In this document: positions 1-64,000 of the stretch, piece after piece
Position numbering within the stretch: position 1 is the first letter of the stretch
Layout of the letters: each line of letters starts with the position of its first letter
Origin: Actinomycetota bacterium
GTDB taxonomy: Bacteria; Actinomycetota; CADDZG01; WHSQ01
Length of the DNA: 64,000 nt
NCBI GenBank assembly: GCA_030447315.1
Contig: JAUJPD010000004.1
Location: 55,340-119,339, forward strand
Direction of reading: 5' to 3'
Program-made: the position numbers and the translations under genes
Notes under the pieces: generated by a model
Databases searched by the model: none
What the model was told of the DNA's origin: nothing
What the model saw: the letters and a program-made list of their open reading frames with translations, nothing else

Positions 1-230
1 GCGATCCGTGACGCCTCCGGCCCCTCTAGATCTGCGGTAGAGGCGAAGCCCCAGGCGCCGTCGACGAGGACACGGACGCCATAGCCAATCGAAGTAGCGC
101 GGTCGAGCCCCTCGACGAGCGGGCCGCGGACCGAAAGAGCCTCGGTTTCGATCTCGGCGCCGCGCACGTCGGCGTAACTAGCGCCCCCGTCCATGGCCGC
201 ATCGAGGGCCGCGCGGAGGAGATCTCTCAA
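1..230 (-). CDS. TldD/PmbA family metalloprotease regulator, N-terminal part (truncated by window edge)
   Basis: Minus-strand reading gives LRDLLRAALDAAMDGGASYADVRGAEIETEALSVRGPLVEGLDRATSIGYGVRVLVDGAWGFASTADLEG, typical TldD N-terminal pattern (YADVR, GVRVL-DGAWGFAST). TTG start overlaps the upstream gene's stop (TTGA, 227-230). Confidence 0.75.
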   Translation of the reverse strand, partial: MRDLLRAALDAAMDGGASYADVRGAEIETEALSVRGPLVEGLDRATSIGYGVRVLVDGAWGFASTADLEGPEASRI

Positions 231-1894
231 GCGAGGTTCGAGGAACGCGGGTACGCGACCTCGGGGTCGGTCAGGACGTTCACGACCGTCGGCTCGCCCG
301 ACTCGAAAGCTCGCTTCAGGGCGGGAGCGATGGCATCCGGCTCGGTCACGAGCTCGCCCCGCCCCCCGAACGCCTCCATCATCAGGTCGTAACGGATGCC
401 GGGACGAAGGTCCGCCGCCACGTCGTAGCCATAGAGTCCTCGCATCGGGTGCTTCTCCAAACCCCAGATCCCGTTGTTGCCGACGATGCACACGACCGGA
501 AGCTTGTGGCGAACGAAGGACTCGAGCTCGGTTCCCGCGAACCCGATCGCGCCGTCCCCGTACAACAATGCGATCTGCCGGTCCGGATGCGCGAGGCGCG
601 CCGCCATCGCATATCCCGGGCCGACCCCGAGACAGCCGAAGGGTCCCGGGTCGAGCCAGCAGCCGGGCTCGTAGGAGGGAACCTCTCGCCCTGCATAGGA
701 CACGAAGTCACCACCGTCGCCGATCACGATCGCATCGCGCTCCAACAGGGGAACCAGCTCACCGTAGATGCGCATGGGGTGGATCGGGTTCGAGTCCGAT
801 AGCAACTCGGCCTGAGCCGGCGCTCGTTTCTGCTCCTCGGTCTCCGACAGGGCTTCGATCCAGGCCTTGGTGTCCGCGGGGCCGTCGATGGCGTCGGCCA
901 GTGCCGCGAACGTGCCCGCCAAAGGAGCTCCCATCGAGGCCGCGAGCTCGACGTGGCGAGCGACCAGGTCGGGATGCGAGTCGAGGTGCACGAGGTTGGC
1001 GAGACCTTGACCAAAACCCAGCCGGAAGTCCAGCGGCGTCCCCGCCACGATCACCAGGTCGGCTTCTTTCAAGCCGCGGGAGCGGGCGCGCGAGAAAGCG
1101 AGCCTGTGATCGGCCGGCACGCACCCGCGCCCCTGGCCGTTGGCGAACACGGGGACCTCGGCGGCCTCGACCAAGCTGCGCAACGGCCCCTCGGCCCGGT
1201 CCATGAAGACGTTCGATCCGGCGATCAAGATCGGGCGCTCGGCCCTACGGATGAGTTCCGCGATCTTCTCGATCGCGATGTGATCGATGGCGGGTGCCTC
1301 GGCAAGATCGGGGGCCTCGAAGCCGAGTCCCGCCTGGTTGAACACGACGTCTAGAGGGAAGTCGAGGAACCGGGGGCCGCGCGGCGCGGTCACCGCATCG
1401 AGCACGGTGGCCACGATGTCGCTTCCCACCATGGAGGTGTCGGTCACGGTACGGGCGGGCGCAACGGGATCGACGAAGGGAACGTGGTCCATCTCCTGCA
1501 GCGATCCCTGCCCCCATCTGAACGCCGGCGCCCGGCCTCCGAGAACCACCACGGGAGCGCGGTTGGCACCGGCCTGTGCGAGCGGGCTGATGACGTTGGT
1601 CACTCCCGGACCGGCGGTCACGGCCGCGACACCGACCGTGCGGGTGAGCCTGGCCCAGCCCTCGGCCCCGAACGCCGCGTTGGCCTCGTGGCGCGTGTCG
1701 ACGAGCCGGATCCCTTCTTGGTGACAGCCATCGAGGAAGGGAAAGATGTGCCCTCCACTCAGCGTGAAGACGTGCGAGACCCCCAGCGCCTTCAGGGCCT
1801 TAGCGGCGATCAGGCCCCCATGACCCTGACCCTCGAGAGCAGCCCCGGCGCGGCGCAGCTCGGCAACCTCCGGGACCCACCCACGCTCGACCAT
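227..1894 (-). CDS. Thiamine pyrophosphate-dependent enzyme, acetolactate synthase-like (IlvB family)
   Basis: 555 aa ORF; LKALGVSHVFTLSGGHIFPFLDGC, RHEANAAFGAEGWARLTRTVGVAAVTAGPGVTN and C-terminal TPP motif GDGAIGF...NNGIWG. Confidence 0.85.
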   Translation of the reverse strand: MVERGWVPEVAELRRAGAALEGQGHGGLIAAKALKALGVSHVFTLSGGHIFPFLDGCHQEGIRLVDTRHEANAAFGAEGWARLTRTVGVAAVTAGPGVTNVISPLAQAGANRAPVVVLGGRAPAFRWGQGSLQEMDHVPFVDPVAPARTVTDTSMVGSDIVATVLDAVTAPRGPRFLDFPLDVVFNQAGLGFEAPDLAEAPAIDHIAIEKIAELIRRAERPILIAGSNVFMDRAEGPLRSLVEAAEVPVFANGQGRGCVPADHRLAFSRARSRGLKEADLVIVAGTPLDFRLGFGQGLANLVHLDSHPDLVARHVELAASMGAPLAGTFAALADAIDGPADTKAWIEALSETEEQKRAPAQAELLSDSNPIHPMRIYGELVPLLERDAIVIGDGGDFVSYAGREVPSYEPGCWLDPGPFGCLGVGPGYAMAARLAHPDRQIALLYGDGAIGFAGTELESFVRHKLPVVCIVGNNGIWGLEKHPMRGLYGYDVAADLRPGIRYDLMMEAFGGRGELVTEPDAIAPALKRAFESGEPTVVNVLTDPEVAYPRSSNLA

Positions 1895-2049
1895 CGCCGG
1901 AGCCTACCGACTCGAGGTGGCCCGCCCACGCCTACTGTGGGTTCATCCCAGAACGGGGAGGCCTGCAGCAGGCGAGATCGAGCTGGAGGAGGCAGAGAGA
2001 GCCTCCGGAAACTTGGCCTTCACACTCCCGAGCGAGGACGGACGGGCCC

Positions 2050-2118
2050 GGAGGGAGCCTCCGCAGGAACTGCTCGCTTCAGCGAGCCGTTCCGAGGACC
2101 GCGACCGGAGGGTCCGGC
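2050..2118 (+). repeat. Dispersed palindromic repeat, copy 1
   Basis: GGAGGGAGCCTCCGCAGGAACTGCTCGCTTCAGCGAGCCGTTCCGAGGACCGCGACCGGAGGG; hairpin arms 2066-2077/2082-2093 with one mismatch, TTCA loop; similar to copies at 33.9 and 51.3 kb. Confidence 0.8.
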
Positions 2119-2131
2119 CATCCGAGCGAGG

Positions 2132-2434
2132 TTATTCGCCGTCGCTGACCCAGCGGGTGCCGCCGGTGTCTCCGCTGGCGGCCGTCTCGCTGGAGGAACG
2201 CCTGATCACGTGGTCGTCATCGGGCTCGAGGTCGTAGGCCTCGGCGGTGCGCGCGGACTCTTCCAACATCCTGCGGGCGGTGCGGCGAGCGGCCTCGAGC
2301 GACCCGTCGGTGGCCCGACCGTTGTCGTCGGTCTCCCGCAGAAGCTTCTGAGCGAGACTCTCGACGCGCTCGTCCAGTCCCGGATCGCTCTTGGCGTCGG
2401 CGACGTAGTATTCCGGCTCGGCGTTGTCGGCCAT
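2132..2434 (-). CDS. Hypothetical protein
   Basis: 100 aa acidic ORF starting 19 nt downstream of the korB-like stop, same strand. Confidence 0.55.
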   Translation of the reverse strand: MADNAEPEYYVADAKSDPGLDERVESLAQKLLRETDDNGRATDGSLEAARRTARRMLEESARTAEAYDLEPDDDHVIRRSSSETAASGDTGGTRWVSDGE

Positions 2435-2452
2435 CGCTCCAGAGTCTCCCGT

Positions 2453-3514
2453 CTAGTCCACTGACCAGGTGTCGCCTGACCCGAGCAAGCGGGAGAGGTC
2501 GCCGGGGCCCTGCTGTTCGGCCGCCACCCGTAACTGCTGCTCCATTCCATCTCCGTAGACGGGACGCTGCACGTCCCGGAAGACACCGATGGGCGTCGGT
2601 TCGCTCGGGCCGGATGCGATGCGAGAGAGGGCGAAGGCGAGGCTGGGATCGTCGCGATGCTCGTCGTGAACGAGCAGATCGCCCTCTCCGACCTCGGCCA
2701 CGTCCACAACCTCGGCGCGGCCCTCACTCGTCATGCGAACCCCTTTCTCGTTGCCGGCGCCGAACCTGATCGGCTTGCCGTGCTCGAGGTAGATGCGGTT
2801 CTGAGAACGTCCCTCTTTGCCGGTAAGAGCTACGAAGGCGCCGTCATTGAAGATGTTGCAGTTCTGGTAGATCTCGATGAAGGCCGACCCGCGGTGCTCG
2901 GCCGCCCTCTGGATGATCTGCGGCAGATGCTTGCGCTCGACGTCCAGGGTGCGCGCGACGAAAGTGGCCTCGGCCCCCAGCGCGAGGGCCACCGGGTTGA
3001 AGGGATGCTCCAAGGAGCCGAAGGGGGTCGACTTCGTCACCTTGCCCTTCTCCGACGTGGGCGAGTACTGGCCCTTGGTCAGCCCGTAGATCTGGTTGTT
3101 GAAGAGCAGGATCTTGAGGTTGACGTTGCGCCGCAACGCGTGGATGAAGTGGTTGCCGCCGATGGACAACCCGTCGCCGTCGCCGGTGACCACCCACACC
3201 TGCAGGTCCGGCCGCGCGGTCGCGACGCCGGTCGCGATCGCAGGGGCTCGTCCATGGATGCCGTGGATCCCATAGGTGTTCATGTAGTACGGGAAGCGAC
3301 TGGAGCAGCCGATGCCCGACACCCACACCATCTTCTCGGGAGGGACCCCGAGCGACGGCATGGCGCTTTGGACGGCGGCGAGGATCGCGTAGTCGCCACA
3401 TCCCGGACACCACCGAACCTCTTGGTCGGAGACGAAGTCGTCGCGGGTCAGGGTGCCGACGTTCGAGGCCTCGGTGATGCCGCGCTGGTCGCCGGGATTC
3501 GCGTTGAGCGTCAT
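2453..3514 (-). CDS. korB: 2-oxoacid:ferredoxin oxidoreductase, beta subunit (KorB-like)
   Basis: VRWCPGCGDYAILAAVQ, GIGCSSRFPYYMNTYGIHGIHGRAPAIATG, GDGDGLSIGGNH; start overlaps korA stop (ATGA). Confidence 0.93.
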   Translation of the reverse strand: MTLNANPGDQRGITEASNVGTLTRDDFVSDQEVRWCPGCGDYAILAAVQSAMPSLGVPPEKMVWVSGIGCSSRFPYYMNTYGIHGIHGRAPAIATGVATARPDLQVWVVTGDGDGLSIGGNHFIHALRRNVNLKILLFNNQIYGLTKGQYSPTSEKGKVTKSTPFGSLEHPFNPVALALGAEATFVARTLDVERKHLPQIIQRAAEHRGSAFIEIYQNCNIFNDGAFVALTGKEGRSQNRIYLEHGKPIRFGAGNEKGVRMTSEGRAEVVDVAEVGEGDLLVHDEHRDDPSLAFALSRIASGPSEPTPIGVFRDVQRPVYGDGMEQQLRVAAEQQGPGDLSRLLGSGDTWSVD

Positions 3515-5367
3515 AGGTGTTTGATCAGCTCCTCTTCTAGGTCGCCCGCCCGGAAAGGCAGGCCCTTCATCTTGTTGATGGGGATCACGTCGATCAGGAA
3601 GTCGGCTCGGATCAACTTCGAGAGCTGTCCCATGTTCATCTCAGGGATCACCACCTTGTCGAAACGCGCCAGCACCTCGCCGGTGTTCTTGGGCATCGGA
3701 TTGAGGTGCTTCAAGTGAGCGCGCGCGATCTTCTTGCCTCGCACCCTCAGCTTTCGCACCGCCGCGCCGATCGCGCCGTAGGTGGAACCCCAACCGAGCA
3801 CGAGGACGGTCGCCCCCTCGTCCGAATCGAACTCGAGGGGATCGATGTCTTCCTCGATCGCCTTGATCTTGGCCTGACGGAGAAGAGTCATCAGCTCGTG
3901 GTTGTCCGGGTCGTAGGAGATGTTGCCGGTGCCGTCCGCCTTCTCGAGGCCGCCGACGCGGTGCTGGAGGCCGGGGGTCCCCGGGATGGCCCACGGACGA
4001 GCGAGGCTCTCGTCGTCTCGCAGGAACGGCCAGAAGTCGTCACCGGCGTTGGGTTGGGAGGCGAAGCGCACCTGGATGTCCGGCAGCTTCGACACCGAAG
4101 GGATGCGCCACGGCTCCGCCCCGTTGGCGAGATAGCCGTCAGACAAGATGATGACCGGCGTCATGTACTTGATCGCCAGCCGCGCGGCCTCGATGGGCGC
4201 CCAGAAGCAAGACGACGGCGTCCACGCCGCCACGATCGGCAGCGGGGCCTCTCCGTGCCGGCCGTACATCGCGTGCAGGAGATCCGACTGCTCGGTCTTC
4301 GTGGGAAGCCCCGTGGATGGTCCACCTCTTTGGATGTCGACGACGAGCAGAGGCAGCTCCATCGACAGAGCGAGACCGAGTGCCTCCGATTTCAGGTCGA
4401 GGCCGGGTCCGGAGGTCGTCGTGACGCCCAGGTGCCCGGAGAAGGAGGCGCCGATGGCCATGCTGATGGCCGCGATCTCGTCTTCGGCCTGCACCGTACG
4501 CACGCCGAAGTTCTTGTGGCGAGAGAGCTCGTGGAGGATGTCCGAGGCCGGGGTGATGGGGTAAGAGCCGAGGAACAACGGCAACTTGGCCTGCACGGCC
4601 GCGGCGATCAGCCCGAACGCCATCGCCTGGTTGCCCGTGATCCGCCGGTATCTACCGGGGGCGAGGGTCGCCGGCTTGACTTCGAAGGCGCTGAGCTCGG
4701 CGGTCTCACCGAAGGCGTGCCCGGCCTTGAGGGCGGCGATGTTGGCTTGGGCGATGGCCGGCTTCTTCGCGAACTTCTTCTCGAGCCATCCGATGGTGGG
4801 CTCGAGTGGCCGTGAGTACATCCACGACACGACCCCCAGAGCCAGCATGTTCTTGGAGCGCTCGGCCTCCTTCTTGTTGACGCCGGTCTCCTTCACGGCT
4901 TCGCCGGTGAGCTTCGTCATCGGGATCTCGTAGACCTGGTAACCGCTCAGCGACCCGTCCTCCAACGGGTTGGTCGCATATCCCGCCTTGTCCAGGTTCC
5001 GTTCCTCGAAGGCATCGCTGTTCACGATCAGGAGACCGCCCTGGGTGAGATCCTTCAGATTCGCTTTCAGCGCGGCCGGGTTCATCGCCACCAGCACACT
5101 CGGCTGATCGCCCGCCGTGAGGATGTTGTGGTCCGAGAAATGAAGTTGGAACGCGGATACGCCCGCCAGGGTCCCCGCCGGTGCTCGGATCTCGGCCGGA
5201 TAGTCCGGCATCGTGGCCAGGTCGTTGCCGAAAAGGGCGCTGGCGCTGGTGAAACGCTCACCGGTGAGCTGCATCCCGTCGCCGGAGTCGCCCGCGAAGC
5301 GGATCACCACCCTGTCGAGCTCTTTCCGCTCGCCCGTAGGCGGAGCGGCTTGCGCGACCATCGACAT
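3511..5367 (-). CDS. korA: 2-oxoacid:ferredoxin oxidoreductase, fused gamma/alpha subunit (KorA-like)
   Basis: N-terminal RFAGDSGDGMQLTGERFT (gamma domain) and GSYPITPASDILHELSRH...QAEDEIAAISMAIGASFSG (alpha domain). Confidence 0.93.
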   Translation of the reverse strand: MSMVAQAAPPTGERKELDRVVIRFAGDSGDGMQLTGERFTSASALFGNDLATMPDYPAEIRAPAGTLAGVSAFQLHFSDHNILTAGDQPSVLVAMNPAALKANLKDLTQGGLLIVNSDAFEERNLDKAGYATNPLEDGSLSGYQVYEIPMTKLTGEAVKETGVNKKEAERSKNMLALGVVSWMYSRPLEPTIGWLEKKFAKKPAIAQANIAALKAGHAFGETAELSAFEVKPATLAPGRYRRITGNQAMAFGLIAAAVQAKLPLFLGSYPITPASDILHELSRHKNFGVRTVQAEDEIAAISMAIGASFSGHLGVTTTSGPGLDLKSEALGLALSMELPLLVVDIQRGGPSTGLPTKTEQSDLLHAMYGRHGEAPLPIVAAWTPSSCFWAPIEAARLAIKYMTPVIILSDGYLANGAEPWRIPSVSKLPDIQVRFASQPNAGDDFWPFLRDDESLARPWAIPGTPGLQHRVGGLEKADGTGNISYDPDNHELMTLLRQAKIKAIEEDIDPLEFDSDEGATVLVLGWGSTYGAIGAAVRKLRVRGKKIARAHLKHLNPMPKNTGEVLARFDKVVIPEMNMGQLSKLIRADFLIDVIPINKMKGLPFRAGDLEEELIKHL

Positions 5368-5467
5368 CCCTTCTGGCTAGAGAACTCCCGGCGACGGCTC
5401 ATGATAGCGCCGGCCCTGCTGCTTCCGGGACTATCAACGACGCGGCAACGCCTTTGGTTGCTTGGGT

Positions 5468-5695
5468 CTAGACCGGGAAGAGCTTGCTCGCGAGGATGTC
5501 GCCGCTAGCGACGATCTTGGTATCGCCCGAGCGGGTGAGGATCGAGATCGTTTGAGCAGCGGTCGCGTCGACGGCTACCGAAGAGACGACGCCGATCGCC
5601 TCCGTATAGGGGTGGTCGCCGTCGTGGAGCTTGTACCGCAACGAGACCTTTCGTCCGAGATGAGGCTTCCAATCCTCGATCCGAGAGGAAGCCAC
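5468..5695 (-). CDS. Small protein resembling the SH3-like N-terminal domain of Rv0428c-type GNAT proteins
   Basis: GTG start at 5695 avoids overlap with fdxA; DWKPHLGRKVSLRYKLHDGDHPYTEAIGVVSSVA...ISILTRSGDTKIVASGDILASKLFPV; no GNAT domain follows. Confidence 0.5.
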   Translation of the reverse strand: MASSRIEDWKPHLGRKVSLRYKLHDGDHPYTEAIGVVSSVAVDATAAQTISILTRSGDTKIVASGDILASKLFPV

Positions 5696-5705
5696 GAGCG
5701 GTTCC

Positions 5706-6005
5706 TTACTCGGTTCGCTCTTCGGACGGGGCGTAGGGGCTCTCCATGGCTCCACCCGACGCATCCGGGTGCTCTACGAACCACTGCGCCTGGGTCTGTG
5801 TGAAGTTCGCCCACTCGGAGGGGATGTTGTCGGCGGGGAAGATGGCATCGACCGGGCATGCCGGCAGACAGGCGTCACAGTCCACGCACTCCTCAGGGTG
5901 GATATAGAGCTGCTCTTCGCCCTCGTAGATGCAGTCGACCGGGCACTCGTCGACACAGGCACGGTCTTTCACGCCGATGCACGGCTCAGCGATGACGTAC
6001 GTCAT
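5706..6005 (-). CDS. fdxA: Ferredoxin (7Fe-8S / FdxA type)
   Basis: [55 protein letters not shown]; two Cys-rich Fe-S motifs. Confidence 0.95.
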
Positions 6006-6086
6006 CTGGGATCCCTCCTGGTTGTTTTGATGATGTGGGCTGATGATACCCAGCCTGCAGGTTGCAGCCCGACATCGTGACCTTGT

Positions 6087-6509
6087 TCATCCCGCGGGCA
6101 GATTCAGGTAAACGATCACCGCGTCGTCGCACTTGCTGCTCCTGATCTGAAGCGACCCCAGCTCCTTGCCGGTCTTCAGGTAGAGCTCGGCTTCGAAACC
6201 CTCGTTGTCCTCCTGAAGCACGTCTAGCTCGGCGTCGGCAAGGGCCGATTTGTAGAGGCCGAAGGCCTCGTTGACGGAATGGGGCACGTGAAGGGCCGCT
6301 ATGAGACGGCCGTCTTTCACCTCGGTCTGCGCCACCGTCGCCTCGCCTCCGAGGAGCAGCGGCGTGGGCACCTCCCCGGGATCCGCGGCCGGATCGGGGG
6401 TCGGGAATCCGCAGGCGGCGAAGTCGGGAGCCGCCTGCACGGTCGGCTCATCGGAGCCGCAAGCGCCCGCCACGGCCACCGCGACGGCGACCGCGAGCAC
6501 GCGTCTCAA
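6087..6509 (-). CDS. Small putative lipoprotein, paralog of the one at 11276-11698
   Basis: 140 aa; signal/lipobox MRRVLAVAVAVAVAGACGSD; C-terminal EDNEGFEAELYLKTGKELGSLQIRSSKCDDAVIVYL. Confidence 0.7.
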   Translation of the reverse strand: MRRVLAVAVAVAVAGACGSDEPTVQAAPDFAACGFPTPDPAADPGEVPTPLLLGGEATVAQTEVKDGRLIAALHVPHSVNEAFGLYKSALADAELDVLQEDNEGFEAELYLKTGKELGSLQIRSSKCDDAVIVYLNLPAG

Positions 6510-7327
6510 GCCTCGGGACCTCGGTCCGCTTCTCGCTCCACGTACCCGAACAACCCGGCGCGGCGTTGGATCCTCGCGGTGGTGTCCGGAGACAACGCGT
6601 GGAAGACATCCACGACGTTGCCGAGACCGCGAGTGACGATGACCTCGGCCCGGTTGTTCTCGATCGCTTCGATCGTCTTGGTGGCAACCTGCGCCGGAGT
6701 CACCGTGCGCGCTATCGCCGGGGGCGGATCGTTGGGATGGCGCCGCGCGAACATGCCTTCGTCAGACACGAATCCCGGACAGACCACGGAGACCTCCACG
6801 CCGTAGGGCCGCATCTCCTCGCGCAGGGACCAGGAGAAGCCGACAACGGCGTGTTTGGAGGACGCATAGACGGTGTTGTACGGATAGGCGGTCCGGCCCG
6901 AAAGAGACGCCATGTTGCACACGTGGCCCCGTCTCCTGGCCACCATGCCAGGAAGCACCAACCGGGTGAGGGTCTCGAGCGCGATGACATTGGTGCCGAT
7001 GATCCACGAGATGTCGTCCGGCTCGTAGCGCTCGAATCGTTCGACCTTCTGCACCCCTGCGTTGTTAACGAGGAGATCCGGCGGCCCCAGCTCCTGTTCC
7101 GTCCGTTCCACCAGTCGTTCGAGATCGCCGCGCTTGGTCACATCGGTTCCTACGGCTATAGCGCGGACGCCCCGGCGTTGCACGCGCGCCACCGTCTCGG
7201 CCAGATCGTCCGTGGAACGAGCGGCCACAGCGAGGTGAACCCCCTTCGCCGCCAGGGCCTCGGCCAGATGCACGCCGATACCTCTCGAGGCACCCGTGAC
7301 GATCCCTATCCTGTTGTGGAGTTTCAC
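6506..7327 (-). CDS. SDR family NAD(P)-dependent oxidoreductase
   Basis: GIVTGASRGIGVHLAEALAAKG (TGxxxGIG), NNAG, YASSKHA (YxxxK). Confidence 0.92.
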   Translation of the reverse strand: MKLHNRIGIVTGASRGIGVHLAEALAAKGVHLAVAARSTDDLAETVARVQRRGVRAIAVGTDVTKRGDLERLVERTEQELGPPDLLVNNAGVQKVERFERYEPDDISWIIGTNVIALETLTRLVLPGMVARRRGHVCNMASLSGRTAYPYNTVYASSKHAVVGFSWSLREEMRPYGVEVSVVCPGFVSDEGMFARRHPNDPPPAIARTVTPAQVATKTIEAIENNRAEVIVTRGLGNVVDVFHALSPDTTARIQRRAGLFGYVEREADRGPEA

Positions 7328-7349
7328 CCTTCCTCCCGTCTCGCAGGTT

Positions 7350-8189
7350 CTACGGCGTCAGTCTCCAGCGCCTCGCCAACCGGTACTGCACCAGCACGAT
7401 CACCGCCGTGATGATGAACATGGTGAGCGCGATCGTGGACGCGTAGCCGAGCCGGAAGTAACGGAACGCGGTCCTGTAGACGTACAGCGGCAGATAGGTC
7501 GTCGCGTAACGAGGGCCCCCGTCGGTCAGGAGGAAGGCGGGCACGAAGTTCACTTGCAGCGACAGGATCACATCCCTCAAGGTCAGCAATCCCAGCACCG
7601 GTGTCATCAAAGGAAGGGTCAGCCGGGACAACGCGAACCACGGCCCCGCGCCGTCGACCGCCGCGGCCTCGTAGAGGTGAGGCGGGATGCTCCGGCGCAC
7701 TGCGAGAGCAACGACGAAGGCCTCACCGATCTGAAAGACGCTCAAGAGAGCGAGGGATACGCGCGCGCCCCAGGGGTCGACGAGGAGATCGGCGGTCCCG
7801 AAGATCGCCGCGAGGGGGCCGTAGAGCGGGTTGAGCAGCCACAGCCATAACAGCGCGTAGGCAACGTCGGGCACGACCGTCGGCAGGTAGGCCAGTGGCC
7901 GCCCCGCGCTCGCGGTCCGGGAGCGGCGGTTCAGCAACAGCGCGGCCCCCAGCGCCGCCACCATCCGAAGAGGCACCGCGAGCACGATGTAGATGAGCGT
8001 GTTACCGAGCGACCGCCAGAACGCGGTGTCGGCCACCAGACGGGAGACGTTGGCGCTCCCGGTGAAGCGCGGACCCTCCACCCCGGAGAACTCCGTGAAG
8101 GCCAGACCCAGAGCGGCAACCGCCGGAAGCCCGACCAGCGCGGCCAGGCCAACCACGAACGGGAGCGCGAGGAGGCCCGTCTTCTTCAT
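7350..8189 (-). CDS. ABC sugar transporter permease (MalF-like)
   Basis: Multi-TM protein with EAAAVDGAGPWFALSRLTLPLMTP (EAA loop). Confidence 0.9.
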   Translation of the reverse strand: MKKTGLLALPFVVGLAALVGLPAVAALGLAFTEFSGVEGPRFTGSANVSRLVADTAFWRSLGNTLIYIVLAVPLRMVAALGAALLLNRRSRTASAGRPLAYLPTVVPDVAYALLWLWLLNPLYGPLAAIFGTADLLVDPWGARVSLALLSVFQIGEAFVVALAVRRSIPPHLYEAAAVDGAGPWFALSRLTLPLMTPVLGLLTLRDVILSLQVNFVPAFLLTDGGPRYATTYLPLYVYRTAFRYFRLGYASTIALTMFIITAVIVLVQYRLARRWRLTP

Positions 8190-9199
8190 GGAAGGCGCTG
8201 CCCGGAGGAGGCCGAGAAGCGGTGCAGATCATCGTCGCCGAACCCGAGTCCCACGGTTCCGTCCAGGTGTCCGACGCCACGGAGGTCGCGGCGGACCAGA
8301 AGGGTGCAGTCTCCGACACGGACGTGGACGATCACCTCGCCGCCGATAGGTTCCACGGCCGCGATCTCGCCATGCAGCCGGGCGTCGTCCGTCGCAACGA
8401 GATCCACGCGCTCCGGGCGCACCCCGCACAGCTGGTCCCCGTCCCGACCGAGCAGCCGCGACGGAAAGAGGTTCATCGGCGGACTGCCGAGGAAGCCTGC
8501 GACGAACGCGGTGGACGGCCGTTCGTAGAGCTCCATGGGCGGCCCCACCTGCTCGACGCGGCCGGCGCGCAGAACCGCGACGCTGTCACCCATCGTCATC
8601 GCTTCCACCTGATCGTGCGTTACGTAGATCGTCGTGGTGTCCAGAGACCGCTGCAGCGACCGTATCTGGCTTCTCGTCTGGGTCCGCAGCTCCGCATCCA
8701 GATTGGACAAGGGCTCGTCCAACAGGAACGCAGCGGGCCGCCTTACGAGCGCACGAGCTAGAGCGACCCGCTGTCTCTCTCCGCCCGAGAGACGATCGGG
8801 AGAGCGGTCGAGCTGAGCATCCAAGCCCACCATGGACGCAGCTTGTTCGACCTTTGCATCGATCTGATCGCGCGCTACCTTGCGCGCCCGCAGACCGAAG
8901 GCGATGTTGGCTCGAACGCTCAGGTGCGGGTAGAGGGCGTAGTCCTGGAAGACCATCGCGACATCTCGCTCGCCCGGGTCCAATGACGTGACGTCGCGAC
9001 CCGCCACCTCCACGCTGCCCCCGTCGAGCTCCTCGAGGCCGGCCACGCAGCGGAGCAACGTGGTCTTGCCGGACCCCGACGGCCCCACCACCACCGTCAT
9101 GCGACCTTGCGGAACCTCCAGCGAGACACCGTCGAGCACCTTGACCTCGCCGGCGCGGGTCTGGAACCTCTTCGAGACATCGCGCAGACGAAGCGTCAC
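8186..9199 (-). CDS. ABC sugar transporter ATP-binding protein (MalK/UgpC-like)
   Basis: Walker A GPSGSGKTT, signature LSGGERQRVALARALVRRP, Walker B FLLDEPLSNLDA; GTG start at 9199 overlaps SBP stop (GTGA). Confidence 0.92.
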   Translation of the reverse strand: MTLRLRDVSKRFQTRAGEVKVLDGVSLEVPQGRMTVVVGPSGSGKTTLLRCVAGLEELDGGSVEVAGRDVTSLDPGERDVAMVFQDYALYPHLSVRANIAFGLRARKVARDQIDAKVEQAASMVGLDAQLDRSPDRLSGGERQRVALARALVRRPAAFLLDEPLSNLDAELRTQTRSQIRSLQRSLDTTTIYVTHDQVEAMTMGDSVAVLRAGRVEQVGPPMELYERPSTAFVAGFLGSPPMNLFPSRLLGRDGDQLCGVRPERVDLVATDDARLHGEIAAVEPIGGEVIVHVRVGDCTLLVRRDLRGVGHLDGTVGLGFGDDDLHRFSASSGQRLP

Positions 9200-10464
9200 C
9201 GCTCCGCCGCCTCCTCGAACAAAGGCTGGGTCTCGGCCTCCAGGGCCGCGATCGCATCGTCGATCGTGTAGCCCTCTTCGTAGAACGCCCGGGTGAGGAT
9301 CTCCTCGGCGAGATCCTCGATCTCCGGCCACGTGGCGATGACCGGTGTACGCCGGATCGCGGGGATCCCTTGCAGGAAGACCTCCGGATGAGCAGGTGAC
9401 TGCGTCGGATCGAGGAACGCGCCGGAGCGCGCCACCTCCCTCAAGGAAGGCACGGTGCGGCCTCCGAGCGCGGCGATCGTCTGGCCCTGGCGCCCGGTGG
9501 CGAACGCGATGAAGCGGGCGGCCTGTGCGGTCCGTTCGGCGTCGCCGCCGGCCGCCAGGCAGTAGGCGTCTGAATGGAGGATGCCGGCCGGTTCCTCGGC
9601 CACGGGGAGGGCCGCCACGTCCCACTCGAGACCCAGCACCTCGCGCAGCACGGGAGTGTCGCGGCGCGAGGACAGGAACATCCCAAGCTTGCCGGTGACG
9701 AAGCGAGTCTCGAGGTCCTGCGCGGTGATCTCTTGCTCCGACGGCACCACCTTGTCGTCGCGCACGAGCGAGACGATGTACTCGAGCGCCTCCCGGGCGG
9801 CGGGATCGTCCAGCGTGAAACGGCTCGGTGTGTCGGGATCGTCGACGATCTCGCCTCCGTTCGACCACACGAAGGGCGCCAACCTGATGATGCTGGGCTC
9901 TATACCCAAGCCGTCGACCTCTCCCTTCGTGAGGGTGCGAGCGGTCTGCCTGAGGTCCTCCCACGTCCAGCCGGGCTGCGGCGGGTCGAGACCGGCCTGG
10001 CGGAACAGCTTCTCGTTGAAGTACACGACCAGCGACGAGATGTTCTGTGGCATGCACTGCAACCGGCCGTCGAAGGTGAAGGCCTCGAGGGGCTGCGGGA
10101 AATACGCATCCAGTTCGACGCCGTTCGTCTCCAGGAAGCCCTCGTACGGCTCGATCGCGCCCCGCACCACGAACTGCGCGTACTCCCGATAGTTGATCAA
10201 GAAGATCTCGGGTGCATCTCCGCCGGCGAAGGAGGTGGTCAGCTTCGCCAGGTGCTCGTCTTTCTCGGGCACCTCGACCAGATCGATCTCGAACCCGTCA
10301 GGCGAGCGCCGGAAGGCTTCGACGATCGCGCCGTAGACCTTGGTCTCCTCGGGCTCGCCCGCGACCTGAAGGCGCAGCGGGCCCTCGGTTGGGGACGCAC
10401 CGGTGCCGCTGCAGGCCGCGGCCCCTACCAACGCGAGGGCGGCGAGACAGCGCGCGGCCCTCAT
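9196..10464 (-). CDS. Extracellular solute-binding lipoprotein (sugar-type)
   Basis: MRAARCLAALALVGAAACSGTG lipobox; SBP family 1 pattern (KLTTSFAGGDAPEIFLINYREYAQFV). Start chosen at 10464; the long ORF to 11424 overlaps the permease gene. Confidence 0.88.
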   Translation of the reverse strand: MRAARCLAALALVGAAACSGTGASPTEGPLRLQVAGEPEETKVYGAIVEAFRRSPDGFEIDLVEVPEKDEHLAKLTTSFAGGDAPEIFLINYREYAQFVVRGAIEPYEGFLETNGVELDAYFPQPLEAFTFDGRLQCMPQNISSLVVYFNEKLFRQAGLDPPQPGWTWEDLRQTARTLTKGEVDGLGIEPSIIRLAPFVWSNGGEIVDDPDTPSRFTLDDPAAREALEYIVSLVRDDKVVPSEQEITAQDLETRFVTGKLGMFLSSRRDTPVLREVLGLEWDVAALPVAEEPAGILHSDAYCLAAGGDAERTAQAARFIAFATGRQGQTIAALGGRTVPSLREVARSGAFLDPTQSPAHPEVFLQGIPAIRRTPVIATWPEIEDLAEEILTRAFYEEGYTIDDAIAALEAETQPLFEEAAER

Positions 10465-11279
10465 CGCACCCCCAGCGTCTTCACGAAGAAAGACCGTTGC
10501 GCGGCGAGGAAAGCGATCACCGGTGGAGCCGTGACCATCACCGAGGCGGCCAACAAGATCGGGTGATTGGTGGGCTCGAGGGTCTGCAGAGCGCGCAGGC
10601 CCACAGACACCGTCTGCTTGTCGCCCGACGTCAGGTAGAGCAGAGGGTCGATGAAGTTGGCCCAGTGCCATCCGAAGGCCAGGACGGCTACCGCCAGGGC
10701 GACGGGAGCCGACAGCGGCCACGCGACCTTGCGCCAGATGCCGAAAGGCGACAGGTTCTCGAGCCTGGCGGCCTCGAAGAGCGTGCTGGGGAGGCGCGAG
10801 TAGGACAGTGCGAACAACAGCACGTAGAAGGGCGTCGTCGCCATCAGGGCAGGAGCGATCAGTGGCCACAAGGTGTCGACCAGGCCCAGCCACTTGAACA
10901 GGACGAAGCGCGGAACCCACAGGGCGCTCAGCGGGATCATCAATGCGACGACACTCAGCGCGATTAGGCGACGCCGGGCGCGTGGGCTTGCCACCGCGAT
11001 CGCGAAGCCCGCCCACGACGCCACCAGCACCGTGACGGGAACCGCTATCGCCACGACGATCAATGAGTTCGTCAGGTAGGTCCCCAAGGGGACGAACGCG
11101 AATACGTTTCTGTAGTTGGACCAGGTGAATCCCTGGGGAACGAGCTCGAACCCATCCGGCGGCGGAAGACCGGGCGCCCGCAGCGATCCGAGCACCATGA
11201 ACAGCAGTGGAGTGACGAACACCGTCGCCAGAGCCACGATCAGGAACCCGCGCAGGGACCGCCGAGCAGAAGATCTCAT
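10461..11279 (-). CDS. ABC sugar transporter permease (MalG-like)
   Basis: Multi-TM protein; FEAARLENLSPFGIWRKVAWPLSAP EAA-type loop; ATGA overlap with SBP gene. Confidence 0.88.
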   Translation of the reverse strand: MRSSARRSLRGFLIVALATVFVTPLLFMVLGSLRAPGLPPPDGFELVPQGFTWSNYRNVFAFVPLGTYLTNSLIVVAIAVPVTVLVASWAGFAIAVASPRARRRLIALSVVALMIPLSALWVPRFVLFKWLGLVDTLWPLIAPALMATTPFYVLLFALSYSRLPSTLFEAARLENLSPFGIWRKVAWPLSAPVALAVAVLAFGWHWANFIDPLLYLTSGDKQTVSVGLRALQTLEPTNHPILLAASVMVTAPPVIAFLAAQRSFFVKTLGVR

Positions 11280-11698
11280 GACAGCCTCCGGTAGCGTTGC
11301 GCCTCGTAGAGCAGCTTGATCGTGACCTGGTCTTGGCAGGGACCTTCCCGCAGACGGTAGGTGCCCGTCGTGGCCCCGTCTCCTTCGAAGAATATTTCCG
11401 CCTCGAAGCCTTCGTTGTCCCCACTCAAGATGACGTAGCCCGCCTCCACGGTGGCGCGAGCGAGAACGGGATACAGCTCCACGATGGAGGTCTCGGTCAC
11501 GGCGCGAGCGCCGAGGAAGCCTCCCTCTACCTCGATCTGGTCCACGACCCCCCACTCGTCGAGAGGGATGTCGCGCGGCAAGAGAGAGAGATCTTCCACC
11601 GGCTCGGGTAGTGCGCAGACCCGGGGAGCCGAGGCCCCCGAGCCGCCGCAGGCGGCCAGGGGGCCGAGCAGGGCGGCGACCAAGGCGACTCGCCTCAC
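11276..11698 (-). CDS. Small putative lipoprotein, paralog of the one at 6087-6509
   Basis: 140 aa; MRRVALVAALLGPLAACGGSG lipobox; GDNEGFEAEIFFEGDGATTGTYRLREGPCQDQVTIKL. Confidence 0.7.
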   Translation of the reverse strand: MRRVALVAALLGPLAACGGSGASAPRVCALPEPVEDLSLLPRDIPLDEWGVVDQIEVEGGFLGARAVTETSIVELYPVLARATVEAGYVILSGDNEGFEAEIFFEGDGATTGTYRLREGPCQDQVTIKLLYEAQRYRRLS

Positions 11699-11752
11699 GG
11701 ATCTCCTGTCTCGTCGGATGGAAGGGCTCCAGGTAAGCTAAATGCTGGGGAG

Positions 11753-12999
11753 GTGGTAGTGGCGATGGGTGATGGACGGGCATCTCGACGCGCCCCGGCG
11801 CGCGTGGCGGCGGCCTCCCTCGCGGTCTGTCTGGTGGCCGCGCTCGCGCCCCCTGCCGGCGCCGTTCCCGGAGTGACCCGGCGCCGCATCAAGATCGGCG
11901 TTCACGCATCCTTGACCGGCGCCGCGCCGCTGCCGGCGAGCTCGGCCGAAGAAGGCACGCGTCTGTTGTGGGAGTGGCTCGAGGCGGTCGACCGGCCGAT
12001 CAACCGCCGCCACGTCGACGTGGTCATCAAGAACGACAACTACAACCCCTCCCAGGCCGTGGCCGTCTGTAAGGAGATGGTCGAACAAGACGGCGTGTTC
12101 CTGTTGAGCAGCCTGGTCTCGGGCTCTTACGGCGGAGACCAGAGCATGAGCTGCGCGCGCTACGCGGCAAGCGTGGGCGTTCCTTACGTGACGATCGGCG
12201 CCTACAAGCTCGGCGTGGACAAGTTGCGCAACTACTTCTCGGTCACCCAGCCGATGGAGGAGCAAGCTCCTCGGCTGGCCGATCACCTGGTCTCGGACCT
12301 GGGGGCGAGACGCGAGAAGAACGGCATCGTTCGGGTCAACACGCCTTCGTACGAGAGGGTGCACGACCGCTTCGTGGCCGCCATGACGAAGAGGAAGGCT
12401 CCGGTCACCTACGACCGGGCCGTCCCCAAGGCGGCCGGCACCACCGAGGCCCAGCTCGTGGTGCAAGAGATGAAAGCGGCGGGGGTCGAGAACGTCACGA
12501 TGCTGGTGTCTCCGATCTTCTTCCTGCAGGTCCTGCAGGCGGCCAAGACCCAGGATTACTCGCCGCTATGGAACGGCGTGGGTCTCACGATGACGGTCAG
12601 CGACGAGATCGTCCGCTTCGGTTGTCGCAACGGGACGATCGACGGAGCCCGGTTCCTGTCGTTCCTTCCCGCCTTCGGAGACCGCAACGCCTTCGATCGC
12701 GTCCACGACCGCGCCATGGAGAGGGTCTATCCGAACGCGGGCGGCGGCGACGCGGTGACGTGGCTGGGGTGGGCGACCTCCAAGGCCCTGAAGGACATGC
12801 TGGAGCTGCCCGGGCGACGCCTGACTCGCGCCGCTTCATCCGCCTCGCGCAGAGCGGCAAGAGGATGCGCACCGGCATCTTGCCGCCGGTCCGCTTCACC
12901 AAGGCCGACCACTTCGCCGGCGCCTCCACCCATGTCTTGAAAGCACGCTGTTCGGATCAGCGGTGGCACACGGCGCGGAGGTTCGTGAAGGACTTCTAG
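11753..12999 (+). CDS. ABC-type branched-chain amino acid (Leu/Ile/Val-type) substrate-binding protein; apparent frameshift near 12.81-12.84 kb
   Basis: Frame 1 IKIGVHASLTGAAPLPASSAEEG...TWLGWATSKALKDMLELPG, continuing in another frame as TPDSRRFIRLAQSGKRMRTGILPPVRFTKADHFAGASTHVLKARCSDQRWHTARRFVKDF*. Confidence 0.8.
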
Positions 13000-13991
13000 C
13001 GAAGGGCGAGCCGTTTGGCCGCAGCTTCGTATTGCTTGCCCGCGTGATAGCTCGACCGCACGAGGGGGCCGGACTCGACCCAGGCGAATCCCAGCTCCTC
13101 TTCACCGTAGGTCTTGTAGCGCCGGAACTCGTCCGGATGCACCCAGCGGTCGACCGGCAGGTGCCAGGAGACGGTGGGCTGCAGGTATTGGCCGATCGTG
13201 ACGATGTCGCACCCGGTCGCGCGAAGGTCCCGAAGCGCCTCGTAGACCTCTTGTTCGGTCTCGCCCATCCCCACGATGAGGTTGGATTTCGTCACCTGAT
13301 CCGGTCGCAGCTCCTTGGCCCACACGAGCAGATCGAGGCTGGCTCGGTAACCGAAGCCGGGCCGGATCGAGGAATGGAGCCGTACCACGGTCTCCAGATT
13401 GTGAGCGAGGACGTCGGGGCGAGCTTGGATGACGCGCTCCAGCGAGCGGCGCGGCTCCTCCTTACGGCCTTTGAAGTCCGGGATCAGCACCTCGATCCCG
13501 CAAGCGGGCATCTCTCGCCGCACGGCTTCGATCGTGGCGGCCCAATGCGCCGACGCGGCATCGTCTCGGTCGTCTCTCGCGACACCGGTGATGACGGCGA
13601 ACCTCAGGCCCATGAGCCTGACCGCCTCGGCCACCTTGTTCGGCTCGTCGACGTCCAGTGCCTGGGGCTTGGCCGTCATGACGTCGCAGAAGCCGCATCG
13701 CCTGGTGCAGAGGTCCCCGCACAGGAGGAAGGTCGCTTCGCGCGCTTCCCAACACTCATAGATATTGGGGCAGGCGGCTTGTTCGCAAACGGTCGCGAGG
13801 CCACGATCGCGCATGATGTTGCGAAGCTCGGTGAAGTTATCTCCCTGCTGAACCCGCACCTTGAGCCACTCGGGCTTGCGGGTGGGGCGGCCGCCGGCTT
13901 CGCCGGGGGCCGCGTGCATGGGAACCCCCCGCCGCAGGTCCCTGTCGATCTCGGCGCGCGTCTTGATCGTCGGCTGCAGGACCTGTGCCAT
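12996..13991 (-). CDS. lipA: Lipoyl synthase
   Basis: Radical SAM CTRRCGFCDV; N-terminal CEQAACPNIYECWE. Confidence 0.97.
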   Translation of the reverse strand: MAQVLQPTIKTRAEIDRDLRRGVPMHAAPGEAGGRPTRKPEWLKVRVQQGDNFTELRNIMRDRGLATVCEQAACPNIYECWEAREATFLLCGDLCTRRCGFCDVMTAKPQALDVDEPNKVAEAVRLMGLRFAVITGVARDDRDDAASAHWAATIEAVRREMPACGIEVLIPDFKGRKEEPRRSLERVIQARPDVLAHNLETVVRLHSSIRPGFGYRASLDLLVWAKELRPDQVTKSNLIVGMGETEQEVYEALRDLRATGCDIVTIGQYLQPTVSWHLPVDRWVHPDEFRRYKTYGEEELGFAWVESGPLVRSSYHAGKQYEAAAKRLALR

Positions 13992-14062
13992 CAGGCCGAC
14001 CGACCGTTCTGACGTCCTAGAGCCATCGCCGGCGGTGGCTCAGTTAGCAGAGAAGGGGGCAT

Positions 14063-15067
14063 CTAGTAGTCCGCTAGCTTGCGCATCTCTTGCTCTAGCG
14101 TGTCCACGTTGGGCATGAACCAGTGCTCGAGGGTCGGCGCGTAGGGCATGGCCGGAACGTGGGGGCCGGCGATCCGCTTGATGGGGGCATCCAGCTCGAA
14201 CATGGCGTGCTCGGCTATCTGAGCAGCCACCTCGGCCCCCACTCCGAGGAACTTGTTGTCCTCGTACACGATCATCGCCTTGCTCGTTCGGGCCACCGAT
14301 TCGAGCACGGTCTCGGTGTCCAGCGGAAAGATGCTTCGTAGATCGATGACCTCGACCTCGATGCCGTCGCCGGCCAACCTCTCGGCGGCCTCGAGGCAGA
14401 AGTGGTGCATCAGACCGTATGAGACGACCGTCAGATCGCGGCCCGGCCGGCGGATCTCCGCCTTGCCGAACGGCACTGTGTAGCGCTCATCGGGCACCTC
14501 GCCTTTGACGAGGCGATAGGTCTTCTTGTGCTCGAGGTAGATCACCGGATCGGGATCTTCGAGGGCCTGGATCAGCATCCCCTTGGCGTCGTACGGGGTC
14601 GATGGCACCACAACCTTCAGTCCGGGAACGTGGGCGTACAGAGCCTCTACCGACTGCGAGTGATACAGCGCGCCATGAACGCCACCTCCGTACGGCGCGC
14701 GGATCACCATCGGGACGGTGAAGTCGCCGTTGGAGCGGTACCGGATACGAGCTGCTTCTTGGGTGATCTGGTTGAAGGCCGGGAAGCTGAAGTCCGCGAA
14801 CTGCATCTCCGCCACCGGGATCATCCCGTCGATCGCGAGGCCGATACCGACGCCGGCGATCAAGGCCTCGTCGAGCGGCGTGTCGATGACCCGGTCCTCG
14901 CCGAACTCGTCCAGGAAGCCCATCGTCACCCGGAAGACGCCGCCGCGGGCGCCGACGTCTTCGCCCAGGACGATCACACGATCGTCCCGTTTCATCTCTT
15001 CGAACAGCGTGTCGTGGATCGCTTGGACCATGTTCTTCTCGGTCGTGGGGCCGTTTGTCTCGGGCAT
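14063..15067 (-). CDS. 2-oxoacid dehydrogenase E1 component, beta subunit (PDH/BCKDH type)
   Basis: VIVLGEDVGARGGVFRVTMGF...DTPLDEALIAGVGIGLAIDGM...EMQFADF. Confidence 0.93.
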   Translation of the reverse strand: MPETNGPTTEKNMVQAIHDTLFEEMKRDDRVIVLGEDVGARGGVFRVTMGFLDEFGEDRVIDTPLDEALIAGVGIGLAIDGMIPVAEMQFADFSFPAFNQITQEAARIRYRSNGDFTVPMVIRAPYGGGVHGALYHSQSVEALYAHVPGLKVVVPSTPYDAKGMLIQALEDPDPVIYLEHKKTYRLVKGEVPDERYTVPFGKAEIRRPGRDLTVVSYGLMHHFCLEAAERLAGDGIEVEVIDLRSIFPLDTETVLESVARTSKAMIVYEDNKFLGVGAEVAAQIAEHAMFELDAPIKRIAGPHVPAMPYAPTLEHWFMPNVDTLEQEMRKLADY

Positions 15068-15069
15068 CG

Positions 15070-16080
15070 TTATCTCACCTCCACACGCTCGGCGTAGACG
15101 TTGTCGTAGGCCGTGGTCGGGTCCGGGAAGTCGGCCTCCTCGGCCTGCGCCGCCTGCTCGTCGACGGTGGTCTTCGTCTCGTCACGCATCTCTTGGATCC
15201 GAGCGTCGTCGATCATCTCGACCGATCTCAGGTATGCCTCGAAGCGAGGGATCGGATCCTTGGCCTTCCACTCCTCGACCTCTTCCTTCTTGCGATAGGT
15301 CCGATCGTCGTCATCGGAGGTGTGTGAATAGTGCCGGTAGGTCAAGAGCTCGACCAGGGAAGCACCCTCACCGGCACGCGCACGGTCGACCGCTTCTTTC
15401 GTCAGCTTGTAGGCCTCCAGGACGTCGTTACCGTCTCCGACCGCCCCCGGCATGCCGTAGCCCTGAGCCCGGCCGTGCACGGAGCCGGCGACCTGCTTGC
15501 TCACGTGAACGCTGATCGCGTACTGGTTGTTCTCCACGACCAACACCAACGGAAGCTTGTGTATCCCGGCGAAGTTCATCGCGCCGTGCCAGTCGCCCTC
15601 GGATGTGCCGCCCTCGCCGCACCAGGTGCCCACGACCGCGTCGCTGCGCTTGAGCTTCTTGGACAGCGCGATCCCGGCCGCATGCAGGCACTGGGTCGCG
15701 ATCGGAGACGAGCCCGTGATGATGTTGCGGTCCTTCGCGCCCCAGTGCGCGGGCATCTGCCGTCCCCCCGAAGAAGGATCGTCCTTCTTGCCGAAGAGAC
15801 CCAAGAAGACGTCCTTGGGGGTGAAGCCGGCCACCAGAGCAAGAGCCAGGTCCCGGTAGTAAGGGCAGAAGACGTCTTTACCCCGCTCGAACGCCCACGC
15901 CGAACCCACCTGCGCCGCCTCGTGACCGGACACGGGTACAACGAACGGCGCCTTGCCCTGGCGGTTGAGACCCCACTGGCGCTCGTCGCAGTAACGAGCA
16001 GTGAGCATGAAGCGGTACATCTCGATCAGGTCCTCTTCTTTGAGGCCCAACTCGGTGTGTCTGTCTGTGCCCTTTGCCAT
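15070..16080 (-). CDS. 2-oxoacid dehydrogenase E1 component, alpha subunit (PDH/BCKDH type)
   Basis: YRFMLTARYCDERQWGLNRQGKAPFVVPVSGHEAAQVGSAWAF; TPP motif GEGGTSEGDWHGAMNFAG...VENNQYAIS. Confidence 0.93.
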   Translation of the reverse strand: MAKGTDRHTELGLKEEDLIEMYRFMLTARYCDERQWGLNRQGKAPFVVPVSGHEAAQVGSAWAFERGKDVFCPYYRDLALALVAGFTPKDVFLGLFGKKDDPSSGGRQMPAHWGAKDRNIITGSSPIATQCLHAAGIALSKKLKRSDAVVGTWCGEGGTSEGDWHGAMNFAGIHKLPLVLVVENNQYAISVHVSKQVAGSVHGRAQGYGMPGAVGDGNDVLEAYKLTKEAVDRARAGEGASLVELLTYRHYSHTSDDDDRTYRKKEEVEEWKAKDPIPRFEAYLRSVEMIDDARIQEMRDETKTTVDEQAAQAEEADFPDPTTAYDNVYAERVEVR

Positions 16081-16117
16081 TTCAGGTTCTCCTCCTCGAG
16101 ACGCCTGTCTCTTCTTC

Positions 16118-16837
16118 TTAGTTGGTGGACAAGACTCCGCCGACGGACGGGCCCGGTGCGACCAAGGATGCCGGTGGAGCCCATACGAGCTCGCGCTGAA
16201 ACACGCGCGCCACGTGCTTCGCCGCCAGGGACGCCACGGCTTCCACGCCGTGCTCGACGCCGGTCTCGTTGGCGACCGAGGTCACCCAGCGGTCCTGGAT
16301 CCCGCACGGAACGATGCCTCGGAACATCGACAGGTCGGTGGTGACGTTGAACGCGAACCCATGCATGGTGATACCTCGGGTGATCTTGACGCCGATCGCG
16401 CCGATCTTGTTCTGCCCGACCCATACGCCGGTGTGTTCGGGATCGCGAGCGGCCTCAACCCCAAGGTCTGCGGCCATCGCTATCACTACGTCTTCGAGGT
16501 TGCGGAGGTAACTCAACACGTCGTAACGCTCGCCCAACTTCATTATCGGGTAGCCCACCAGCTGACCGGGGCCGTGATAGGTGGCGCGGCCCCCGCGGTC
16601 GACGTTGTAGAGGCCGATCCCCCGCCCCGCCATCTCGGCTTCGCCGTACACGAGATCGGATCCATCGGCGCGCCGGCCCAACGTGTAGGTGTCAGGGTGC
16701 TCGAGCAGCATCAAGGCGTCCCCGCGCTCGCCGTCCAGGACCGAGAGATAGAGCTCCTTCTGCCACGCCCACGCGGCCGGGTAGTCGACCCGGCCCAGCC
16801 ACGAGGCCGTAACAGAAGGATCTGCCGTAGAGATCAT
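16118..16837 (-). CDS. lipB: Octanoyltransferase
   Basis: LEHPDTYTLGRR, DRGGRATYHGPGQLVGYPI, NKIGAIGVKITRGITMHGFAFNV; ATG overlaps E2 stop (TGATG, 16835-16839). Confidence 0.95.
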   Translation of the reverse strand: MISTADPSVTASWLGRVDYPAAWAWQKELYLSVLDGERGDALMLLEHPDTYTLGRRADGSDLVYGEAEMAGRGIGLYNVDRGGRATYHGPGQLVGYPIMKLGERYDVLSYLRNLEDVVIAMAADLGVEAARDPEHTGVWVGQNKIGAIGVKITRGITMHGFAFNVTTDLSMFRGIVPCGIQDRWVTSVANETGVEHGVEAVASLAAKHVARVFQRELVWAPPASLVAPGPSVGGVLSTN

Positions 16838-18338
16838 CACTCGAACTGAGAGAGGTCGGAGGTGAAGTCGGTGGTCTCGATGCGCTCGCGGAGACGAGCC
16901 AGGAACTTCGCTGCTTCTGCACCGTCGATCGTGCGATGGTCCCACGACATCGACAAGAACCCCATGCTGCGGACCGCGATCGCGTCCTCGTCCGTCACGA
17001 CGACCCGCTTCTGGATCGCTTCGAATCCGAGGATCCCCGTTTGGCCTCTGGGGATGATCGGGACCGAGATGATCGAGCCGAAGGGCCGGGGTTGGTGATC
17101 GTGAACGTCCCGCCGGCGAGGTCATCCGGAGACAGCTTCTTGGTCCGAGCGCGTGGCGACGTCGTTCACCGCACGAGCCAACCCGACCAGGTTCTTCTCG
17201 TCGGCGCCCTTGATGACGGGGACGATGAGTCCCCCTCCCTCCAAAGCCACAGCGATCCCGAGATTGACGTAATGCTTGACGAGGTTCGCCTGGTTGCCCT
17301 CGTCGAAGGACGAGTTCACCTCCGGCATCTCCATCAAGGTGTCGCACACGACCTTGCACAAGAACGGCATGTAGGTGAGCGAGAAGCCCTCGCGCTTCTT
17401 GAAGTTGTCTTTCACCCTCGCCCGCAGCGACGCGACGTGGGACCAGTCCGCCTCCACCGCGTTCCATGCACGGGCGCTCTCGAGCGAGGCAGCAACCATG
17501 TGCTCGGCCGTGCGCCGCCGGATGTTCGTCCATGGGACGAGCTCCTCGCGCTCCCCCGCACCCGCGCCGCGGCGGCCGGGGCAGGCGCCTGCTCGGGCTG
17601 TCTCTGGGGCTCGGGGGCCGGGGCCGGCTCGGCGGAAGAAGCAGAGCGCGGCCGGCCGCGCCTTTCTTTCCTCGACGGATCTAAGAACGTCTTGCTTGCG
17701 GATGCGCCCCCCGGTACCGGTCCCTCGAGCTCGGCGAGGTCGATACCGTGTTCGTCGGCGAGGCGACGCACGAGGGGCGAGATGATGCCTCTCTTGGAGA
17801 TGTCCCCCGGCCTGCCGCTCGCAGCCGGAGCCGACGCGCCGGCGTGAGCCGGTTCCTCGGTGGGGACATCGGGGGCCTGGGAGCGGCCGTTGGAGCCGGA
17901 GGCGACCTTCTGGTCCGCGCTCGGGGCTTCCGTCTCGCTGCCCTCAGAGGCCTGTGAGTCGAGCTGTTGCAGGGGAAGCGTCGGCGTCCTGCTCGCCCTG
18001 GGACTCGGCCTGTGGGCTCGGCGGGGGCGGGGCCTGGTCCTCTCCGGCGTCGGGGGTCCTCGCCGGTCCTCCGGGGCCTCGTCCGTCGTCGCCGCCGCGC
18101 TGCCCTCGCCGATGATCGCCAGCGCGGTCCCCACCTTCACGGTGTCACCTTCTTGCACGAGGATCTTCTGCAGCGTCCCCGAGGCAGACGAAGGCACCTC
18201 GGAGTCGACCTTGTCCGTCGAGATCTCTACCAGGAGGTCGTCCGCGGCGACCTGGTCGCCCTCTTGCTTGAGCCACTTCGTGATCGTGCCTTCTACGACG
18301 GTCTCGCCGAGCTGCGGCATCTTGATCTCGGTTCCCAT
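16837..18338 (-). CDS. Dihydrolipoamide acyltransferase E2 component; multiple apparent frameshifts
   Basis: Lipoyl domain [28 protein letters not shown]...[14 protein letters not shown]3-binding [21 protein letters not shown]; catalytic domain in other frames ([26 protein letters not shown]...[48 protein letters not shown]...FTSDLSQFE*). Confidence 0.88.
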
Positions 18339-18485
18339 GCGACAGGACCCCTTGTGCGACGAACCTGGGTGTGTGTAAGGAAGGCGTCCAGAGTACCCGC
18401 CCCCGACTGCGTGACCGGCTAGGAGCCGACGCCGGTTGAGCGGGGCCTCGGCACCCGCACTACACGACGTTCCGTGATGCCGGTG

Positions 18486-19907
18486 CTAGCCGTGGAGCGG
18501 TTTGCCGGCCAGCTCTAGGAACGTTTCGCCGATGGCTTCCGACAGCGTCGGGTGAGGATGCATGAGTTCCGGCCAACTCCGAGGGATACGCCTCCCACGA
18601 GGTGACCAGTTGCGCCTCGGTGATCAGGTCCGAGGCCCGTGGTCCGACGATATGGACGCCGACGACCGCGCCGTCTTTCTCCGCAACCGTCTTCACGAAA
18701 CCCTGACCGCCCCCGAGCATGAGGGCCCGGGCGTTGGCGGCGAACGGATAACGCTTGGCGACCACGTCCATGCCCAGATCCTTCGCCTTCTGCTCGGTGA
18801 GCCCTACGGCTGCAACCTCGGGTTGGCAATAGATCACGTGAGGGATGTTGCGATAGTCCACCGGCGTCGGATCCTGACCGGCGATGCGCTCCGCCACCTT
18901 CTGACCCTCCGCGAAGGCAGTGTGGGCGAGCTGCGGATGCGGCGTGTCTGAATCGGTGACATGAACGGCGTCGCCGATCGCGAACACGCCTTCGACGCTG
19001 GTGCGGAACGACGAGTCCACGGTGATGTAGCCGCGGTCGATCTGGACGCCGAGCTCCTCGAGACCTATGCCGTCGGTGCGGGCCGCCCGTCCGATCGCGA
19101 CGAACATGCGCTCCGCGGACAACTGCTCGGTCTTGCCGTCTCTCTCTATCCGGACGTCGACTCCGGAATCGGTCGTCTCTGCACCGGCAACCGTTACCCC
19201 TAAGTGGAACTTGATGCCTCTACGTTGCAGCAACTTGAGAAGGGCTTCGGAGATGTCGTCATCTTCGAGCGGGGCGATCTTCGGCAACATCTCCACGACC
19301 TCCACCTCGGCCCCCAGCGATCGATAGACGCTGGCGAACTCGAGTCCGATGTAGTTGCCGCCGACGATCACGACCGACGAGGGGATGTCGGTGGCGCTCA
19401 AGGCGTGGTTCGAGTTGTGAACCCTGTCGCCGTCGGCAGGGATGAACGGAAGATCGCGCGGATACGAGCCGTGGCGACCACGATCGCCTTGGTGGCGGTG
19501 AGTGCTCTTTCTCCGTCGCTGGTGGCGACGGTCACGGTGCGGGCATCGGTGAGCCGCCCCTCGCCCTCGACCAATTCGACCTTGGCTCGTTTGACCAATC
19601 CCGACAGCCCCTTGTACATGCGGCCGACCACAGATTCCTTGAAGTCGAGCACCTTGCCCCAGTCGACCTGGGGTTCTTGCGCGATGATCCCGAACTCTCC
19701 GGCCGACTTGATCTCGTCCACGAGGTCGGCTGCGTGAAGCAGAGCTTTGGTGGGGATACAACCGCGGTGGAGGCAGGTGCCGCCGACCTTGTCTCTTTCG
19801 ACCATGGCGACCGACAGACCGAGCTTGACCGCGCGGAAGGCGGCCGAATATCCCCCGTTCCCGCCGCCCAGGATGACGAGATCGAAGCTGTCCGAGCCGT
19901 CCGCCAC
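18486..19907 (-). CDS. lpdA: Dihydrolipoamide dehydrogenase; two apparent frameshifts
   Basis: FDLVILGGGNGGYSAAFRAVKLGLSVAMVERDKVGGTCLHRGCIPTKALLHAA; NAD domain VVIVGGNYIGLEFASVYRSLGAEVEVVE; C-terminus MHPHPTLSEAIGETFLELAGKPLHG* in another frame. AGGAGG upstream of GTG start. Confidence 0.93.
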
Positions 19908-19989
19908 GACGAACCTCCTATGGATAGGCGCGAGAAGCGAAGCTGGTGGGCCCGCTTTGGGAGCAGGTCTCGAAGATACACTCGCCCAC

Positions 19990-20256
19990 ATGAAGGGCGA
20001 CCGGGTCGAGGTTGTCGTCGACGTCGGCGGCGGCGGAACCAAGACCTACGACATCGTGGCCTCCAGAGCAGGTCGTCGCGTCGAGATATCGAACGCCCGC
20101 GGCACCATCGAGGTCTCTGAGGTCACTCGCACCGGCGTGGCCGTTCGCAGCGGCCGGTTCATGGCCGCGCGGGTGGTGGCCGTGATCGAACATCCCGCCG
20201 AAGACGAACGCGCCGACCGACCCAAGAGGCCCGGCAACCAGCCATCGCTCCTCTAG
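19990..20256 (+). CDS. Hypothetical protein
   Basis: 88 aa ORF MKGDRVEVVVDVGGGGTKTYDIVASRAGRRVEISNARGTIEVSEVTRTGVAVRSGRFMAARVVAVIEHP; divergent from lpdA. Confidence 0.55.
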   Translation: MKGDRVEVVVDVGGGGTKTYDIVASRAGRRVEISNARGTIEVSEVTRTGVAVRSGRFMAARVVAVIEHPAEDERADRPKRPGNQPSLL

Positions 20257-20268
20257 GAGCTTCGGCAC

Positions 20269-20523
20269 TCACGCGGGAGGTGCAGGGGCTCCGCAGTGCT
20301 TGCAGTAAGGAGCGTTGGCAGATATGACACCGGCACAACCGGCGCAGACGGCGGGAGCGGTCACGCCCGCCGAGGAACGGTTGACCGCGGCGATGGCGAG
20401 CGCTCCCACGAGCGCGATCAAGATCAGGATCGCGACGCTGGTCGGATCGAAGCCCTGATCGATCCCGAGGGCCAGCGCCAGGGCGAGCCCAACGGCAACC
20501 ACAGCGATCGTTGCAGCCCTCAA
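20269..20523 (-). CDS. Small membrane protein with C-terminal zinc-ribbon
   Basis: TTG start overlapping hydrolase stop (TTGA); two TM stretches and CAGCAGVISANAPYCKHCGAPAPPA. Confidence 0.6.
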   Translation of the reverse strand: MRAATIAVVAVGLALALALGIDQGFDPTSVAILILIALVGALAIAAVNRSSAGVTAPAVCAGCAGVISANAPYCKHCGAPAPPA

Positions 20524-21266
20524 CCCAGCGTCCTGTTCAGCCAGTCGTTGAGGACCTCGCGTGCACGTGGCTCCTTGCGAAGGATGTGCTGGGCTCCTTC
20601 CAGGATGACCAGCTCGGCCTGTTGCGCCCGCGCCGCGATGCGGTGCGCGTGATCCACGGGAACCACATCGTCGGCCGTTCCATGCACGATGAGCGTGGGG
20701 ATCGTCACGTCCGCGATGGACTCTTCCGTAGTGATGGTCTCGAACTCGGCGGCCCACGAGGTCGGGTCTTCGAGAACATCCGGAGCAAGAGCCATGCCTG
20801 CTTCCTCGGTGATCCGTTTGACCCCGGCCGACCCGTCGAGGGCAAAGAAGAGCCACTCGGCCGGAGCCCCCATGAGAGCGAGAGCATCTACTGCGGCGCC
20901 GCGGCGGACCACCTCCGCCGACACACAGCCTCCCGCAGATGAGCCGACCAGGACCAGGGGGAGATCCTCGGCCCCCTCGAGCCTGCGGATCGATGCGACG
21001 ACCGCAAGAGCGTCGCGCACCCAGCCCTCGATCGAGAAGAAGCCCGGCGATGTCCGCACCGCCCGCAGGTCCGCCCACACCGCGGTCCAGCCGTTGGTGG
21101 CGAGGTCCTCGGCCCAGCCCGGATAGCCGGTGTCTCCCGGCTCGGGGGGCGAGACCGACGGGATCCCGTGCAACAGGACGACGACCCCCCGCGAGCCCTC
21201 GCCCGCTAGATAGGAACAAGCCAGGTCGATGCCATCACAAGAGACCGCCAGGTCCTCCCGCTGCAA
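20520..21266 (-). CDS. Alpha/beta fold hydrolase
   Basis: VVVLLHGIPS, LVGSSAGGCVSAEV (GxSxG), IVHGTADDVVPVDHAHRI, EGAQHIL. Confidence 0.85.
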   Translation of the reverse strand: MQREDLAVSCDGIDLACSYLAGEGSRGVVVLLHGIPSVSPPEPGDTGYPGWAEDLATNGWTAVWADLRAVRTSPGFFSIEGWVRDALAVVASIRRLEGAEDLPLVLVGSSAGGCVSAEVVRRGAAVDALALMGAPAEWLFFALDGSAGVKRITEEAGMALAPDVLEDPTSWAAEFETITTEESIADVTIPTLIVHGTADDVVPVDHAHRIAARAQQAELVILEGAQHILRKEPRAREVLNDWLNRTLG

Positions 21267-21389
21267 CTTTCGCTCCTCTTCGCCGCTAACAACTGGGCAG
21301 CTGTGACTTTTCTCTGCGGCAGCAGGCTAAATCCTCATCTCTTCCCCTAGAGTTCGAGTTGCCATCACCGCCATCCGAGGGGAGACAAC

Positions 21390-21986
21390 ATGAAGGCGTT
21401 CTCTTTCCGGCCTGCCATCGAGCTACGAGGCCGCAAGTTCAAGGGACTCCGTGGTTTCGCAGGCAAGCCGTTCCACCCACCGTTGACCGATATACCCGTC
21501 GGGGCTTACACGATCGCGCCGGTGCTCAGCGTCGCGGCTTTCCTCTTCCAAGACGCATCGTGGACCGACAAGGTATGGAGCGCCGCGGGCTACACGATGC
21601 TGGTCGGGGCGGTCGCTTCGGTCGCCACCTCCATCACCGGGTTCGCGGACTGGTTGAACACCAAGAAGGGCACTCAGATCCGGCGGCTGGCGAACGCGCA
21701 CATGTGGACGATGCTGGCGCTGACCGGGGTCGTGCTGGTTGCGCTGGCGGTGCGCTTCCTGGGGGACCGCAACGATTCACCCGACGCGGTGGTGCTGCTG
21801 CTCGACCTCGTGATCGTGGCGCTGGTGACCTTCGGGGGAACGATCGGAGGCACGATGACCTATGACTTCGGCTTCAACGTCGAGACCTCCACCGACAACC
21901 ACGTCTATCACGTGAGCGAGCACGACATCGTCCATCCACATGACGAACCTCCACCCGAGACCAAGAGCCAGATGACGGGGGGCTGA
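21390..21986 (+). CDS. DUF2231-family membrane protein
   Basis: GKPFHPPLTDIPVGAYTIAPVL...GFADWLNTKKGTQIRRLANAHMWTML. Confidence 0.8.
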   Translation: MKAFSFRPAIELRGRKFKGLRGFAGKPFHPPLTDIPVGAYTIAPVLSVAAFLFQDASWTDKVWSAAGYTMLVGAVASVATSITGFADWLNTKKGTQIRRLANAHMWTMLALTGVVLVALAVRFLGDRNDSPDAVVLLLDLVIVALVTFGGTIGGTMTYDFGFNVETSTDNHVYHVSEHDIVHPHDEPPPETKSQMTGG

Positions 21987-22211
21987 CCCCGGGCTGGCAC
22001 CGCCACCACCGAGCCCCGTGCGGCTGTTAGCCGGCGGCATCCCCAGACGGCCAACGGCCCTGGAAGGCCCACATCGGAGCCACCGAACCGTTCCACCTGT
22101 GGCTGACCCTCCCCTCAAGCGATACCGGATCAAGAGATGCGACCTCATCGGCGAGTCGCTTCACGCAGGGCGCACACGCGCCCTGCGACCATTTCCGCCT
22201 CCACCTCGGTA

Positions 22212-22240
22212 TTGACATAGACTCATCCCATGTTTAATCT
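22212..22240 (+). promoter_or_regulatory. Candidate promoter with overlapping palindrome
   Basis: TTGACA at 22212-22217 followed by an AT-rich -10 region; overlaps TTTAATCTCACCTAAA, similar to the site upstream of the DtxR gene. Confidence 0.4.
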
Positions 22241-22283
22241 CACCTAAAATTATTATTTCGAGAGATGGCTGAGGTGATTTTGG

Positions 22284-23408
22284 ATGACTAATAGTGGCGG
22301 CCAGGCGGGTTGGGGTGACCATCTGGTCCTAGCGGTTTTCGCCGTTATCACGGTAGGGGGCTGTTCCTGGACGGCTGGGCGCACTTGAATCTGGATACCA
22401 AGCTGGTTCCCTTCTTGGAGCCGTGGCACACGATGATGTACGCCGGGTTCCTCGGGCTCGGCATCTCGATCCTGACGTGTAACCAGCGACCTTTCAGATT
22501 TCGGTTCCTCTCGGCTCCCACAGGGATATGGGTTAGCGGTGGCAGGTATGGCCATCGCGGGTCTTGGCGTTGTGGGCGATGCCCTATGGCACGTGGTGTT
22601 CGGCGTCGAGACCGGGCTTGCTCGAGTACTCAGCACTTTTCACGTACTGCCGTTCGCTGGGACGGTTCTGGTGCTGACGACTCCGCTTCGGGCGACGTGG
22701 CTGGATAGCAGCATCGGGCGCGAGGTTTCGTTCAGCAGGCTGCTGCCGGCGCTTCTTTTCCCTATCGTTCACGACGGCGTTCGTTGCCTACTACCTGCAG
22801 TATCTATCTCCGTTCGTCAGTTGGTCGGAAGCAAACCTCGTGCAGGAATTCCCTGCGACGCTGTCGGGCGGGAACGAGGTGCTGCTCATGACTCGCGTTG
22901 GCGGAATCCTCCTAACCACTCTCTTGCTGCTCGCTCCCCTCTTGGTCCTTATGCGTCGGTGGATCCCGCCGCAGGGAAGCGCAACCATGCTGTTCACCGT
23001 CGTCGCCACTCTGATGAGCGCTCTGAACGGTTTCGCTCTGGGCGGTCTGGTCATCGCTGCCGGCCTCGGAGGCTTGCTCGCCGATCTGCTCTTGTGGCGC
23101 ATCGAAGACCTTCCCGGGAAGCGGTTCGCTTGCTTTGTGCAGTTGTTCCGCTGGGGACGTGGAGCGCCTACTTCTGGCTGTTGGCTACGTTGTACGGGGC
23201 GGTCTGGCCCTTGGAGCTGTGGATGGGCACAGTCGTCACGGCCAGCCTGATGGGGCTCGCTCTGAGCTGGCTGATGTTCCCGACCTCTCCGGCCGTCGTC
23301 ATCACCCTGTCTTCCTCGCCGTCCCCCCGGCTGATCGCCCCGAGGCCCGTTGGGCCTGTGATCTACGAGCCGCCGGTGGAACACGCAGACCCGCGCACTC
23401 GCACGTGA
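22284..23408 (+). pseudogene. Frameshifted multi-TM membrane protein remnant
   Basis: Pieces in successive frames: MTNSGGQAGWGDHLVLAVFAVITVGG / LFLDGWAHLNLDTKLVPFLEPWHTMMYAGFLGLGISIL / GLAVAGMAIAGLGVVGDALWHVVFGVETGLARVL / FHVLPFAGTVLVLTTPLRATW / NEVLLMTRVGGILLTTLLLLAPLLVLMRRWIPP...LNGFALGGLVIAAG / YFWLLATLYGAVWPLELWMGTVVTASLMGLAL. Confidence 0.7.
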
Positions 23409-23502
23409 TCAACGCACCTCCCTGAGGAGTGAAGGCCGCCGTGGTCGAAATGATTCAAAGCACGTCGCATAGATCCCGATCGCATAGGAGGTAAGAAGAG
23501 AG

Positions 23503-23685
23503 ATGTTGAAGACCTTTAGCAAGGCCCTGTTAGCGTCAGCGACAGTTGCATCCGTCCAACCGGTGGTGCCATCGCTCAAGGACACTCCTTCCTCGACGGA
23601 GCCAGGATTTCAGCTGGAATCGGTGCGGGTGCAGGATTCGAAGGTGGTCGATGTCACGTTCAACAACCCCTTTCTTCAACGATGA
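23503..23685 (+). CDS. Small secreted-like ORF, first of three 4-nt-overlapping ORFs
   Basis: MLKTFSKALLASATVASVQPVVPSLKDTPSSTEPGFQLESVRVQDSKVVDVTFNNPFLQR; AGGAGG at ~23487. Confidence 0.4.
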   Translation: MLKTFSKALLASATVASVQPVVPSLKDTPSSTEPGFQLESVRVQDSKVVDVTFNNPFLQR

Positions 23686-23795
23686 CCGATACCGCCCTTC
23701 GGGTTTTCCACGCCCCGCATTTCGACCATGACACCCCGCACTCCCATGAGGCTTCGAGCGTGGTGTTGATCAACGAAGGGAAGACAGCGCAGTGA
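23682..23795 (+). CDS. 37-aa His-rich ORF (or frameshifted continuation of previous)
   Basis: MTDTALRVFHAPHFDHDTPHSHEASSVVLINEGKTAQ; ATGA overlap with previous stop. Confidence 0.3.
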   Translation: MTDTALRVFHAPHFDHDTPHSHEASSVVLINEGKTAQ

Positions 23796-23962
23796 CCCTG
23801 GACCGAGCACTGCACTCTGAGGATCCACCTTGTGACAACGACCTCGAGCCGCGCTGTTCCGACGACAAGCTTGACTTCGTTATCACCGACGCCACCGATA
23901 TCTACGGCCACCGCATCTCAGACGACGACTGGAGAGTTTGGGCCGTGGGATCAAAAGACTGA
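23792..23962 (+). CDS. 56-aa acidic ORF (or frameshifted continuation of previous)
   Basis: VTLDRALHSEDPPCDNDLEPRCSDDKLDFVITDATDIYGHRISDDDWRVWAVGSKD; GTGA overlap with previous stop. Confidence 0.3.
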   Translation: MTLDRALHSEDPPCDNDLEPRCSDDKLDFVITDATDIYGHRISDDDWRVWAVGSKD

Positions 23963-24059
23963 CCCGGCCGAGGTAGGGGGTCCCGCGATCACCCAAGAGT
24001 TGAAGCAAGCCTTAACGCCTGAGACTGGCGGAGGCTGCTCACTCCGCTTCAACCTGAGC

Positions 24060-24595
24060 CTCGTAGACGTCACGGATCTGCTTAATCAGCTCGGTCGACC
24101 ACCACTTCGCTTCGTGTTCTCCAAGGTGACGTGGTGGCGGTCGACAGAGCGATCCGTCTGGCGGGCGCTGCAGCTTCCGGCGGTCCTCGACAGTGGCGCT
24201 CTCTACGAACGGCGATCCGGCGGCGAGTCGAGAGACCGAGGGGGCCGATCCCTCCAGCGGAGCCTTCGTCCAGTCCCTTCGAGGGCCCGTTCGCTCGGAG
24301 GCCGCCAACCTGCTCATCCCATTGGTCCGCTTCCTTCCTGCCCGATGACGCACGGGTGAGGGGCCGGCAACCACGGCGGAGCTCGCTCCCGAGGGTCTCG
24401 TCTACCGCTACCTGAGTGCATGGCGGGTGCCGGCGACGAGGCGACTTCGTGATCTGCAGCTCATCGGCTTGGTCGGAAACCTCGCCATGGCGGGTGAGGT
24501 CGGAACAAGCGCGTGGGTTGTTCGAGAAACTCATCGGCTACACCAACGACGTAGGGCTGCTGGCGGAGGAGATCGATCCGGTCGGTGAGCTTTAG
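24060..24595 (+). pseudogene. C-terminal remnant of a GH15-type glucoamylase/trehalase
   Basis: Across frames: FVFSKVT / MVAVDRAIRLAGAAA / RSEAANLLIPLVRFLP / PEGLVYRYL / LVGNLAMAGEV / EQARGLFEKLIGYTNDVGLLAEEIDPVGEL*, in GH15 order. Confidence 0.75.
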
Positions 24596-25392
24596 CTGCG
24601 GCCCCGTCCGGCCACGACGATCTCACCGCACATCCCGATGCACTCGCCGTTGACGAGCTCCGAATGAGAGCTCACGTCGCACCGATAGCTATACGTGCCG
24701 GGCTTCGTGAACCTCTTTTCGAACTTACCCTCCGTCGCCACGTGGCCGACGGTGCTCCAACGGCCCGCATAAGCGGTGACGTGGTGAGTCGTGGTCGTTG
24801 GGTTTTCCCAGCGCACCGTCTGGCCAGGCTCGATCTCCACCGATGTGGGCTCCCATCGCCACAGCAGCGCGGGGCCTCCCCCGGCGGTGACGGTCGAGGC
24901 GCTTTCCTGCACGACCTTCGCCGCTGGGAGCTGCTCGGAGAGAGCGAAGTCGTACGAGACCTCTAGCTCGGGTTGTCCGAGCCAGTTGCAGGCCGCCATC
25001 TGGACGCGGGATCCCGCCAACAGCCGAATCGACAGGTTCTCTTTGGCCTCGTTTCCGCGGATCGCCTGGTCCCGCTCGGACTGCGCCAGCTTCCGCCCCT
25101 CCGGGTCCAACACGTAGATGTCCCAGTCGCCGGTAAACCCAGCGGCCGATAGCCGAAGCTGGCCTGCAGCGGGCGCGTCGAAAGGCTCGGTGTCGTAGTT
25201 GAGCCCCTCGACGCCACCGAGGCAACTGCCCTTACCCAGGTAGTAGATGTCCGGATCGACCAGGGGCAGCGGAAGAGCGCGGGCGGAAAAGGTCCCCTTC
25301 ACGCGCTGCCGCGACGCCGGCGCGGCGACCAAAGGCGCGGCGGGAGCAAGGAGCGACGCCAGAAGCAGGATGAGGACGGGGATCTTGCGCAT
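24592..25392 (-). CDS. Secreted cupredoxin-domain protein
   Basis: Signal peptide MRKIPVLILLLASLLAPAAPLVAAPA; type-1 Cu pattern VRWENPTTTTHHVTA...GTYSYRCDVSSHSELVNGECIGMCGEIVV. Longer GTG start at 25461 possible. Confidence 0.85.
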   Translation of the reverse strand: MRKIPVLILLLASLLAPAAPLVAAPASRQRVKGTFSARALPLPLVDPDIYYLGKGSCLGGVEGLNYDTEPFDAPAAGQLRLSAAGFTGDWDIYVLDPEGRKLAQSERDQAIRGNEAKENLSIRLLAGSRVQMAACNWLGQPELEVSYDFALSEQLPAAKVVQESASTVTAGGGPALLWRWEPTSVEIEPGQTVRWENPTTTTHHVTAYAGRWSTVGHVATEGKFEKRFTKPGTYSYRCDVSSHSELVNGECIGMCGEIVVAGRGRS

Positions 25393-25448
25393 CTGACTGG
25401 TGGTTCGCCCCCTGCGAGCGAACTCCTCCCGATCCGAGGTTAGCGCGA

Positions 25449-25484
25449 GCGAGCCGACCACAAAGGGGTTAGTGGTCGGCTCGC
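25449..25484. other. Intercistronic 13-bp stem-loop
   Basis: GCGAGCCGACCAC-aaaggggtta-GTGGTCGGCTCGC, perfect arms, between ZIP stop and cupredoxin gene. Confidence 0.7.
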
Positions 25485-25509
25485 CCGCAGCATGATCGAT
25501 CGCTCGAGG

Positions 25510-26712
25510 TCAGGCGGTGAACAGCCCGGTGACGTACATGATCCCCAGCCCCACCATGAATCCGACCGCGCCCAAGCCCGAGGCCAGTCCCGTGTTCTTG
25601 CTCATGCCCTTCGAGATCTGCCAGATGACCTGGCCGATGGCTCCCGCGGCCACACCGAAGGCGACCGCGGCCCATGCCGGTGAGAAGGCGAAGCCCCCCA
25701 CCAAGGCGCCCGCGATCGTCGGTGCTCCGGCAACCGCCCCCAGCCCCACGAAATGCCACAGCGAGGGGCGCTTGGCGTTTCCGCCGAGAGGCGAAACGAT
25801 CGCGAGCCCCTCGGTGGTGTTGTGGAGCGCAAAGCCCAGAACCAACCCGGTGCCCAGCGCCACCTCACCTGCCGCCAGGGCGGCGCCCACCGCCAGGCCT
25901 TCGCCGAGGTTGTGGAGCCCGATGCCGGCCGCGATCAGATAAGCCAGAGCGAGACCGCGCACGCCGGCCCCGGTGGAGGTTGCGCCACCGGCGTCGGACT
26001 TGCGTTTGTCGAGGGAGCTCCCCAGGACCGTCAACCCAAGCACGACCCCGAGGACACCCACTCCGAAGAGAGCAAGTCCGTCGAGGGAGGCCGCGGTCTC
26101 CCCGGCTAGCTCCACACCCTCAGCCACCGTGTCGATCAACAAGAAGGCCAGCAGGCCCACGGTGAGAGCAAGGAAGAAACCGATCCAGCGCGCCGAGGCC
26201 CTCTTGAGCATGGGGAAGAACAGAAGCCCGATGGCGACCGGGATCACGCCGATGTAGACGCCCAGAAGGCCGTACACAACGAAGGTGTTGGCGTCGGGCT
26301 CCGGCGTGAGAGACGCCACCTCGATCTCGTGCTCCACCAGTCCCCCGGTCGAGGTGATCAGCGCGATCCCGATCGGGAGACCCTCCTCCCACGGATAGGG
26401 GATCCGAACCGTGGCGCTTTCGAGCCGTCCCACTGTGGAGTCGGTGATGGCGAAGTCGTTGTAGGCCTCGTTCACCAGGACCTGAGCGATCGTGACGGGA
26501 TCGGGACCGTCGTTCCTGAGGCTGAGGACGATCTCGTCCTCGTTCAACACCGTCCGTTCCACTGCCATCGCCTCGACCGGCGGAACCTCTCGCAGCGAGC
26601 CGATCGGGTTCAGAGCCAAGAAGACGATGACGAGCAGCGCGATCGCGGCCAGAGGTATCCCTGCGGCCACCCACGTCGGCAGCCGGTTCGCGGTGGTGGT
26701 TGCGGTCACCAT
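25510..26712 (-). CDS. ZIP family metal transporter with extracytoplasmic N-terminal domain
   Basis: C-terminal ZIP motifs AAGIGLHNLGEGLAVGAALAAGEVALGTGLVLGFALHNTTEGLAI; N-terminal TM then ~100-aa beta-rich segment. Confidence 0.85.
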   Translation of the reverse strand: MVTATTTANRLPTWVAAGIPLAAIALLVIVFLALNPIGSLREVPPVEAMAVERTVLNEDEIVLSLRNDGPDPVTIAQVLVNEAYNDFAITDSTVGRLESATVRIPYPWEEGLPIGIALITSTGGLVEHEIEVASLTPEPDANTFVVYGLLGVYIGVIPVAIGLLFFPMLKRASARWIGFFLALTVGLLAFLLIDTVAEGVELAGETAASLDGLALFGVGVLGVVLGLTVLGSSLDKRKSDAGGATSTGAGVRGLALAYLIAAGIGLHNLGEGLAVGAALAAGEVALGTGLVLGFALHNTTEGLAIVSPLGGNAKRPSLWHFVGLGAVAGAPTIAGALVGGFAFSPAWAAVAFGVAAGAIGQVIWQISKGMSKNTGLASGLGAVGFMVGLGIMYVTGLFTA

Positions 26713-27756
26713 CTAGCTCACCTCGAACGAGCTGACCCAGCCCAGGTCGACGAACTCGGTGAAGTGGGCATGGAAGATGAAGTTGCCCGGGAACTTGTAG
26801 CTGAACTCGAGCATGTGACGCTCCGCTTGTCCCATCGAGATGATGTCGGTGAACTCGTCCGGCACCAGCTTGGTCCCGGTGCGATAAAGGTTGAAGAAGT
26901 TCGCGTGCAGGTGCAGCGAGTTGATCGGGTCGAACTCGGTCACGTTGATCAGGTGGACCCGCTGGAGCTGGTTGCGCTCGATCTGGATCGGCTCGTTCAG
27001 GTAGCCGAACGCGATCGTGTTTATCGCGTAGACCTCGTTGCCACCGTCGAAGTTGGTGTCGAAGGCGTTCATGATCATGACCATCTCGTTCGCCTCGGGC
27101 CGTCCCTTCTTCGGGTCGACGATGAACGCGCCGTAGAGGCCCCGGTGGATGTGTTGGATCAGCGGTAGCGAATGGCAGTGGTAGAGGTGCGTGCCGAACG
27201 GCTCCGCGATGAAGTCATAGGTGAAGGTCTCGCCCGGGGCGGCCTCGCCTGCTCCCGGGATCCCGTCCATCTCAGATGGATGTATCCCGTGGAAGTGCAT
27301 CGTGTGAGGGTGAGCGCTTCCGTTGGTGAACCTGACCCGGACACGGTCCCCTTCGGTGACCCTCATGCTCGGCCCCGGAACCCGGCCGTTATAGGTCCAC
27401 GCCGGGAAGAAAACTCCCGGAGCGACCTCGATCTCTTTGTCCACCGCCACGATCTCGAACTCGCGCACCGTGCGACCGGAGGCGTCTGTGGACACCACGC
27501 CGGTGTCGAACTCGGTTAGCAGCTCTTGTGGCGTGAAACCGTTGCGGGCGTGATCCACGCGTCCGACCGCGCCGTGGCCGTGACCGCGCGTGGGCGCACC
27601 CGTGGTCGAATGCTGCGCGTCGTGCCCGTTGGAGCTCTCCTGCGCCACGAGAAGCTCTTTGCCTCCGAGGACCGCAGCTCCTCCTAGTGCGCCGGCCGCG
27701 CCCGCCCGCCTCAGAAAGCTTCTCCTGTCTATGCTTCTCCTGTCTATGCCACCCAT
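26713..27756 (-). CDS. Multicopper oxidase domain protein, Tat signal
   Basis: SIDRRSFLRRAGAAGALGG; Cu motifs HTMHFHGIH, GTHLYHCHS, SLHLHANFF, NFIFHAHFTEF. Confidence 0.92.
   Translation of the reverse strand: MGGIDRRSIDRRSFLRRAGAAGALGGAAVLGGKELLVAQESSNGHDAQHSTTGAPTRGHGHGAVGRVDHARNGFTPQELLTEFDTGVVSTDASGRTVREFEIVAVDKEIEVAPGVFFPAWTYNGRVPGPSMRVTEGDRVRVRFTNGSAHPHTMHFHGIHPSEMDGIPGAGEAAPGETFTYDFIAEPFGTHLYHCHSLPLIQHIHRGLYGAFIVDPKKGRPEANEMVMIMNAFDTNFDGGNEVYAINTIAFGYLNEPIQIERNQLQRVHLINVTEFDPINSLHLHANFFNLYRTGTKLVPDEFTDIISMGQAERHMLEFSYKFPGNFIFHAHFTEFVDLGWVSSFEVS
27719..27748. repeat. Perfect 15-bp tandem duplication
   Basis: CTTCTCCTGTCTATG x2 at 27719-27733 and 27734-27748; encodes duplicated SIDRR in the Tat signal. 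Confidence 0.95.
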
Positions 27757-28418
27757 ACGACCTCCGATATCTCCTTGGACAACGCGTTCACGTGCTCTTC
27801 ATCTCCCTCGATGGACACGAACAGCGGCCCTCCCACCGGACCGCGCCCCACGACCTGCAGCCGGCTGCCCGGCCTGATCCCCAACCGCGCGAGGTAGCGC
27901 AGAGCCTCGCCCTGGGCATCGGAGACACGATCCACCGCTACCGATTCGCCCTCGCTCGCCTCCCACAGGAGCCGCGCCGACAGCGGCGGCATCGAGCCGT
28001 CCTTGGCCGGGATCGGGTGACCGTGAGGATCCACGGTCGGATTGCCCAGGCGGGCCGCGATCCTGTCCTCGAGCTCTTCGGACAAGACGTGCTCGAGGAC
28101 CTCGGCCTCGGCATGCACCTCATCCCACGGAACCCCCAGGGCCTCGGCCAGGTAGGTCTCGAGCAGGCGGTGGTGGCGGATCACCTCGAGGGCGATCTTC
28201 CGGCCGGGCTCGGTCAGAACCGCACCGTGATAGCTGGCGTGGTCGACCAGGCCCAGCGACGCGAGCTTCTTGAGCATGTTCGTCGTGGATGCCGGGCTCA
28301 CCCCCAGACGGAGCGAAAGCGACTGCGTGGACACGGGGCGGCTGTCGTCGCCCGCCTCCACCGGCAGCATGTAGATCGCCTTCAGGTAGTCCTGGACGGC
28401 CGGGCTGTGACGTGGCAT
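27744..28418 (-). CDS. DtxR/MntR-family metal-dependent transcriptional regulator
   Basis: VQDYLKAIYMLPVE...LSLRLGVSPASTTNMLKKLASLGLV...EVIRHHRLLETYLAEALGVPWDEVHAEAEVLEHVLSEELEDRIAARLG plus C-terminal FeoA/SH3-like domain. Confidence 0.93.
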   Translation of the reverse strand: MPRHSPAVQDYLKAIYMLPVEAGDDSRPVSTQSLSLRLGVSPASTTNMLKKLASLGLVDHASYHGAVLTEPGRKIALEVIRHHRLLETYLAEALGVPWDEVHAEAEVLEHVLSEELEDRIAARLGNPTVDPHGHPIPAKDGSMPPLSARLLWEASEGESVAVDRVSDAQGEALRYLARLGIRPGSRLQVVGRGPVGGPLFVSIEGDEEHVNALSKEISEVVWVA

Positions 28419-28427
28419 ATCCCTATA

Positions 28428-28441
28428 TTAGCCGAGACTAA
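28428..28441. promoter_or_regulatory. Candidate DtxR-family operator
   Basis: TTAGCCGAGACTAA (TTAG-N6-CTAA) 10 nt upstream of the regulator start codon. Confidence 0.45.
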
Positions 28442-28448
28442 AACTACG

Positions 28449-28808
28449 TCAACCCTTGCTCGCCCGGTGGGTGTAGAGGTCCAGCGCGACCCACAGGGTC
28501 TTGGAGTAGGGGAAGAAGAGGAACGGCAGGATCCCGTTGGTGAGGAGCCCCGCGGCGAGCAGGAACTGCCAGTCGATGTCGGGCCATGTGGTTATCAAGC
28601 CCCCCACGAACAACAACGCGAAGATCGCTTCGACGAAGGCGGTGTTGAGGACGATCGCCATCACCCAGTAACCCTCTTCCCGTGCGAACAGCAGGCCGCA
28701 CCGGGGGCAGCTCTCACGTGTGTTGAACCAGGAGGTCCATATGTCGCGCTCGCCGCAGCGAGGGCACCTTCGGCCCAGAGCGCGGGCGACCAACGTCTTT
28801 ACGGACAT
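28449..28808 (-). CDS. DUF983-family protein
   Basis: CPRCGERDIWTSWFNTRESCPRCGLLFAREEGYW followed by TM segments. Confidence 0.85.
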   Translation of the reverse strand: MSVKTLVARALGRRCPRCGERDIWTSWFNTRESCPRCGLLFAREEGYWVMAIVLNTAFVEAIFALLFVGGLITTWPDIDWQFLLAAGLLTNGILPFLFFPYSKTLWVALDLYTHRASKG

Positions 28809-28846
28809 CCGAAACCTCCTGGCAACCTGGGACTACGCTCTGAGAG

Positions 28847-30232
28847 GTGAAGCCGAGCCCGACCCGAGCCGCCGAGCGCGCGGCTCGCGCCGCCTTGTTC
28901 ATCACCGCCACCCTTGCCGCCGCGAAGATAGCGGTTTGGCTCGCGACCGCGAGCCTGGCGGTGCTATCCCAGGCGTTGGACTCCCTGCTGGACATGGTGG
29001 CACTGGCGTTGGTCTACCTGGCCGTGCGGATCGCGTCTCGCCCCGCGGATCAAAGTCATCACTATGGTCACGGGAAGGCAGAGAACCTGGCGGCGTTCGC
29101 GCAAACGATCTTCTTGGGCATCATCGTTGCCGGGGTCGCGATCGAAGCCATCCGGCGTCTCGGCTCTGAAGCGTCCGCGGTCGAAACCCCCGCGTACGCC
29201 TTCGCGTTGCTGGCGCTGTCGGGGATCACGGACGCCATTCGGGCGGTCGTGCTGACGCGGGCCGCCCGCCGGGAACGCTCCGAAGCTCTTGGGGCGGGAG
29301 CGCTCAATATCGCCACCGACGTCGGAACCGTGATCGTCGTCCTGGTGAGCTTGGCCCTCACCAGAATGGGGGTCGAGCGCGCCGACCCCTTCGGCGGTCT
29401 CGTGATCGCTGTCGCGGTGGCGGTGGCCGCATACCGCCTCGGCCGGCGCTCGGTCGACGTCTTGATGGACCGCGCTCCGGACCTTCCGGCGAAAGCCATC
29501 GGAGAGGCGGCCGCTCGCGCCGGCGGAGTGACAGAGACACGTCGCGTGCGGGTACGCGGCACATCGGACCATTTGTTCGCGGACATCACCGTCGCCGCGG
29601 GCCGCACGGCTTCCTTGGAACGAGCACACGACATCGCAGAAGCGGTGGAGCAAGAGATCCGCGCGGTGGCTCCCGGCACCGACGTCGTCGTGCACGTCGA
29701 GCCGGTGTCGGAGACGTCTGAGCTCATCGAGCGGGCGCAGGCGGCGGCGAGCAGGGTGGACGGCGTCCGCGAGGTCCACAACGTGTTGGTCCACGCCTTC
29801 CAGGAAGACGGGCACAGAAGACTGCACGTCACGCTGCACGCCAAGGTCTTCAACGACACCTCTCTAGGCGACGCTCACGCTCTCTCGGACGCGGTGGAAG
29901 ATTCAGTCGTTCGCGAGCTGGGCCCCGGCGTACGCGTGGACACCCACATCGAGCCCCTGAAGAAGACGGCGGCGGGGCGAGACGTGACGGCCGACCAGGC
30001 AGAGCTTTGTGCGGCGGTGGAAAAGGCCGCTCTGGAAGAGACGGACGTCGTTGATTGTCATGAGGTGCTCATCACCTCCAGCGATGAGGGCTTGGTGGTG
30101 GTCGCGCACGTGACCGGGCGCGGCGATCTTCCACTGAGCCGCCTGCACGAGGCCTCTGACCGCATCGAGAAGCGCATCCACGAGGAGCGTTCCGACGTCG
30201 CCGCGGTGGTTCTCCACTTCGAGCCCGCCTGA
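28847..30232 (+). CDS. Cation diffusion facilitator (CDF) transporter with extended C-terminus
   Basis: QALDSLLDMVALALVYLAVRIASRPADQSHHYGHGKAENLAA; three successive ferredoxin-like (ZT_dimer-like) C-terminal units. Confidence 0.93.
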   Translation: MKPSPTRAAERAARAALFITATLAAAKIAVWLATASLAVLSQALDSLLDMVALALVYLAVRIASRPADQSHHYGHGKAENLAAFAQTIFLGIIVAGVAIEAIRRLGSEASAVETPAYAFALLALSGITDAIRAVVLTRAARRERSEALGAGALNIATDVGTVIVVLVSLALTRMGVERADPFGGLVIAVAVAVAAYRLGRRSVDVLMDRAPDLPAKAIGEAAARAGGVTETRRVRVRGTSDHLFADITVAAGRTASLERAHDIAEAVEQEIRAVAPGTDVVVHVEPVSETSELIERAQAAASRVDGVREVHNVLVHAFQEDGHRRLHVTLHAKVFNDTSLGDAHALSDAVEDSVVRELGPGVRVDTHIEPLKKTAAGRDVTADQAELCAAVEKAALEETDVVDCHEVLITSSDEGLVVVAHVTGRGDLPLSRLHEASDRIEKRIHEERSDVAAVVLHFEPA

Positions 30233-30306
30233 ACCCGAGGCATTCGCAGCGCCTTCGGCACCCTCACGATCCAGGCGTGAAGATCCTGGCGTACCGATGA
30301 AGATGC

Positions 30307-31818
30307 CTAGCCGACATCTACCTCTACGGAGTGGTAGCCGCTAGATCCGGCGGGATGGGGAGGCGTCTCTTCGGCGCTCTGAACGGCACCTTCACCGTCG
30401 ATCGCTCGACAGAGCACGGTCGCGCTGCCGGCTTCCTGCGGCGTCCAGCGGAACGCCCACAGCCGCCACGAGTTGTCGCTGATGGGTTCCTTCACCTCGG
30501 CGGGTTCCCAGGTGCCACCTCCATCGGTCGACACCTCGACGGCCGAGACCCCTCGGTCGCCGGCCCACGCCACACCCGCTATCCAGGTCTCGGCCCCCAC
30601 CTTCGCCCCTCCGTCATCACCGGCTACGTCGATGCGCGACTGGGTCTTGACGATGGCGCGATCGGACCACCCACGGTCCATCCAGTAGCCCTGGTAGTCG
30701 ATCGTCACCAACTCGATCGACTGCAACCACTTCACGTTCTTCATGCCGTAGATGGCGGGGACACGCACGCGGCACGGGAACCCGTGCTCACGGCTCAATG
30801 GTTCGCCGTTCTGAGCAAACGTCAGCAGGACCGCCGGATCGCGAGCTACCTCTAAGGGGATCGAGTCCTTGTAGCCGTCGGCCCCCGTGAAGACGACATC
30901 GACCACGCCCTCGTTCGGACCGGCCTGCTCCACCACGTCGCGCAGTCGCACCCCGCGCCATGCGGAGTGACCAACCAAGGGCCCCCCGACCTCGTTCGAG
31001 ATGCAACTGAGCACGGAGTAGTGCTCGACGACTTCGAACTCGCTCTGCAAGGACGAGAAGTCAAGCTCGAAGGGCTTCGCTACCTCTCCCATGATCGGGA
31101 GGGACCACGAGTCCGCCTCCACCGTGGGCTGCACGAGGTTGATATCGATGACGTAGTGGGCCTCCGGCGTGGTGATCTCCTCCGTCAACCCGGCGATCTC
31201 CGGGAATGGGGGCCGGGCCGGCACCCGCGCAGGCACCAGCGCGTCCGCGATGGCGACATTCCGATCGGGACCTCCCAATCTGCGGACGAACCAGCCGATC
31301 ACTCCTCCACCCACCGCGATGGCCATCACTCCACCCGTGCCCAACTTCAGAACCCGGCGCCGCCCCAGGTCGGTCGTCTCGTGGCTATCGTCGGAGGCTG
31401 CCAGAGCCTTCGCCGCGACCCCGTAGATCGCCACGGCCACCACCAGAGTCAGCGCCATAGGAACGGGCGAGATCTCCTCCGACGGCTCGACCGCGGCCGC
31501 GAGGCCCGAGAGAACGGCAAGCACCGCCCCGGCAACAAAAGGCCTCGGTCTTTCCGGCGCTGCCGTTCGCACGAGAGCTTCGGCCCCCGCGGCCACCGCC
31601 CCGGCCAGCGCGCCTAGGGTCGCAAGCCGAAGAGCCCAGTGGCCCAGAAGCTCGATGAAGAAGGTGGCCACGTCTCCGGGCGTCTCGCGGACCAGGGCGC
31701 CTGCCAGTGACGTCGGTGGGAACACCACCGCGTTGCTGATCCCGGCCACCACCCAGAGAAAGGCCAATGCGATGACGGCCGCGAGAGCCCCCACACGGCG
31801 CGTCCGGCCTCTTTCCAC
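30307..31818 (-). CDS. Membrane-anchored molybdopterin-dependent oxidoreductase (sulfite oxidase family)
   Basis: N-terminal TM bundle; VLSCISNEVGGPLVGHSAWRGVRLRDVV, HGFPCRVRVPAIYGMKNVKWL, GYWMDRGWSD; C-terminal Mo-co dimerisation domain. Confidence 0.93.
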   Translation of the reverse strand: MERGRTRRVGALAAVIALAFLWVVAGISNAVVFPPTSLAGALVRETPGDVATFFIELLGHWALRLATLGALAGAVAAGAEALVRTAAPERPRPFVAGAVLAVLSGLAAAVEPSEEISPVPMALTLVVAVAIYGVAAKALAASDDSHETTDLGRRRVLKLGTGGVMAIAVGGGVIGWFVRRLGGPDRNVAIADALVPARVPARPPFPEIAGLTEEITTPEAHYVIDINLVQPTVEADSWSLPIMGEVAKPFELDFSSLQSEFEVVEHYSVLSCISNEVGGPLVGHSAWRGVRLRDVVEQAGPNEGVVDVVFTGADGYKDSIPLEVARDPAVLLTFAQNGEPLSREHGFPCRVRVPAIYGMKNVKWLQSIELVTIDYQGYWMDRGWSDRAIVKTQSRIDVAGDDGGAKVGAETWIAGVAWAGDRGVSAVEVSTDGGGTWEPAEVKEPISDNSWRLWAFRWTPQEAGSATVLCRAIDGEGAVQSAEETPPHPAGSSGYHSVEVDVG

Positions 31819-31897
31819 TGGGCTCCTTCAGGCGCTTAGAAGAGAATGACCCCCATCATGCGCCGTGCGGGACCTTAAGAAAAAGCCGACGCGGTGA

Positions 31898-32296
31898 TCA
31901 GACGTTGCAGTCGTTCGCCTCGAGGCTCTTGAGCAAGGGAAGAAGCTCGTTGAACTCCTCCTTGCTGAGGTGCGCGTCCGCCCACTCTGGCTTGTTGGTG
32001 ACCACCGAAGAGAACGCCACGATGCAGAGATGCCGCTGTATCCCGCGCAAGACCCGGGCGGCCTCTTCACCATTCATGCGAGGCATGGAGTAGTCCAGGA
32101 TCACGTAGTCGGGATGATGCTGCATGGCCAGCGAGAGGGCTTCGACCCCGTCTTCCGCCTCGGCCACGATGTCGAACTCGGGGTCCGACGAGAACATCAC
32201 TTTGAGTAGCGAGCGGACCCCTTCTTCATCGTCCACCACCAAGATCTTCTTGGGACGTGTTTCAGGATCGCCGACGCCCGCGCCGCTGTCAGCCAT
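31898..32296 (-). CDS. Stand-alone response regulator receiver domain (CheY-like)
   Basis: KILVVDDEEGVRSLLKVMF...DYVILDYSMPRMNGEEAARVLR...VAFSSVVTNK. Confidence 0.9.
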   Translation of the reverse strand: MADSGAGVGDPETRPKKILVVDDEEGVRSLLKVMFSSDPEFDIVAEAEDGVEALSLAMQHHPDYVILDYSMPRMNGEEAARVLRGIQRHLCIVAFSSVVTNKPEWADAHLSKEEFNELLPLLKSLEANDCNV

Positions 32297-32334
32297 GCCG
32301 GAACGTTACCTTGCCTTGTTGGCACTTCGCGCCG

Positions 32335-32934
32335 CTACCAGCCTCGGTCTTTCCACTCCTGGAGCTGAGGCTTCTCCGCTCCGATGCTGGTGTCGTTCCC
32401 ATGACCCGGATAGACCACGGTCTCGTCCGGAAGAACGAAGAGCTTGTTCTCGATCCCGGCGATGATCTGACGGAAGGCGGCGGCATCTCCCCAGGTGTTT
32501 CCCGGCCCCCCCGGAAAGAGGGTGTCTCCGGAGATCAGGTGCCCTTCGGTGTAGAGGCAGACCCCCCCGGGGGTGTGACCGGGCGTGAACAAGACCCGGA
32601 CCGAACGATTCCCGAAGGACAGTTGATCTCCGTCCGCTAGAGGACGGTCGATCGCGACCGGATAATCCTCTGCCGGATGGGCGTAAACCGGCACCCCCAA
32701 CTTCTCTTTCAGCTCGGGTAACGCCTGCACATGATCCATGTGACCGTGGGTCTGGACGATGCCCACGATGCTCGCCCCCTCCGCCCGATCCAGGATCGTC
32801 CCGGCTTCGAAGGAACCGTCGACCAGCAAGGCCTGGTGGGTCTCTGGACACTCCAGCACGTAGACGTTGTTCTCCATGTTGCCGACCTGGATCTTGCGGA
32901 TGATCAGGTCGTCGCCTTCGTAGTGATGAGCCAT
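32335..32934 (-). CDS. MBL-fold metallohydrolase
   Basis: IVQTHGHMDHVQALPEL, FTPGHTPGGVCLY, HLISGDTLFPGGPGNTWGD, VVYPGHGNDTSIG. Confidence 0.93.
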   Translation of the reverse strand: MAHHYEGDDLIIRKIQVGNMENNVYVLECPETHQALLVDGSFEAGTILDRAEGASIVGIVQTHGHMDHVQALPELKEKLGVPVYAHPAEDYPVAIDRPLADGDQLSFGNRSVRVLFTPGHTPGGVCLYTEGHLISGDTLFPGGPGNTWGDAAAFRQIIAGIENKLFVLPDETVVYPGHGNDTSIGAEKPQLQEWKDRGW

Positions 32935-32945
32935 CGATCTCCTCC

Positions 32946-33785
32946 CTATGAAGCGACGGTGGCGGGAACCCCGCCTGCGTCGACGCGCGCACCGGCTTGG
33001 AGCGTGTACCGGACCAGTGCAAGGGCTTTGTCCGCCGCCGCGCTCGTAACGTTTCCCACCTTCAGATCCTCGGCTCGCACCTCGGCCCCCGGCTCGAGTG
33101 GAGAAGATGACTCCAGAACCGCCAGTCGCCGATTCACCTTGCCGCGGAAGTGGATCTTCGCCATCGCCTCCTGTCCGAGGTAGCAGCCCTTGTCGTAACG
33201 AACCGCGGTGGAATCCACGCCTGCCTCTTGCGGGAAGGTCTTGTCGTCCATCTCGCGCCCCCAGCGGGGAACACCGTGAGAGATCCGAAGTGCCTCGAGC
33301 TCGTCCTCCGAAGTGGTTTCGGCACCCGACCCGCTCAAGAGGTCGAGGATGCCTGCCACGCCCCCACGCTCGACCCACACGTATCCGGCGTCGACCCCGA
33401 GCGACGACGTTGGGTGCGCGGCGACGATCGAGCCGGACGAGGCGACCAGGTCCTGCCATCGGTCACCCACAACGAGCACGAGGCCGAGCTCGTCGGTGAC
33501 ATCGGAGATCCCTACTCGGGTCGCGAACACGTAGCGCTCTAGCTCTGCAGGCAGCGTACGCAACAGCTCCGGCTCGAAGTGCATCAAGATCGAGTCGTCG
33601 GTGGCGATCGTCTCCATGAAGGCCCGCATCCGCCCGTGAACCGTTATCAGCGCGGCATCCCGGGCTTCACCCGGCGCGGCGTCCTCGAAGGCCTGGGTCA
33701 GGACCTGGTGCAGGAACCAAGCTCGCTGCTCACCGGTGAATCGAAGCTTCCCCCGCTCCGAGCGATCGGCGAACAAGATGGTCAT
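32946..33785 (-). CDS. ygfZ: Folate-binding YgfZ/GcvT-like protein
   Basis: LRFTGEQRAWFLHQVLTQ and KGCYLGQEAMAKIHFRGKVNRRLAVL (YgfZ KGCYxGQE signature). Confidence 0.9.
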   Translation of the reverse strand: MTILFADRSERGKLRFTGEQRAWFLHQVLTQAFEDAAPGEARDAALITVHGRMRAFMETIATDDSILMHFEPELLRTLPAELERYVFATRVGISDVTDELGLVLVVGDRWQDLVASSGSIVAAHPTSSLGVDAGYVWVERGGVAGILDLLSGSGAETTSEDELEALRISHGVPRWGREMDDKTFPQEAGVDSTAVRYDKGCYLGQEAMAKIHFRGKVNRRLAVLESSSPLEPGAEVRAEDLKVGNVTSAAADKALALVRYTLQAGARVDAGGVPATVAS

Positions 33786-33887
33786 CCGCCCAGGGTCAAG
33801 CGGGGCACCGCGGGGCACCGCTCCGGCGCCGTCGGCTCGCCCGGCTCCGCTCGATGCGCAACGAGCGGAGGCGAGACGTGTTCGATC

Positions 33888-33956
33888 CCGGAGGAGCCTC
33901 CGCAGCAACTACTCGCTTCAGCGAGTAGTTGTGAGGACCGCGACGGAGGGGTCGGG
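33888..33956 (+). repeat. Dispersed palindromic repeat, copy 2
   Basis: GGAGGAGCCTCCGCAGCAACTACTCGCTTCAGCGAGTAGTTGTGAGGACCGCGACGGAGGGG; perfect 11-bp arms 33906-33916/33921-33931, TTCA loop. Confidence 0.85.
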
Positions 33957-33989
33957 CCGGCTCGCCGGAGCGGGCATTAGCCTTCGGCC

Positions 33990-35129
33990 GTGGACTTCAG
34001 GCTGTCGGACGATCTTCAACAGTTCCAGGCCGCCGCGCGCGAGTTCGCTCAGCGCGAGTTGGGGCCGAGGGTAGAAGAGGCCGAACGGACCGAGAGAACG
34101 CCTCTGGATCTCTTCAAGGCGGCGGGCGAGGCCGGCTTCCTCGGGATCCGTTATCCCGAGGAACTCGGAGGTTCGGGTGCGAGCTGTTTGGCCGAGGTCA
34201 TCTTGCGAGAGGAGATGGGGGCGGTCTGCTCCGGTCTGGCCGCCGCTCTGTCGGTGTCGTCGCACCTCGGGACCTATCCGATCCACGCCTTCGGCACCGA
34301 GGAGCAGAAGAAGACGTATCTGGTCCCCGTCCTGAAGGGCGAGAAGGTCAGCGCCTTCGGGTTGACGGAGCCCAATGCCGGCTCGGACGTCCGCGGGATC
34401 CAAACCAAGGCCGTCGCTCGCGACGGGGGCTGGGTCTTGAACGGGACCAAGACCTTCATCACCAACGCGCCGATCGCGGACTACGTCATCGTCGTTGCCT
34501 ACACGGACCCCACGGCGGGGATCGAGGGGATGGCGCTGTTCGTCGTCGAGACCTCTGCTCCGGGCGTGGGCATCAACCGCATCAAGAAGATGGGCAACCT
34601 GTCGTCGGAGATCGCCGAGGTGGTCTTGCAAGACGTCTTCGTCGCCGACGAGGCCTGTTTGGGCGGAGATCGGGGCGCGTTCAAGCGCGTCATGACCACC
34701 TTGAACATCGGGCGGGTCGTGGTGTCGGGAGGCGCTCTAGGTGTGGCGCGCGCGGCGCTCGATTCGGCGGTCGAGTACGCGAAGGATCGCACCGCGTTCG
34801 GCAACGCGATCGGCAGTTACCAGGGTGTGGCCTTTCCGCTGGCCCGGTCGCATGCGCAGATCGACTCGGCCCGCCTCGCCGTGTACCGAGCAGCCACGCT
34901 GTTCGACGAGGGCCACAACCCGGTTCAAGAGACCTCGGTCGCCAAATACCTGGCGGGTGAAGCGGCCATCGATGTCACCGACAGAGCGATGCGCGTTTTC
35001 GGCGGCTATGGCTACATGCGCGAGTACCCGATCGAACGGCACTACCGGGACGCCCGCTACTTCGCCATCGTCGAGGGAACGCAGGAGATACATCTGCGAG
35101 TCATCTCGCGCCAACTAGGTCTCGGCTAG
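33990..35129 (+). CDS. Acyl-CoA dehydrogenase
   Basis: AFGLTEPNAGSDVRGIQTKAVARDGGWVLNGTKTFITNAPIAD; C-terminal RVFGGYGYMREYPIERHYRDARYFAIVEGTQEIHLRVISRQL. Confidence 0.95.
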   Translation: MDFRLSDDLQQFQAAAREFAQRELGPRVEEAERTERTPLDLFKAAGEAGFLGIRYPEELGGSGASCLAEVILREEMGAVCSGLAAALSVSSHLGTYPIHAFGTEEQKKTYLVPVLKGEKVSAFGLTEPNAGSDVRGIQTKAVARDGGWVLNGTKTFITNAPIADYVIVVAYTDPTAGIEGMALFVVETSAPGVGINRIKKMGNLSSEIAEVVLQDVFVADEACLGGDRGAFKRVMTTLNIGRVVVSGGALGVARAALDSAVEYAKDRTAFGNAIGSYQGVAFPLARSHAQIDSARLAVYRAATLFDEGHNPVQETSVAKYLAGEAAIDVTDRAMRVFGGYGYMREYPIERHYRDARYFAIVEGTQEIHLRVISRQLGLG

Positions 35130-35131
35130 CT

Positions 35132-36373
35132 TCAACCCGAAGCAGCCCTGATACCGGAGACGCCGGTTGCCGTCGCCCGTCCGAAGAACCCCGTCATCGC
35201 CTCGACCGTTCGTGTGGGGAACTCGATCTGGGGGACGTGCCCGCAGTCGGCCCATACCTCGACCTCGGCCCGGGGCAGGGTGCGGCTGATCCGGCGAGCG
35301 AAATGGTGCGAGATCAGCACGTCCCGGCGGCCGTAGATATAGAGCGCGGGCGTCTGCATGCGAGCCAGGCGGGTCCAGAAACCGGTGTCACCCAACGGCT
35401 CGTCCAGATAGATGTTGCGTAGCGACCGGAAGAACGCGATCCGTGCCCACGGGCTCTTCCATACCGTCAAGAAGTCATCGACCGCGGCCTCGTACCAGGA
35501 GTGGTGCAGCCGTCCGGGCTGAGCGAAGAGTTGTTTCAGCCCACCCATCACGTAGGAGCGCGGGAGCCGGCTCGCCGCGACGCTCAACTCGGGACGAAGG
35601 AGACGAACGAGCTGGAGGGCCGGGCGTCTCGAGTAAGCCGTCGCCGGGCACAGGCAGACGACGCCTTGGACACGTTCCGGGCGTTGCATCGCCATCTCCA
35701 TCGCGATGCGCCCGCCCATGGAGTTTCCCGCGAGCAAGGTCCTGGAGCAGCCGACCTCATCGAGGAATCCGAACATGCGCTCCGCGAACCAGGCTGCGCT
35801 GTAGCGGGCGTTCGGCTTCGACGACGCGCCGAATCCCGGAAGGTCGACAACGATCACGCGGTGAGTCCGCGCAAGCTCCGGGACGATCGTGAGCCACGAG
35901 GCCTTGGTCGCTCCGAGACCGTGCAGCAACAGCAGAGGGGACGCATCCGGCTCGCCCGCAACCAGCGACGAGATCTGACACCTGCCCAGGGGCACCCGGC
36001 TGAGGGAATACCGCAGACCGCCGTTGTGGGCTCGCCGGAACGAAGGTTCGAAGTGGAGAGATCTGTCGATGCTCCCCCGGATGACCAAGCGTCTGTCCGC
36101 GAAGGCCTCGATGCCGGACAGTCGCCCCTGGTCCATCGCCGTCCAGGTGGTCGCGTCCGTGCAGATCTCGACGTCCGGCTTCCCCCAGCCTGCGGGTTCG
36201 ATGTGGCAAGCGTCTGGCGACACGACCACGTCGCAACACTCGTCTCCGATGTCGAGGCGATAACGAGCGGCGATGGCCGAGCCCAGGAAGCGACCGGGAA
36301 GAGCTTCGATCGATCTGCGAACGCCGTTGCTCACCGGTTCAGGATAGGTGTGCTCGGCCTCATTCGCCCGCAT
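35132..36373 (-). CDS. SCP2-like domain fused to alpha/beta hydrolase
   Basis: N-terminal RYRLDIGDECCDVVVSPDACHIEPAGWGKPDVEICTDATTWTAMDQGRLSGIEAFADRRLVIRG (SCP2-like), then LLLLHGLGATKASWLTIVPELARTHRVIVVDLPGFGASSKP...LLAGNSMGGRIAME...GHVPQIEFP. Confidence 0.85.
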   Translation of the reverse strand: MRANEAEHTYPEPVSNGVRRSIEALPGRFLGSAIAARYRLDIGDECCDVVVSPDACHIEPAGWGKPDVEICTDATTWTAMDQGRLSGIEAFADRRLVIRGSIDRSLHFEPSFRRAHNGGLRYSLSRVPLGRCQISSLVAGEPDASPLLLLHGLGATKASWLTIVPELARTHRVIVVDLPGFGASSKPNARYSAAWFAERMFGFLDEVGCSRTLLAGNSMGGRIAMEMAMQRPERVQGVVCLCPATAYSRRPALQLVRLLRPELSVAASRLPRSYVMGGLKQLFAQPGRLHHSWYEAAVDDFLTVWKSPWARIAFFRSLRNIYLDEPLGDTGFWTRLARMQTPALYIYGRRDVLISHHFARRISRTLPRAEVEVWADCGHVPQIEFPTRTVEAMTGFFGRATATGVSGIRAASG

Positions 36374-36390
36374 CTCAGCCGCCGATCGGC

Positions 36391-37485
36391 TCAGCCGAGG
36401 ATGCTCGTCGCGATCTGTCTCCGATGCTCTGCACCGAAGCCCTCGAAGGCATCGATCCACTGCGCTCGCTTGTAGAGACGATGAAGGATGTGCTCCCACG
36501 TGAACCCGATGCCTCCGTGCACCTGGATCGAGCGCTCGCATGCAGAGACGGCAGCTTCGGCGGCTGCAGATTTGGCGGCTGCAACGGCGACCGGCGCGCG
36601 CTCGTCGTTCTCGGCCACACACCACGCCGCCCAGTACGCGAGCGAGCGCGCCAGCTCGGTCTCCATGTAGGTATCCGCGACCTGGTGCGACACTGCCTGG
36701 TAGGCGCCGATCGGCTTGTCGAACTGCTTGCGCTCTTTCACGAATCCCATGGCGAGGTCGAGAGCGCTCTGGGCCACGCCCACGGCCTCCAGCGCCAGGG
36801 CCGCTAGGGCTCGAAGACGTATCCGCTCCAGAACGTTCGGCGTCTGCGCGGCCTCTACCGCGAGGGTGGCGGGCGCCTCGTCGAACCTGATGGTGCCGAG
36901 TCTCCTGGTGGCATCCATGGTCGAGACGGACTCGACGTGAACGCCGGCGAGGTCGGCGACGAAAAGTGCCGTTCCTTCCGCGGTCCCTGCAGCGACCACG
37001 GCCATGTCGGCCGAGGCGGCATCCACCACCAGGGCCTTGTCACCGGAGATGCTCCGATCGCCGTTCGAGCCGGTGGCTTTGGTCGTCACGCTCTCGAGGT
37101 CATCCAGACGCTGGGGCCCCGTCGGCTCGGCCCACGCGAACGTGGCGGTCTTGTCTCCCGAGATGACGCTCTCGATGGCATCGGTTCCCGCGAGGGCAGG
37201 CAGCGCCAGGCCGACCGTGGCGAGAAAGGGGCCGGGATAGAGCGAGCGACCGAGCTCTTCGAAGAGGACGGCTTCCTCGATGAACCCGAAGCCGGCGCCA
37301 CCCTGCTCCTCCGGTACCGACAGCCCGATCCAGCCGAGCTCCGCCATCTCACGCCATGACGAGGCATCCCATCCCGCGTCCGATCCGGCGAGCTCCGCGA
37401 CCCGCTCCGACGGAAACCGCGCCGACAAGAAGCCACGCGCCGAGTCCCCCAACATCTGCTGCTCCTCGGAGAAAGCGAAATCCAT
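36391..37485 (-). CDS. Acyl-CoA dehydrogenase family protein, subunit-like partner
   Basis: MDFAFSEEQQMLGDSARGFLSARFPSERV...VHGGIGFTWEHILHRLYKRAQWIDAFEG; lacks the EGTSEI-type C-terminal motif. Confidence 0.9.
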   Translation of the reverse strand: MDFAFSEEQQMLGDSARGFLSARFPSERVAELAGSDAGWDASSWREMAELGWIGLSVPEEQGGAGFGFIEEAVLFEELGRSLYPGPFLATVGLALPALAGTDAIESVISGDKTATFAWAEPTGPQRLDDLESVTTKATGSNGDRSISGDKALVVDAASADMAVVAAGTAEGTALFVADLAGVHVESVSTMDATRRLGTIRFDEAPATLAVEAAQTPNVLERIRLRALAALALEAVGVAQSALDLAMGFVKERKQFDKPIGAYQAVSHQVADTYMETELARSLAYWAAWCVAENDERAPVAVAAAKSAAAEAAVSACERSIQVHGGIGFTWEHILHRLYKRAQWIDAFEGFGAEHRRQIATSILG

Positions 37486-37501
37486 CAGCGGCCCCCTTGG
37501 C

Positions 37502-38683
37502 TCATCGCGACCTCGGCAGACCGAGGACCCGTTCCGAGATGATGTTGCGCAGGACCTCCGACGTGCCGGCCTCGATCGTGTTGCCGCGGCTTCTCAGCTG
37601 CTGGTACTGCCAGAAACCTCCCCACACCCCTTCATCGCCGTCGAGCTGCGCGGCGGGGCCGAGGATCTCGAGGGCGAGCTTCGTCAATCGCTGATTGGAC
37701 TCGGACCAGTGAAGCTTGGCGATCGATCCCTCGGGGCCGGGGATCCCGGTCTTGACCAGCGAAGTGAGGGCCCGGTAGTTGGTGAACTTCAAAGCCTGTA
37801 GCTCGACCCACTGACGCGCGATCCGATCCCGAAGCAACGGATCGTCCGCCGCGGTGGATCCGTTGCTCCTGGTCTCCTTCGCCAGCGCGATCACCTTGCG
37901 CATCAAGACCTCCAGACGAGCGGTCAAGGCGAAGCCCAGGGTGCCGCGCTCGTGGAGCAGCGTGGTCATGGCGACCTTCCAACCCTCGTTCTCGTTGCCG
38001 AGGATGTTCTTACGAGGCACCCGGACATCCGAGAAAAAGATCTCGTTGAACTCCGGATCCCCCGTGATCTGCCTCAGGGGCCGCACGTCGACGCCCGGAG
38101 CGTGCATATCGGCAAGGAGATAGGTGATCCCCGCGTGTTTCGGCGCCTGCGGGTCCGTCCGGACCAGAAGGATGCAGTAGTCGGCGATGTGGGCGAACGA
38201 AGACCAGACCTTCTGGCCGTTGATGACGTAGTCCTCGCCGTCGACCTCGGCCCTCGTGCGCAGGGACGCCAGGTCGGAACCAGACCCGGGTTCCGAGAAC
38301 CCCTGACACCACACCTCTTCGCCCGACAGGATCTTGCCGAGGTGAGCGGTCTTCTGCTCATCGCTCCCGTGGGCGATGATCGTCGGGCCGGCCATCCCGA
38401 GGCCGATCACCCCGATGTGCTCGGGCGTCTCCGCTCGGGCGCTTTCTTCCAAGAAGATCGCCTGGTGCGTATAAGGGGCCCCGGCGCCGCCGAACTCCTT
38501 CGGCCACGTGAGCCCGGCGTAGCCGGCGTCGTAGAGCCGTTTGGACCACTCGCGCGAGATCTCTTCCTCGGTGCGGCCGCGCGCGGGGCCTTTGTCCTTC
38601 CAGCCATCCGGAAGGTTGGCCTGGAACCACGAACGGAGCTCCGAACGGAACGCGGCCTCTTCGGGAGTGTCTCTGAAGTCCAT
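37502..38683 (-). CDS. Acyl-CoA dehydrogenase family protein
   Basis: WCQGFSEPGSGSDLASLRTRAEVDGEDYVINGQKVWSSFAHIADYC; C-terminal NTIEAGTSEVLRNIISERVLGLPRSR. Confidence 0.94.
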   Translation of the reverse strand: MDFRDTPEEAAFRSELRSWFQANLPDGWKDKGPARGRTEEEISREWSKRLYDAGYAGLTWPKEFGGAGAPYTHQAIFLEESARAETPEHIGVIGLGMAGPTIIAHGSDEQKTAHLGKILSGEEVWCQGFSEPGSGSDLASLRTRAEVDGEDYVINGQKVWSSFAHIADYCILLVRTDPQAPKHAGITYLLADMHAPGVDVRPLRQITGDPEFNEIFFSDVRVPRKNILGNENEGWKVAMTTLLHERGTLGFALTARLEVLMRKVIALAKETRSNGSTAADDPLLRDRIARQWVELQALKFTNYRALTSLVKTGIPGPEGSIAKLHWSESNQRLTKLALEILGPAAQLDGDEGVWGGFWQYQQLRSRGNTIEAGTSEVLRNIISERVLGLPRSR

Positions 38684-38837
38684 CCGGCGGCACTATAGCT
38701 GCGGGCCCGAACCGCTGTCAGCAGGAAGAAGGGCCTTCCCGGTGAACCTGTAGCCCCAGCCAGAGGAGTAGCCTTTCCCGTCACAGACCTCGGTCCGGGG
38801 GTGAGGTCTCGTCCAACTGACCGTGGGTGGGGGATGG

Positions 38838-39800
38838 ATGCCTGAAGTAGAGATCAGCATCAAAGGTCTGACCAAGTCCTTTGGTCCTCAGACCGTCCTC
38901 GAGGACATCACCTGCGATATCCCCCAAGGCAAGATCACGCTGATGCTCGGCCCTTCCGGGACCGGCAAGAGCGTATTCCTCAAGCACCTGGTCGGACTCT
39001 TGAAGCCCGACCGCGGCGAGATCTGGATCGACGGCAAGAACGTGCCGGCCCTGAACGAGAAGGAGCTCTACGAGGTCAGGCGCAAGTTCGGCGTCCTGTT
39101 CCAAGACGGTGCGCTGTTCGGCTCCATGAACATCTACGACAACGTCGCCTTCCCGCTGCGCCAGCACACCAAGAAGAAGGAGAGCGAGGTCCGCTCCATC
39201 GTGGAGGAGAAGCTCTCGATGGTGGGCCTCACCGGGGCGGAGAAGAAGCTGCCCGGAGAGATCTCGGGCGGGATGAAGAAGAGGGCCGGGCTCGCCCGGG
39301 CCTTGGTCCTGGACCCTCAGATCGTCCTCTTCGACGAACCAGACTCCGGGCTCGATCCCGTGCGAACGGCGTTCTTGAACGTGCTGACGATGGACCTGAA
39401 CAAGCAACTGGGAGCCACTTTCATCGTCGTCACCCACGACATCGCGACCGCGAAGCAGGTGGCGGACTACATCGGGATGCTCTATCGCCGCAACCTGGTG
39501 AAGTTCGGCCCCGCCCGGGAGATGTTCACGTCGGACATCCCGGTCGTCCGTCAGTTCCTCGCCGGTGACACCGAAGGACCCATCGGGATGTCGGAAGAGA
39601 AGGACTCGACCAAGAGCGCGGAGGCGACCCGCAGTCCGTCGGAGACCGCTCAGAGCACCAGCGGGTTGACTGCCCAAGAGACCGACGAGATGGAGCGCGA
39701 CGCCGGCGCTCCCGACGAAAACGAGACCCGGGACGACGAGAGGGAAGACCCTTCCTTCGCGGCCCAGGCCGGTCCCGGCCCCAGAAGGAAGACCTTGTGA
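38838..39800 (+). CDS. ABC transporter ATP-binding protein, MlaF/MceG-like
   Basis: LMLGPSGTGKSVFLKHLVGLLKPDRGEIWIDG; ISGGMKKRAGLARALVLDPQIVLFDEPDSGLDPVR; directly upstream of YrbE/Mce genes. Confidence 0.92.
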   Translation: MPEVEISIKGLTKSFGPQTVLEDITCDIPQGKITLMLGPSGTGKSVFLKHLVGLLKPDRGEIWIDGKNVPALNEKELYEVRRKFGVLFQDGALFGSMNIYDNVAFPLRQHTKKKESEVRSIVEEKLSMVGLTGAEKKLPGEISGGMKKRAGLARALVLDPQIVLFDEPDSGLDPVRTAFLNVLTMDLNKQLGATFIVVTHDIATAKQVADYIGMLYRRNLVKFGPAREMFTSDIPVVRQFLAGDTEGPIGMSEEKDSTKSAEATRSPSETAQSTSGLTAQETDEMERDAGAPDENETRDDEREDPSFAAQAGPGPRRKTL

Positions 39801-40571
39801 TCAAAGCCGGACGAACCATGGTCGTAGAGACCGGCAACATGTTCGCGATCACGCTGGAGGCTTTCCGGCTCATGCCGCAGCGCCCGGTCCCGTGGCGCGA
39901 CTTCATCCGCCAGTCGTGGTTCATCGCGAGCGTCTCGATGTTCCCCGCGGTTCTGGTCTCCATCGCGCGTTCGGCGCCACGATCGCTCTCCAGGTCGGAA
40001 ACGTCGCCCGTCAACTGGGGGCCGAATCGCAGACCGGCGCCGCCATGGTCCTGGCCGTCGTGCGCGAGGCCGCTCCTATCGTGGCCGCTCTGTTGATCTC
40101 GGGGGCCGGAGGCTCGGCGATGTGCGCCGACATCGGCAGCCGCAAGATCCGCGACGAGATCTCTGCCATGGAGGTCCTCGCGGTCAACCCGATCAAGACC
40201 TTGGTGGTCCCGCGCATCTGGGCGGCCATCTTCGTAGCGATGCTGCTCGACGGATTCGTATCGGTCGCCGGCATCGCCGGTGGTTACTTCTTCAACGTCG
40301 TGATCCAAGGAGGCACGCCGGGTGCGTATCTCGCGCCGTTCTCCTTATTGGCCCAAACCGCGGATCTCATCGTGGCGATCGGAAAGGCCGGCATCTTCGG
40401 CCTGATAGCGGCGATGGTCGCCTGCTACTTCGGCTTCTACGCGAAGGGGGGCCCAAGGGCGTGGGCGACGCCGTGAACCGGGCGGTGGTCGTCACCTTCA
40501 TGCTCATCTTCTTCGTCAACTTCGTCCTCACCGCCCTGTATTTCGCCATCGTCCCCCAGAAGTTCGGCTGA
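39797..40571 (+). CDS. MlaE/YrbE permease A; two apparent frameshifts
   Basis: Pieces in three frames: SWFIASVSMFPAVLVSI / FGATIALQVGNVARQLGAESQTGAAMVLAVVREAAPIVAALLISGAGGSAMCADIGSRKIRDEISAMEVLAVNPIKTLVVPRIWA...YFGFYAKGGP / KGVGDAVNRAVVVTFMLIFFVNFVLTALYFAIVPQKFG*. Confidence 0.9.
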
Positions 40572-41421
40572 TGGCGCAGGCAGCCCTTCGGAGGAACTTC
40601 GGAGCACCTGGTCGCTTCGTTACGCGCGGGGTCGACTCGCTGGCCAATCTCGGCGAGCAGCTCAGCTTCATGGCTAAGTCGCTCGTCGACGTGGTCCCTG
40701 CGGTGCGCCACGGCGGTGAGGTGGCGCGGCTCATCTCGGAGATCACACTCGGTTCGGGCGCCTTGATCGTGGGGGCCGGCACCGCGGGCGTCATCTTCTT
40801 CATGGCCTTCTTCACCGGCACCCAGGTGGGCCTGGAGGGGTTCAAGGGTCTGCAACTGATCGGAGCCGAGGCCTTTACCGGGTTCGTCTCCGCCTTCGCC
40901 AACACGCGAGAGATCACGCCTCTGATCGCCGGAGTCACCCTGGCCGCGCAGGTCGGAGCGGGTTTCGCACAGCAGAGCTGGGGCGATGAGGGTCAACGAG
41001 GAGATCGACGCGCTCGAGACGATGGCGGTGCGTCCCGTGCCTTATCTCATCTCCACCCGCGCCATCGCCGCTCTGGTAGCGATCACGCCGCTGTATCTGA
41101 TCTCGCTGTTCGCCTCGTACATCGCCACCGAATTGGTGGTCACCAAGCTTCTTGGACTGTCGGGGGAACCTACGCCCACTACTTCTCGTTGTTCCTTCCT
41201 CCGATCGACGTCTTCTACTCGCTCATCAAAGCCGTCGTCTTCGCTATCGCGGTCGCTTTGATCCACTGCTACTACGGGTTCAACGCGACGGGGGCCCCGC
41301 CGGAGTCGGCATCGCCGTCGGCAAGGCGATCAGGGCATCCATCGTCGTCGTGAACCTTCTGAATCTCATGATGTCGGCGTTCATGTGGGGAGTCACCGAC
41401 ACCGTCCGTATCGCCGGCTAG
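40571..41421 (+). CDS. MlaE/YrbE permease B; three apparent frameshifts
   Basis: GTQVGLEGFKGLQLIGAEAFTGFVSAFANTREITPLIAGVTLAAQVGAGF / MRVNEEIDALETMAVRPVPYLISTRAIAALVAITPLYLISLFASYIATELVVTKLLGLS / GGTYAHYFSLFLPPIDVFYSLIKAVVFAIAVALIHCYYGFNATG / GPAGVGIAVGKAIRASIVVVNLLNLMMSAFMWGVTDTVRIAG*. Confidence 0.9.
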
Positions 41422-41433
41422 GCCTGTCGGAGG

Positions 41434-42567
41434 TTGAGCATCAAGAAACTGCGCCACGTGCTTGTAGGAGTTGTCGCCCTCGCGGTGGGGCTGGGCCTGG
41501 TCGCGCTCACCGGCATGGTCCTCACCGGGGCGATCAAAGGCGACGTCGTGGCGGCGACCGCGGAGTTCGACACCTGTGGTCAGGGGATCCGCGAGGGCGG
41601 CGACGTCAAGCTGCGCGGGGTCCTGGTCGGCAGGATCTCTGCGATCGACCTCGACGCGGGGGCGTGCCGGATCACCCTGGACCTGTTTCCCGAAGGCGTG
41701 GATCAGATCCCCGAGAACGTGGGGGCCGAGATCCGGGCCAAGACGGTCTTCGGCGAGAAGTGGGTCGAGTTGGTGTTCCCCGATGTCCCCGCCGACGCGC
41801 GCATCGCGTCGGGCGACAACATCCCCAAGAACAGGACGCTCGACCCGCTCGAGGTCGAAACCATCTTGAACGTGGCGCTGCCGCTCCTCGACGCGATCGA
41901 CCCGGAGAACCTGGCGGGGGCGCTGGAGGCGCTGGCGGGGGGATTCGTAGGTCACGAAGATGCCGCGATCAAGGGGATCAAGGAGGGCATCGCCGCGCTG
42001 AAACCCCTCAACGAGAACGAAGGGTCTCTCAAGTCGGGGATCGACCAACTCGCCGGGTCCTCTGCCGTCCTGGCGGACGTCGACGACGAGCTTCTGACGG
42101 CTCTCGACAACCTGGATGACCTGAACCGCTTCACCATCGCGAACGAAGCTCTGATCGAAGAGAACTTCGAGAAAGCTCCGGTCTTGCTAGACGAGCTGTC
42201 CGGCCTCTTCGACAGTCACTTCGGCGACTTCACCCGGATCGTGGACCGGGGCGCAACGGTCATCGGGGTCCTCGCGGCCCGGAACGACGACCTCGACAAG
42301 CTTTTGAACGTCCTTCCGAAGTTCAACTCGCGCTGGATCAGGAACCTCAACCACGTGTGCCGCTACCGGCAAGCGACCGACGAACCCGGAAAGAGCGTCG
42401 GCGATCGGGTTCCGGGCCGCTGCTGGAGGGTCCACAACGTCATCAGCACCAGCCGAGGCGCTTACGACGAAGAAGATCCTCCGAGATCCGAGCGGCTGTC
42501 CCCGGCCCCCTCGCGCGAAGACGGCCTCGGGGGCATGCTGTTCGCTCCCGCCGGAGGACGGCCATGA
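41434..42567 (+). CDS. Mce/MlaD family protein 1
   Basis: N-terminal TM, AEFDTCGQGIREGGDVKLRGVLVGRISAIDLDAGACRITLDLFPEGVDQIPENVGAEIRAKTVFGEKWVEL. Confidence 0.9.
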   Translation: MSIKKLRHVLVGVVALAVGLGLVALTGMVLTGAIKGDVVAATAEFDTCGQGIREGGDVKLRGVLVGRISAIDLDAGACRITLDLFPEGVDQIPENVGAEIRAKTVFGEKWVELVFPDVPADARIASGDNIPKNRTLDPLEVETILNVALPLLDAIDPENLAGALEALAGGFVGHEDAAIKGIKEGIAALKPLNENEGSLKSGIDQLAGSSAVLADVDDELLTALDNLDDLNRFTIANEALIEENFEKAPVLLDELSGLFDSHFGDFTRIVDRGATVIGVLAARNDDLDKLLNVLPKFNSRWIRNLNHVCRYRQATDEPGKSVGDRVPGRCWRVHNVISTSRGAYDEEDPPRSERLSPAPSREDGLGGMLFAPAGGRP

Positions 42568-43562
42568 GAGCTACCGGGCTCAAGCTGGGCGCGTTCACCC
42601 TCGTGACGATCGTCATCACCTTCTGGCTCGCATCGGTGATCGGGAAGCTGTCGCCTTTCTCCGACACCTATCAGGTGAGCGCTCGCTTCACCGACGCCAC
42701 CGGGATCTTGAACGGGGACCCGGTCAAGATCGCGGGCGTCGAGGTCGGAAAGGTGATCGGATTCGAGGTCGAGCGAGGTGAGGCGATCGTCCAGATGGAG
42801 ATCGAGGAAGCAGTCGACCTTCCCTCCAACGTGTTGGTCGAGATCAAGTTCCTGAACCTGCTCGGACAGCGCGTGGTCAACCTCCTCGAACCCGACGAGC
42901 CCTCCGACGAGAAGCTGGCCGACGGCGGAGAGATCGACATCACCAACACACGACCGGCGCTTGACCTCTCCGTGGTCTTCAACAACCTGAGACCGCTGAT
43001 CCAGTCGACCAATCCCGAGGAGATCAACACCGTCTCTCGCGCCATCCTGAAGGTCTTCAAGGGCCGCGAAGGAGACCTCGCCGGGATCCTCGGCAACGTG
43101 GGCGAGCTGACCGAGACGCTAGCGGGGCGCGATCAACGTCTCGCGCGCCTGGTCGAGGACCTCGACGGCGTCACCGCGATCCTGAACGACCAGAAGAGCA
43201 ACATCAGCGACAGCCTCGACGAGTTCACCCGCTTCATGGAGACGCTGGCGGACCTGACGCCCCAGCTCGAGCGAACGGTCGACAACCTGACGACGGCCTC
43301 GGGCAAATTCGGAAACCTGATCGAGCGCAACCGGGCCAATATCGAACGGGATCTCTCCGACCTCGCGATCCTCCTGGACATCGTCAACGACAACCTCGGC
43401 CCCCTGGATCGGATCGCGAAGAACCTTAAAGAGCTTCTGTTGTCGACGGCGAGATCGCACCACTATGGCCGTTGGTACAACCTCTACGTGGTGAACTTCT
43501 GCCCGGAGACGGGCAGCCTCACCGGCCAACCCTTGCCTGAAGAGATCGGGTGCGCCCGGTGA
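42564..43562 (+). CDS. Mce/MlaD family protein 2
   Basis: ARFTDATGILNGDPVKIAGVEVGKVIGFEVERGEAIVQMEIEEAVDLPSNVLVEIKFLNLLGQRVVNL; ATGA overlap. Confidence 0.93.
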   Translation: MRATGLKLGAFTLVTIVITFWLASVIGKLSPFSDTYQVSARFTDATGILNGDPVKIAGVEVGKVIGFEVERGEAIVQMEIEEAVDLPSNVLVEIKFLNLLGQRVVNLLEPDEPSDEKLADGGEIDITNTRPALDLSVVFNNLRPLIQSTNPEEINTVSRAILKVFKGREGDLAGILGNVGELTETLAGRDQRLARLVEDLDGVTAILNDQKSNISDSLDEFTRFMETLADLTPQLERTVDNLTTASGKFGNLIERNRANIERDLSDLAILLDIVNDNLGPLDRIAKNLKELLLSTARSHHYGRWYNLYVVNFCPETGSLTGQPLPEEIGCAR

Positions 43563-44542
43563 GCGTCAAGAACTTCCGCGAGCGATCCCCCGCCATCGTC
43601 GGCATCATCTCGATCATCGCGATCGCCGGTGCTACCACCTTCGCGTTCTTCATCGACCGCATCCCACAGCTGAAGCAGGCCTACGAGGTCAAGGCCGAGT
43701 TCAAAGACGCCGCGGGCGTCACGGCCGAGAACCAGGTGAGGGTGGCGGGGATCAAAGTGGGCACCGTCTCCGAGGTCGAGCTTCGCGACGATCACGTCCT
43801 CATCACGATGGAGATCGAGAACGGAACCGAGATCCCGGATGACGCCTTCGCCGAGATCAAGCTCGCCACCTTGTTGGGGACGAAGTTCATCGACCTCGAG
43901 GCCAAGGGGGTCGGAGAGCCGTATCTGGAGGATGGCGACGTGATCCCCGTCGACAGGACCTCGGTTCCTTACGAGATCTATCAGGCGTCGAACCAGGGAA
44001 CGGGCGTTCTGGAGGATCTGGACGGGCCGGCTCTGAACGCGGCTCTGAAGGAGCTCACCAAGCTGATCGATGTATCCGAAGAAGAGGTAGGAGCCGCTCT
44101 GGCCGGGCTCAACGAGCTGGGGGCCGGGCTCAACGAAAAGGACGAGGAGCTCCGGTCACTGCTCAGCGGCTCGAAGGAGCTGACCGCTCTGCTGGCGGAC
44201 GAGGGCGACGAGCTGGTCCGCTTGATCGACGCCTCCAACGACGTCCTGGGCTCGCTGGCCCGCAAGCGAGAGGACCTTCAAACGCTCCTTTCCGTGACGC
44301 GCGAGATGGCGGGCACGGTCACCGCGGTGCTAAGAGAGAACCGCAGCAACCTCGACGGCATCCTCGATGACCTCCACGGCGCCCTGGTCGTGTTGGAACG
44401 AAACGTCGAGCATCTAGACGTGGCCTTCGCCTACGCCGGACCGTCGACCCGTTACTTCGCGTCGATCTTCACGCAGGGGCGATGGGGCGACATCTATACG
44501 TGCGCGTTCATCCTGACGCAGACCTGTGAGAACGACGAATGA
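43559..44542 (+). CDS. Mce/MlaD family protein 3
   Basis: AEFKDAAGVTAENQVRVAGIKVGTVSEVELRDDHVLITMEIENGTEIPDDAFAEIKLATLLGTKFIDL; GTGA overlap. Confidence 0.93.
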   Translation: MSVKNFRERSPAIVGIISIIAIAGATTFAFFIDRIPQLKQAYEVKAEFKDAAGVTAENQVRVAGIKVGTVSEVELRDDHVLITMEIENGTEIPDDAFAEIKLATLLGTKFIDLEAKGVGEPYLEDGDVIPVDRTSVPYEIYQASNQGTGVLEDLDGPALNAALKELTKLIDVSEEEVGAALAGLNELGAGLNEKDEELRSLLSGSKELTALLADEGDELVRLIDASNDVLGSLARKREDLQTLLSVTREMAGTVTAVLRENRSNLDGILDDLHGALVVLERNVEHLDVAFAYAGPSTRYFASIFTQGRWGDIYTCAFILTQTCENDE

Positions 44543-46014
44543 GAGACATGTCCCGCTTCATCAAGCCGATGGCCTATGCGATCGCCGCCCTGCTCGTGAC
44601 CGGAGGCGGGTACCTCGGCTACCGCTCGTTCGAGAAAGAGACGGGCACCTATCAGGTGACGGCGTACTTCACCAAGGCGATCGGTCTGTTCCCCAACTCC
44701 GACGTCGACATCCTCGGCGTCCCCGTAGGGACGATCGACTCGGTGGAGCCGGTGGGCAGCAAGGTCAAAGTCGTCATGAGCATCGAAGAGGAGTACAAGG
44801 TGCCGGCGGGTGCGACGGCTCAGATCGTGCCGATCTCGGTGATCTCCGACCGCTACGTTCAGCTGTCCCCGGTATATCAAGGCGGCGAAGCTCTGGCCGA
44901 TGGGGCCGAGATCCCGCTGGAGAACACCTACATCCCCGCCGAGCTCGACGATGTCTTCAAGCAGCTGAAGAAGCTGCTGGACGCGATCGAACCCGGCAAG
45001 TCCGGGGAACCCGGCGTGCTCGGCGACCTCATCGTGCAACTCGACCAGACGTTGCAGGACCGCGAGCAGGATCTCAAGGGCACGCTGATCAACGGCTCCA
45101 AGCTGACGGCGACGCTCGCCGACGCTCAAGGTGACATCTCCGGCCTTCTCACCAATCTGGACGACCTCTTCGGCCGCCTCGCAACGCGCGCCAACTCTCT
45201 GGGCACCCTGAACCGCAACTTCGCTCTGGTGATGGCCGCTCTGAATGAAAGCCGCAACGATCTCGAGGGGACCCTCGTGAACCTGGGCGACCTCACCGGT
45301 GAGGTCGCCAGCCTCGTCAAGCAACACGGCGACAGGCTGGGTGGCGATCTGGAGCTCGCCGCGAGGATCGTAAAGACGATCCTCGACAACCGGGCTTCGG
45401 TCGAGGAGTCACTGGTATGGCTGCCGATCCTGGGACGCGGGATCGACCAGGCCTACAACCCCATGGTCGACTCGATCGACGTTCGCGACAACGCCAACGC
45501 GAAGCTGCAGTGCAAGATCTTGCGGCCGCTGCCCCCCGGACCCGTCAAGGACGCTCTGACCGAGCTCTGCAGGGCCGAGACGGGAGAACCGGGCGGGGGC
45601 GGCGGCGAGCCGCGTGCGAGCCGGGCTGTCTCCGAAGGCGCTAGGCCCGTCACGATCTTGAAGAAGCTCGACTGTGACGAGGGCGTCCGCAAGGTGACCA
45701 AGCAGCTACGGCGCCTCGAGGACGCGGGGCTGCCGACGGAGCTGTCCCAAGAGCTGCTGAAGCCACTGAAGAAGAAGATCCGCCAGCTGAAGAAGCGCTG
45801 TGACGATCTGGGCGAGGCGATCGATGACCCCGATGTCCTCGAACAGCTCGAGGACATCGGTTCGATCCCCGAGATCGAGCCTCCGATCGACAACGACGCC
45901 CTGACGGGCAGCGCGGCATCGTCTCCCGTCCCGCCCTCCGAGACGCCGTCTGCGTGGCAGAACCTCAGCTCGTGGATCGGCGGCTTCCTCGGGTACGTGG
46001 GAGTCGGACGATGA
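44539..46014 (+). CDS. Mce/MlaD family protein 4 with basic helical C-terminal extension
   Basis: AYFTKAIGLFPNSDVDILGVPVGTIDSVEPVGSKVKVVMSIEEEYKVPAGATAQIVPISVISDRYVQL; ATGA overlap; C-terminal KKKIRQLKKRCDDL region. Confidence 0.93.
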   Translation: MRDMSRFIKPMAYAIAALLVTGGGYLGYRSFEKETGTYQVTAYFTKAIGLFPNSDVDILGVPVGTIDSVEPVGSKVKVVMSIEEEYKVPAGATAQIVPISVISDRYVQLSPVYQGGEALADGAEIPLENTYIPAELDDVFKQLKKLLDAIEPGKSGEPGVLGDLIVQLDQTLQDREQDLKGTLINGSKLTATLADAQGDISGLLTNLDDLFGRLATRANSLGTLNRNFALVMAALNESRNDLEGTLVNLGDLTGEVASLVKQHGDRLGGDLELAARIVKTILDNRASVEESLVWLPILGRGIDQAYNPMVDSIDVRDNANAKLQCKILRPLPPGPVKDALTELCRAETGEPGGGGGEPRASRAVSEGARPVTILKKLDCDEGVRKVTKQLRRLEDAGLPTELSQELLKPLKKKIRQLKKRCDDLGEAIDDPDVLEQLEDIGSIPEIEPPIDNDALTGSAASSPVPPSETPSAWQNLSSWIGGFLGYVGVGR

Positions 46015-47099
46015 TCCGCCGCCTCGCCTTGCTCGCCGCCGTCATGATGCTGACCTCGTCGTGTGCGGCGATCGGTTTCGCGAGCGCGTGTGAAGGCACC
46101 GAGATCATCGCCACGTTCGAGGAGGTCGGGGACCTCGTCGAGAACGCGGACGTGCAGTCCTCCGATGTAGAGGTCGGGACGGTGCAGAAGATCGAGCTGG
46201 ACGGCTGGAACGCGCGGGTCTCGATGTGCGTGGACGAAGAGGAGAAGATCCCCGAAGACGCCAAGCTCGTGGTTCGAACGACGTCTCTGTTGGGCGAGAA
46301 GTTCGTGGACGTGCAAGCTCTTAGCTCCGGTCCTCCTTTCCTGGAAGACGGAGCCATAGTGGGGATCGACCAAACCGGAAAAGCAACAGAGCTCGAAGAG
46401 GTGTTCGCCAAGCTGGCCGGAGTCCTGGGAACGGGCAACCTCGAGCAGCTCAACCGCTTCACGTCCGCTCAGGCGAAGATCCTTGGGGAGAACGCCGGGG
46501 AACTGCGTGAGGTGCTGTCGAGACTGAGACAGTTCACGGACGTTTTGGCGGGCCGCAAAGACCAGATCGCCGCCTCCGTCGACTCGTTGGATTCGGTGGC
46601 ACAGACGATCCTGGGGGACTCGTCGGTCCTCGAGCAATTCCTGGCCTCGTTCGCGGACTCGTCTGCGGTCCTCAACCGCCAGAGCAAGGGTCTGGAGCGG
46701 CTCCTTATCGCGCTGGATGACTTCACCAGCATCAGCGTGCGCTTGCTCGACCAGACCGAGGAGGGGCTCGACGACCAGTTCAGAGACCTGCGCCCCGTCT
46801 TGGGCACCGCGGTCGAAAACAGCGCCAACATCAGAAAGACGCTGCAGACGCTGGCTACCTTCACCGAGATCTTCCCCGAGACATCCCCGGGGGACTACAC
46901 GCAGCTCGACATCTGTCAGGCCATGCCCGGCTTCAGGGGAACCGGCACCACCTGTCCGCAGTCCGACCAGAACGATGACCCGACGGCCGCCCGCGCCTCC
47001 GGCGGCTCAACGAACAGTCGCTCACAGCAACCCGGTGACGGTTTTCCCGTCAGCGGGATCGAGCTCATCCTCCGTCAACCGTTGAGGGCAAGCTCGTGA
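46011..47099 (+). CDS. Mce/MlaD family lipoprotein 5
   Basis: Lipobox LTSSCAA; ATFEEVGDLVENADVQSSDVEVGTVQKIELDGWNARVSMCVDEEEKIPEDAKLVVRTTSLLGEKFVDV; ATGA overlap. Confidence 0.93.
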   Translation: MIRRLALLAAVMMLTSSCAAIGFASACEGTEIIATFEEVGDLVENADVQSSDVEVGTVQKIELDGWNARVSMCVDEEEKIPEDAKLVVRTTSLLGEKFVDVQALSSGPPFLEDGAIVGIDQTGKATELEEVFAKLAGVLGTGNLEQLNRFTSAQAKILGENAGELREVLSRLRQFTDVLAGRKDQIAASVDSLDSVAQTILGDSSVLEQFLASFADSSAVLNRQSKGLERLLIALDDFTSISVRLLDQTEEGLDDQFRDLRPVLGTAVENSANIRKTLQTLATFTEIFPETSPGDYTQLDICQAMPGFRGTGTTCPQSDQNDDPTAARASGGSTNSRSQQPGDGFPVSGIELILRQPLRASS

Positions 47100-47158
47100 T
47101 CCGCTACGTCGCCATCGAGTTCGCCTTCCGCCAACCGTTGAGGGCAAGCTCGTGATCG
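47063..47158 (+). repeat. Imperfect tandem duplication, period 56 bp, at the mce5/mce6 junction
   Basis: CAACCGTTGAGGGCAAGCTCGTGATC at 47076-47101 and 47132-47157; flanking GAGCTCATCCTCCGT vs GAGTTCGCCTTCCGC also align. Confidence 0.95.
47096..47155 (+). CDS. 19-codon minicistron bridging mce5 and mce6
   Basis: GTG-start VIRYVAIEFAFRQPLRASS*; GTGA overlap with mce5 stop on the left and with mce6 start on the right. Confidence 0.35.
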   Translation: MIRYVAIEFAFRQPLRASS

Positions 47159-48364
47159 GCTGGAGGATCAAGGTGAACCTCGTTGCCTTCCTGGTGATCT
47201 CGCTGGGACTCGTGTACGCGATGGCCACGCAGGTGCTGTCGGTCCTGCAGCCGAGGTATTCCGTGTATGCCATCTTGCCGGACGCCGGCGGCGTCTTCAC
47301 CAACCAGGAAGTGACCTACCGCGGCGTCACGGTGGGCCAGGTGGGCGAGATGAAGGTCGTTCCGCAGGGTGTCAGCATCGAGCTCTCGATCGAGAAGGAA
47401 TACGACCAGATCCCCAAGGAAGACGTGGAAGCTCGCGCCATGTTCAAGAGCGCGGTGGGCGAGCAGTTCGTCGATCTTCTGCCGGCATCGGATGGAGCGC
47501 CGTACCTGGCGGATGGCGACAAGATCCCCAAGGAACAGAACTCGATCCCGGTCAGCACCCAGGAGCTACTCACCACCCTCGAGGCCGTTCTGCGAGGTGT
47601 GCCTCCCGAAGCCCTGAAGGGGGCGGTGGATTCACTCGGCGCAGGCCTGACGGGGCATGGTCCCGAGATCGCGACCATCCTCGAGTCGATGGCCGAGCTG
47701 GCCGAGCTGTTCGCCGACAAGGCTCCGGAGGTCCAGGGCATCCTCGACAACGGGACGAAGGTCGGAAAGGCGTTCGTTGCATCGAGTGACGACTTCGAGC
47801 AGGCGATCCGCAACCTGGTCGAGGTGAGCGAAGAGCTGTCTCAGGACCGGCCCGATCTCCAGCGTCTACCGGAGAACACCAACCTCACTTCAGAGGAGGT
47901 CGTTGCACTCCTGCGGGATCACGACGCCAGCATCGACCGGTTCCTGCCCCGCTTCGCCGAGCTGAATGAGTTGCAAGCAGAACACTCGGAGGATCTGACG
48001 CAGTTGTTCATCCATCTCCCCGACGGCCTCAACAAGATCGTTCGCTCGTTCGAAGCCGAGACCGGGCTGATCAGGTTCGGCATCATCGACGACTTCGATG
48101 CCGGCGCGCAGTTACGGGACCGACCGGCGCCGGCCGACCGACCGATCGCCGAAGCTCCCGCCGAAGTCGGCGCGCTGTGAGAGCATCACGTCTAGCTCTC
48201 GCTCGGCCCCGGCCACGGCCGGCGGCGAGAGTGGAGGCGATAGCGGCCGCGCTGGTTCGGCGGAGAGGCCGGGTGATGTTCTCTCGGGAGCGTCTGATCC
48301 TCTCGCGCTTCCCGACCGGATGTCGGACTGGTCCTGGTCCCTGCTGCTGCTGAACGGCGTCTAA
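47152..48364 (+). CDS. Mce/MlaD family protein 6; probable frameshift near 48.11 kb
   Basis: AILPDAGGVFTNQEVTYRGVTVGQVGEMKVVPQGVSIELSIEKEYDQIPKEDVEARAMFKSAVGEQFVDL; after ~48110 another frame reads YGTDRRRPTDRSPKLPPKSARCE...DWSWSLLLLNGV*, Mce C-terminal-like. As read, ORF stops at 48180. Confidence 0.85.
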
Positions 48365-48441
48365 GGCACGACGAGAACCCGGCCCGAGCACTCTCGTATA
48401 CCCCCGAGGGTTCTTTCAGGCCCTCCGCCTAGACTGTCGCC

Positions 48442-49032
48442 GTGGTTCAAACCCCCGAGACCGTCTCGCCTGTAACCCCCCACGAGCCCTCCCCGCAGGG
48501 CGCGAAGGACCGGCGCTTCCTGGTCCCCGCCCTCGCCGCCGCTCTGGTGGTATCACTCGCGCTGGCCGGCACCTTCGTCTTCCTGTGGCTGCAGGCGATG
48601 GACACCTCTCCGGATGAAGTGGGCGGCTATCTCTCCGACCAGAAACCCGACGTGGCGACGGTCGCGAGCGAGGTGGCCACCCTGTTGTTGAACTACGACT
48701 CGACCAACATCGATCAGCGGCGGAGCGAGATCGTTCCCCTCACGGTCGGCAGGTTCAGACAGCAGTACGAGGAGTTGTTGTCTCAGGGGCTCGGAGCCGC
48801 TCTGGAGAACACCGCGGCCTCTTCTCGCGGAGAGATCGTTCAAGGGCCCGATGTCAGCTTCGCTTCCGCATCCGAGGCCGTCGCCATCCTCGCGACCAAC
48901 CAGACCACCCAGTCGAACGAGAACCCCGCGGGAAGAACATTCGAGTATGTGTTGCGCCTGACCCTGATCGATACACCCGATGGAGGTTGGAAGGTGAACC
49001 TCTTCGAGGTCTTGAGCACGAGAGAGAGCTGA
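48442..49032 (+). CDS. Mce-associated single-TM protein (Mas-like)
   Basis: N-terminal TM; YLSDQKPDVATVASEVATLLLNYDSTNIDQRRSEIVPLTVGRFRQQYEELL. Confidence 0.75.
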   Translation: MVQTPETVSPVTPHEPSPQGAKDRRFLVPALAAALVVSLALAGTFVFLWLQAMDTSPDEVGGYLSDQKPDVATVASEVATLLLNYDSTNIDQRRSEIVPLTVGRFRQQYEELLSQGLGAALENTAASSRGEIVQGPDVSFASASEAVAILATNQTTQSNENPAGRTFEYVLRLTLIDTPDGGWKVNLFEVLSTRES

Positions 49033-49823
49033 TGGAATTCCTTACCGATCCCGATATCTACATCGGCTTCTTTACCCTTCTGGCGCTGGAGATCGTGCTC
49101 GGCGTCGACAACGTGGTCTTCATCTCGATCCTGGCCGGAAAGCTGCCCGAAGGACAACAGGCGAAAGCCCGCCAGATAGGGCTGTCGTTGGCGCTTATCA
49201 CGCGGATCCTGCTGCTGCTCACCTTGTCCTTCTTGATCGGGTTGACCGCCCCGCTGTTCAGCGCGCTAGGCCACGAGATCTCCGGTCGGGACCTGATCCT
49301 GATCGTCGGTGGACTCTTCTTGCTGGGCAAGAGCACCTATGAGATCCACGACAAGCTCGAAGGCGAGGATGGACACGCGATCGCCAAAGCCGGTCCTTCA
49401 TTCGTGGCGGTGATCGTCCAGATCCTGCTTCTCGACGTGGTGTTTTCGCTGGATTCTGTGATCACCGCGGTCGGCATGGTCGACGAGCTCGGTGTGATGG
49501 TCGCGGCGGTGATCGTTGCCATTGGGGTGATGCTCTTGTCGGCCGGGTCGATCAGCAACTTCGTCAATGGCCATCCGACCGTGAAGATGCTGGCCCTCAG
49601 CTTCCTTCTGTTGATCGGGCTCACTCTTCTACTGGACGGCTTGGGCCAGCACATCCCTAAGGGCTACATCTACTTCGCCATGGGATTCTCTCTGCTGGTC
49701 GAGGTGCTCAACTTACGGGTGAGGACGAAGAAGGGACATTCGGCGCCGTCGAAGAGCCTCAACGACCGCTACGACAGCCAGGCGTCCAAGCAGAAGGCGA
49801 CGGCTCAGGCGCCGAAGGTCTGA
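49032..49823 (+). CDS. TerC family integral membrane protein
   Basis: LEIVLGVDNVVFISILAGKLPEGQQAKARQIGL and LLDVVFSLDSVITAVGMV; start overlaps previous stop. Confidence 0.93.
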   Translation: MEFLTDPDIYIGFFTLLALEIVLGVDNVVFISILAGKLPEGQQAKARQIGLSLALITRILLLLTLSFLIGLTAPLFSALGHEISGRDLILIVGGLFLLGKSTYEIHDKLEGEDGHAIAKAGPSFVAVIVQILLLDVVFSLDSVITAVGMVDELGVMVAAVIVAIGVMLLSAGSISNFVNGHPTVKMLALSFLLLIGLTLLLDGLGQHIPKGYIYFAMGFSLLVEVLNLRVRTKKGHSAPSKSLNDRYDSQASKQKATAQAPKV

Positions 49824-50809
49824 AGGATCGCCTGTCCGATCTCGATCAAACGCTCGAAGCGGGGGCCGTACCAAGGCGGTGACAGCAACAACCGGTCGCA
49901 CAGACCATCCCACTGTTTGATCCTGTCGCGCACCTCATCGGCGGTACCGGCGGCCGCGATCGCATCACAGAGATCGTCGTCGATCAACTCGATCATCCGT
50001 TCTTTGTCCTTGGCCGCGAAGGCATCCCGAAGGCTCGGAACGATCGCCGCGCGGCCGTGCATCTCCAGGATCGGGCTGTAGGTCCGCGTTGTGGCGTAGA
50101 AGGCGATCTGCAGCTTGACCTCGCGTCTCGCTACTTCGGCGTCGTCGTGGATCGAGATCATCGGCGCCCCGGTGAGGTTGCAATCGGATACCCGACGCCC
50201 GGCCCTCTCCGCGCCTGTCGCGATGGCCGGCTTTACGACCTCCGCCAGATACCGCGGTGACGCCAACGGGTGGCCGAGCAGCCCATCGGCGACCTCTCCG
50301 CAGATGCGGGACATGACCTTGCCGACCGCCGCGAAATAGATCGGAACGTCTCGCCGGTCGGGCTGGGGACGACCGTGGAAGGTCGGCATCGTGACGTTGT
50401 AGAAGCGGCCCTCGAACGTGACATCCTCGCCGCGATTCGCCGCCCACACCGTGCGCATGACCTGCGCGTACTCCTTGAGCTTCGGCCCCGGATGTTCGAA
50501 CGTCACCGAGAACCGTTGCTCATTGACCCGTTTGACCTGCGAGCCGAGTCCGCAGATGAAGCGTCCGCCGGACAGCTCGTCGAGGTCCCACGCGGTCATC
50601 GCCGCGATCGTCGGCGAGCGCGGAAAGGCGAGCGCGATGGCGGTGCCGACCTTGACCTTGGAGGTCTGCTGGACGGCAGCGGCCGCAGAGATGAAGGCGG
50701 TGTTGGTGGTCTCCGCGGCCCAGCAGGACTCGAAGCCGGCGTCCTCGATCATCTTCGCCATGGGCCCGATCATGGCCATGGAACCCCCTACGCCGATCCC
50801 GTAATCCAC
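49805..50809 (-). CDS. LLM-class (F420-dependent type) oxidoreductase
   Basis: AEDAGFESCWAAETTNTAFI-like N-terminus, AWDLDELSGGRFICGLGSQVKRVNEQRFS, DGLLGHPLASPRYLAEVV. Confidence 0.88.
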   Translation of the reverse strand: MDYGIGVGGSMAMIGPMAKMIEDAGFESCWAAETTNTAFISAAAAVQQTSKVKVGTAIALAFPRSPTIAAMTAWDLDELSGGRFICGLGSQVKRVNEQRFSVTFEHPGPKLKEYAQVMRTVWAANRGEDVTFEGRFYNVTMPTFHGRPQPDRRDVPIYFAAVGKVMSRICGEVADGLLGHPLASPRYLAEVVKPAIATGAERAGRRVSDCNLTGAPMISIHDDAEVARREVKLQIAFYATTRTYSPILEMHGRAAIVPSLRDAFAAKDKERMIELIDDDLCDAIAAAGTADEVRDRIKQWDGLCDRLLLSPPWYGPRFERLIEIGQAILQTFGA

Positions 50810-50930
50810 CTCGCACTCCTTCGATCCCGCTTCTCCGGCGAGCGGACTATATTCGGCGTCGCGGCGGGGTATGGTGCGCCGCGACGGGGTCGTGAGAGCG
50901 TTTTCCAGCCAAGCAGGAGGAACCGAACAA

Positions 50931-51215
50931 GTGCCGGATCTGTTGGACGAAGAAGAGATCGAACAGCGGCTCGACGAGCTGGGAGACTGGGAGCGCGAGG
51001 GGGATGAGATCTCCAAGGTCTTCGAATGGGAGGACTTCGGCCGCGCCATCAAGTTCGTCAACGACGTCGCCAAGCTCGCCGATCGCTACGACCATCACCC
51101 CGACATCGACATCCGCTGGAACAAGGTGACTCTGGTGCTGTCCACCCATTCGGAAGGCGGCCTCACGTCGATCGACTTCGACATGGCCAACGACATCGAA
51201 CAAACGCTCACTTAG
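50931..51215 (+). CDS. phhB: Pterin-4a-carbinolamine dehydratase
   Basis: GTG start after AGGAGGA; WEREGDEISKVFEWEDFGRAIKFVNDVAKLADRYDHHPDIDIRWNKVTLVLSTHSEGGLTSID. Confidence 0.93.
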   Translation: MPDLLDEEEIEQRLDELGDWEREGDEISKVFEWEDFGRAIKFVNDVAKLADRYDHHPDIDIRWNKVTLVLSTHSEGGLTSIDFDMANDIEQTLT

Positions 51216-51235
51216 CTTTTCGCTTGGCCCCGCTT

Positions 51236-51378
51236 CCCTCCGGTCGGCGGGGCACTCCGGTCGCGGTCCTCGGAACCACTCGCTGAAGCGAGTGGTTCCT
51301 GCGGAGGCTCCCTCCGACCCCACCCATCCTCGGGCCGCTCCAGAAGCCAACGAAGAGCTGCGTTCGCTCGGGTGGATG
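51236..51378 (-). repeat. Dispersed palindromic repeat, copy 3 (opposite orientation, longest copy)
   Basis: Perfect 12-bp arms GGAACCACTCGC (51272-51283)/GCGAGTGGTTCC (51288-51299), loop TGAA, flanked by CGCGGTCCTC and GCGGAGGCTCCCTCCGACCCCACCCATCCTCGG. Confidence 0.9.
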
Positions 51379-51433
51379 AACTGCTGTCCATTCGATGGAA
51401 CGGTTCTTGCACGATGAGGGGGTCCAGACGTCA

Positions 51434-52113
51434 TCATTCGAGGGCACGATCGATCTCGAGTTCAGTCATCTCCAGGATCCGAAAGGGTCGACCGTCAATT
51501 CTCGCCTCCGACCTCAAGATGATCCCCACCTCGGCGTCGATGTTGAAGCGATATTCGTCGGCTCCACTTCCTATGCCATGCAGATGGGAATGGACGTCGC
51601 TCCCCTCATCGTCATATGGGGTCCGCTCGTCGTCGCCGATCTGACTCGGAGCGATCCTCGGCCCGCGACATCCTCCCCGAACTGGGATGCTTCGAAGAGT
51701 AGGGCGGCAAGGACCTCTGCCGGGCGAAAGAGAATCGCGCCCGGACCTAACCCATGTCCGTGATTCTCTCGTCCATCATTTGTACGGGCCCCACTTGTAG
51801 GCGACCAATCCCACCACCAGTTGCCCTTGACCACGACGTCCACTCGATCGTCACCCACGTCAAACTCGGCGCGATAGTCGCCAGGCTGCCTGGCCGAAAG
51901 CTTCCACGTCTCTTCCTGCTCCCCAGGCAATTCCCCTTCGGTGCCTGGACCGCGGAGTGCGACGGCCCCCCTCGGAATCGTCCGCCTGAACGCTTCGGTA
52001 AGCAGCGCGGGAGCACGCCATTCGGTTCCTTGAGCAGCGGCGGTGTTCCATCGACCATGCGATGTATGCATCAACTCCAAAAGATGACCGAGCTTGCTCA
52101 ATGGGACCTCCAC
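51434..52113 (-). CDS. LolA-like / lipoprotein-sorting type protein; apparent frameshift near 51.6 kb
   Basis: TWKLSARQPGDYRAEFDVGDDRVDVVVKGNWWWDWSPTSGARTNDGRENHGHGLGPGAILFRPAEVLAALLFE then, in another frame, HGIGSGADEYRFNIDAEVGIILRSEARIDGRPFRILEMTELEIDRALE*. Confidence 0.6.
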
Positions 52114-52646
52114 CTGCGAACGCCGGAGGGCTCGTGGAAGAGTTCGGCGGCGAAATCCTCGTCATACGTGACGTGGTGGACCTCGACATGTGGAGTTCGC
52201 AACACAATGCCCCTGTCCAGATCGATAGCCACCTCAAAGGGCTCACGAAAGCCCCACCAACGTGAGCGCTCTACTTCAGGTCTTGGCATGGCAGTGAGGA
52301 CAACGCCTGGACACCCGGCGATCTTTTCTTCACGGATCACACCGAGCACAACATCACTGAGTAGCCCCCTGGAGTGGAGAACTTCAACCCCCGGCCCCAA
52401 TCCGATTCCCGTTTCCCCATCACGGTTTGTGATGCCTTTCCCGTTCGGTTCAAGTGACCACCAGCGGAAACCGTTCACCACGATGAGTGAACTGCCTTTC
52501 CCCCGGTTCAACTCAGCCCGAACGCGGCGTGGACCGGCCCACCAAAGGCGCCAGCCTCCGCGCCTGGACGATCCTTCAGCTTGCAGGCGCGTAAAAGTAG
52601 TGGCGTTGTTGTGGATTGCCTCGAGGACTTGGCCCAGCACAACCAT
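52098..52646 (-). CDS. LolA-like protein, tandem paralog of the downstream ORF
   Basis: VRAELNRGKGSSLIVVNGFRWWSLEPNGKGITNRDGETGIGLGPGVEVLHSRGLLSDVVL...EPFEVAIDLDRGIVLRTPHVEVHHVTYDEDFAAELF. Confidence 0.6.
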   Translation of the reverse strand: MVVLGQVLEAIHNNATTFTRLQAEGSSRRGGWRLWWAGPRRVRAELNRGKGSSLIVVNGFRWWSLEPNGKGITNRDGETGIGLGPGVEVLHSRGLLSDVVLGVIREEKIAGCPGVVLTAMPRPEVERSRWWGFREPFEVAIDLDRGIVLRTPHVEVHHVTYDEDFAAELFHEPSGVRRWRSH

Positions 52647-52673
52647 GGATTACATCGTAGGGGCCCGCGGATG

Positions 52674-52739
52674 CTTCCTCCGACCCCACCCATCCTCGGT
52701 CGGCTCCAGAAGCCAGGAAGACTGGCGTTCCTCGGGTGG
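52674..52739 (-). repeat. Dispersed repeat, copy 4 (flank only, hairpin missing)
   Basis: CTCCGACCCCACCCATCCTCGGTCGGCTCCAGAAGCC closely matches copy 3 at 51310-51348. Confidence 0.75.
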
Positions 52740-52746
52740 CAGAGCC

Positions 52747-53556
52747 CTACCTCTTGGTGCCTATGACTATCAGGTAGTCGCCGTCGTAAACGACGCGGGG
52801 CGGCTCTATGGAGATGTCTCGGTAGACATCTTGGATCTCCCGCGAGAGCTCCTCGAACCGCTCGGCAGGAAGCACCGCCTTCGCCGCGGCGATCGGAGGC
52901 GCCGCCTCCGTGAGGAAGGACAGTTGATGGGCGGCATCGTCGAAGTCCCATCGCACAGCACCTGAGGAGAACGTCACCTCAGCGGCGTGAGGCGCGAACC
53001 GCTGCTCGGCCGTGGCTCGCTCCCCCCACTCGGTGGGGTCGGGTACGCCCTGGGGGGCACCCGGCATGTACTTGCCCATGAGATTGGTGATGAGGTCCAT
53101 CGGTCCTCCGGGAACCCAGTTCGTCATGACCACGCGGCCGCCACGTCTCACCACCCGGAACATCTCGGCCGCGGCCTGCTCGGGCCGGGGCGCGAACATC
53201 GCTCCGAACGAGGAGGTCACGATGTCGAACCGCCCGTCTTCGAAGGGCAGGTCCTCGACGTCCGCCTCGCCCCAGTCGATGTCGAGCCCCTCCGCTTGCG
53301 TTCGAGCGCGACCGAGCTCGACCATCCGAGGAGAGAGGTCGGTCGCAACGACGTGAGCACCTCTCCGGGCAGCTTCGACGGCGATGTTCCCGGTACCGGC
53401 GGCCACGTCGAGAAGCTTGTCTCCAGCTGAGATGCGAGCGGCTTCGGCCGTCGCCATGGCCTCGTCTCTAAAGACCTCTGCGATACGGGCGTAGTCGCCC
53501 ATCCCCCACAGGGCGCGATGTCGCTCTTTGAGCTGCGTGATGGCGTCCGCGTCCAT
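52747..53556 (-). CDS. Class I SAM-dependent methyltransferase
   Basis: ISAGDKLLDVAAGTGNIAVEAARRGAHVVATDLSPRMVELGRARTQAEGLDIDWGEADVEDLPFEDGRFDIVTSSFG. Confidence 0.92.
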   Translation of the reverse strand: MDADAITQLKERHRALWGMGDYARIAEVFRDEAMATAEAARISAGDKLLDVAAGTGNIAVEAARRGAHVVATDLSPRMVELGRARTQAEGLDIDWGEADVEDLPFEDGRFDIVTSSFGAMFAPRPEQAAAEMFRVVRRGGRVVMTNWVPGGPMDLITNLMGKYMPGAPQGVPDPTEWGERATAEQRFAPHAAEVTFSSGAVRWDFDDAAHQLSFLTEAAPPIAAAKAVLPAERFEELSREIQDVYRDISIEPPRVVYDGDYLIVIGTKR

Positions 53557-53652
53557 GGTCGGCTTCCCTCCTGGATCTCGGACCGGCGGTGCGCGGCCGG
53601 GACCGAAAGGATGCACCCACCGGGTCAGGCTCGTCCAGTGGCCGGACGTGGG

Positions 53653-54603
53653 TCAGGGGGTGGCCTCTAACTGTTGCTGTTCGCGAAGCCAGGGTGGCAG
53701 TGAGAAGGTGATGTCTTCCGTGGTCACCTCGCGTGTTTCCACCGCGGCGTACCCGAACGAAGCCAGCTTCTTCAAGAGGCGGTCGACCAAGACTTCCGGG
53801 GCGCTCGCTCCCGAGCTGACTCCTACGCTCTCGACGCCTTCGAGCCAGGCCGGGTCGAGGTGGGTCTCGTCGGGGACCAGATAGGCGGGGGTGCCCATGT
53901 CGCGGGCGACCTCCACCAATCGATTGGAGTTGCTGGAGTTGAAGGCGCCCACGATCAGAACGAGGTCGGCATCCGGCGCGATCGCCTTGACCGCGACCTG
54001 GCGGTTCTGGGTCGCGTAACAGATGTCGTCGGAGCGAGGTCCGGCGAGATCGGTGAACCGCTCCCGCAGGGCCTCCACGACGGTGAGGGTGTCGTCGACC
54101 GATAGCGTCGTTTGGGTGAGATAGGAGATCGGCTCGTTCGGGTCTAGGTCGAGGTCGTCGATCTGCTCGACGCCTTCGACGACCACCGTGCGGTCGGGGG
54201 CCTGGCCCGCCGTTCCCTCGATCTCCTCGTGGCCTTCGTGTCCGACCAGCACGATCTTGCGGCCCGCCCGGGCGAACCGCTTCGCCTCGAGGTGCACCTT
54301 GGTGACCAGCGGACAGGTGGCGTCGATGACCTGGAGGTTCCGGGCCTCTGCGCTGCGCCGGACCTCGGGGGAGACGCCGTGGGCCGAGAAGACACACACG
54401 GAGCCCTCGGGGATCTCGGTCTCCTGATCGACGAAGATGGCCCCGGCCTTCTCCAGCTCTTCGACCACGTGTCGGTTGTGGACGATCTCCTTGCGCACGT
54501 AGACGGGGGGGCCCACGGTGGCAAGCGCTCGCTCGACTATCTGCACGGCTCGATCGACGCCGGCGCAGTAGCCACGCGGAGCGGCCAGGATGACTTTCTT
54601 CAT
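53653..54603 (-). CDS. ispH: 4-hydroxy-3-methylbut-2-enyl diphosphate reductase
   Basis: [90 protein letters not shown]. Confidence 0.97.
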
Positions 54604-54643
54604 GCCTCCATCGTAGGGGGCCCGCGGGGCTACGCCGGAGGCC

Positions 54644-55393
54644 TCACTTCTTCGCGAGGGGCCGGCGAGCGCCAGGTTTGGCCGTGACCCGGTACAGATC
54701 GCCCAGGCCCGCCTCTTGGGACGAAGGGCACAAGGGCTCGATCGGACAGTCACCGCAGCGTGGTTTCTTGGCGTCGCAGGTCTGGCGGCCGTGCTCGATG
54801 AACAGCTCGGTCACCTTGCGCCAGTCCTTCCTGGGAACCAGCTCCATCAAGCGGCGCTCGATCTTCTCTGCCTCCTTGCTGTTCACGTCGACGAAGGCGA
54901 GTCGCACAGCAACGCGACCGACATGGGTGTCGACGGCGATCCCGGCGTCCGGGTCCTTGCGCGTCGCCTCCGGGTAGCAATTCGCCTGGACGATGTTGGC
55001 GGTCTTGCGCGCCACGCCCGGCAGGGTGATCAGCTCGGCCATCGTCTGAGGCACCCGGCCGCCGTAGTCGTCCAGGAGCCTTTGGCTCATCCCGCGCAGG
55101 GCGCGGGTCTTCTGACGGAAGAACCCCGTCGACTGGATGTCTTTCTGCAGCTCCTCCTCGGGAACCCCGAGGAAGTCCCGGGGGCCGCGGTACTTGCGGA
55201 AGAGCTCCTTCGTCACCAGGTTCACGCGGGCGTCGGTGGACTGCGCCGACAGGATCGTGGCGACCACGCACTCGAACGCGTTCGAGAAGTGCAGCGCGAC
55301 CTGCGCCTCGGGGTAAGCCCTCTTCAACCGCCGCATGACGGGCGCGACCCGCTCCTCAGCGGGGGCTCTCCGGTCTACCGACGGCCTGGCCAC
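54644..55393 (-). CDS. nth: Endonuclease III
   Basis: [38 protein letters not shown], Fe-[18 protein letters not shown]. Confidence 0.96.
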
Positions 55394-55429
55394 GGCGGGA
55401 GATTAGTGGCTGGGCGGCGGTATAGTCTT

Positions 55430-55447
55430 ACCAAACGACCGTTTGTT
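55430..55447. promoter_or_regulatory. Candidate TetR-family operator
   Basis: ACCAAACGACCGTTTGTT, 14/18 positions agree with its reverse complement, 18 bp upstream of the TetR ATG and just after TATAGT. Confidence 0.5.
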
Positions 55448-55464
55448 CGTAGAAGGAGCTCCCC

Positions 55465-56061
55465 ATGGCCGTGGCCGAGAAGATCCGTACGCCCCGCCGG
55501 GCGGAGCTGGTGGCGGTGGCGGCCCGACTCTTCTCCGAGCGCGGCTACCACGGAACCTCGATGCACGATCTGGGCAGCGAGCTCGGGATCCAGCGGGGCT
55601 CTCTGTACGCCCACATCGGATCGAAGGAAGAGTTGCTGCTGGACGTCGTCGACGATGGGGCGGACCGGTTCCTGGACCGCGCCGAGCGCGCTCTGTCCGC
55701 GGGGGGCAGCGCAGCCGAGCGATTGCGAGCCCTCCTGATCGGCCATGTCGAGACCGCGACGCAACATCTCGAGGCCTCGACCGTCTTCCTCAACGAGTGG
55801 CGCTATCTCTCTCCGGAGCTGCGCGACCACATCCAGGCCAAGCGCGACCGCTACGAGCACATGGTGCGAGCCGTTATCGAGGCAGGCGTCGCGTCGGGCG
55901 AGTTCCGGGCCGACGCCGACATCCGCTTCGCGGCTACCCTCGTCCTGTCGGCGGGTAACTGGACCTACACCTGGTACCGCCCGGGCGGTGACCTCACACC
56001 CACGGAGATCGGCGAACGTTTCGCAGAGTTGGTGACGAAGGGACTGGAGGCAGGTAAGTGA
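55465..56061 (+). CDS. TetR family transcriptional regulator (PaaR-like)
   Basis: RRAELVAVAARLFSERGYHGTSMHDLGSELGIQRGSLYAHIGSKEELLLDVV HTH; directly upstream of paaA. Confidence 0.93.
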   Translation: MAVAEKIRTPRRAELVAVAARLFSERGYHGTSMHDLGSELGIQRGSLYAHIGSKEELLLDVVDDGADRFLDRAERALSAGGSAAERLRALLIGHVETATQHLEASTVFLNEWRYLSPELRDHIQAKRDRYEHMVRAVIEAGVASGEFRADADIRFAATLVLSAGNWTYTWYRPGGDLTPTEIGERFAELVTKGLEAGK

Positions 56062-56981
56062 CCTACGAAGAGAAACTGGCGCGCTTCAACGCGCACATCG
56101 AGGCGGGCGGGAAGGTCGAGACGGAGGACTGGATGCCAGACGACTTCCGCAACGGCGTTCTCAAGTTCATCGAGATGCACGCGAACTCCGAGATCATGGG
56201 GGCCATTCCCGAGCGCGAGCAGGTCCCTCGGGCCCCCTCGCTCAAGCGCAAGATGTCGCTGACCGCCAAGGTTCAGGATGAGGTCGGCCACGCGCAGTTG
56301 CTGTACCGGGTCGCAGAGGACCTTGGCAAGAGCCGCGAGGCCATGTTCTCCGATCTCGTCAACGGAAAGTCCAAGTTTCACAACGTCTTCCACTACCCCA
56401 CCAAGCACTGGGGCGATGTAGCGATCATCGGATGGTTGATCGACGGCGCCGCCCTGGTGACGCAGGCCGCTCTCTTGGATTCCTCCTACGCTCCCTACAC
56501 GCGCGTCCTCAAACGCATCTGCTCGGAGGAGCAACTCCACCTGCGCCACGGCGAGGACATCTCGCTGGAGCTGGCGTCGGGCACCGAGTCGCAGCGGGCC
56601 ATGTTCCAGGACGCGCTGACCCGCTGGTGGCTTCCGATCATCCACTTCTTCGGCCCGAAGACGAACGTCGAGAAGGATCTGTTGTTGCGCTGGAAGGTCA
56701 AGACGCGCACCAACGAGGACCTGCGTCAGGAGTTCTTGGACCGTTACGTCCCCAAGGTGCTCGAGCTGGGCTTCGAGTTCCCGGCCCCCGTTCCGTTCCA
56801 CGACGAAGAGTCGGGACACTGGCTGATCCGCGACGAGGACATCGACTGGGCTCCCCTGGACGCCATCAAACGCAATCAGGGGCCGGAGACCCAGCGGCGC
56901 CTCAACCTCCGCAAGACCGTCTACGACACGCATCGCTGGGTCCGCGACGCGCTCGCAGGTCCGGCCATCCACGCCGCGTGA
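56058..56981 (+). CDS. paaA: 1,2-phenylacetyl-CoA epoxidase, subunit A
   Basis: IPEREQVPRAPSLKRKMSLTAKVQDEVGHAQLLYRVAEDLGKSRE...HYPTKHWGDVAIIGWLIDGAALV; ATGA-type overlap (GTG) with TetR gene. Confidence 0.96.
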   Translation: MTYEEKLARFNAHIEAGGKVETEDWMPDDFRNGVLKFIEMHANSEIMGAIPEREQVPRAPSLKRKMSLTAKVQDEVGHAQLLYRVAEDLGKSREAMFSDLVNGKSKFHNVFHYPTKHWGDVAIIGWLIDGAALVTQAALLDSSYAPYTRVLKRICSEEQLHLRHGEDISLELASGTESQRAMFQDALTRWWLPIIHFFGPKTNVEKDLLLRWKVKTRTNEDLRQEFLDRYVPKVLELGFEFPAPVPFHDEESGHWLIRDEDIDWAPLDAIKRNQGPETQRRLNLRKTVYDTHRWVRDALAGPAIHAA

Positions 56982-56994
56982 GGCGGAGGCGCTA

Positions 56995-57291
56995 GTGGAG
57001 ACGTGGGAGGTGTTCCGGCGTCACGGACATCGTGAGCCCTTCGAACACTGCGGAACGGTGACGGCGTCAGACCACGAGATGGCGTTGCTGACCGCGAAGG
57101 AGTGCTTCCTTAGGCGGCGAGAGGGCGAGCACCTGTGGGTGGTGCGCAGGAGTGACATCCACTCGTTCCAAGACGAGACTCTCCTCGAGATCGCGGCGGA
57201 CAAGTCCTACCGGTTCAACAGCGGCTACAGAGACGTGGTCGCGAAACGAGAGCGGGCTCGGGCGCGGGCGAAAGAGCTGGCGACTCCATGA
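56995..57291 (+). CDS. paaB: 1,2-phenylacetyl-CoA epoxidase, subunit B
   Basis: WEVFRRHGHREPFEHCGTVTASDHEMALLTAKECFLRRREGEHLWVVRRSDI. Confidence 0.95.
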   Translation: METWEVFRRHGHREPFEHCGTVTASDHEMALLTAKECFLRRREGEHLWVVRRSDIHSFQDETLLEIAADKSYRFNSGYRDVVAKRERARARAKELATP

Positions 57292-58124
57292 ACCAGGTGC
57301 TTGCTTCAGTGCTGACGGCCCTCGGTGACGACGAGTTGATCCTGGGCCACCGCCACTCCGAGTGGACCGGCTTCGCTCCGCACATGGAAGAAGACGTGGC
57401 GTTCTCTTCGATCGCCCAAGACGAGATCGGACATGCCGCCGCTTACTACTCTCTGGCTGCCGTTGAGACAGATGACGACGTCGACCGGATCGCTTTGGGC
57501 AGAGAGAAGAGCGAGTACCGCAATGCCATCCTGTGCGAGCGCGACAACGGCGACTGGGCTTTCACCCTGGTGCGACACTGGTTGTACGACCACGCCGATG
57601 CCATCCGTCTCGAGGCACTGGAGAGCTCCTCGCACGAGGGTTTGGCTGCGCTCGTCACCAAGATCCGCAGGGAAGAGCGATATCACTTGCTCCATGCGGA
57701 TACCTGGTTGAAGCGCGTTACACAAGGCCCGGCGGAGGGGCGTAAACGGGTGGCAGACGCGATGACCCGCGCGTATCCCGAAGCCGTCGCCGTCTTCGAG
57801 CCGTTCGAGGAAGAAGAAGCGGCGCTGGCCCAGGGGTGGATTCCGGTGTCGTCGTCGGAGCTGGCCGCCCGTTTCATCGCCGAGACGTCACAGCAGCTAG
57901 ATGCGCTGGGACTTCCCACGCGATCCGCCGGCCGCTCGGGAGAGGGGGCCGAGTTCGTGGCCTCGTCTTCGGGTGACCTGATCGCGGGGGACGCGGTAGA
58001 CGACGGCAACCCGCCTGCGGAGGATGGGTTCGGTGGCCGCCGCGGACGGCGGACGGCGGAGTTCGACGCGTTGTGGCAAGACATGACATCGATGTACCGG
58101 ACGGATCCGGGAGCGCGCTGGTGA
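57288..58124 (+). CDS. paaC: 1,2-phenylacetyl-CoA epoxidase, subunit C
   Basis: LGDDELILGHRHSEWTGFAPHMEEDVAFSSIAQDEIGHAAAYYSL; ATGA overlap. Confidence 0.95.
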   Translation: MNQVLASVLTALGDDELILGHRHSEWTGFAPHMEEDVAFSSIAQDEIGHAAAYYSLAAVETDDDVDRIALGREKSEYRNAILCERDNGDWAFTLVRHWLYDHADAIRLEALESSSHEGLAALVTKIRREERYHLLHADTWLKRVTQGPAEGRKRVADAMTRAYPEAVAVFEPFEEEEAALAQGWIPVSSSELAARFIAETSQQLDALGLPTRSAGRSGEGAEFVASSSGDLIAGDAVDDGNPPAEDGFGGRRGRRTAEFDALWQDMTSMYRTDPGARW

Positions 58125-58621
58125 CGACACTCGGCACGGTGGAGGACGCGGTGTGGGCTGCCTTGCGCGAGGTGGCGGATCCCGAGATACCCGCCGTCTC
58201 CGTCGTAGACATGGGGATGATCAAGAGCGTCGAGATCGACGGTGACGCCACGGTGGTCACCGTCTTGCCGACCTTCACCGGCTGTCCCGCCATCGCGGTG
58301 ATCGAGTCCGACGTGCGCGCCGCCGTGATGAAGGTCGCCGGCGTCAACGATGTTCGGGTCGAGACCACCTTCAGTCCCCCCTGGACGACCGAGCGCATCA
58401 CGCAAGAGGGCCGCCGGAAGCTGAAGGAGTTCGGTCTGGCGCCTCCGACCGGCGAGGGAGCGGTTCTGATCCAGTCGATCGGTCTACCTGTGGTCTCGAT
58501 ATGCCCGTTCTGCAGCAGCAAGAACACTCATAACGAGAACCCGTTCGGTCCGACACCATGCCGCGCCCTCTATTACTGCAACGACTGCCGCAACCCCTTC
58601 GAACAGTTCAAGGCGATCTAG
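58121..58621 (+). CDS. paaD: 1,2-phenylacetyl-CoA epoxidase, subunit D
   Basis: VADPEIPAVSVVDMGMIKSVEIDGDATVVTVLPTFTGCPAIAVIESDV; C-terminal CPFCSSKNTHNENPFGPTPCRALYYCNDCRNPFEQFKAI; GTGA overlap. Confidence 0.95.
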   Translation: MTTLGTVEDAVWAALREVADPEIPAVSVVDMGMIKSVEIDGDATVVTVLPTFTGCPAIAVIESDVRAAVMKVAGVNDVRVETTFSPPWTTERITQEGRRKLKEFGLAPPTGEGAVLIQSIGLPVVSICPFCSSKNTHNENPFGPTPCRALYYCNDCRNPFEQFKAI

Positions 58622-58650
58622 CCGGGAGCGCAGGGGGCCTAGGTGGCGGC

Positions 58651-61600
58651 TCAGGAGATACGCCCCGCCGCCACGCGTTCGCGTTGGCCGGCGGTGTTGT
58701 GCAACGAGTCGCTCTGACCAAGGGTTCTCAAGAAGGCGTCGACGATCTCGGGGTCGAACTGCCGTCCGGCGGACTCCTTCAATCGGCGGCAGGCCTCCTT
58801 GACCGGTAATGCCTTGCGATAAGGCCGGTCTGTCGTCATGGCGTCGAAAGCGTCTACCACCAGGATGATGCGCGATTCGACCGGGATGGCAGGCCCCTTG
58901 ATCGCGTCCGGGTAACCGCTGCCGTCGAAGTGCTCGTGACAGTGCCGAACGATAGGCCGCACGTCGGCCAAACGATCGATGGGCTCGAGGATGCGCTCAC
59001 CCAGCTCGGGGTGGGTCTTGATCACTTTCCACTCGTTGGCGTCGAGAGGACCCGGCTTCGCCAAGATCTTTGACGGGATGCCGATCTTGCCGATGTCGTG
59101 GAACAGGGCGCCGAGCTCGAGGCGCTTCAACTCGCTTCCCTCAATGCCGAGCTCGGAACCGACGTCGAGGGCCATATCGGTGATAGAGCGAGCATGGTTG
59201 GAGGTGTACTCATCCTTGGCCTCCAAAGCATTGGCCAGAGCCTCTACGGTTTCGAAGAAGGTGCGTTCGAGACTCTCGAAGCTGACCGCGTTGGTTATCG
59301 CCAGCTTCGCCTGGTGAGCGACACCGGCAAGCAAGCGGATCTTTCGATCTGAGAACTGATAATCCCCCAGTGCAGGGGCAACGGTAACTATGCACCCGAG
59401 ACGACCGTCGAGCTTCAGAGGCGCTACCGCGAACAAGGTGTTCTTCGCGACGTCGGAGGCGCCCGGGATATGCGCCACGTCGCTAGGTCGCAACACGAAC
59501 GGCTCGTCGCGAGCAAGGAATCGCTCCGACATCTCACGATCGATCCTCAGCTCGGCCATACGGCCGCGTTCTGGTTCGACGTAGCCCCATTGCGCCTCCG
59601 GAACGACGTCCCCGGTCTCTACCTCCTGCAACCAGACCGAGGTCTGGGGAGAGCCCAAGATGCGGGCCGACAACTCCACGACCTTCGAAAGAACCTCGTC
59701 CAAGCCTTCTGCGATGGCCAGCTCGCGGCTGAACTCGAGCAGCGAGTTGGAAAGATCTGCGCTCTCTTTCTGCTCCTTGTAGAGGACCGCCTTCTGCATG
59801 GCTACGGACGCCTGATAGAGAGTCCTGCAAGGAGGCGCAGCTTGTCGTCGGTGAAGAAGTCCTCGTGGCCGTTGTAGCGCACCGTGATCCAACCGCATAC
59901 CCCGTGGCCCGAGTGCAGCGGTGCGATCGCGTTGGTTCTCAGCTCCACTCCTGCGGGCGGGTCGAAGAACTCTCGTTGCGCCTCGGCCGAGAGAGTGAAC
60001 GCGCGTTCGAGCCGGTGATGAGACGCTCGGCCCTCTCCTGGGAGACCTGGTACCGGATGATGGGCTCCGACGCCGTTTCTCCCACGTAGCCGGTATGCGC
60101 CGCGCAGGTGAAATCTCCGGTCCGCTGGTCCTGCAACCACAGTGACGCTTGGGCCGTGTCCAGCAACTGTGAAGCCATACGCACCGTCTCGTTGCCGATC
60201 GAATGGAACGAGGCAGCCTTGGACATCAGATCCGAGAAAAGAAGTAACGCTTTGGCGTTCTCGGCTTCCCGTCGCTGAGCTTCGTAGAGGCGAGCGTTCT
60301 CGAGGGCGACAGAAGCGTTGCCCGACAGAACCTCGAGCAACCGAACATCGTCTTCGTCGAACTGGCTCAACCCCAGCTTGGAGATCAGCACAACACCGAT
60401 CACTCGTGATCCGTAGTTAAGGGGCACCGCGACGATCGATTCCTCGATCTCGTCCGTTCCCGGCACCGTGATCGCGTAATCACATTCGAGCGCATTGGGG
60501 ATCAACAGCGATCGAGCGGTCTCGGCCGCATGTCCGGTGATCCCCTCGCCTACCCTGGTGGTCAGGACCTCCGGCGTGTCACCGGCGTAGGCGCCGACCT
60601 CGCCCCGGAAGGCGACGGGAACCAGCAGGTCGTCCTCGCGAAGATAGACGCGGCAACTGTGATAGTCGATCAACGTGCGCAGCTCATTGGCGATCGTCAT
60701 GCCGATCTGGCGCACGTCGTTGAGGCGGTTCAGCTTGCCCGAAAAGCTCTGGAGCATCTTCAGGTGCGCGATGGACCGCACATCCTGCCGAACGGCGCCG
60801 GTATCGATACATTGCGTGGCCTCGTCGTTGAACAGAACGATGCGGTTCTTGCCCCGAGACTTGGCGCTCAACATCGCGGCGTCGGCGCAAGCAACGAGCT
60901 CGCGGGGGTTCATTGCATGCTCGGGGCCCTGTGCGATGCCGATCGAGAGCGTCACATCTTCGACGGGCTCGAAGTCGAAGCCCCGAACCCTCGTGGCAAG
61001 CCTGCTCGCCAGCCCAAGCGCGTCACCGGCATCACAGGAGGGAAGGATGATGGCGAACTCCTCGCCGCCGATCCTGCAGGGTAGGTCGGAGCCACGGACC
61101 GTCTCTCGCATCAGTTCACCTAGGGCGAGGAGAACCTGGTCCCCTACGGAGTGACCGTGGACGTCGTTGATCTTCTTGAAGTCGTCGATGTCCAACATGA
61201 GCAAGCCGATGGAGTCACGTGATCTGCTGGCGCGCGTGAGCTCAGAGCGAAGCCGCTCGTGGAAGTAGCGATGGTTATAGAGGCCGGTGAGGCTGTCGGT
61301 GACCGCCTGCTGCTCGAGCACGCCACGGATCTGGGCGCTGTCCAGAGCTAGAGCCGCGGCCTCTCCGAACCGCTGAGCGAGCTCGAACTCTTCCTGAGAG
61401 AACGTCGCGTCGTCGCCGATCCGGTAGAGATTGAGACAACCCTTCACCCGGTTGCGGGCGAGAAGAGGGATCACGATGATCGATTCCGGATCTAGTGGGG
61501 TCCCGGGGACGACAAGGACCCGATCGTCGAGGTGAGCCTCGTTGGCGAGCACCGGGCTCCGATGCTGCGCCGCCCATCCCGTCAGTCCCCGTCCGAAGTG

Positions 61601-61867
61601 AGCGCGGCTCTTGAGGATCTCGTCCGCCCACTCGTCACGAGCAAAGACCGGCGTCAACGACTGCTGAGCCTCGTCCGCGGCATAGATGGTGAGGGTGTCG
61701 TAGGGAACGAAGTCATTCAGGGTGTCGGCGATGCGGTCGAGCAGGGAGTCAACGTCCTGGTCGGCCAACACGTGGCTATACAGATCCGCCAAACGCTTGT
61801 ACGACTCGAGTTGCCCCTCGGCCCCCACGACGCCGTCGGGGCCGATCAATGGATCCACGATCGGCAC
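58651..61867 (-). CDS. Multi-GAF GGDEF/HD-GYP signalling protein, split by two apparent 1-nt frameshifts (~60.01 and ~59.82 kb)
   Basis: GAF; GGDEF with RGSDLPCRIGGEEFAIILPS; further GAF segments; HD-GYP HDIGKIGIPSKIL...HCHEHFDGSGYPDAIKG. Pieces in three frames join collinearly (ITGS/ERAFTLSAEAQREFF; LLAGLS/YQASVAMQ). Confidence 0.85.
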
Positions 61868-62032
61868 TAGCCCTCCATATAGCTGCCCGTTTTCCCTGCT
61901 CCTGTGGGTAATCGGCCTGCTGAGGGTCAGCCTTTAAGGCCCCCCTAGCGCACGACGGTTGGACCTATGAACGTTTGAGGTCAGGGTGGAGAGGCCAGGG
62001 AGGCAGGTGCAGGAAGATCCGGAGGGGCGCTG

Positions 62033-62431
62033 CTAGAACTGCCCGTAAGAACGATCTACCTGGAACTCGTAGATAAGCCGCCGCTCGGCGACCATGGCCT
62101 CCCGGTACTCCTGGAGATCATCCGGCTCCCCCGCCAGCACCCGGTACAGCGCCAGGTTGTCGTCCACGGCCTCGGCGCCGTCGAGGATCCGCACGGTGGT
62201 CTCGAGCCCCATCCAGCTGTAGGGGTTGTCGTTGTCGAGGACCATCAGCGTGCAGCGGGGGTCTCGTCTGAGGTGCTTCGTGCGGACCCGGTCCTGCGTT
62301 CCGGAGCTCCACAGCTTGCCATCGACCAACCCCGCCGAGATCCGTGTCACGTGAGGGCGGCCGTCTCTCTTCAACGTGACCATGACGGCGGAATGGTGAC
62401 TCTCCAGGAACTCCCGGACCTTGTCGTCCAT
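62033..62431 (-). CDS. PPOX-class (pyridoxamine 5'-phosphate oxidase-like, possibly F420) protein
   Basis: VREFLESHHSAVMVTLKRDGRPHVTRISAGLVDGKLWSSGTQDRVRTKHLRRDPRCTLMVLDNDNPYSWMGLETTVRI. Start uncertain. Confidence 0.85.
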   Translation of the reverse strand: MDDKVREFLESHHSAVMVTLKRDGRPHVTRISAGLVDGKLWSSGTQDRVRTKHLRRDPRCTLMVLDNDNPYSWMGLETTVRILDGAEAVDDNLALYRVLAGEPDDLQEYREAMVAERRLIYEFQVDRSYGQF

Positions 62432-62498
62432 TGTCTCGGTCTCCTCGTTGCTAGCGGCCACCAGCTCGACGGCGGTGGCATCCACGGAAACGGCCCGG

Positions 62499-63977
62499 CT
62501 ATCTCAGGTTCACCCAGACCGACTTCGTCTGGGTGTAGGTCTCCAGCGAGTGCCTCCCGAGCTCGCGGCCGAAGCCCGATTGCTTGTAGCCCCCGAACGA
62601 GACACTGGGGTCGACGTTGCCGGCCGTATTCACCCACACGGTGCCCGCCTTGATCCCGCGAGCGACCTTGTGCGCCTTGCTGACGTCGCTGGTCCAAACG
62701 GCAGCGGCCAACCCATAGATGGTGTCATTGGCCACCGCGATCGCTTCATCGACGTCGGCAACCTCGATGACCGCGGCCACCGGACCGAAGATCTCTTCCT
62801 GCGCGATGCGCATGTCGTTGCGGACCCCGGTGAAGACCGTCGGCTGCACGAAGTATCCATCTCCCAACTCGCTGGCTCGCTCGCCGCCGACAGCCACCTC
62901 GGCCCCCTCGGATCGGCCGATCTCGATGTAGCCGGTGACCCGCTCCATCTGCTCCTGTGAGATCACGGGCCCCATCTGGGTCTCTTCCTCGAGCGGGTTC
63001 CCCAGTTTCATCGAGGCGGTGGCGTCCAGCAAGGCCGAGACGAAGTCGTCGTGCACGGACTTCTCCACCAGGATCCGGGTCCCCGCGGTGCAGACCTGCC
63101 CCGAGTTCAAAAAGACGCCGTGCATCGAGCCGCGGGTGGCTCGCTTCATGTTGGCGTCGGAGAAGACGATGTTCGGAGACTTGCCGCCCAGCTCGAGCGT
63201 CACCCGCTTGAGGTTTCCCTCCGAGGCGTGAAGAACCTTGCGCCCCACCTCGGTCGAACCGGTGAAGGCGATCTTGTCGACGTCCGGATGCTGAGCCAAC
63301 GCCTGCCCCGCCTCTTGGCCGAAGCCCGTAACGACGTTCACGACGCCTTCGGGCACCCCGGCCTCCAGACACAGCTCGCCCAGGCGGATGGCCGTCAGAG
63401 GCGTCTGCTCCGCGGGCTTGAGAACGATCGTGTTCCCGAAGGCGAGGGCCGGAGCGACCTTCCACGCCGCCATGATCATCGGGAAGTTCCACGGAATGAT
63501 CCCGCCGCAGACACCGATCGGCTCTCGCAGCGAATAGACGAACATGTTGTCGTCGGTGGGCGTGGTCTCGCCGAACACCTTCGTCGGCCATCCCGAGTAG
63601 TAGCGGAAGACCTCGCCGACGGCCCACATCTCACCCGATGCGATCGATACCGGCTTGCCCGAATCGATGGATTCCAGTTGAGCGAGCTCGGAGATGTTGC
63701 GCTTGACCAGCTCGCCGAGCTTATAGAGGACCTCGGTTCGTTTCCCCGGCCGGAGTCCGGCCCAGCGACGCTCCTCGTGCGCCTGCCGCGCCGCGCCCAC
63801 GGCGACATCGATATCGGCGACGCCACCACGTGGCACCTCGCACAGGACTCTTCCCGTCGCGGGATCGATGACGTCGAACATGTCGCGCGAGACCGCGTCG
63901 ACACTCTTGCCGCCTATCACCATCTTCGGCGACTCGATGAACTTGGTCACCTCTGGAAGAAGTTCCGCCTGGGGCAT
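62499..63977 (-). CDS. NAD(P)-dependent aldehyde dehydrogenase
   Basis: IIPWNFPMIMAAWKVAPALAFGNTIVLKPAEQTP, FTGSTEVGRK, VTLELGGKSPNIV, NSGQVCTAGTRI. Confidence 0.97.
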   Translation of the reverse strand: MPQAELLPEVTKFIESPKMVIGGKSVDAVSRDMFDVIDPATGRVLCEVPRGGVADIDVAVGAARQAHEERRWAGLRPGKRTEVLYKLGELVKRNISELAQLESIDSGKPVSIASGEMWAVGEVFRYYSGWPTKVFGETTPTDDNMFVYSLREPIGVCGGIIPWNFPMIMAAWKVAPALAFGNTIVLKPAEQTPLTAIRLGELCLEAGVPEGVVNVVTGFGQEAGQALAQHPDVDKIAFTGSTEVGRKVLHASEGNLKRVTLELGGKSPNIVFSDANMKRATRGSMHGVFLNSGQVCTAGTRILVEKSVHDDFVSALLDATASMKLGNPLEEETQMGPVISQEQMERVTGYIEIGRSEGAEVAVGGERASELGDGYFVQPTVFTGVRNDMRIAQEEIFGPVAAVIEVADVDEAIAVANDTIYGLAAAVWTSDVSKAHKVARGIKAGTVWVNTAGNVDPSVSFGGYKQSGFGRELGRHSLETYTQTKSVWVNLR

Positions 63978-64000
63978 GTCTGCTCGGCCTCCTCTACGAC

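Follow-up and report, generated by a model that had tools for sequence, protein, structure and literature searches.

Three overlapping reading frames on the minus strand of the window (the whole 64,000-nucleotide stretch of DNA analysed here) raise two questions: whether they are pieces of one gene, and whether the product could both make and break c-di-GMP. They run from 61867 to 59939 (642 aa), from 60140 to 59802 and from 59898 to 58651 (415 aa), and they belong to a draft genome assembly of 2.46 Mb in 22 contigs. A preliminary description had taken them for collinear pieces, in different frames, of a single protein of ~1070 aa carrying an internal GGDEF cyclase domain and a C-terminal HD-GYP phosphodiesterase domain.

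Three frames, one gene

The translated pieces were aligned with the ORF of L029, the locus of a same-genus relative, which served as reference. Residues 1-622 of the first piece (A) align with residues 143-764 of this ORF (80% identity), residues 48-108 of the second (B) with residues 766-826 (77% identity) and residues 28-411 of the third (C) with residues 827-1207 (83% identity). The three pieces thus tile a single ORF head to tail, and the coordinates and collinearity first proposed are borne out. The alignment places the junctions at ~60000 and ~59818, in agreement with the earlier positions. The 1-nt insertions suggested at these sites hold only in the sense of the bases needed for read-through: the window is in fact one base short at each of them, which corresponds to 1-nt deletions with respect to the relative.

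A search of 41 genomes with the last piece as query retrieved full orthologs from the window's own genus and its family. The 10 distinct relative loci that we read directly are single ORFs of 1071-1284 codons, each containing GGEEF and HDIGK. Since orthologs within the genus and the family are read as single ORFs, the pieces in the window make up one protein, as had been claimed. The pN/pS values of pieces A, B and C (0.19, 0.23 and 0.18) point to equal purifying selection throughout. Exact collinearity of the frames is also what programmed ribosomal frameshifting would require, but one frame encodes the protein in relatives, and the two sites are unlike in sequence, with no common slippery heptamer as judged by eye. 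We regard this mechanism as having next to no chance of being correct.

Origin of the frameshifts

When ~38 kb of the window was compared with the genome of the same-genus relative, at least five further frameshifts came to light in conserved genes. Single-base deletions were found in the genes for lipoamide dehydrogenase (~19469) and an ABC substrate-binding protein (~12831) and in a neighbouring pair of genes for MlaE-like permeases (~40450 and ~41298, each within a G run), together with a two-base insertion at ~39969; the names of the ABC substrate-binding protein and of the MlaE-like permeases were assigned by reading the sequences, without a family search. No second copy of the lipoamide dehydrogenase gene was detectable in the genome; this one is split over two frames, neither of which scores above the curated cut-off. 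The reverse comparison, for genes intact in the window and broken in the same-genus relative, gave no convincing frameshift over the ~38 kb compared. Both rpoB and valS, checked in the window's genome, are intact; errors are therefore not everywhere in the assembly. A codon-usage scan for frame switches was dropped because operon neighbours were indistinguishable from frameshifts, and the same-genus comparison was used instead.

Because at least five other frameshifts hit conserved genes, including the sole detectable lipoamide dehydrogenase, assembly indels are almost certainly the best account of both splits. It had been suggested that the frameshifts, if real, would part the cyclase from the phosphodiesterase; these other frameshifts and the uniform purifying selection over the pieces speak against it. 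Genuine recent mutations of the strain, leaving a truncated GAF-GGDEF cyclase and, through re-initiation, a free GAF-HD-GYP protein, would give an identical selection signature if pseudogenisation were recent. Moreover, L160, a distant relative (G150, positions 1841-4741, minus strand), has an in-frame TAG between its GAF-GGDEF and GAF-HD-GYP halves, and the same clade includes stand-alone HD-GYPs (L146 and L148). Two independent indels in one gene, the further frameshifts described above and the empty reverse comparison nevertheless make real mutations improbable. Gene splits in this assembly are a caution, not to be taken as biology, and the frameshifts matter only in this respect. The locus thus probably encodes, in one gene, a soluble c-di-GMP turnover enzyme with several sensors, and is split here only by assembly indels.

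Domain organization

Pfam annotation of the separate frames gave GAF-GGDEF-GAF for the first, the latter half of a GAF for the second and GAF plus HD_5 for the third. The same set is found in the single ORFs of the relatives: five orthologs each have a single GGDEF and a single HD_5, and in four of them the GAF_2 model detects four GAFs. The number of GAFs, which had been left open, is therefore four, with one ahead of GGDEF and three behind. GGDEF and HD-GYP share one ORF in the relatives; in this assembly they do not lie in one frame. The features of the gene are collected in Table 1.

Table 1. Features of the split gene, in window coordinates
Feature	Position	Strand	Basis
Complete gene, ~1072 residues, GAF-GGDEF-GAF-GAF-GAF-HD-GYP	58651..61867	minus	three frames here; intact single ORFs in relatives
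GAF1, N-terminal	61340..61759	minus	Pfam PF13185/PF01590, piece A residues 37-176
GGDEF domain	60842..61306	minus	Pfam PF00990, E 7.5e-44, residues 188-342
I-site RGSD and active-site GGEEF	61055..61096	minus	sequence; invariant in 14/14 aligned sequences
GAF2	60302..60709	minus	Pfam; boundaries via ortholog residues 387-522
GAF3, cut by both frameshifts, boundaries approximate	59817..60235	minus	Pfam, L029 alignment, ortholog Pfam
Frameshift 1, one base short vs same-genus ortholog	59999..60003	minus	comparison and alignment with L029
Frameshift 2, one base short vs same-genus ortholog	59816..59821	minus	comparison and alignment with L029
GAF4	59296..59709	minus	Pfam, piece C residues 64-201; AlphaFold2 model
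HD-GYP domain (PF13487 HD_5)	58744..59241	minus	Pfam E 1e-39; 4mcw (PmGH) best in PDB by sequence and by fold
HDIGK motif (PmGH H221, D222, K225)	59086..59100	minus	PmGH comparison; 14-sequence alignment
CHEHFDGSGYP, HD-GYP signature with Cys for first His	58910..58941	minus	sequence, PmGH comparison, genome survey
TGT codon, Cys at PmGH H276 position	58939..58941	minus	sequence and alignment

Besides the window's family, the order GGDEF-GAFs-HD-GYP is shown by G126, G184, G150 and G267, and by paralogs in both G012 and G015; in G179 a matching long ORF runs off the end of the contig. The internal GGDEF before further GAFs, earlier called an unusual layout, is indeed confined to this one actinobacterial lineage within our sample. 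Elsewhere among the HD-GYP loci examined, GGDEF was found in five ORFs at three loci, each time immediately ahead of HD-GYP; L077, L096 and L104 have this arrangement, as does L149. These adjacent tandems resemble the window protein in having cyclase and HD-GYP on one chain, but their GGDEF abuts HD-GYP whereas three GAFs lie in between here. GGDEF-HD-GYP tandems have already been described and are mentioned as common, one domain being typically inactive (PMC6205966). The fusion type is thus known, while the GAF-spaced layout and the change of metal ligand described below appear to be new. GGDEF-EAL bifunctional proteins likewise combine opposing c-di-GMP activities and sensor domains on one chain (PMC6205966), but their phosphodiesterase is an EAL domain, of a fold unrelated to HD-GYP.

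The cyclase half

The GGDEF domain scores 149.8 bits against a curated cut-off of 23.8. Conservation of individual residues was followed in an alignment of 14 sequences, the window and 13 homologs, spanning ~50% divergence. All residues tested against PleD are present (the metal-binding Asp, the guanine-contacting Asn and Asp, RxxD and GGEEF), and the equivalents of PleD D327, N335 and D344 are invariant in 14/14 sequences, as are RxxD and GGEEF. The Asp at the D344 position, found in all 14, is what we take to be the mark of a c-di-GMP cyclase rather than of the Hypr/cGAMP type. RxxD, with its invariant R and D, stands five residues upstream of GGEEF (RGSD-LPCRI-GGEEF), the arrangement of PleD and other I-site diguanylate cyclases. 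PleD is also the best PDB match; its GGDEF is joined to receiver domains, that of the window to GAFs and HD-GYP instead. This string, like HDIGKIGIP and HFDGSGYP in the other half, had been read correctly in the preliminary description.

The HD-GYP half and its replaced histidine

The HD_5 score is 136.5 bits for a curated cut-off of 27.2. By sequence, the best PDB match is 4mcw (E 6.8e-42), the GAF-HD-GYP c-di-GMP phosphodiesterase PmGH of Persephonella marina. An AlphaFold2 model of GAF4 and HD-GYP (mean pLDDT 83.7) led Foldseek to the same entry (E 2.5e-19). In this model a long helix connects GAF to HD-GYP, as would be expected for the passage of a signal along a helical stalk. The window protein shares with PmGH the GAF-HD-GYP linkage and all but two of the metal ligands. 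The ligands H189, H221, D222, H250, H277 and D305 (PmGH numbering) are conserved in the alignment, together with D183, K225 and the GYP loop. The differences are that PmGH is without a cyclase and has E185 and H276, whereas the window protein has a GGDEF cyclase domain, a Tyr and a Cys.

The Tyr, replaced by Leu in one sequence, stands at the position of the trinuclear ligand E185. HD-GYPs with Y/F at this position form a subgroup predicted to be binuclear (PMC4159591), and the window protein would therefore belong to it; a trinuclear E/D ligand defines just one of the two HD-GYP subgroups. At the D308 position (read-through residue 1009), where D308A inactivates PmGH, the orthologs have Asp or His, a second departure from PmGH.

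The Cys replaces the first His of HHExxDGxGYP. The window reads CHEHFDGSGYP at this point and does not carry the motif with both His ligands; the Cys is absent from the preliminary description, which gave HFDGSGYP only. It is present in 14/14 sequences, that is, the window and all 13 homologs covering the position. A review names an extra His, next to the last motif His, as the seventh ligand by which HD-GYPs extend the HD motif (PMC8177086). Since the first His is replaced, the metal centre should lack this extra ligand of classical HD-GYPs, and the lineage as a whole appears to be without it.

Distribution of non-His HD-GYPs

Signature matches at the loci compared comprise 67 HHE, 26 CHE and 3 HQE; all 26 CHE matches are orthologs or copies from the window, L091 excepted. 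A survey of 297 Actinomycetota genomes found CHE in 14 of the 16 that belong to the window's family and in 6 further genomes; HHE, counted in a smaller sample, is present in 48 of 61 genomes. At the same position, Ser is found in two G150 paralogs and Ala in G184, all more distant members of the lineage. A tree computed with the H276 column blanked unites 22 non-His domains, drawn from four actinobacterial families, in a single clade free of His members (support 89); an earlier tree, made without the Ser and Ala members, had given this clade 99/93. L091, the one case of CHE outside Actinomycetota among related loci, lies apart from this clade. The clade largely coincides with the internal-GGDEF layout. 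In the open literature searched, we found nothing to the point on HD-GYP enzymes in which the first His is replaced.

Several variants accompany these proteins. Stand-alone CHE HD-GYPs occur in G272 and G209. Second, shorter paralogs of the fusion are present in G012 and G015 (L151 and L152), again with Cys at the HD-GYP position. The PAS-GGDEF-HD-GYP protein of L149 (4595-6784, G109), which differs in layout, has CHE but is without the HDxGK motif, and its HD site looks degenerate.

A dedicated role of the Cys as metal ligand was considered and is weakened by the Ser and Ala members; as all three residues are found there, ligand loss fits better. In PmGH, the H276A mutation abolishes activity (PMC4159591), and the HD-GYP half could therefore be weak or inactive here. 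The protein would then be a one-way enzyme, whose GGDEF makes c-di-GMP and whose HD-GYP binds it without hydrolysis, as a receptor or feedback domain. Replacement of the first His in every member, its match with the inactivating mutation, the exchange of Cys for Ser and Ala, as though no ligand were needed, and the usual inactivity of one domain in tandem proteins (PMC6205966) are all consistent with this. However, a degenerate receptor should have lost further ligands as well, and over ~50% divergence D183, K225, the GYP loop and the rest of the metal ligands stay (nearly) invariant, which is unusual for a decayed catalytic site. We hold one-way function to be rather unlikely.

Genomic neighbourhood

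On one side, TetR and the phenylacetyl-CoA epoxidase genes paaABCD face the gene tail to tail; the opposite flank holds genes for a PPOX-class oxidoreductase and an aldehyde dehydrogenase. Wherever the contig allows, TetR-paaABCD, the fusion gene and the PPOX or aldehyde dehydrogenase gene stay together family-wide. Within the window, TetR and paaABCD occupy 55465-58621; no paaE follows paaD, and the C-terminus of PaaD matches a haloarchaeal PaaE model.

This grouping would suit a dedicated regulator of phenylacetate catabolism. However, the unrelated genes for endonuclease III and ispH, taken as a control, are conserved at the same place; the neighbourhood is therefore weak evidence for a pathway link, and the conserved paa neighbours look like general conservation of gene order. 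Members beyond the family are not beside paa, and the open literature searched held nothing to the point on paa-linked cyclases. We set aside the link drawn from synteny as unspecific, housekeeping neighbours being conserved as well, and judge a dedicated phenylacetate regulator to be very unlikely.

Proposed working and significance

Judged from the residues and domain order, the protein is most likely a sensor-gated enzyme with predicted activities that control c-di-GMP in both directions. The N-terminal GAF would gate the diguanylate cyclase, itself feedback-inhibited via the I-site, and the three other GAFs would form a helical sensor stalk gating the C-terminal HD-GYP phosphodiesterase. 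GAF ligands or dimer geometry would decide which activity dominates. Its first His having given way to a small residue, mostly Cys and more rarely Ser or Ala, the HD-GYP would work with a metal centre devoid of the seventh ligand. The analysis shows directly the single ORF of the relatives, the order of domains, the catalytic residues in both halves, and the conservation of the non-His residue and its restriction to one clade; the activity of both halves, the direction of gating and the chemistry of the metal centre are what we infer. More tentatively, we propose as a possibility that these proteins form a bifunctional actinobacterial lineage in which a multi-GAF stalk carries the cyclase at one end and the phosphodiesterase at the other, and the HD-GYP is active without the first HHE His through a six-ligand centre, perhaps thiolate-containing and redox-sensitive.

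If both halves work, the lineage would be a natural test case for the choice between making and breaking c-di-GMP, with separate sensors ahead of each enzyme. The conserved loss of an HD-GYP ligand, at a position that is essential in PmGH, also opens the way to a direct test of which ligands are truly needed for catalysis.
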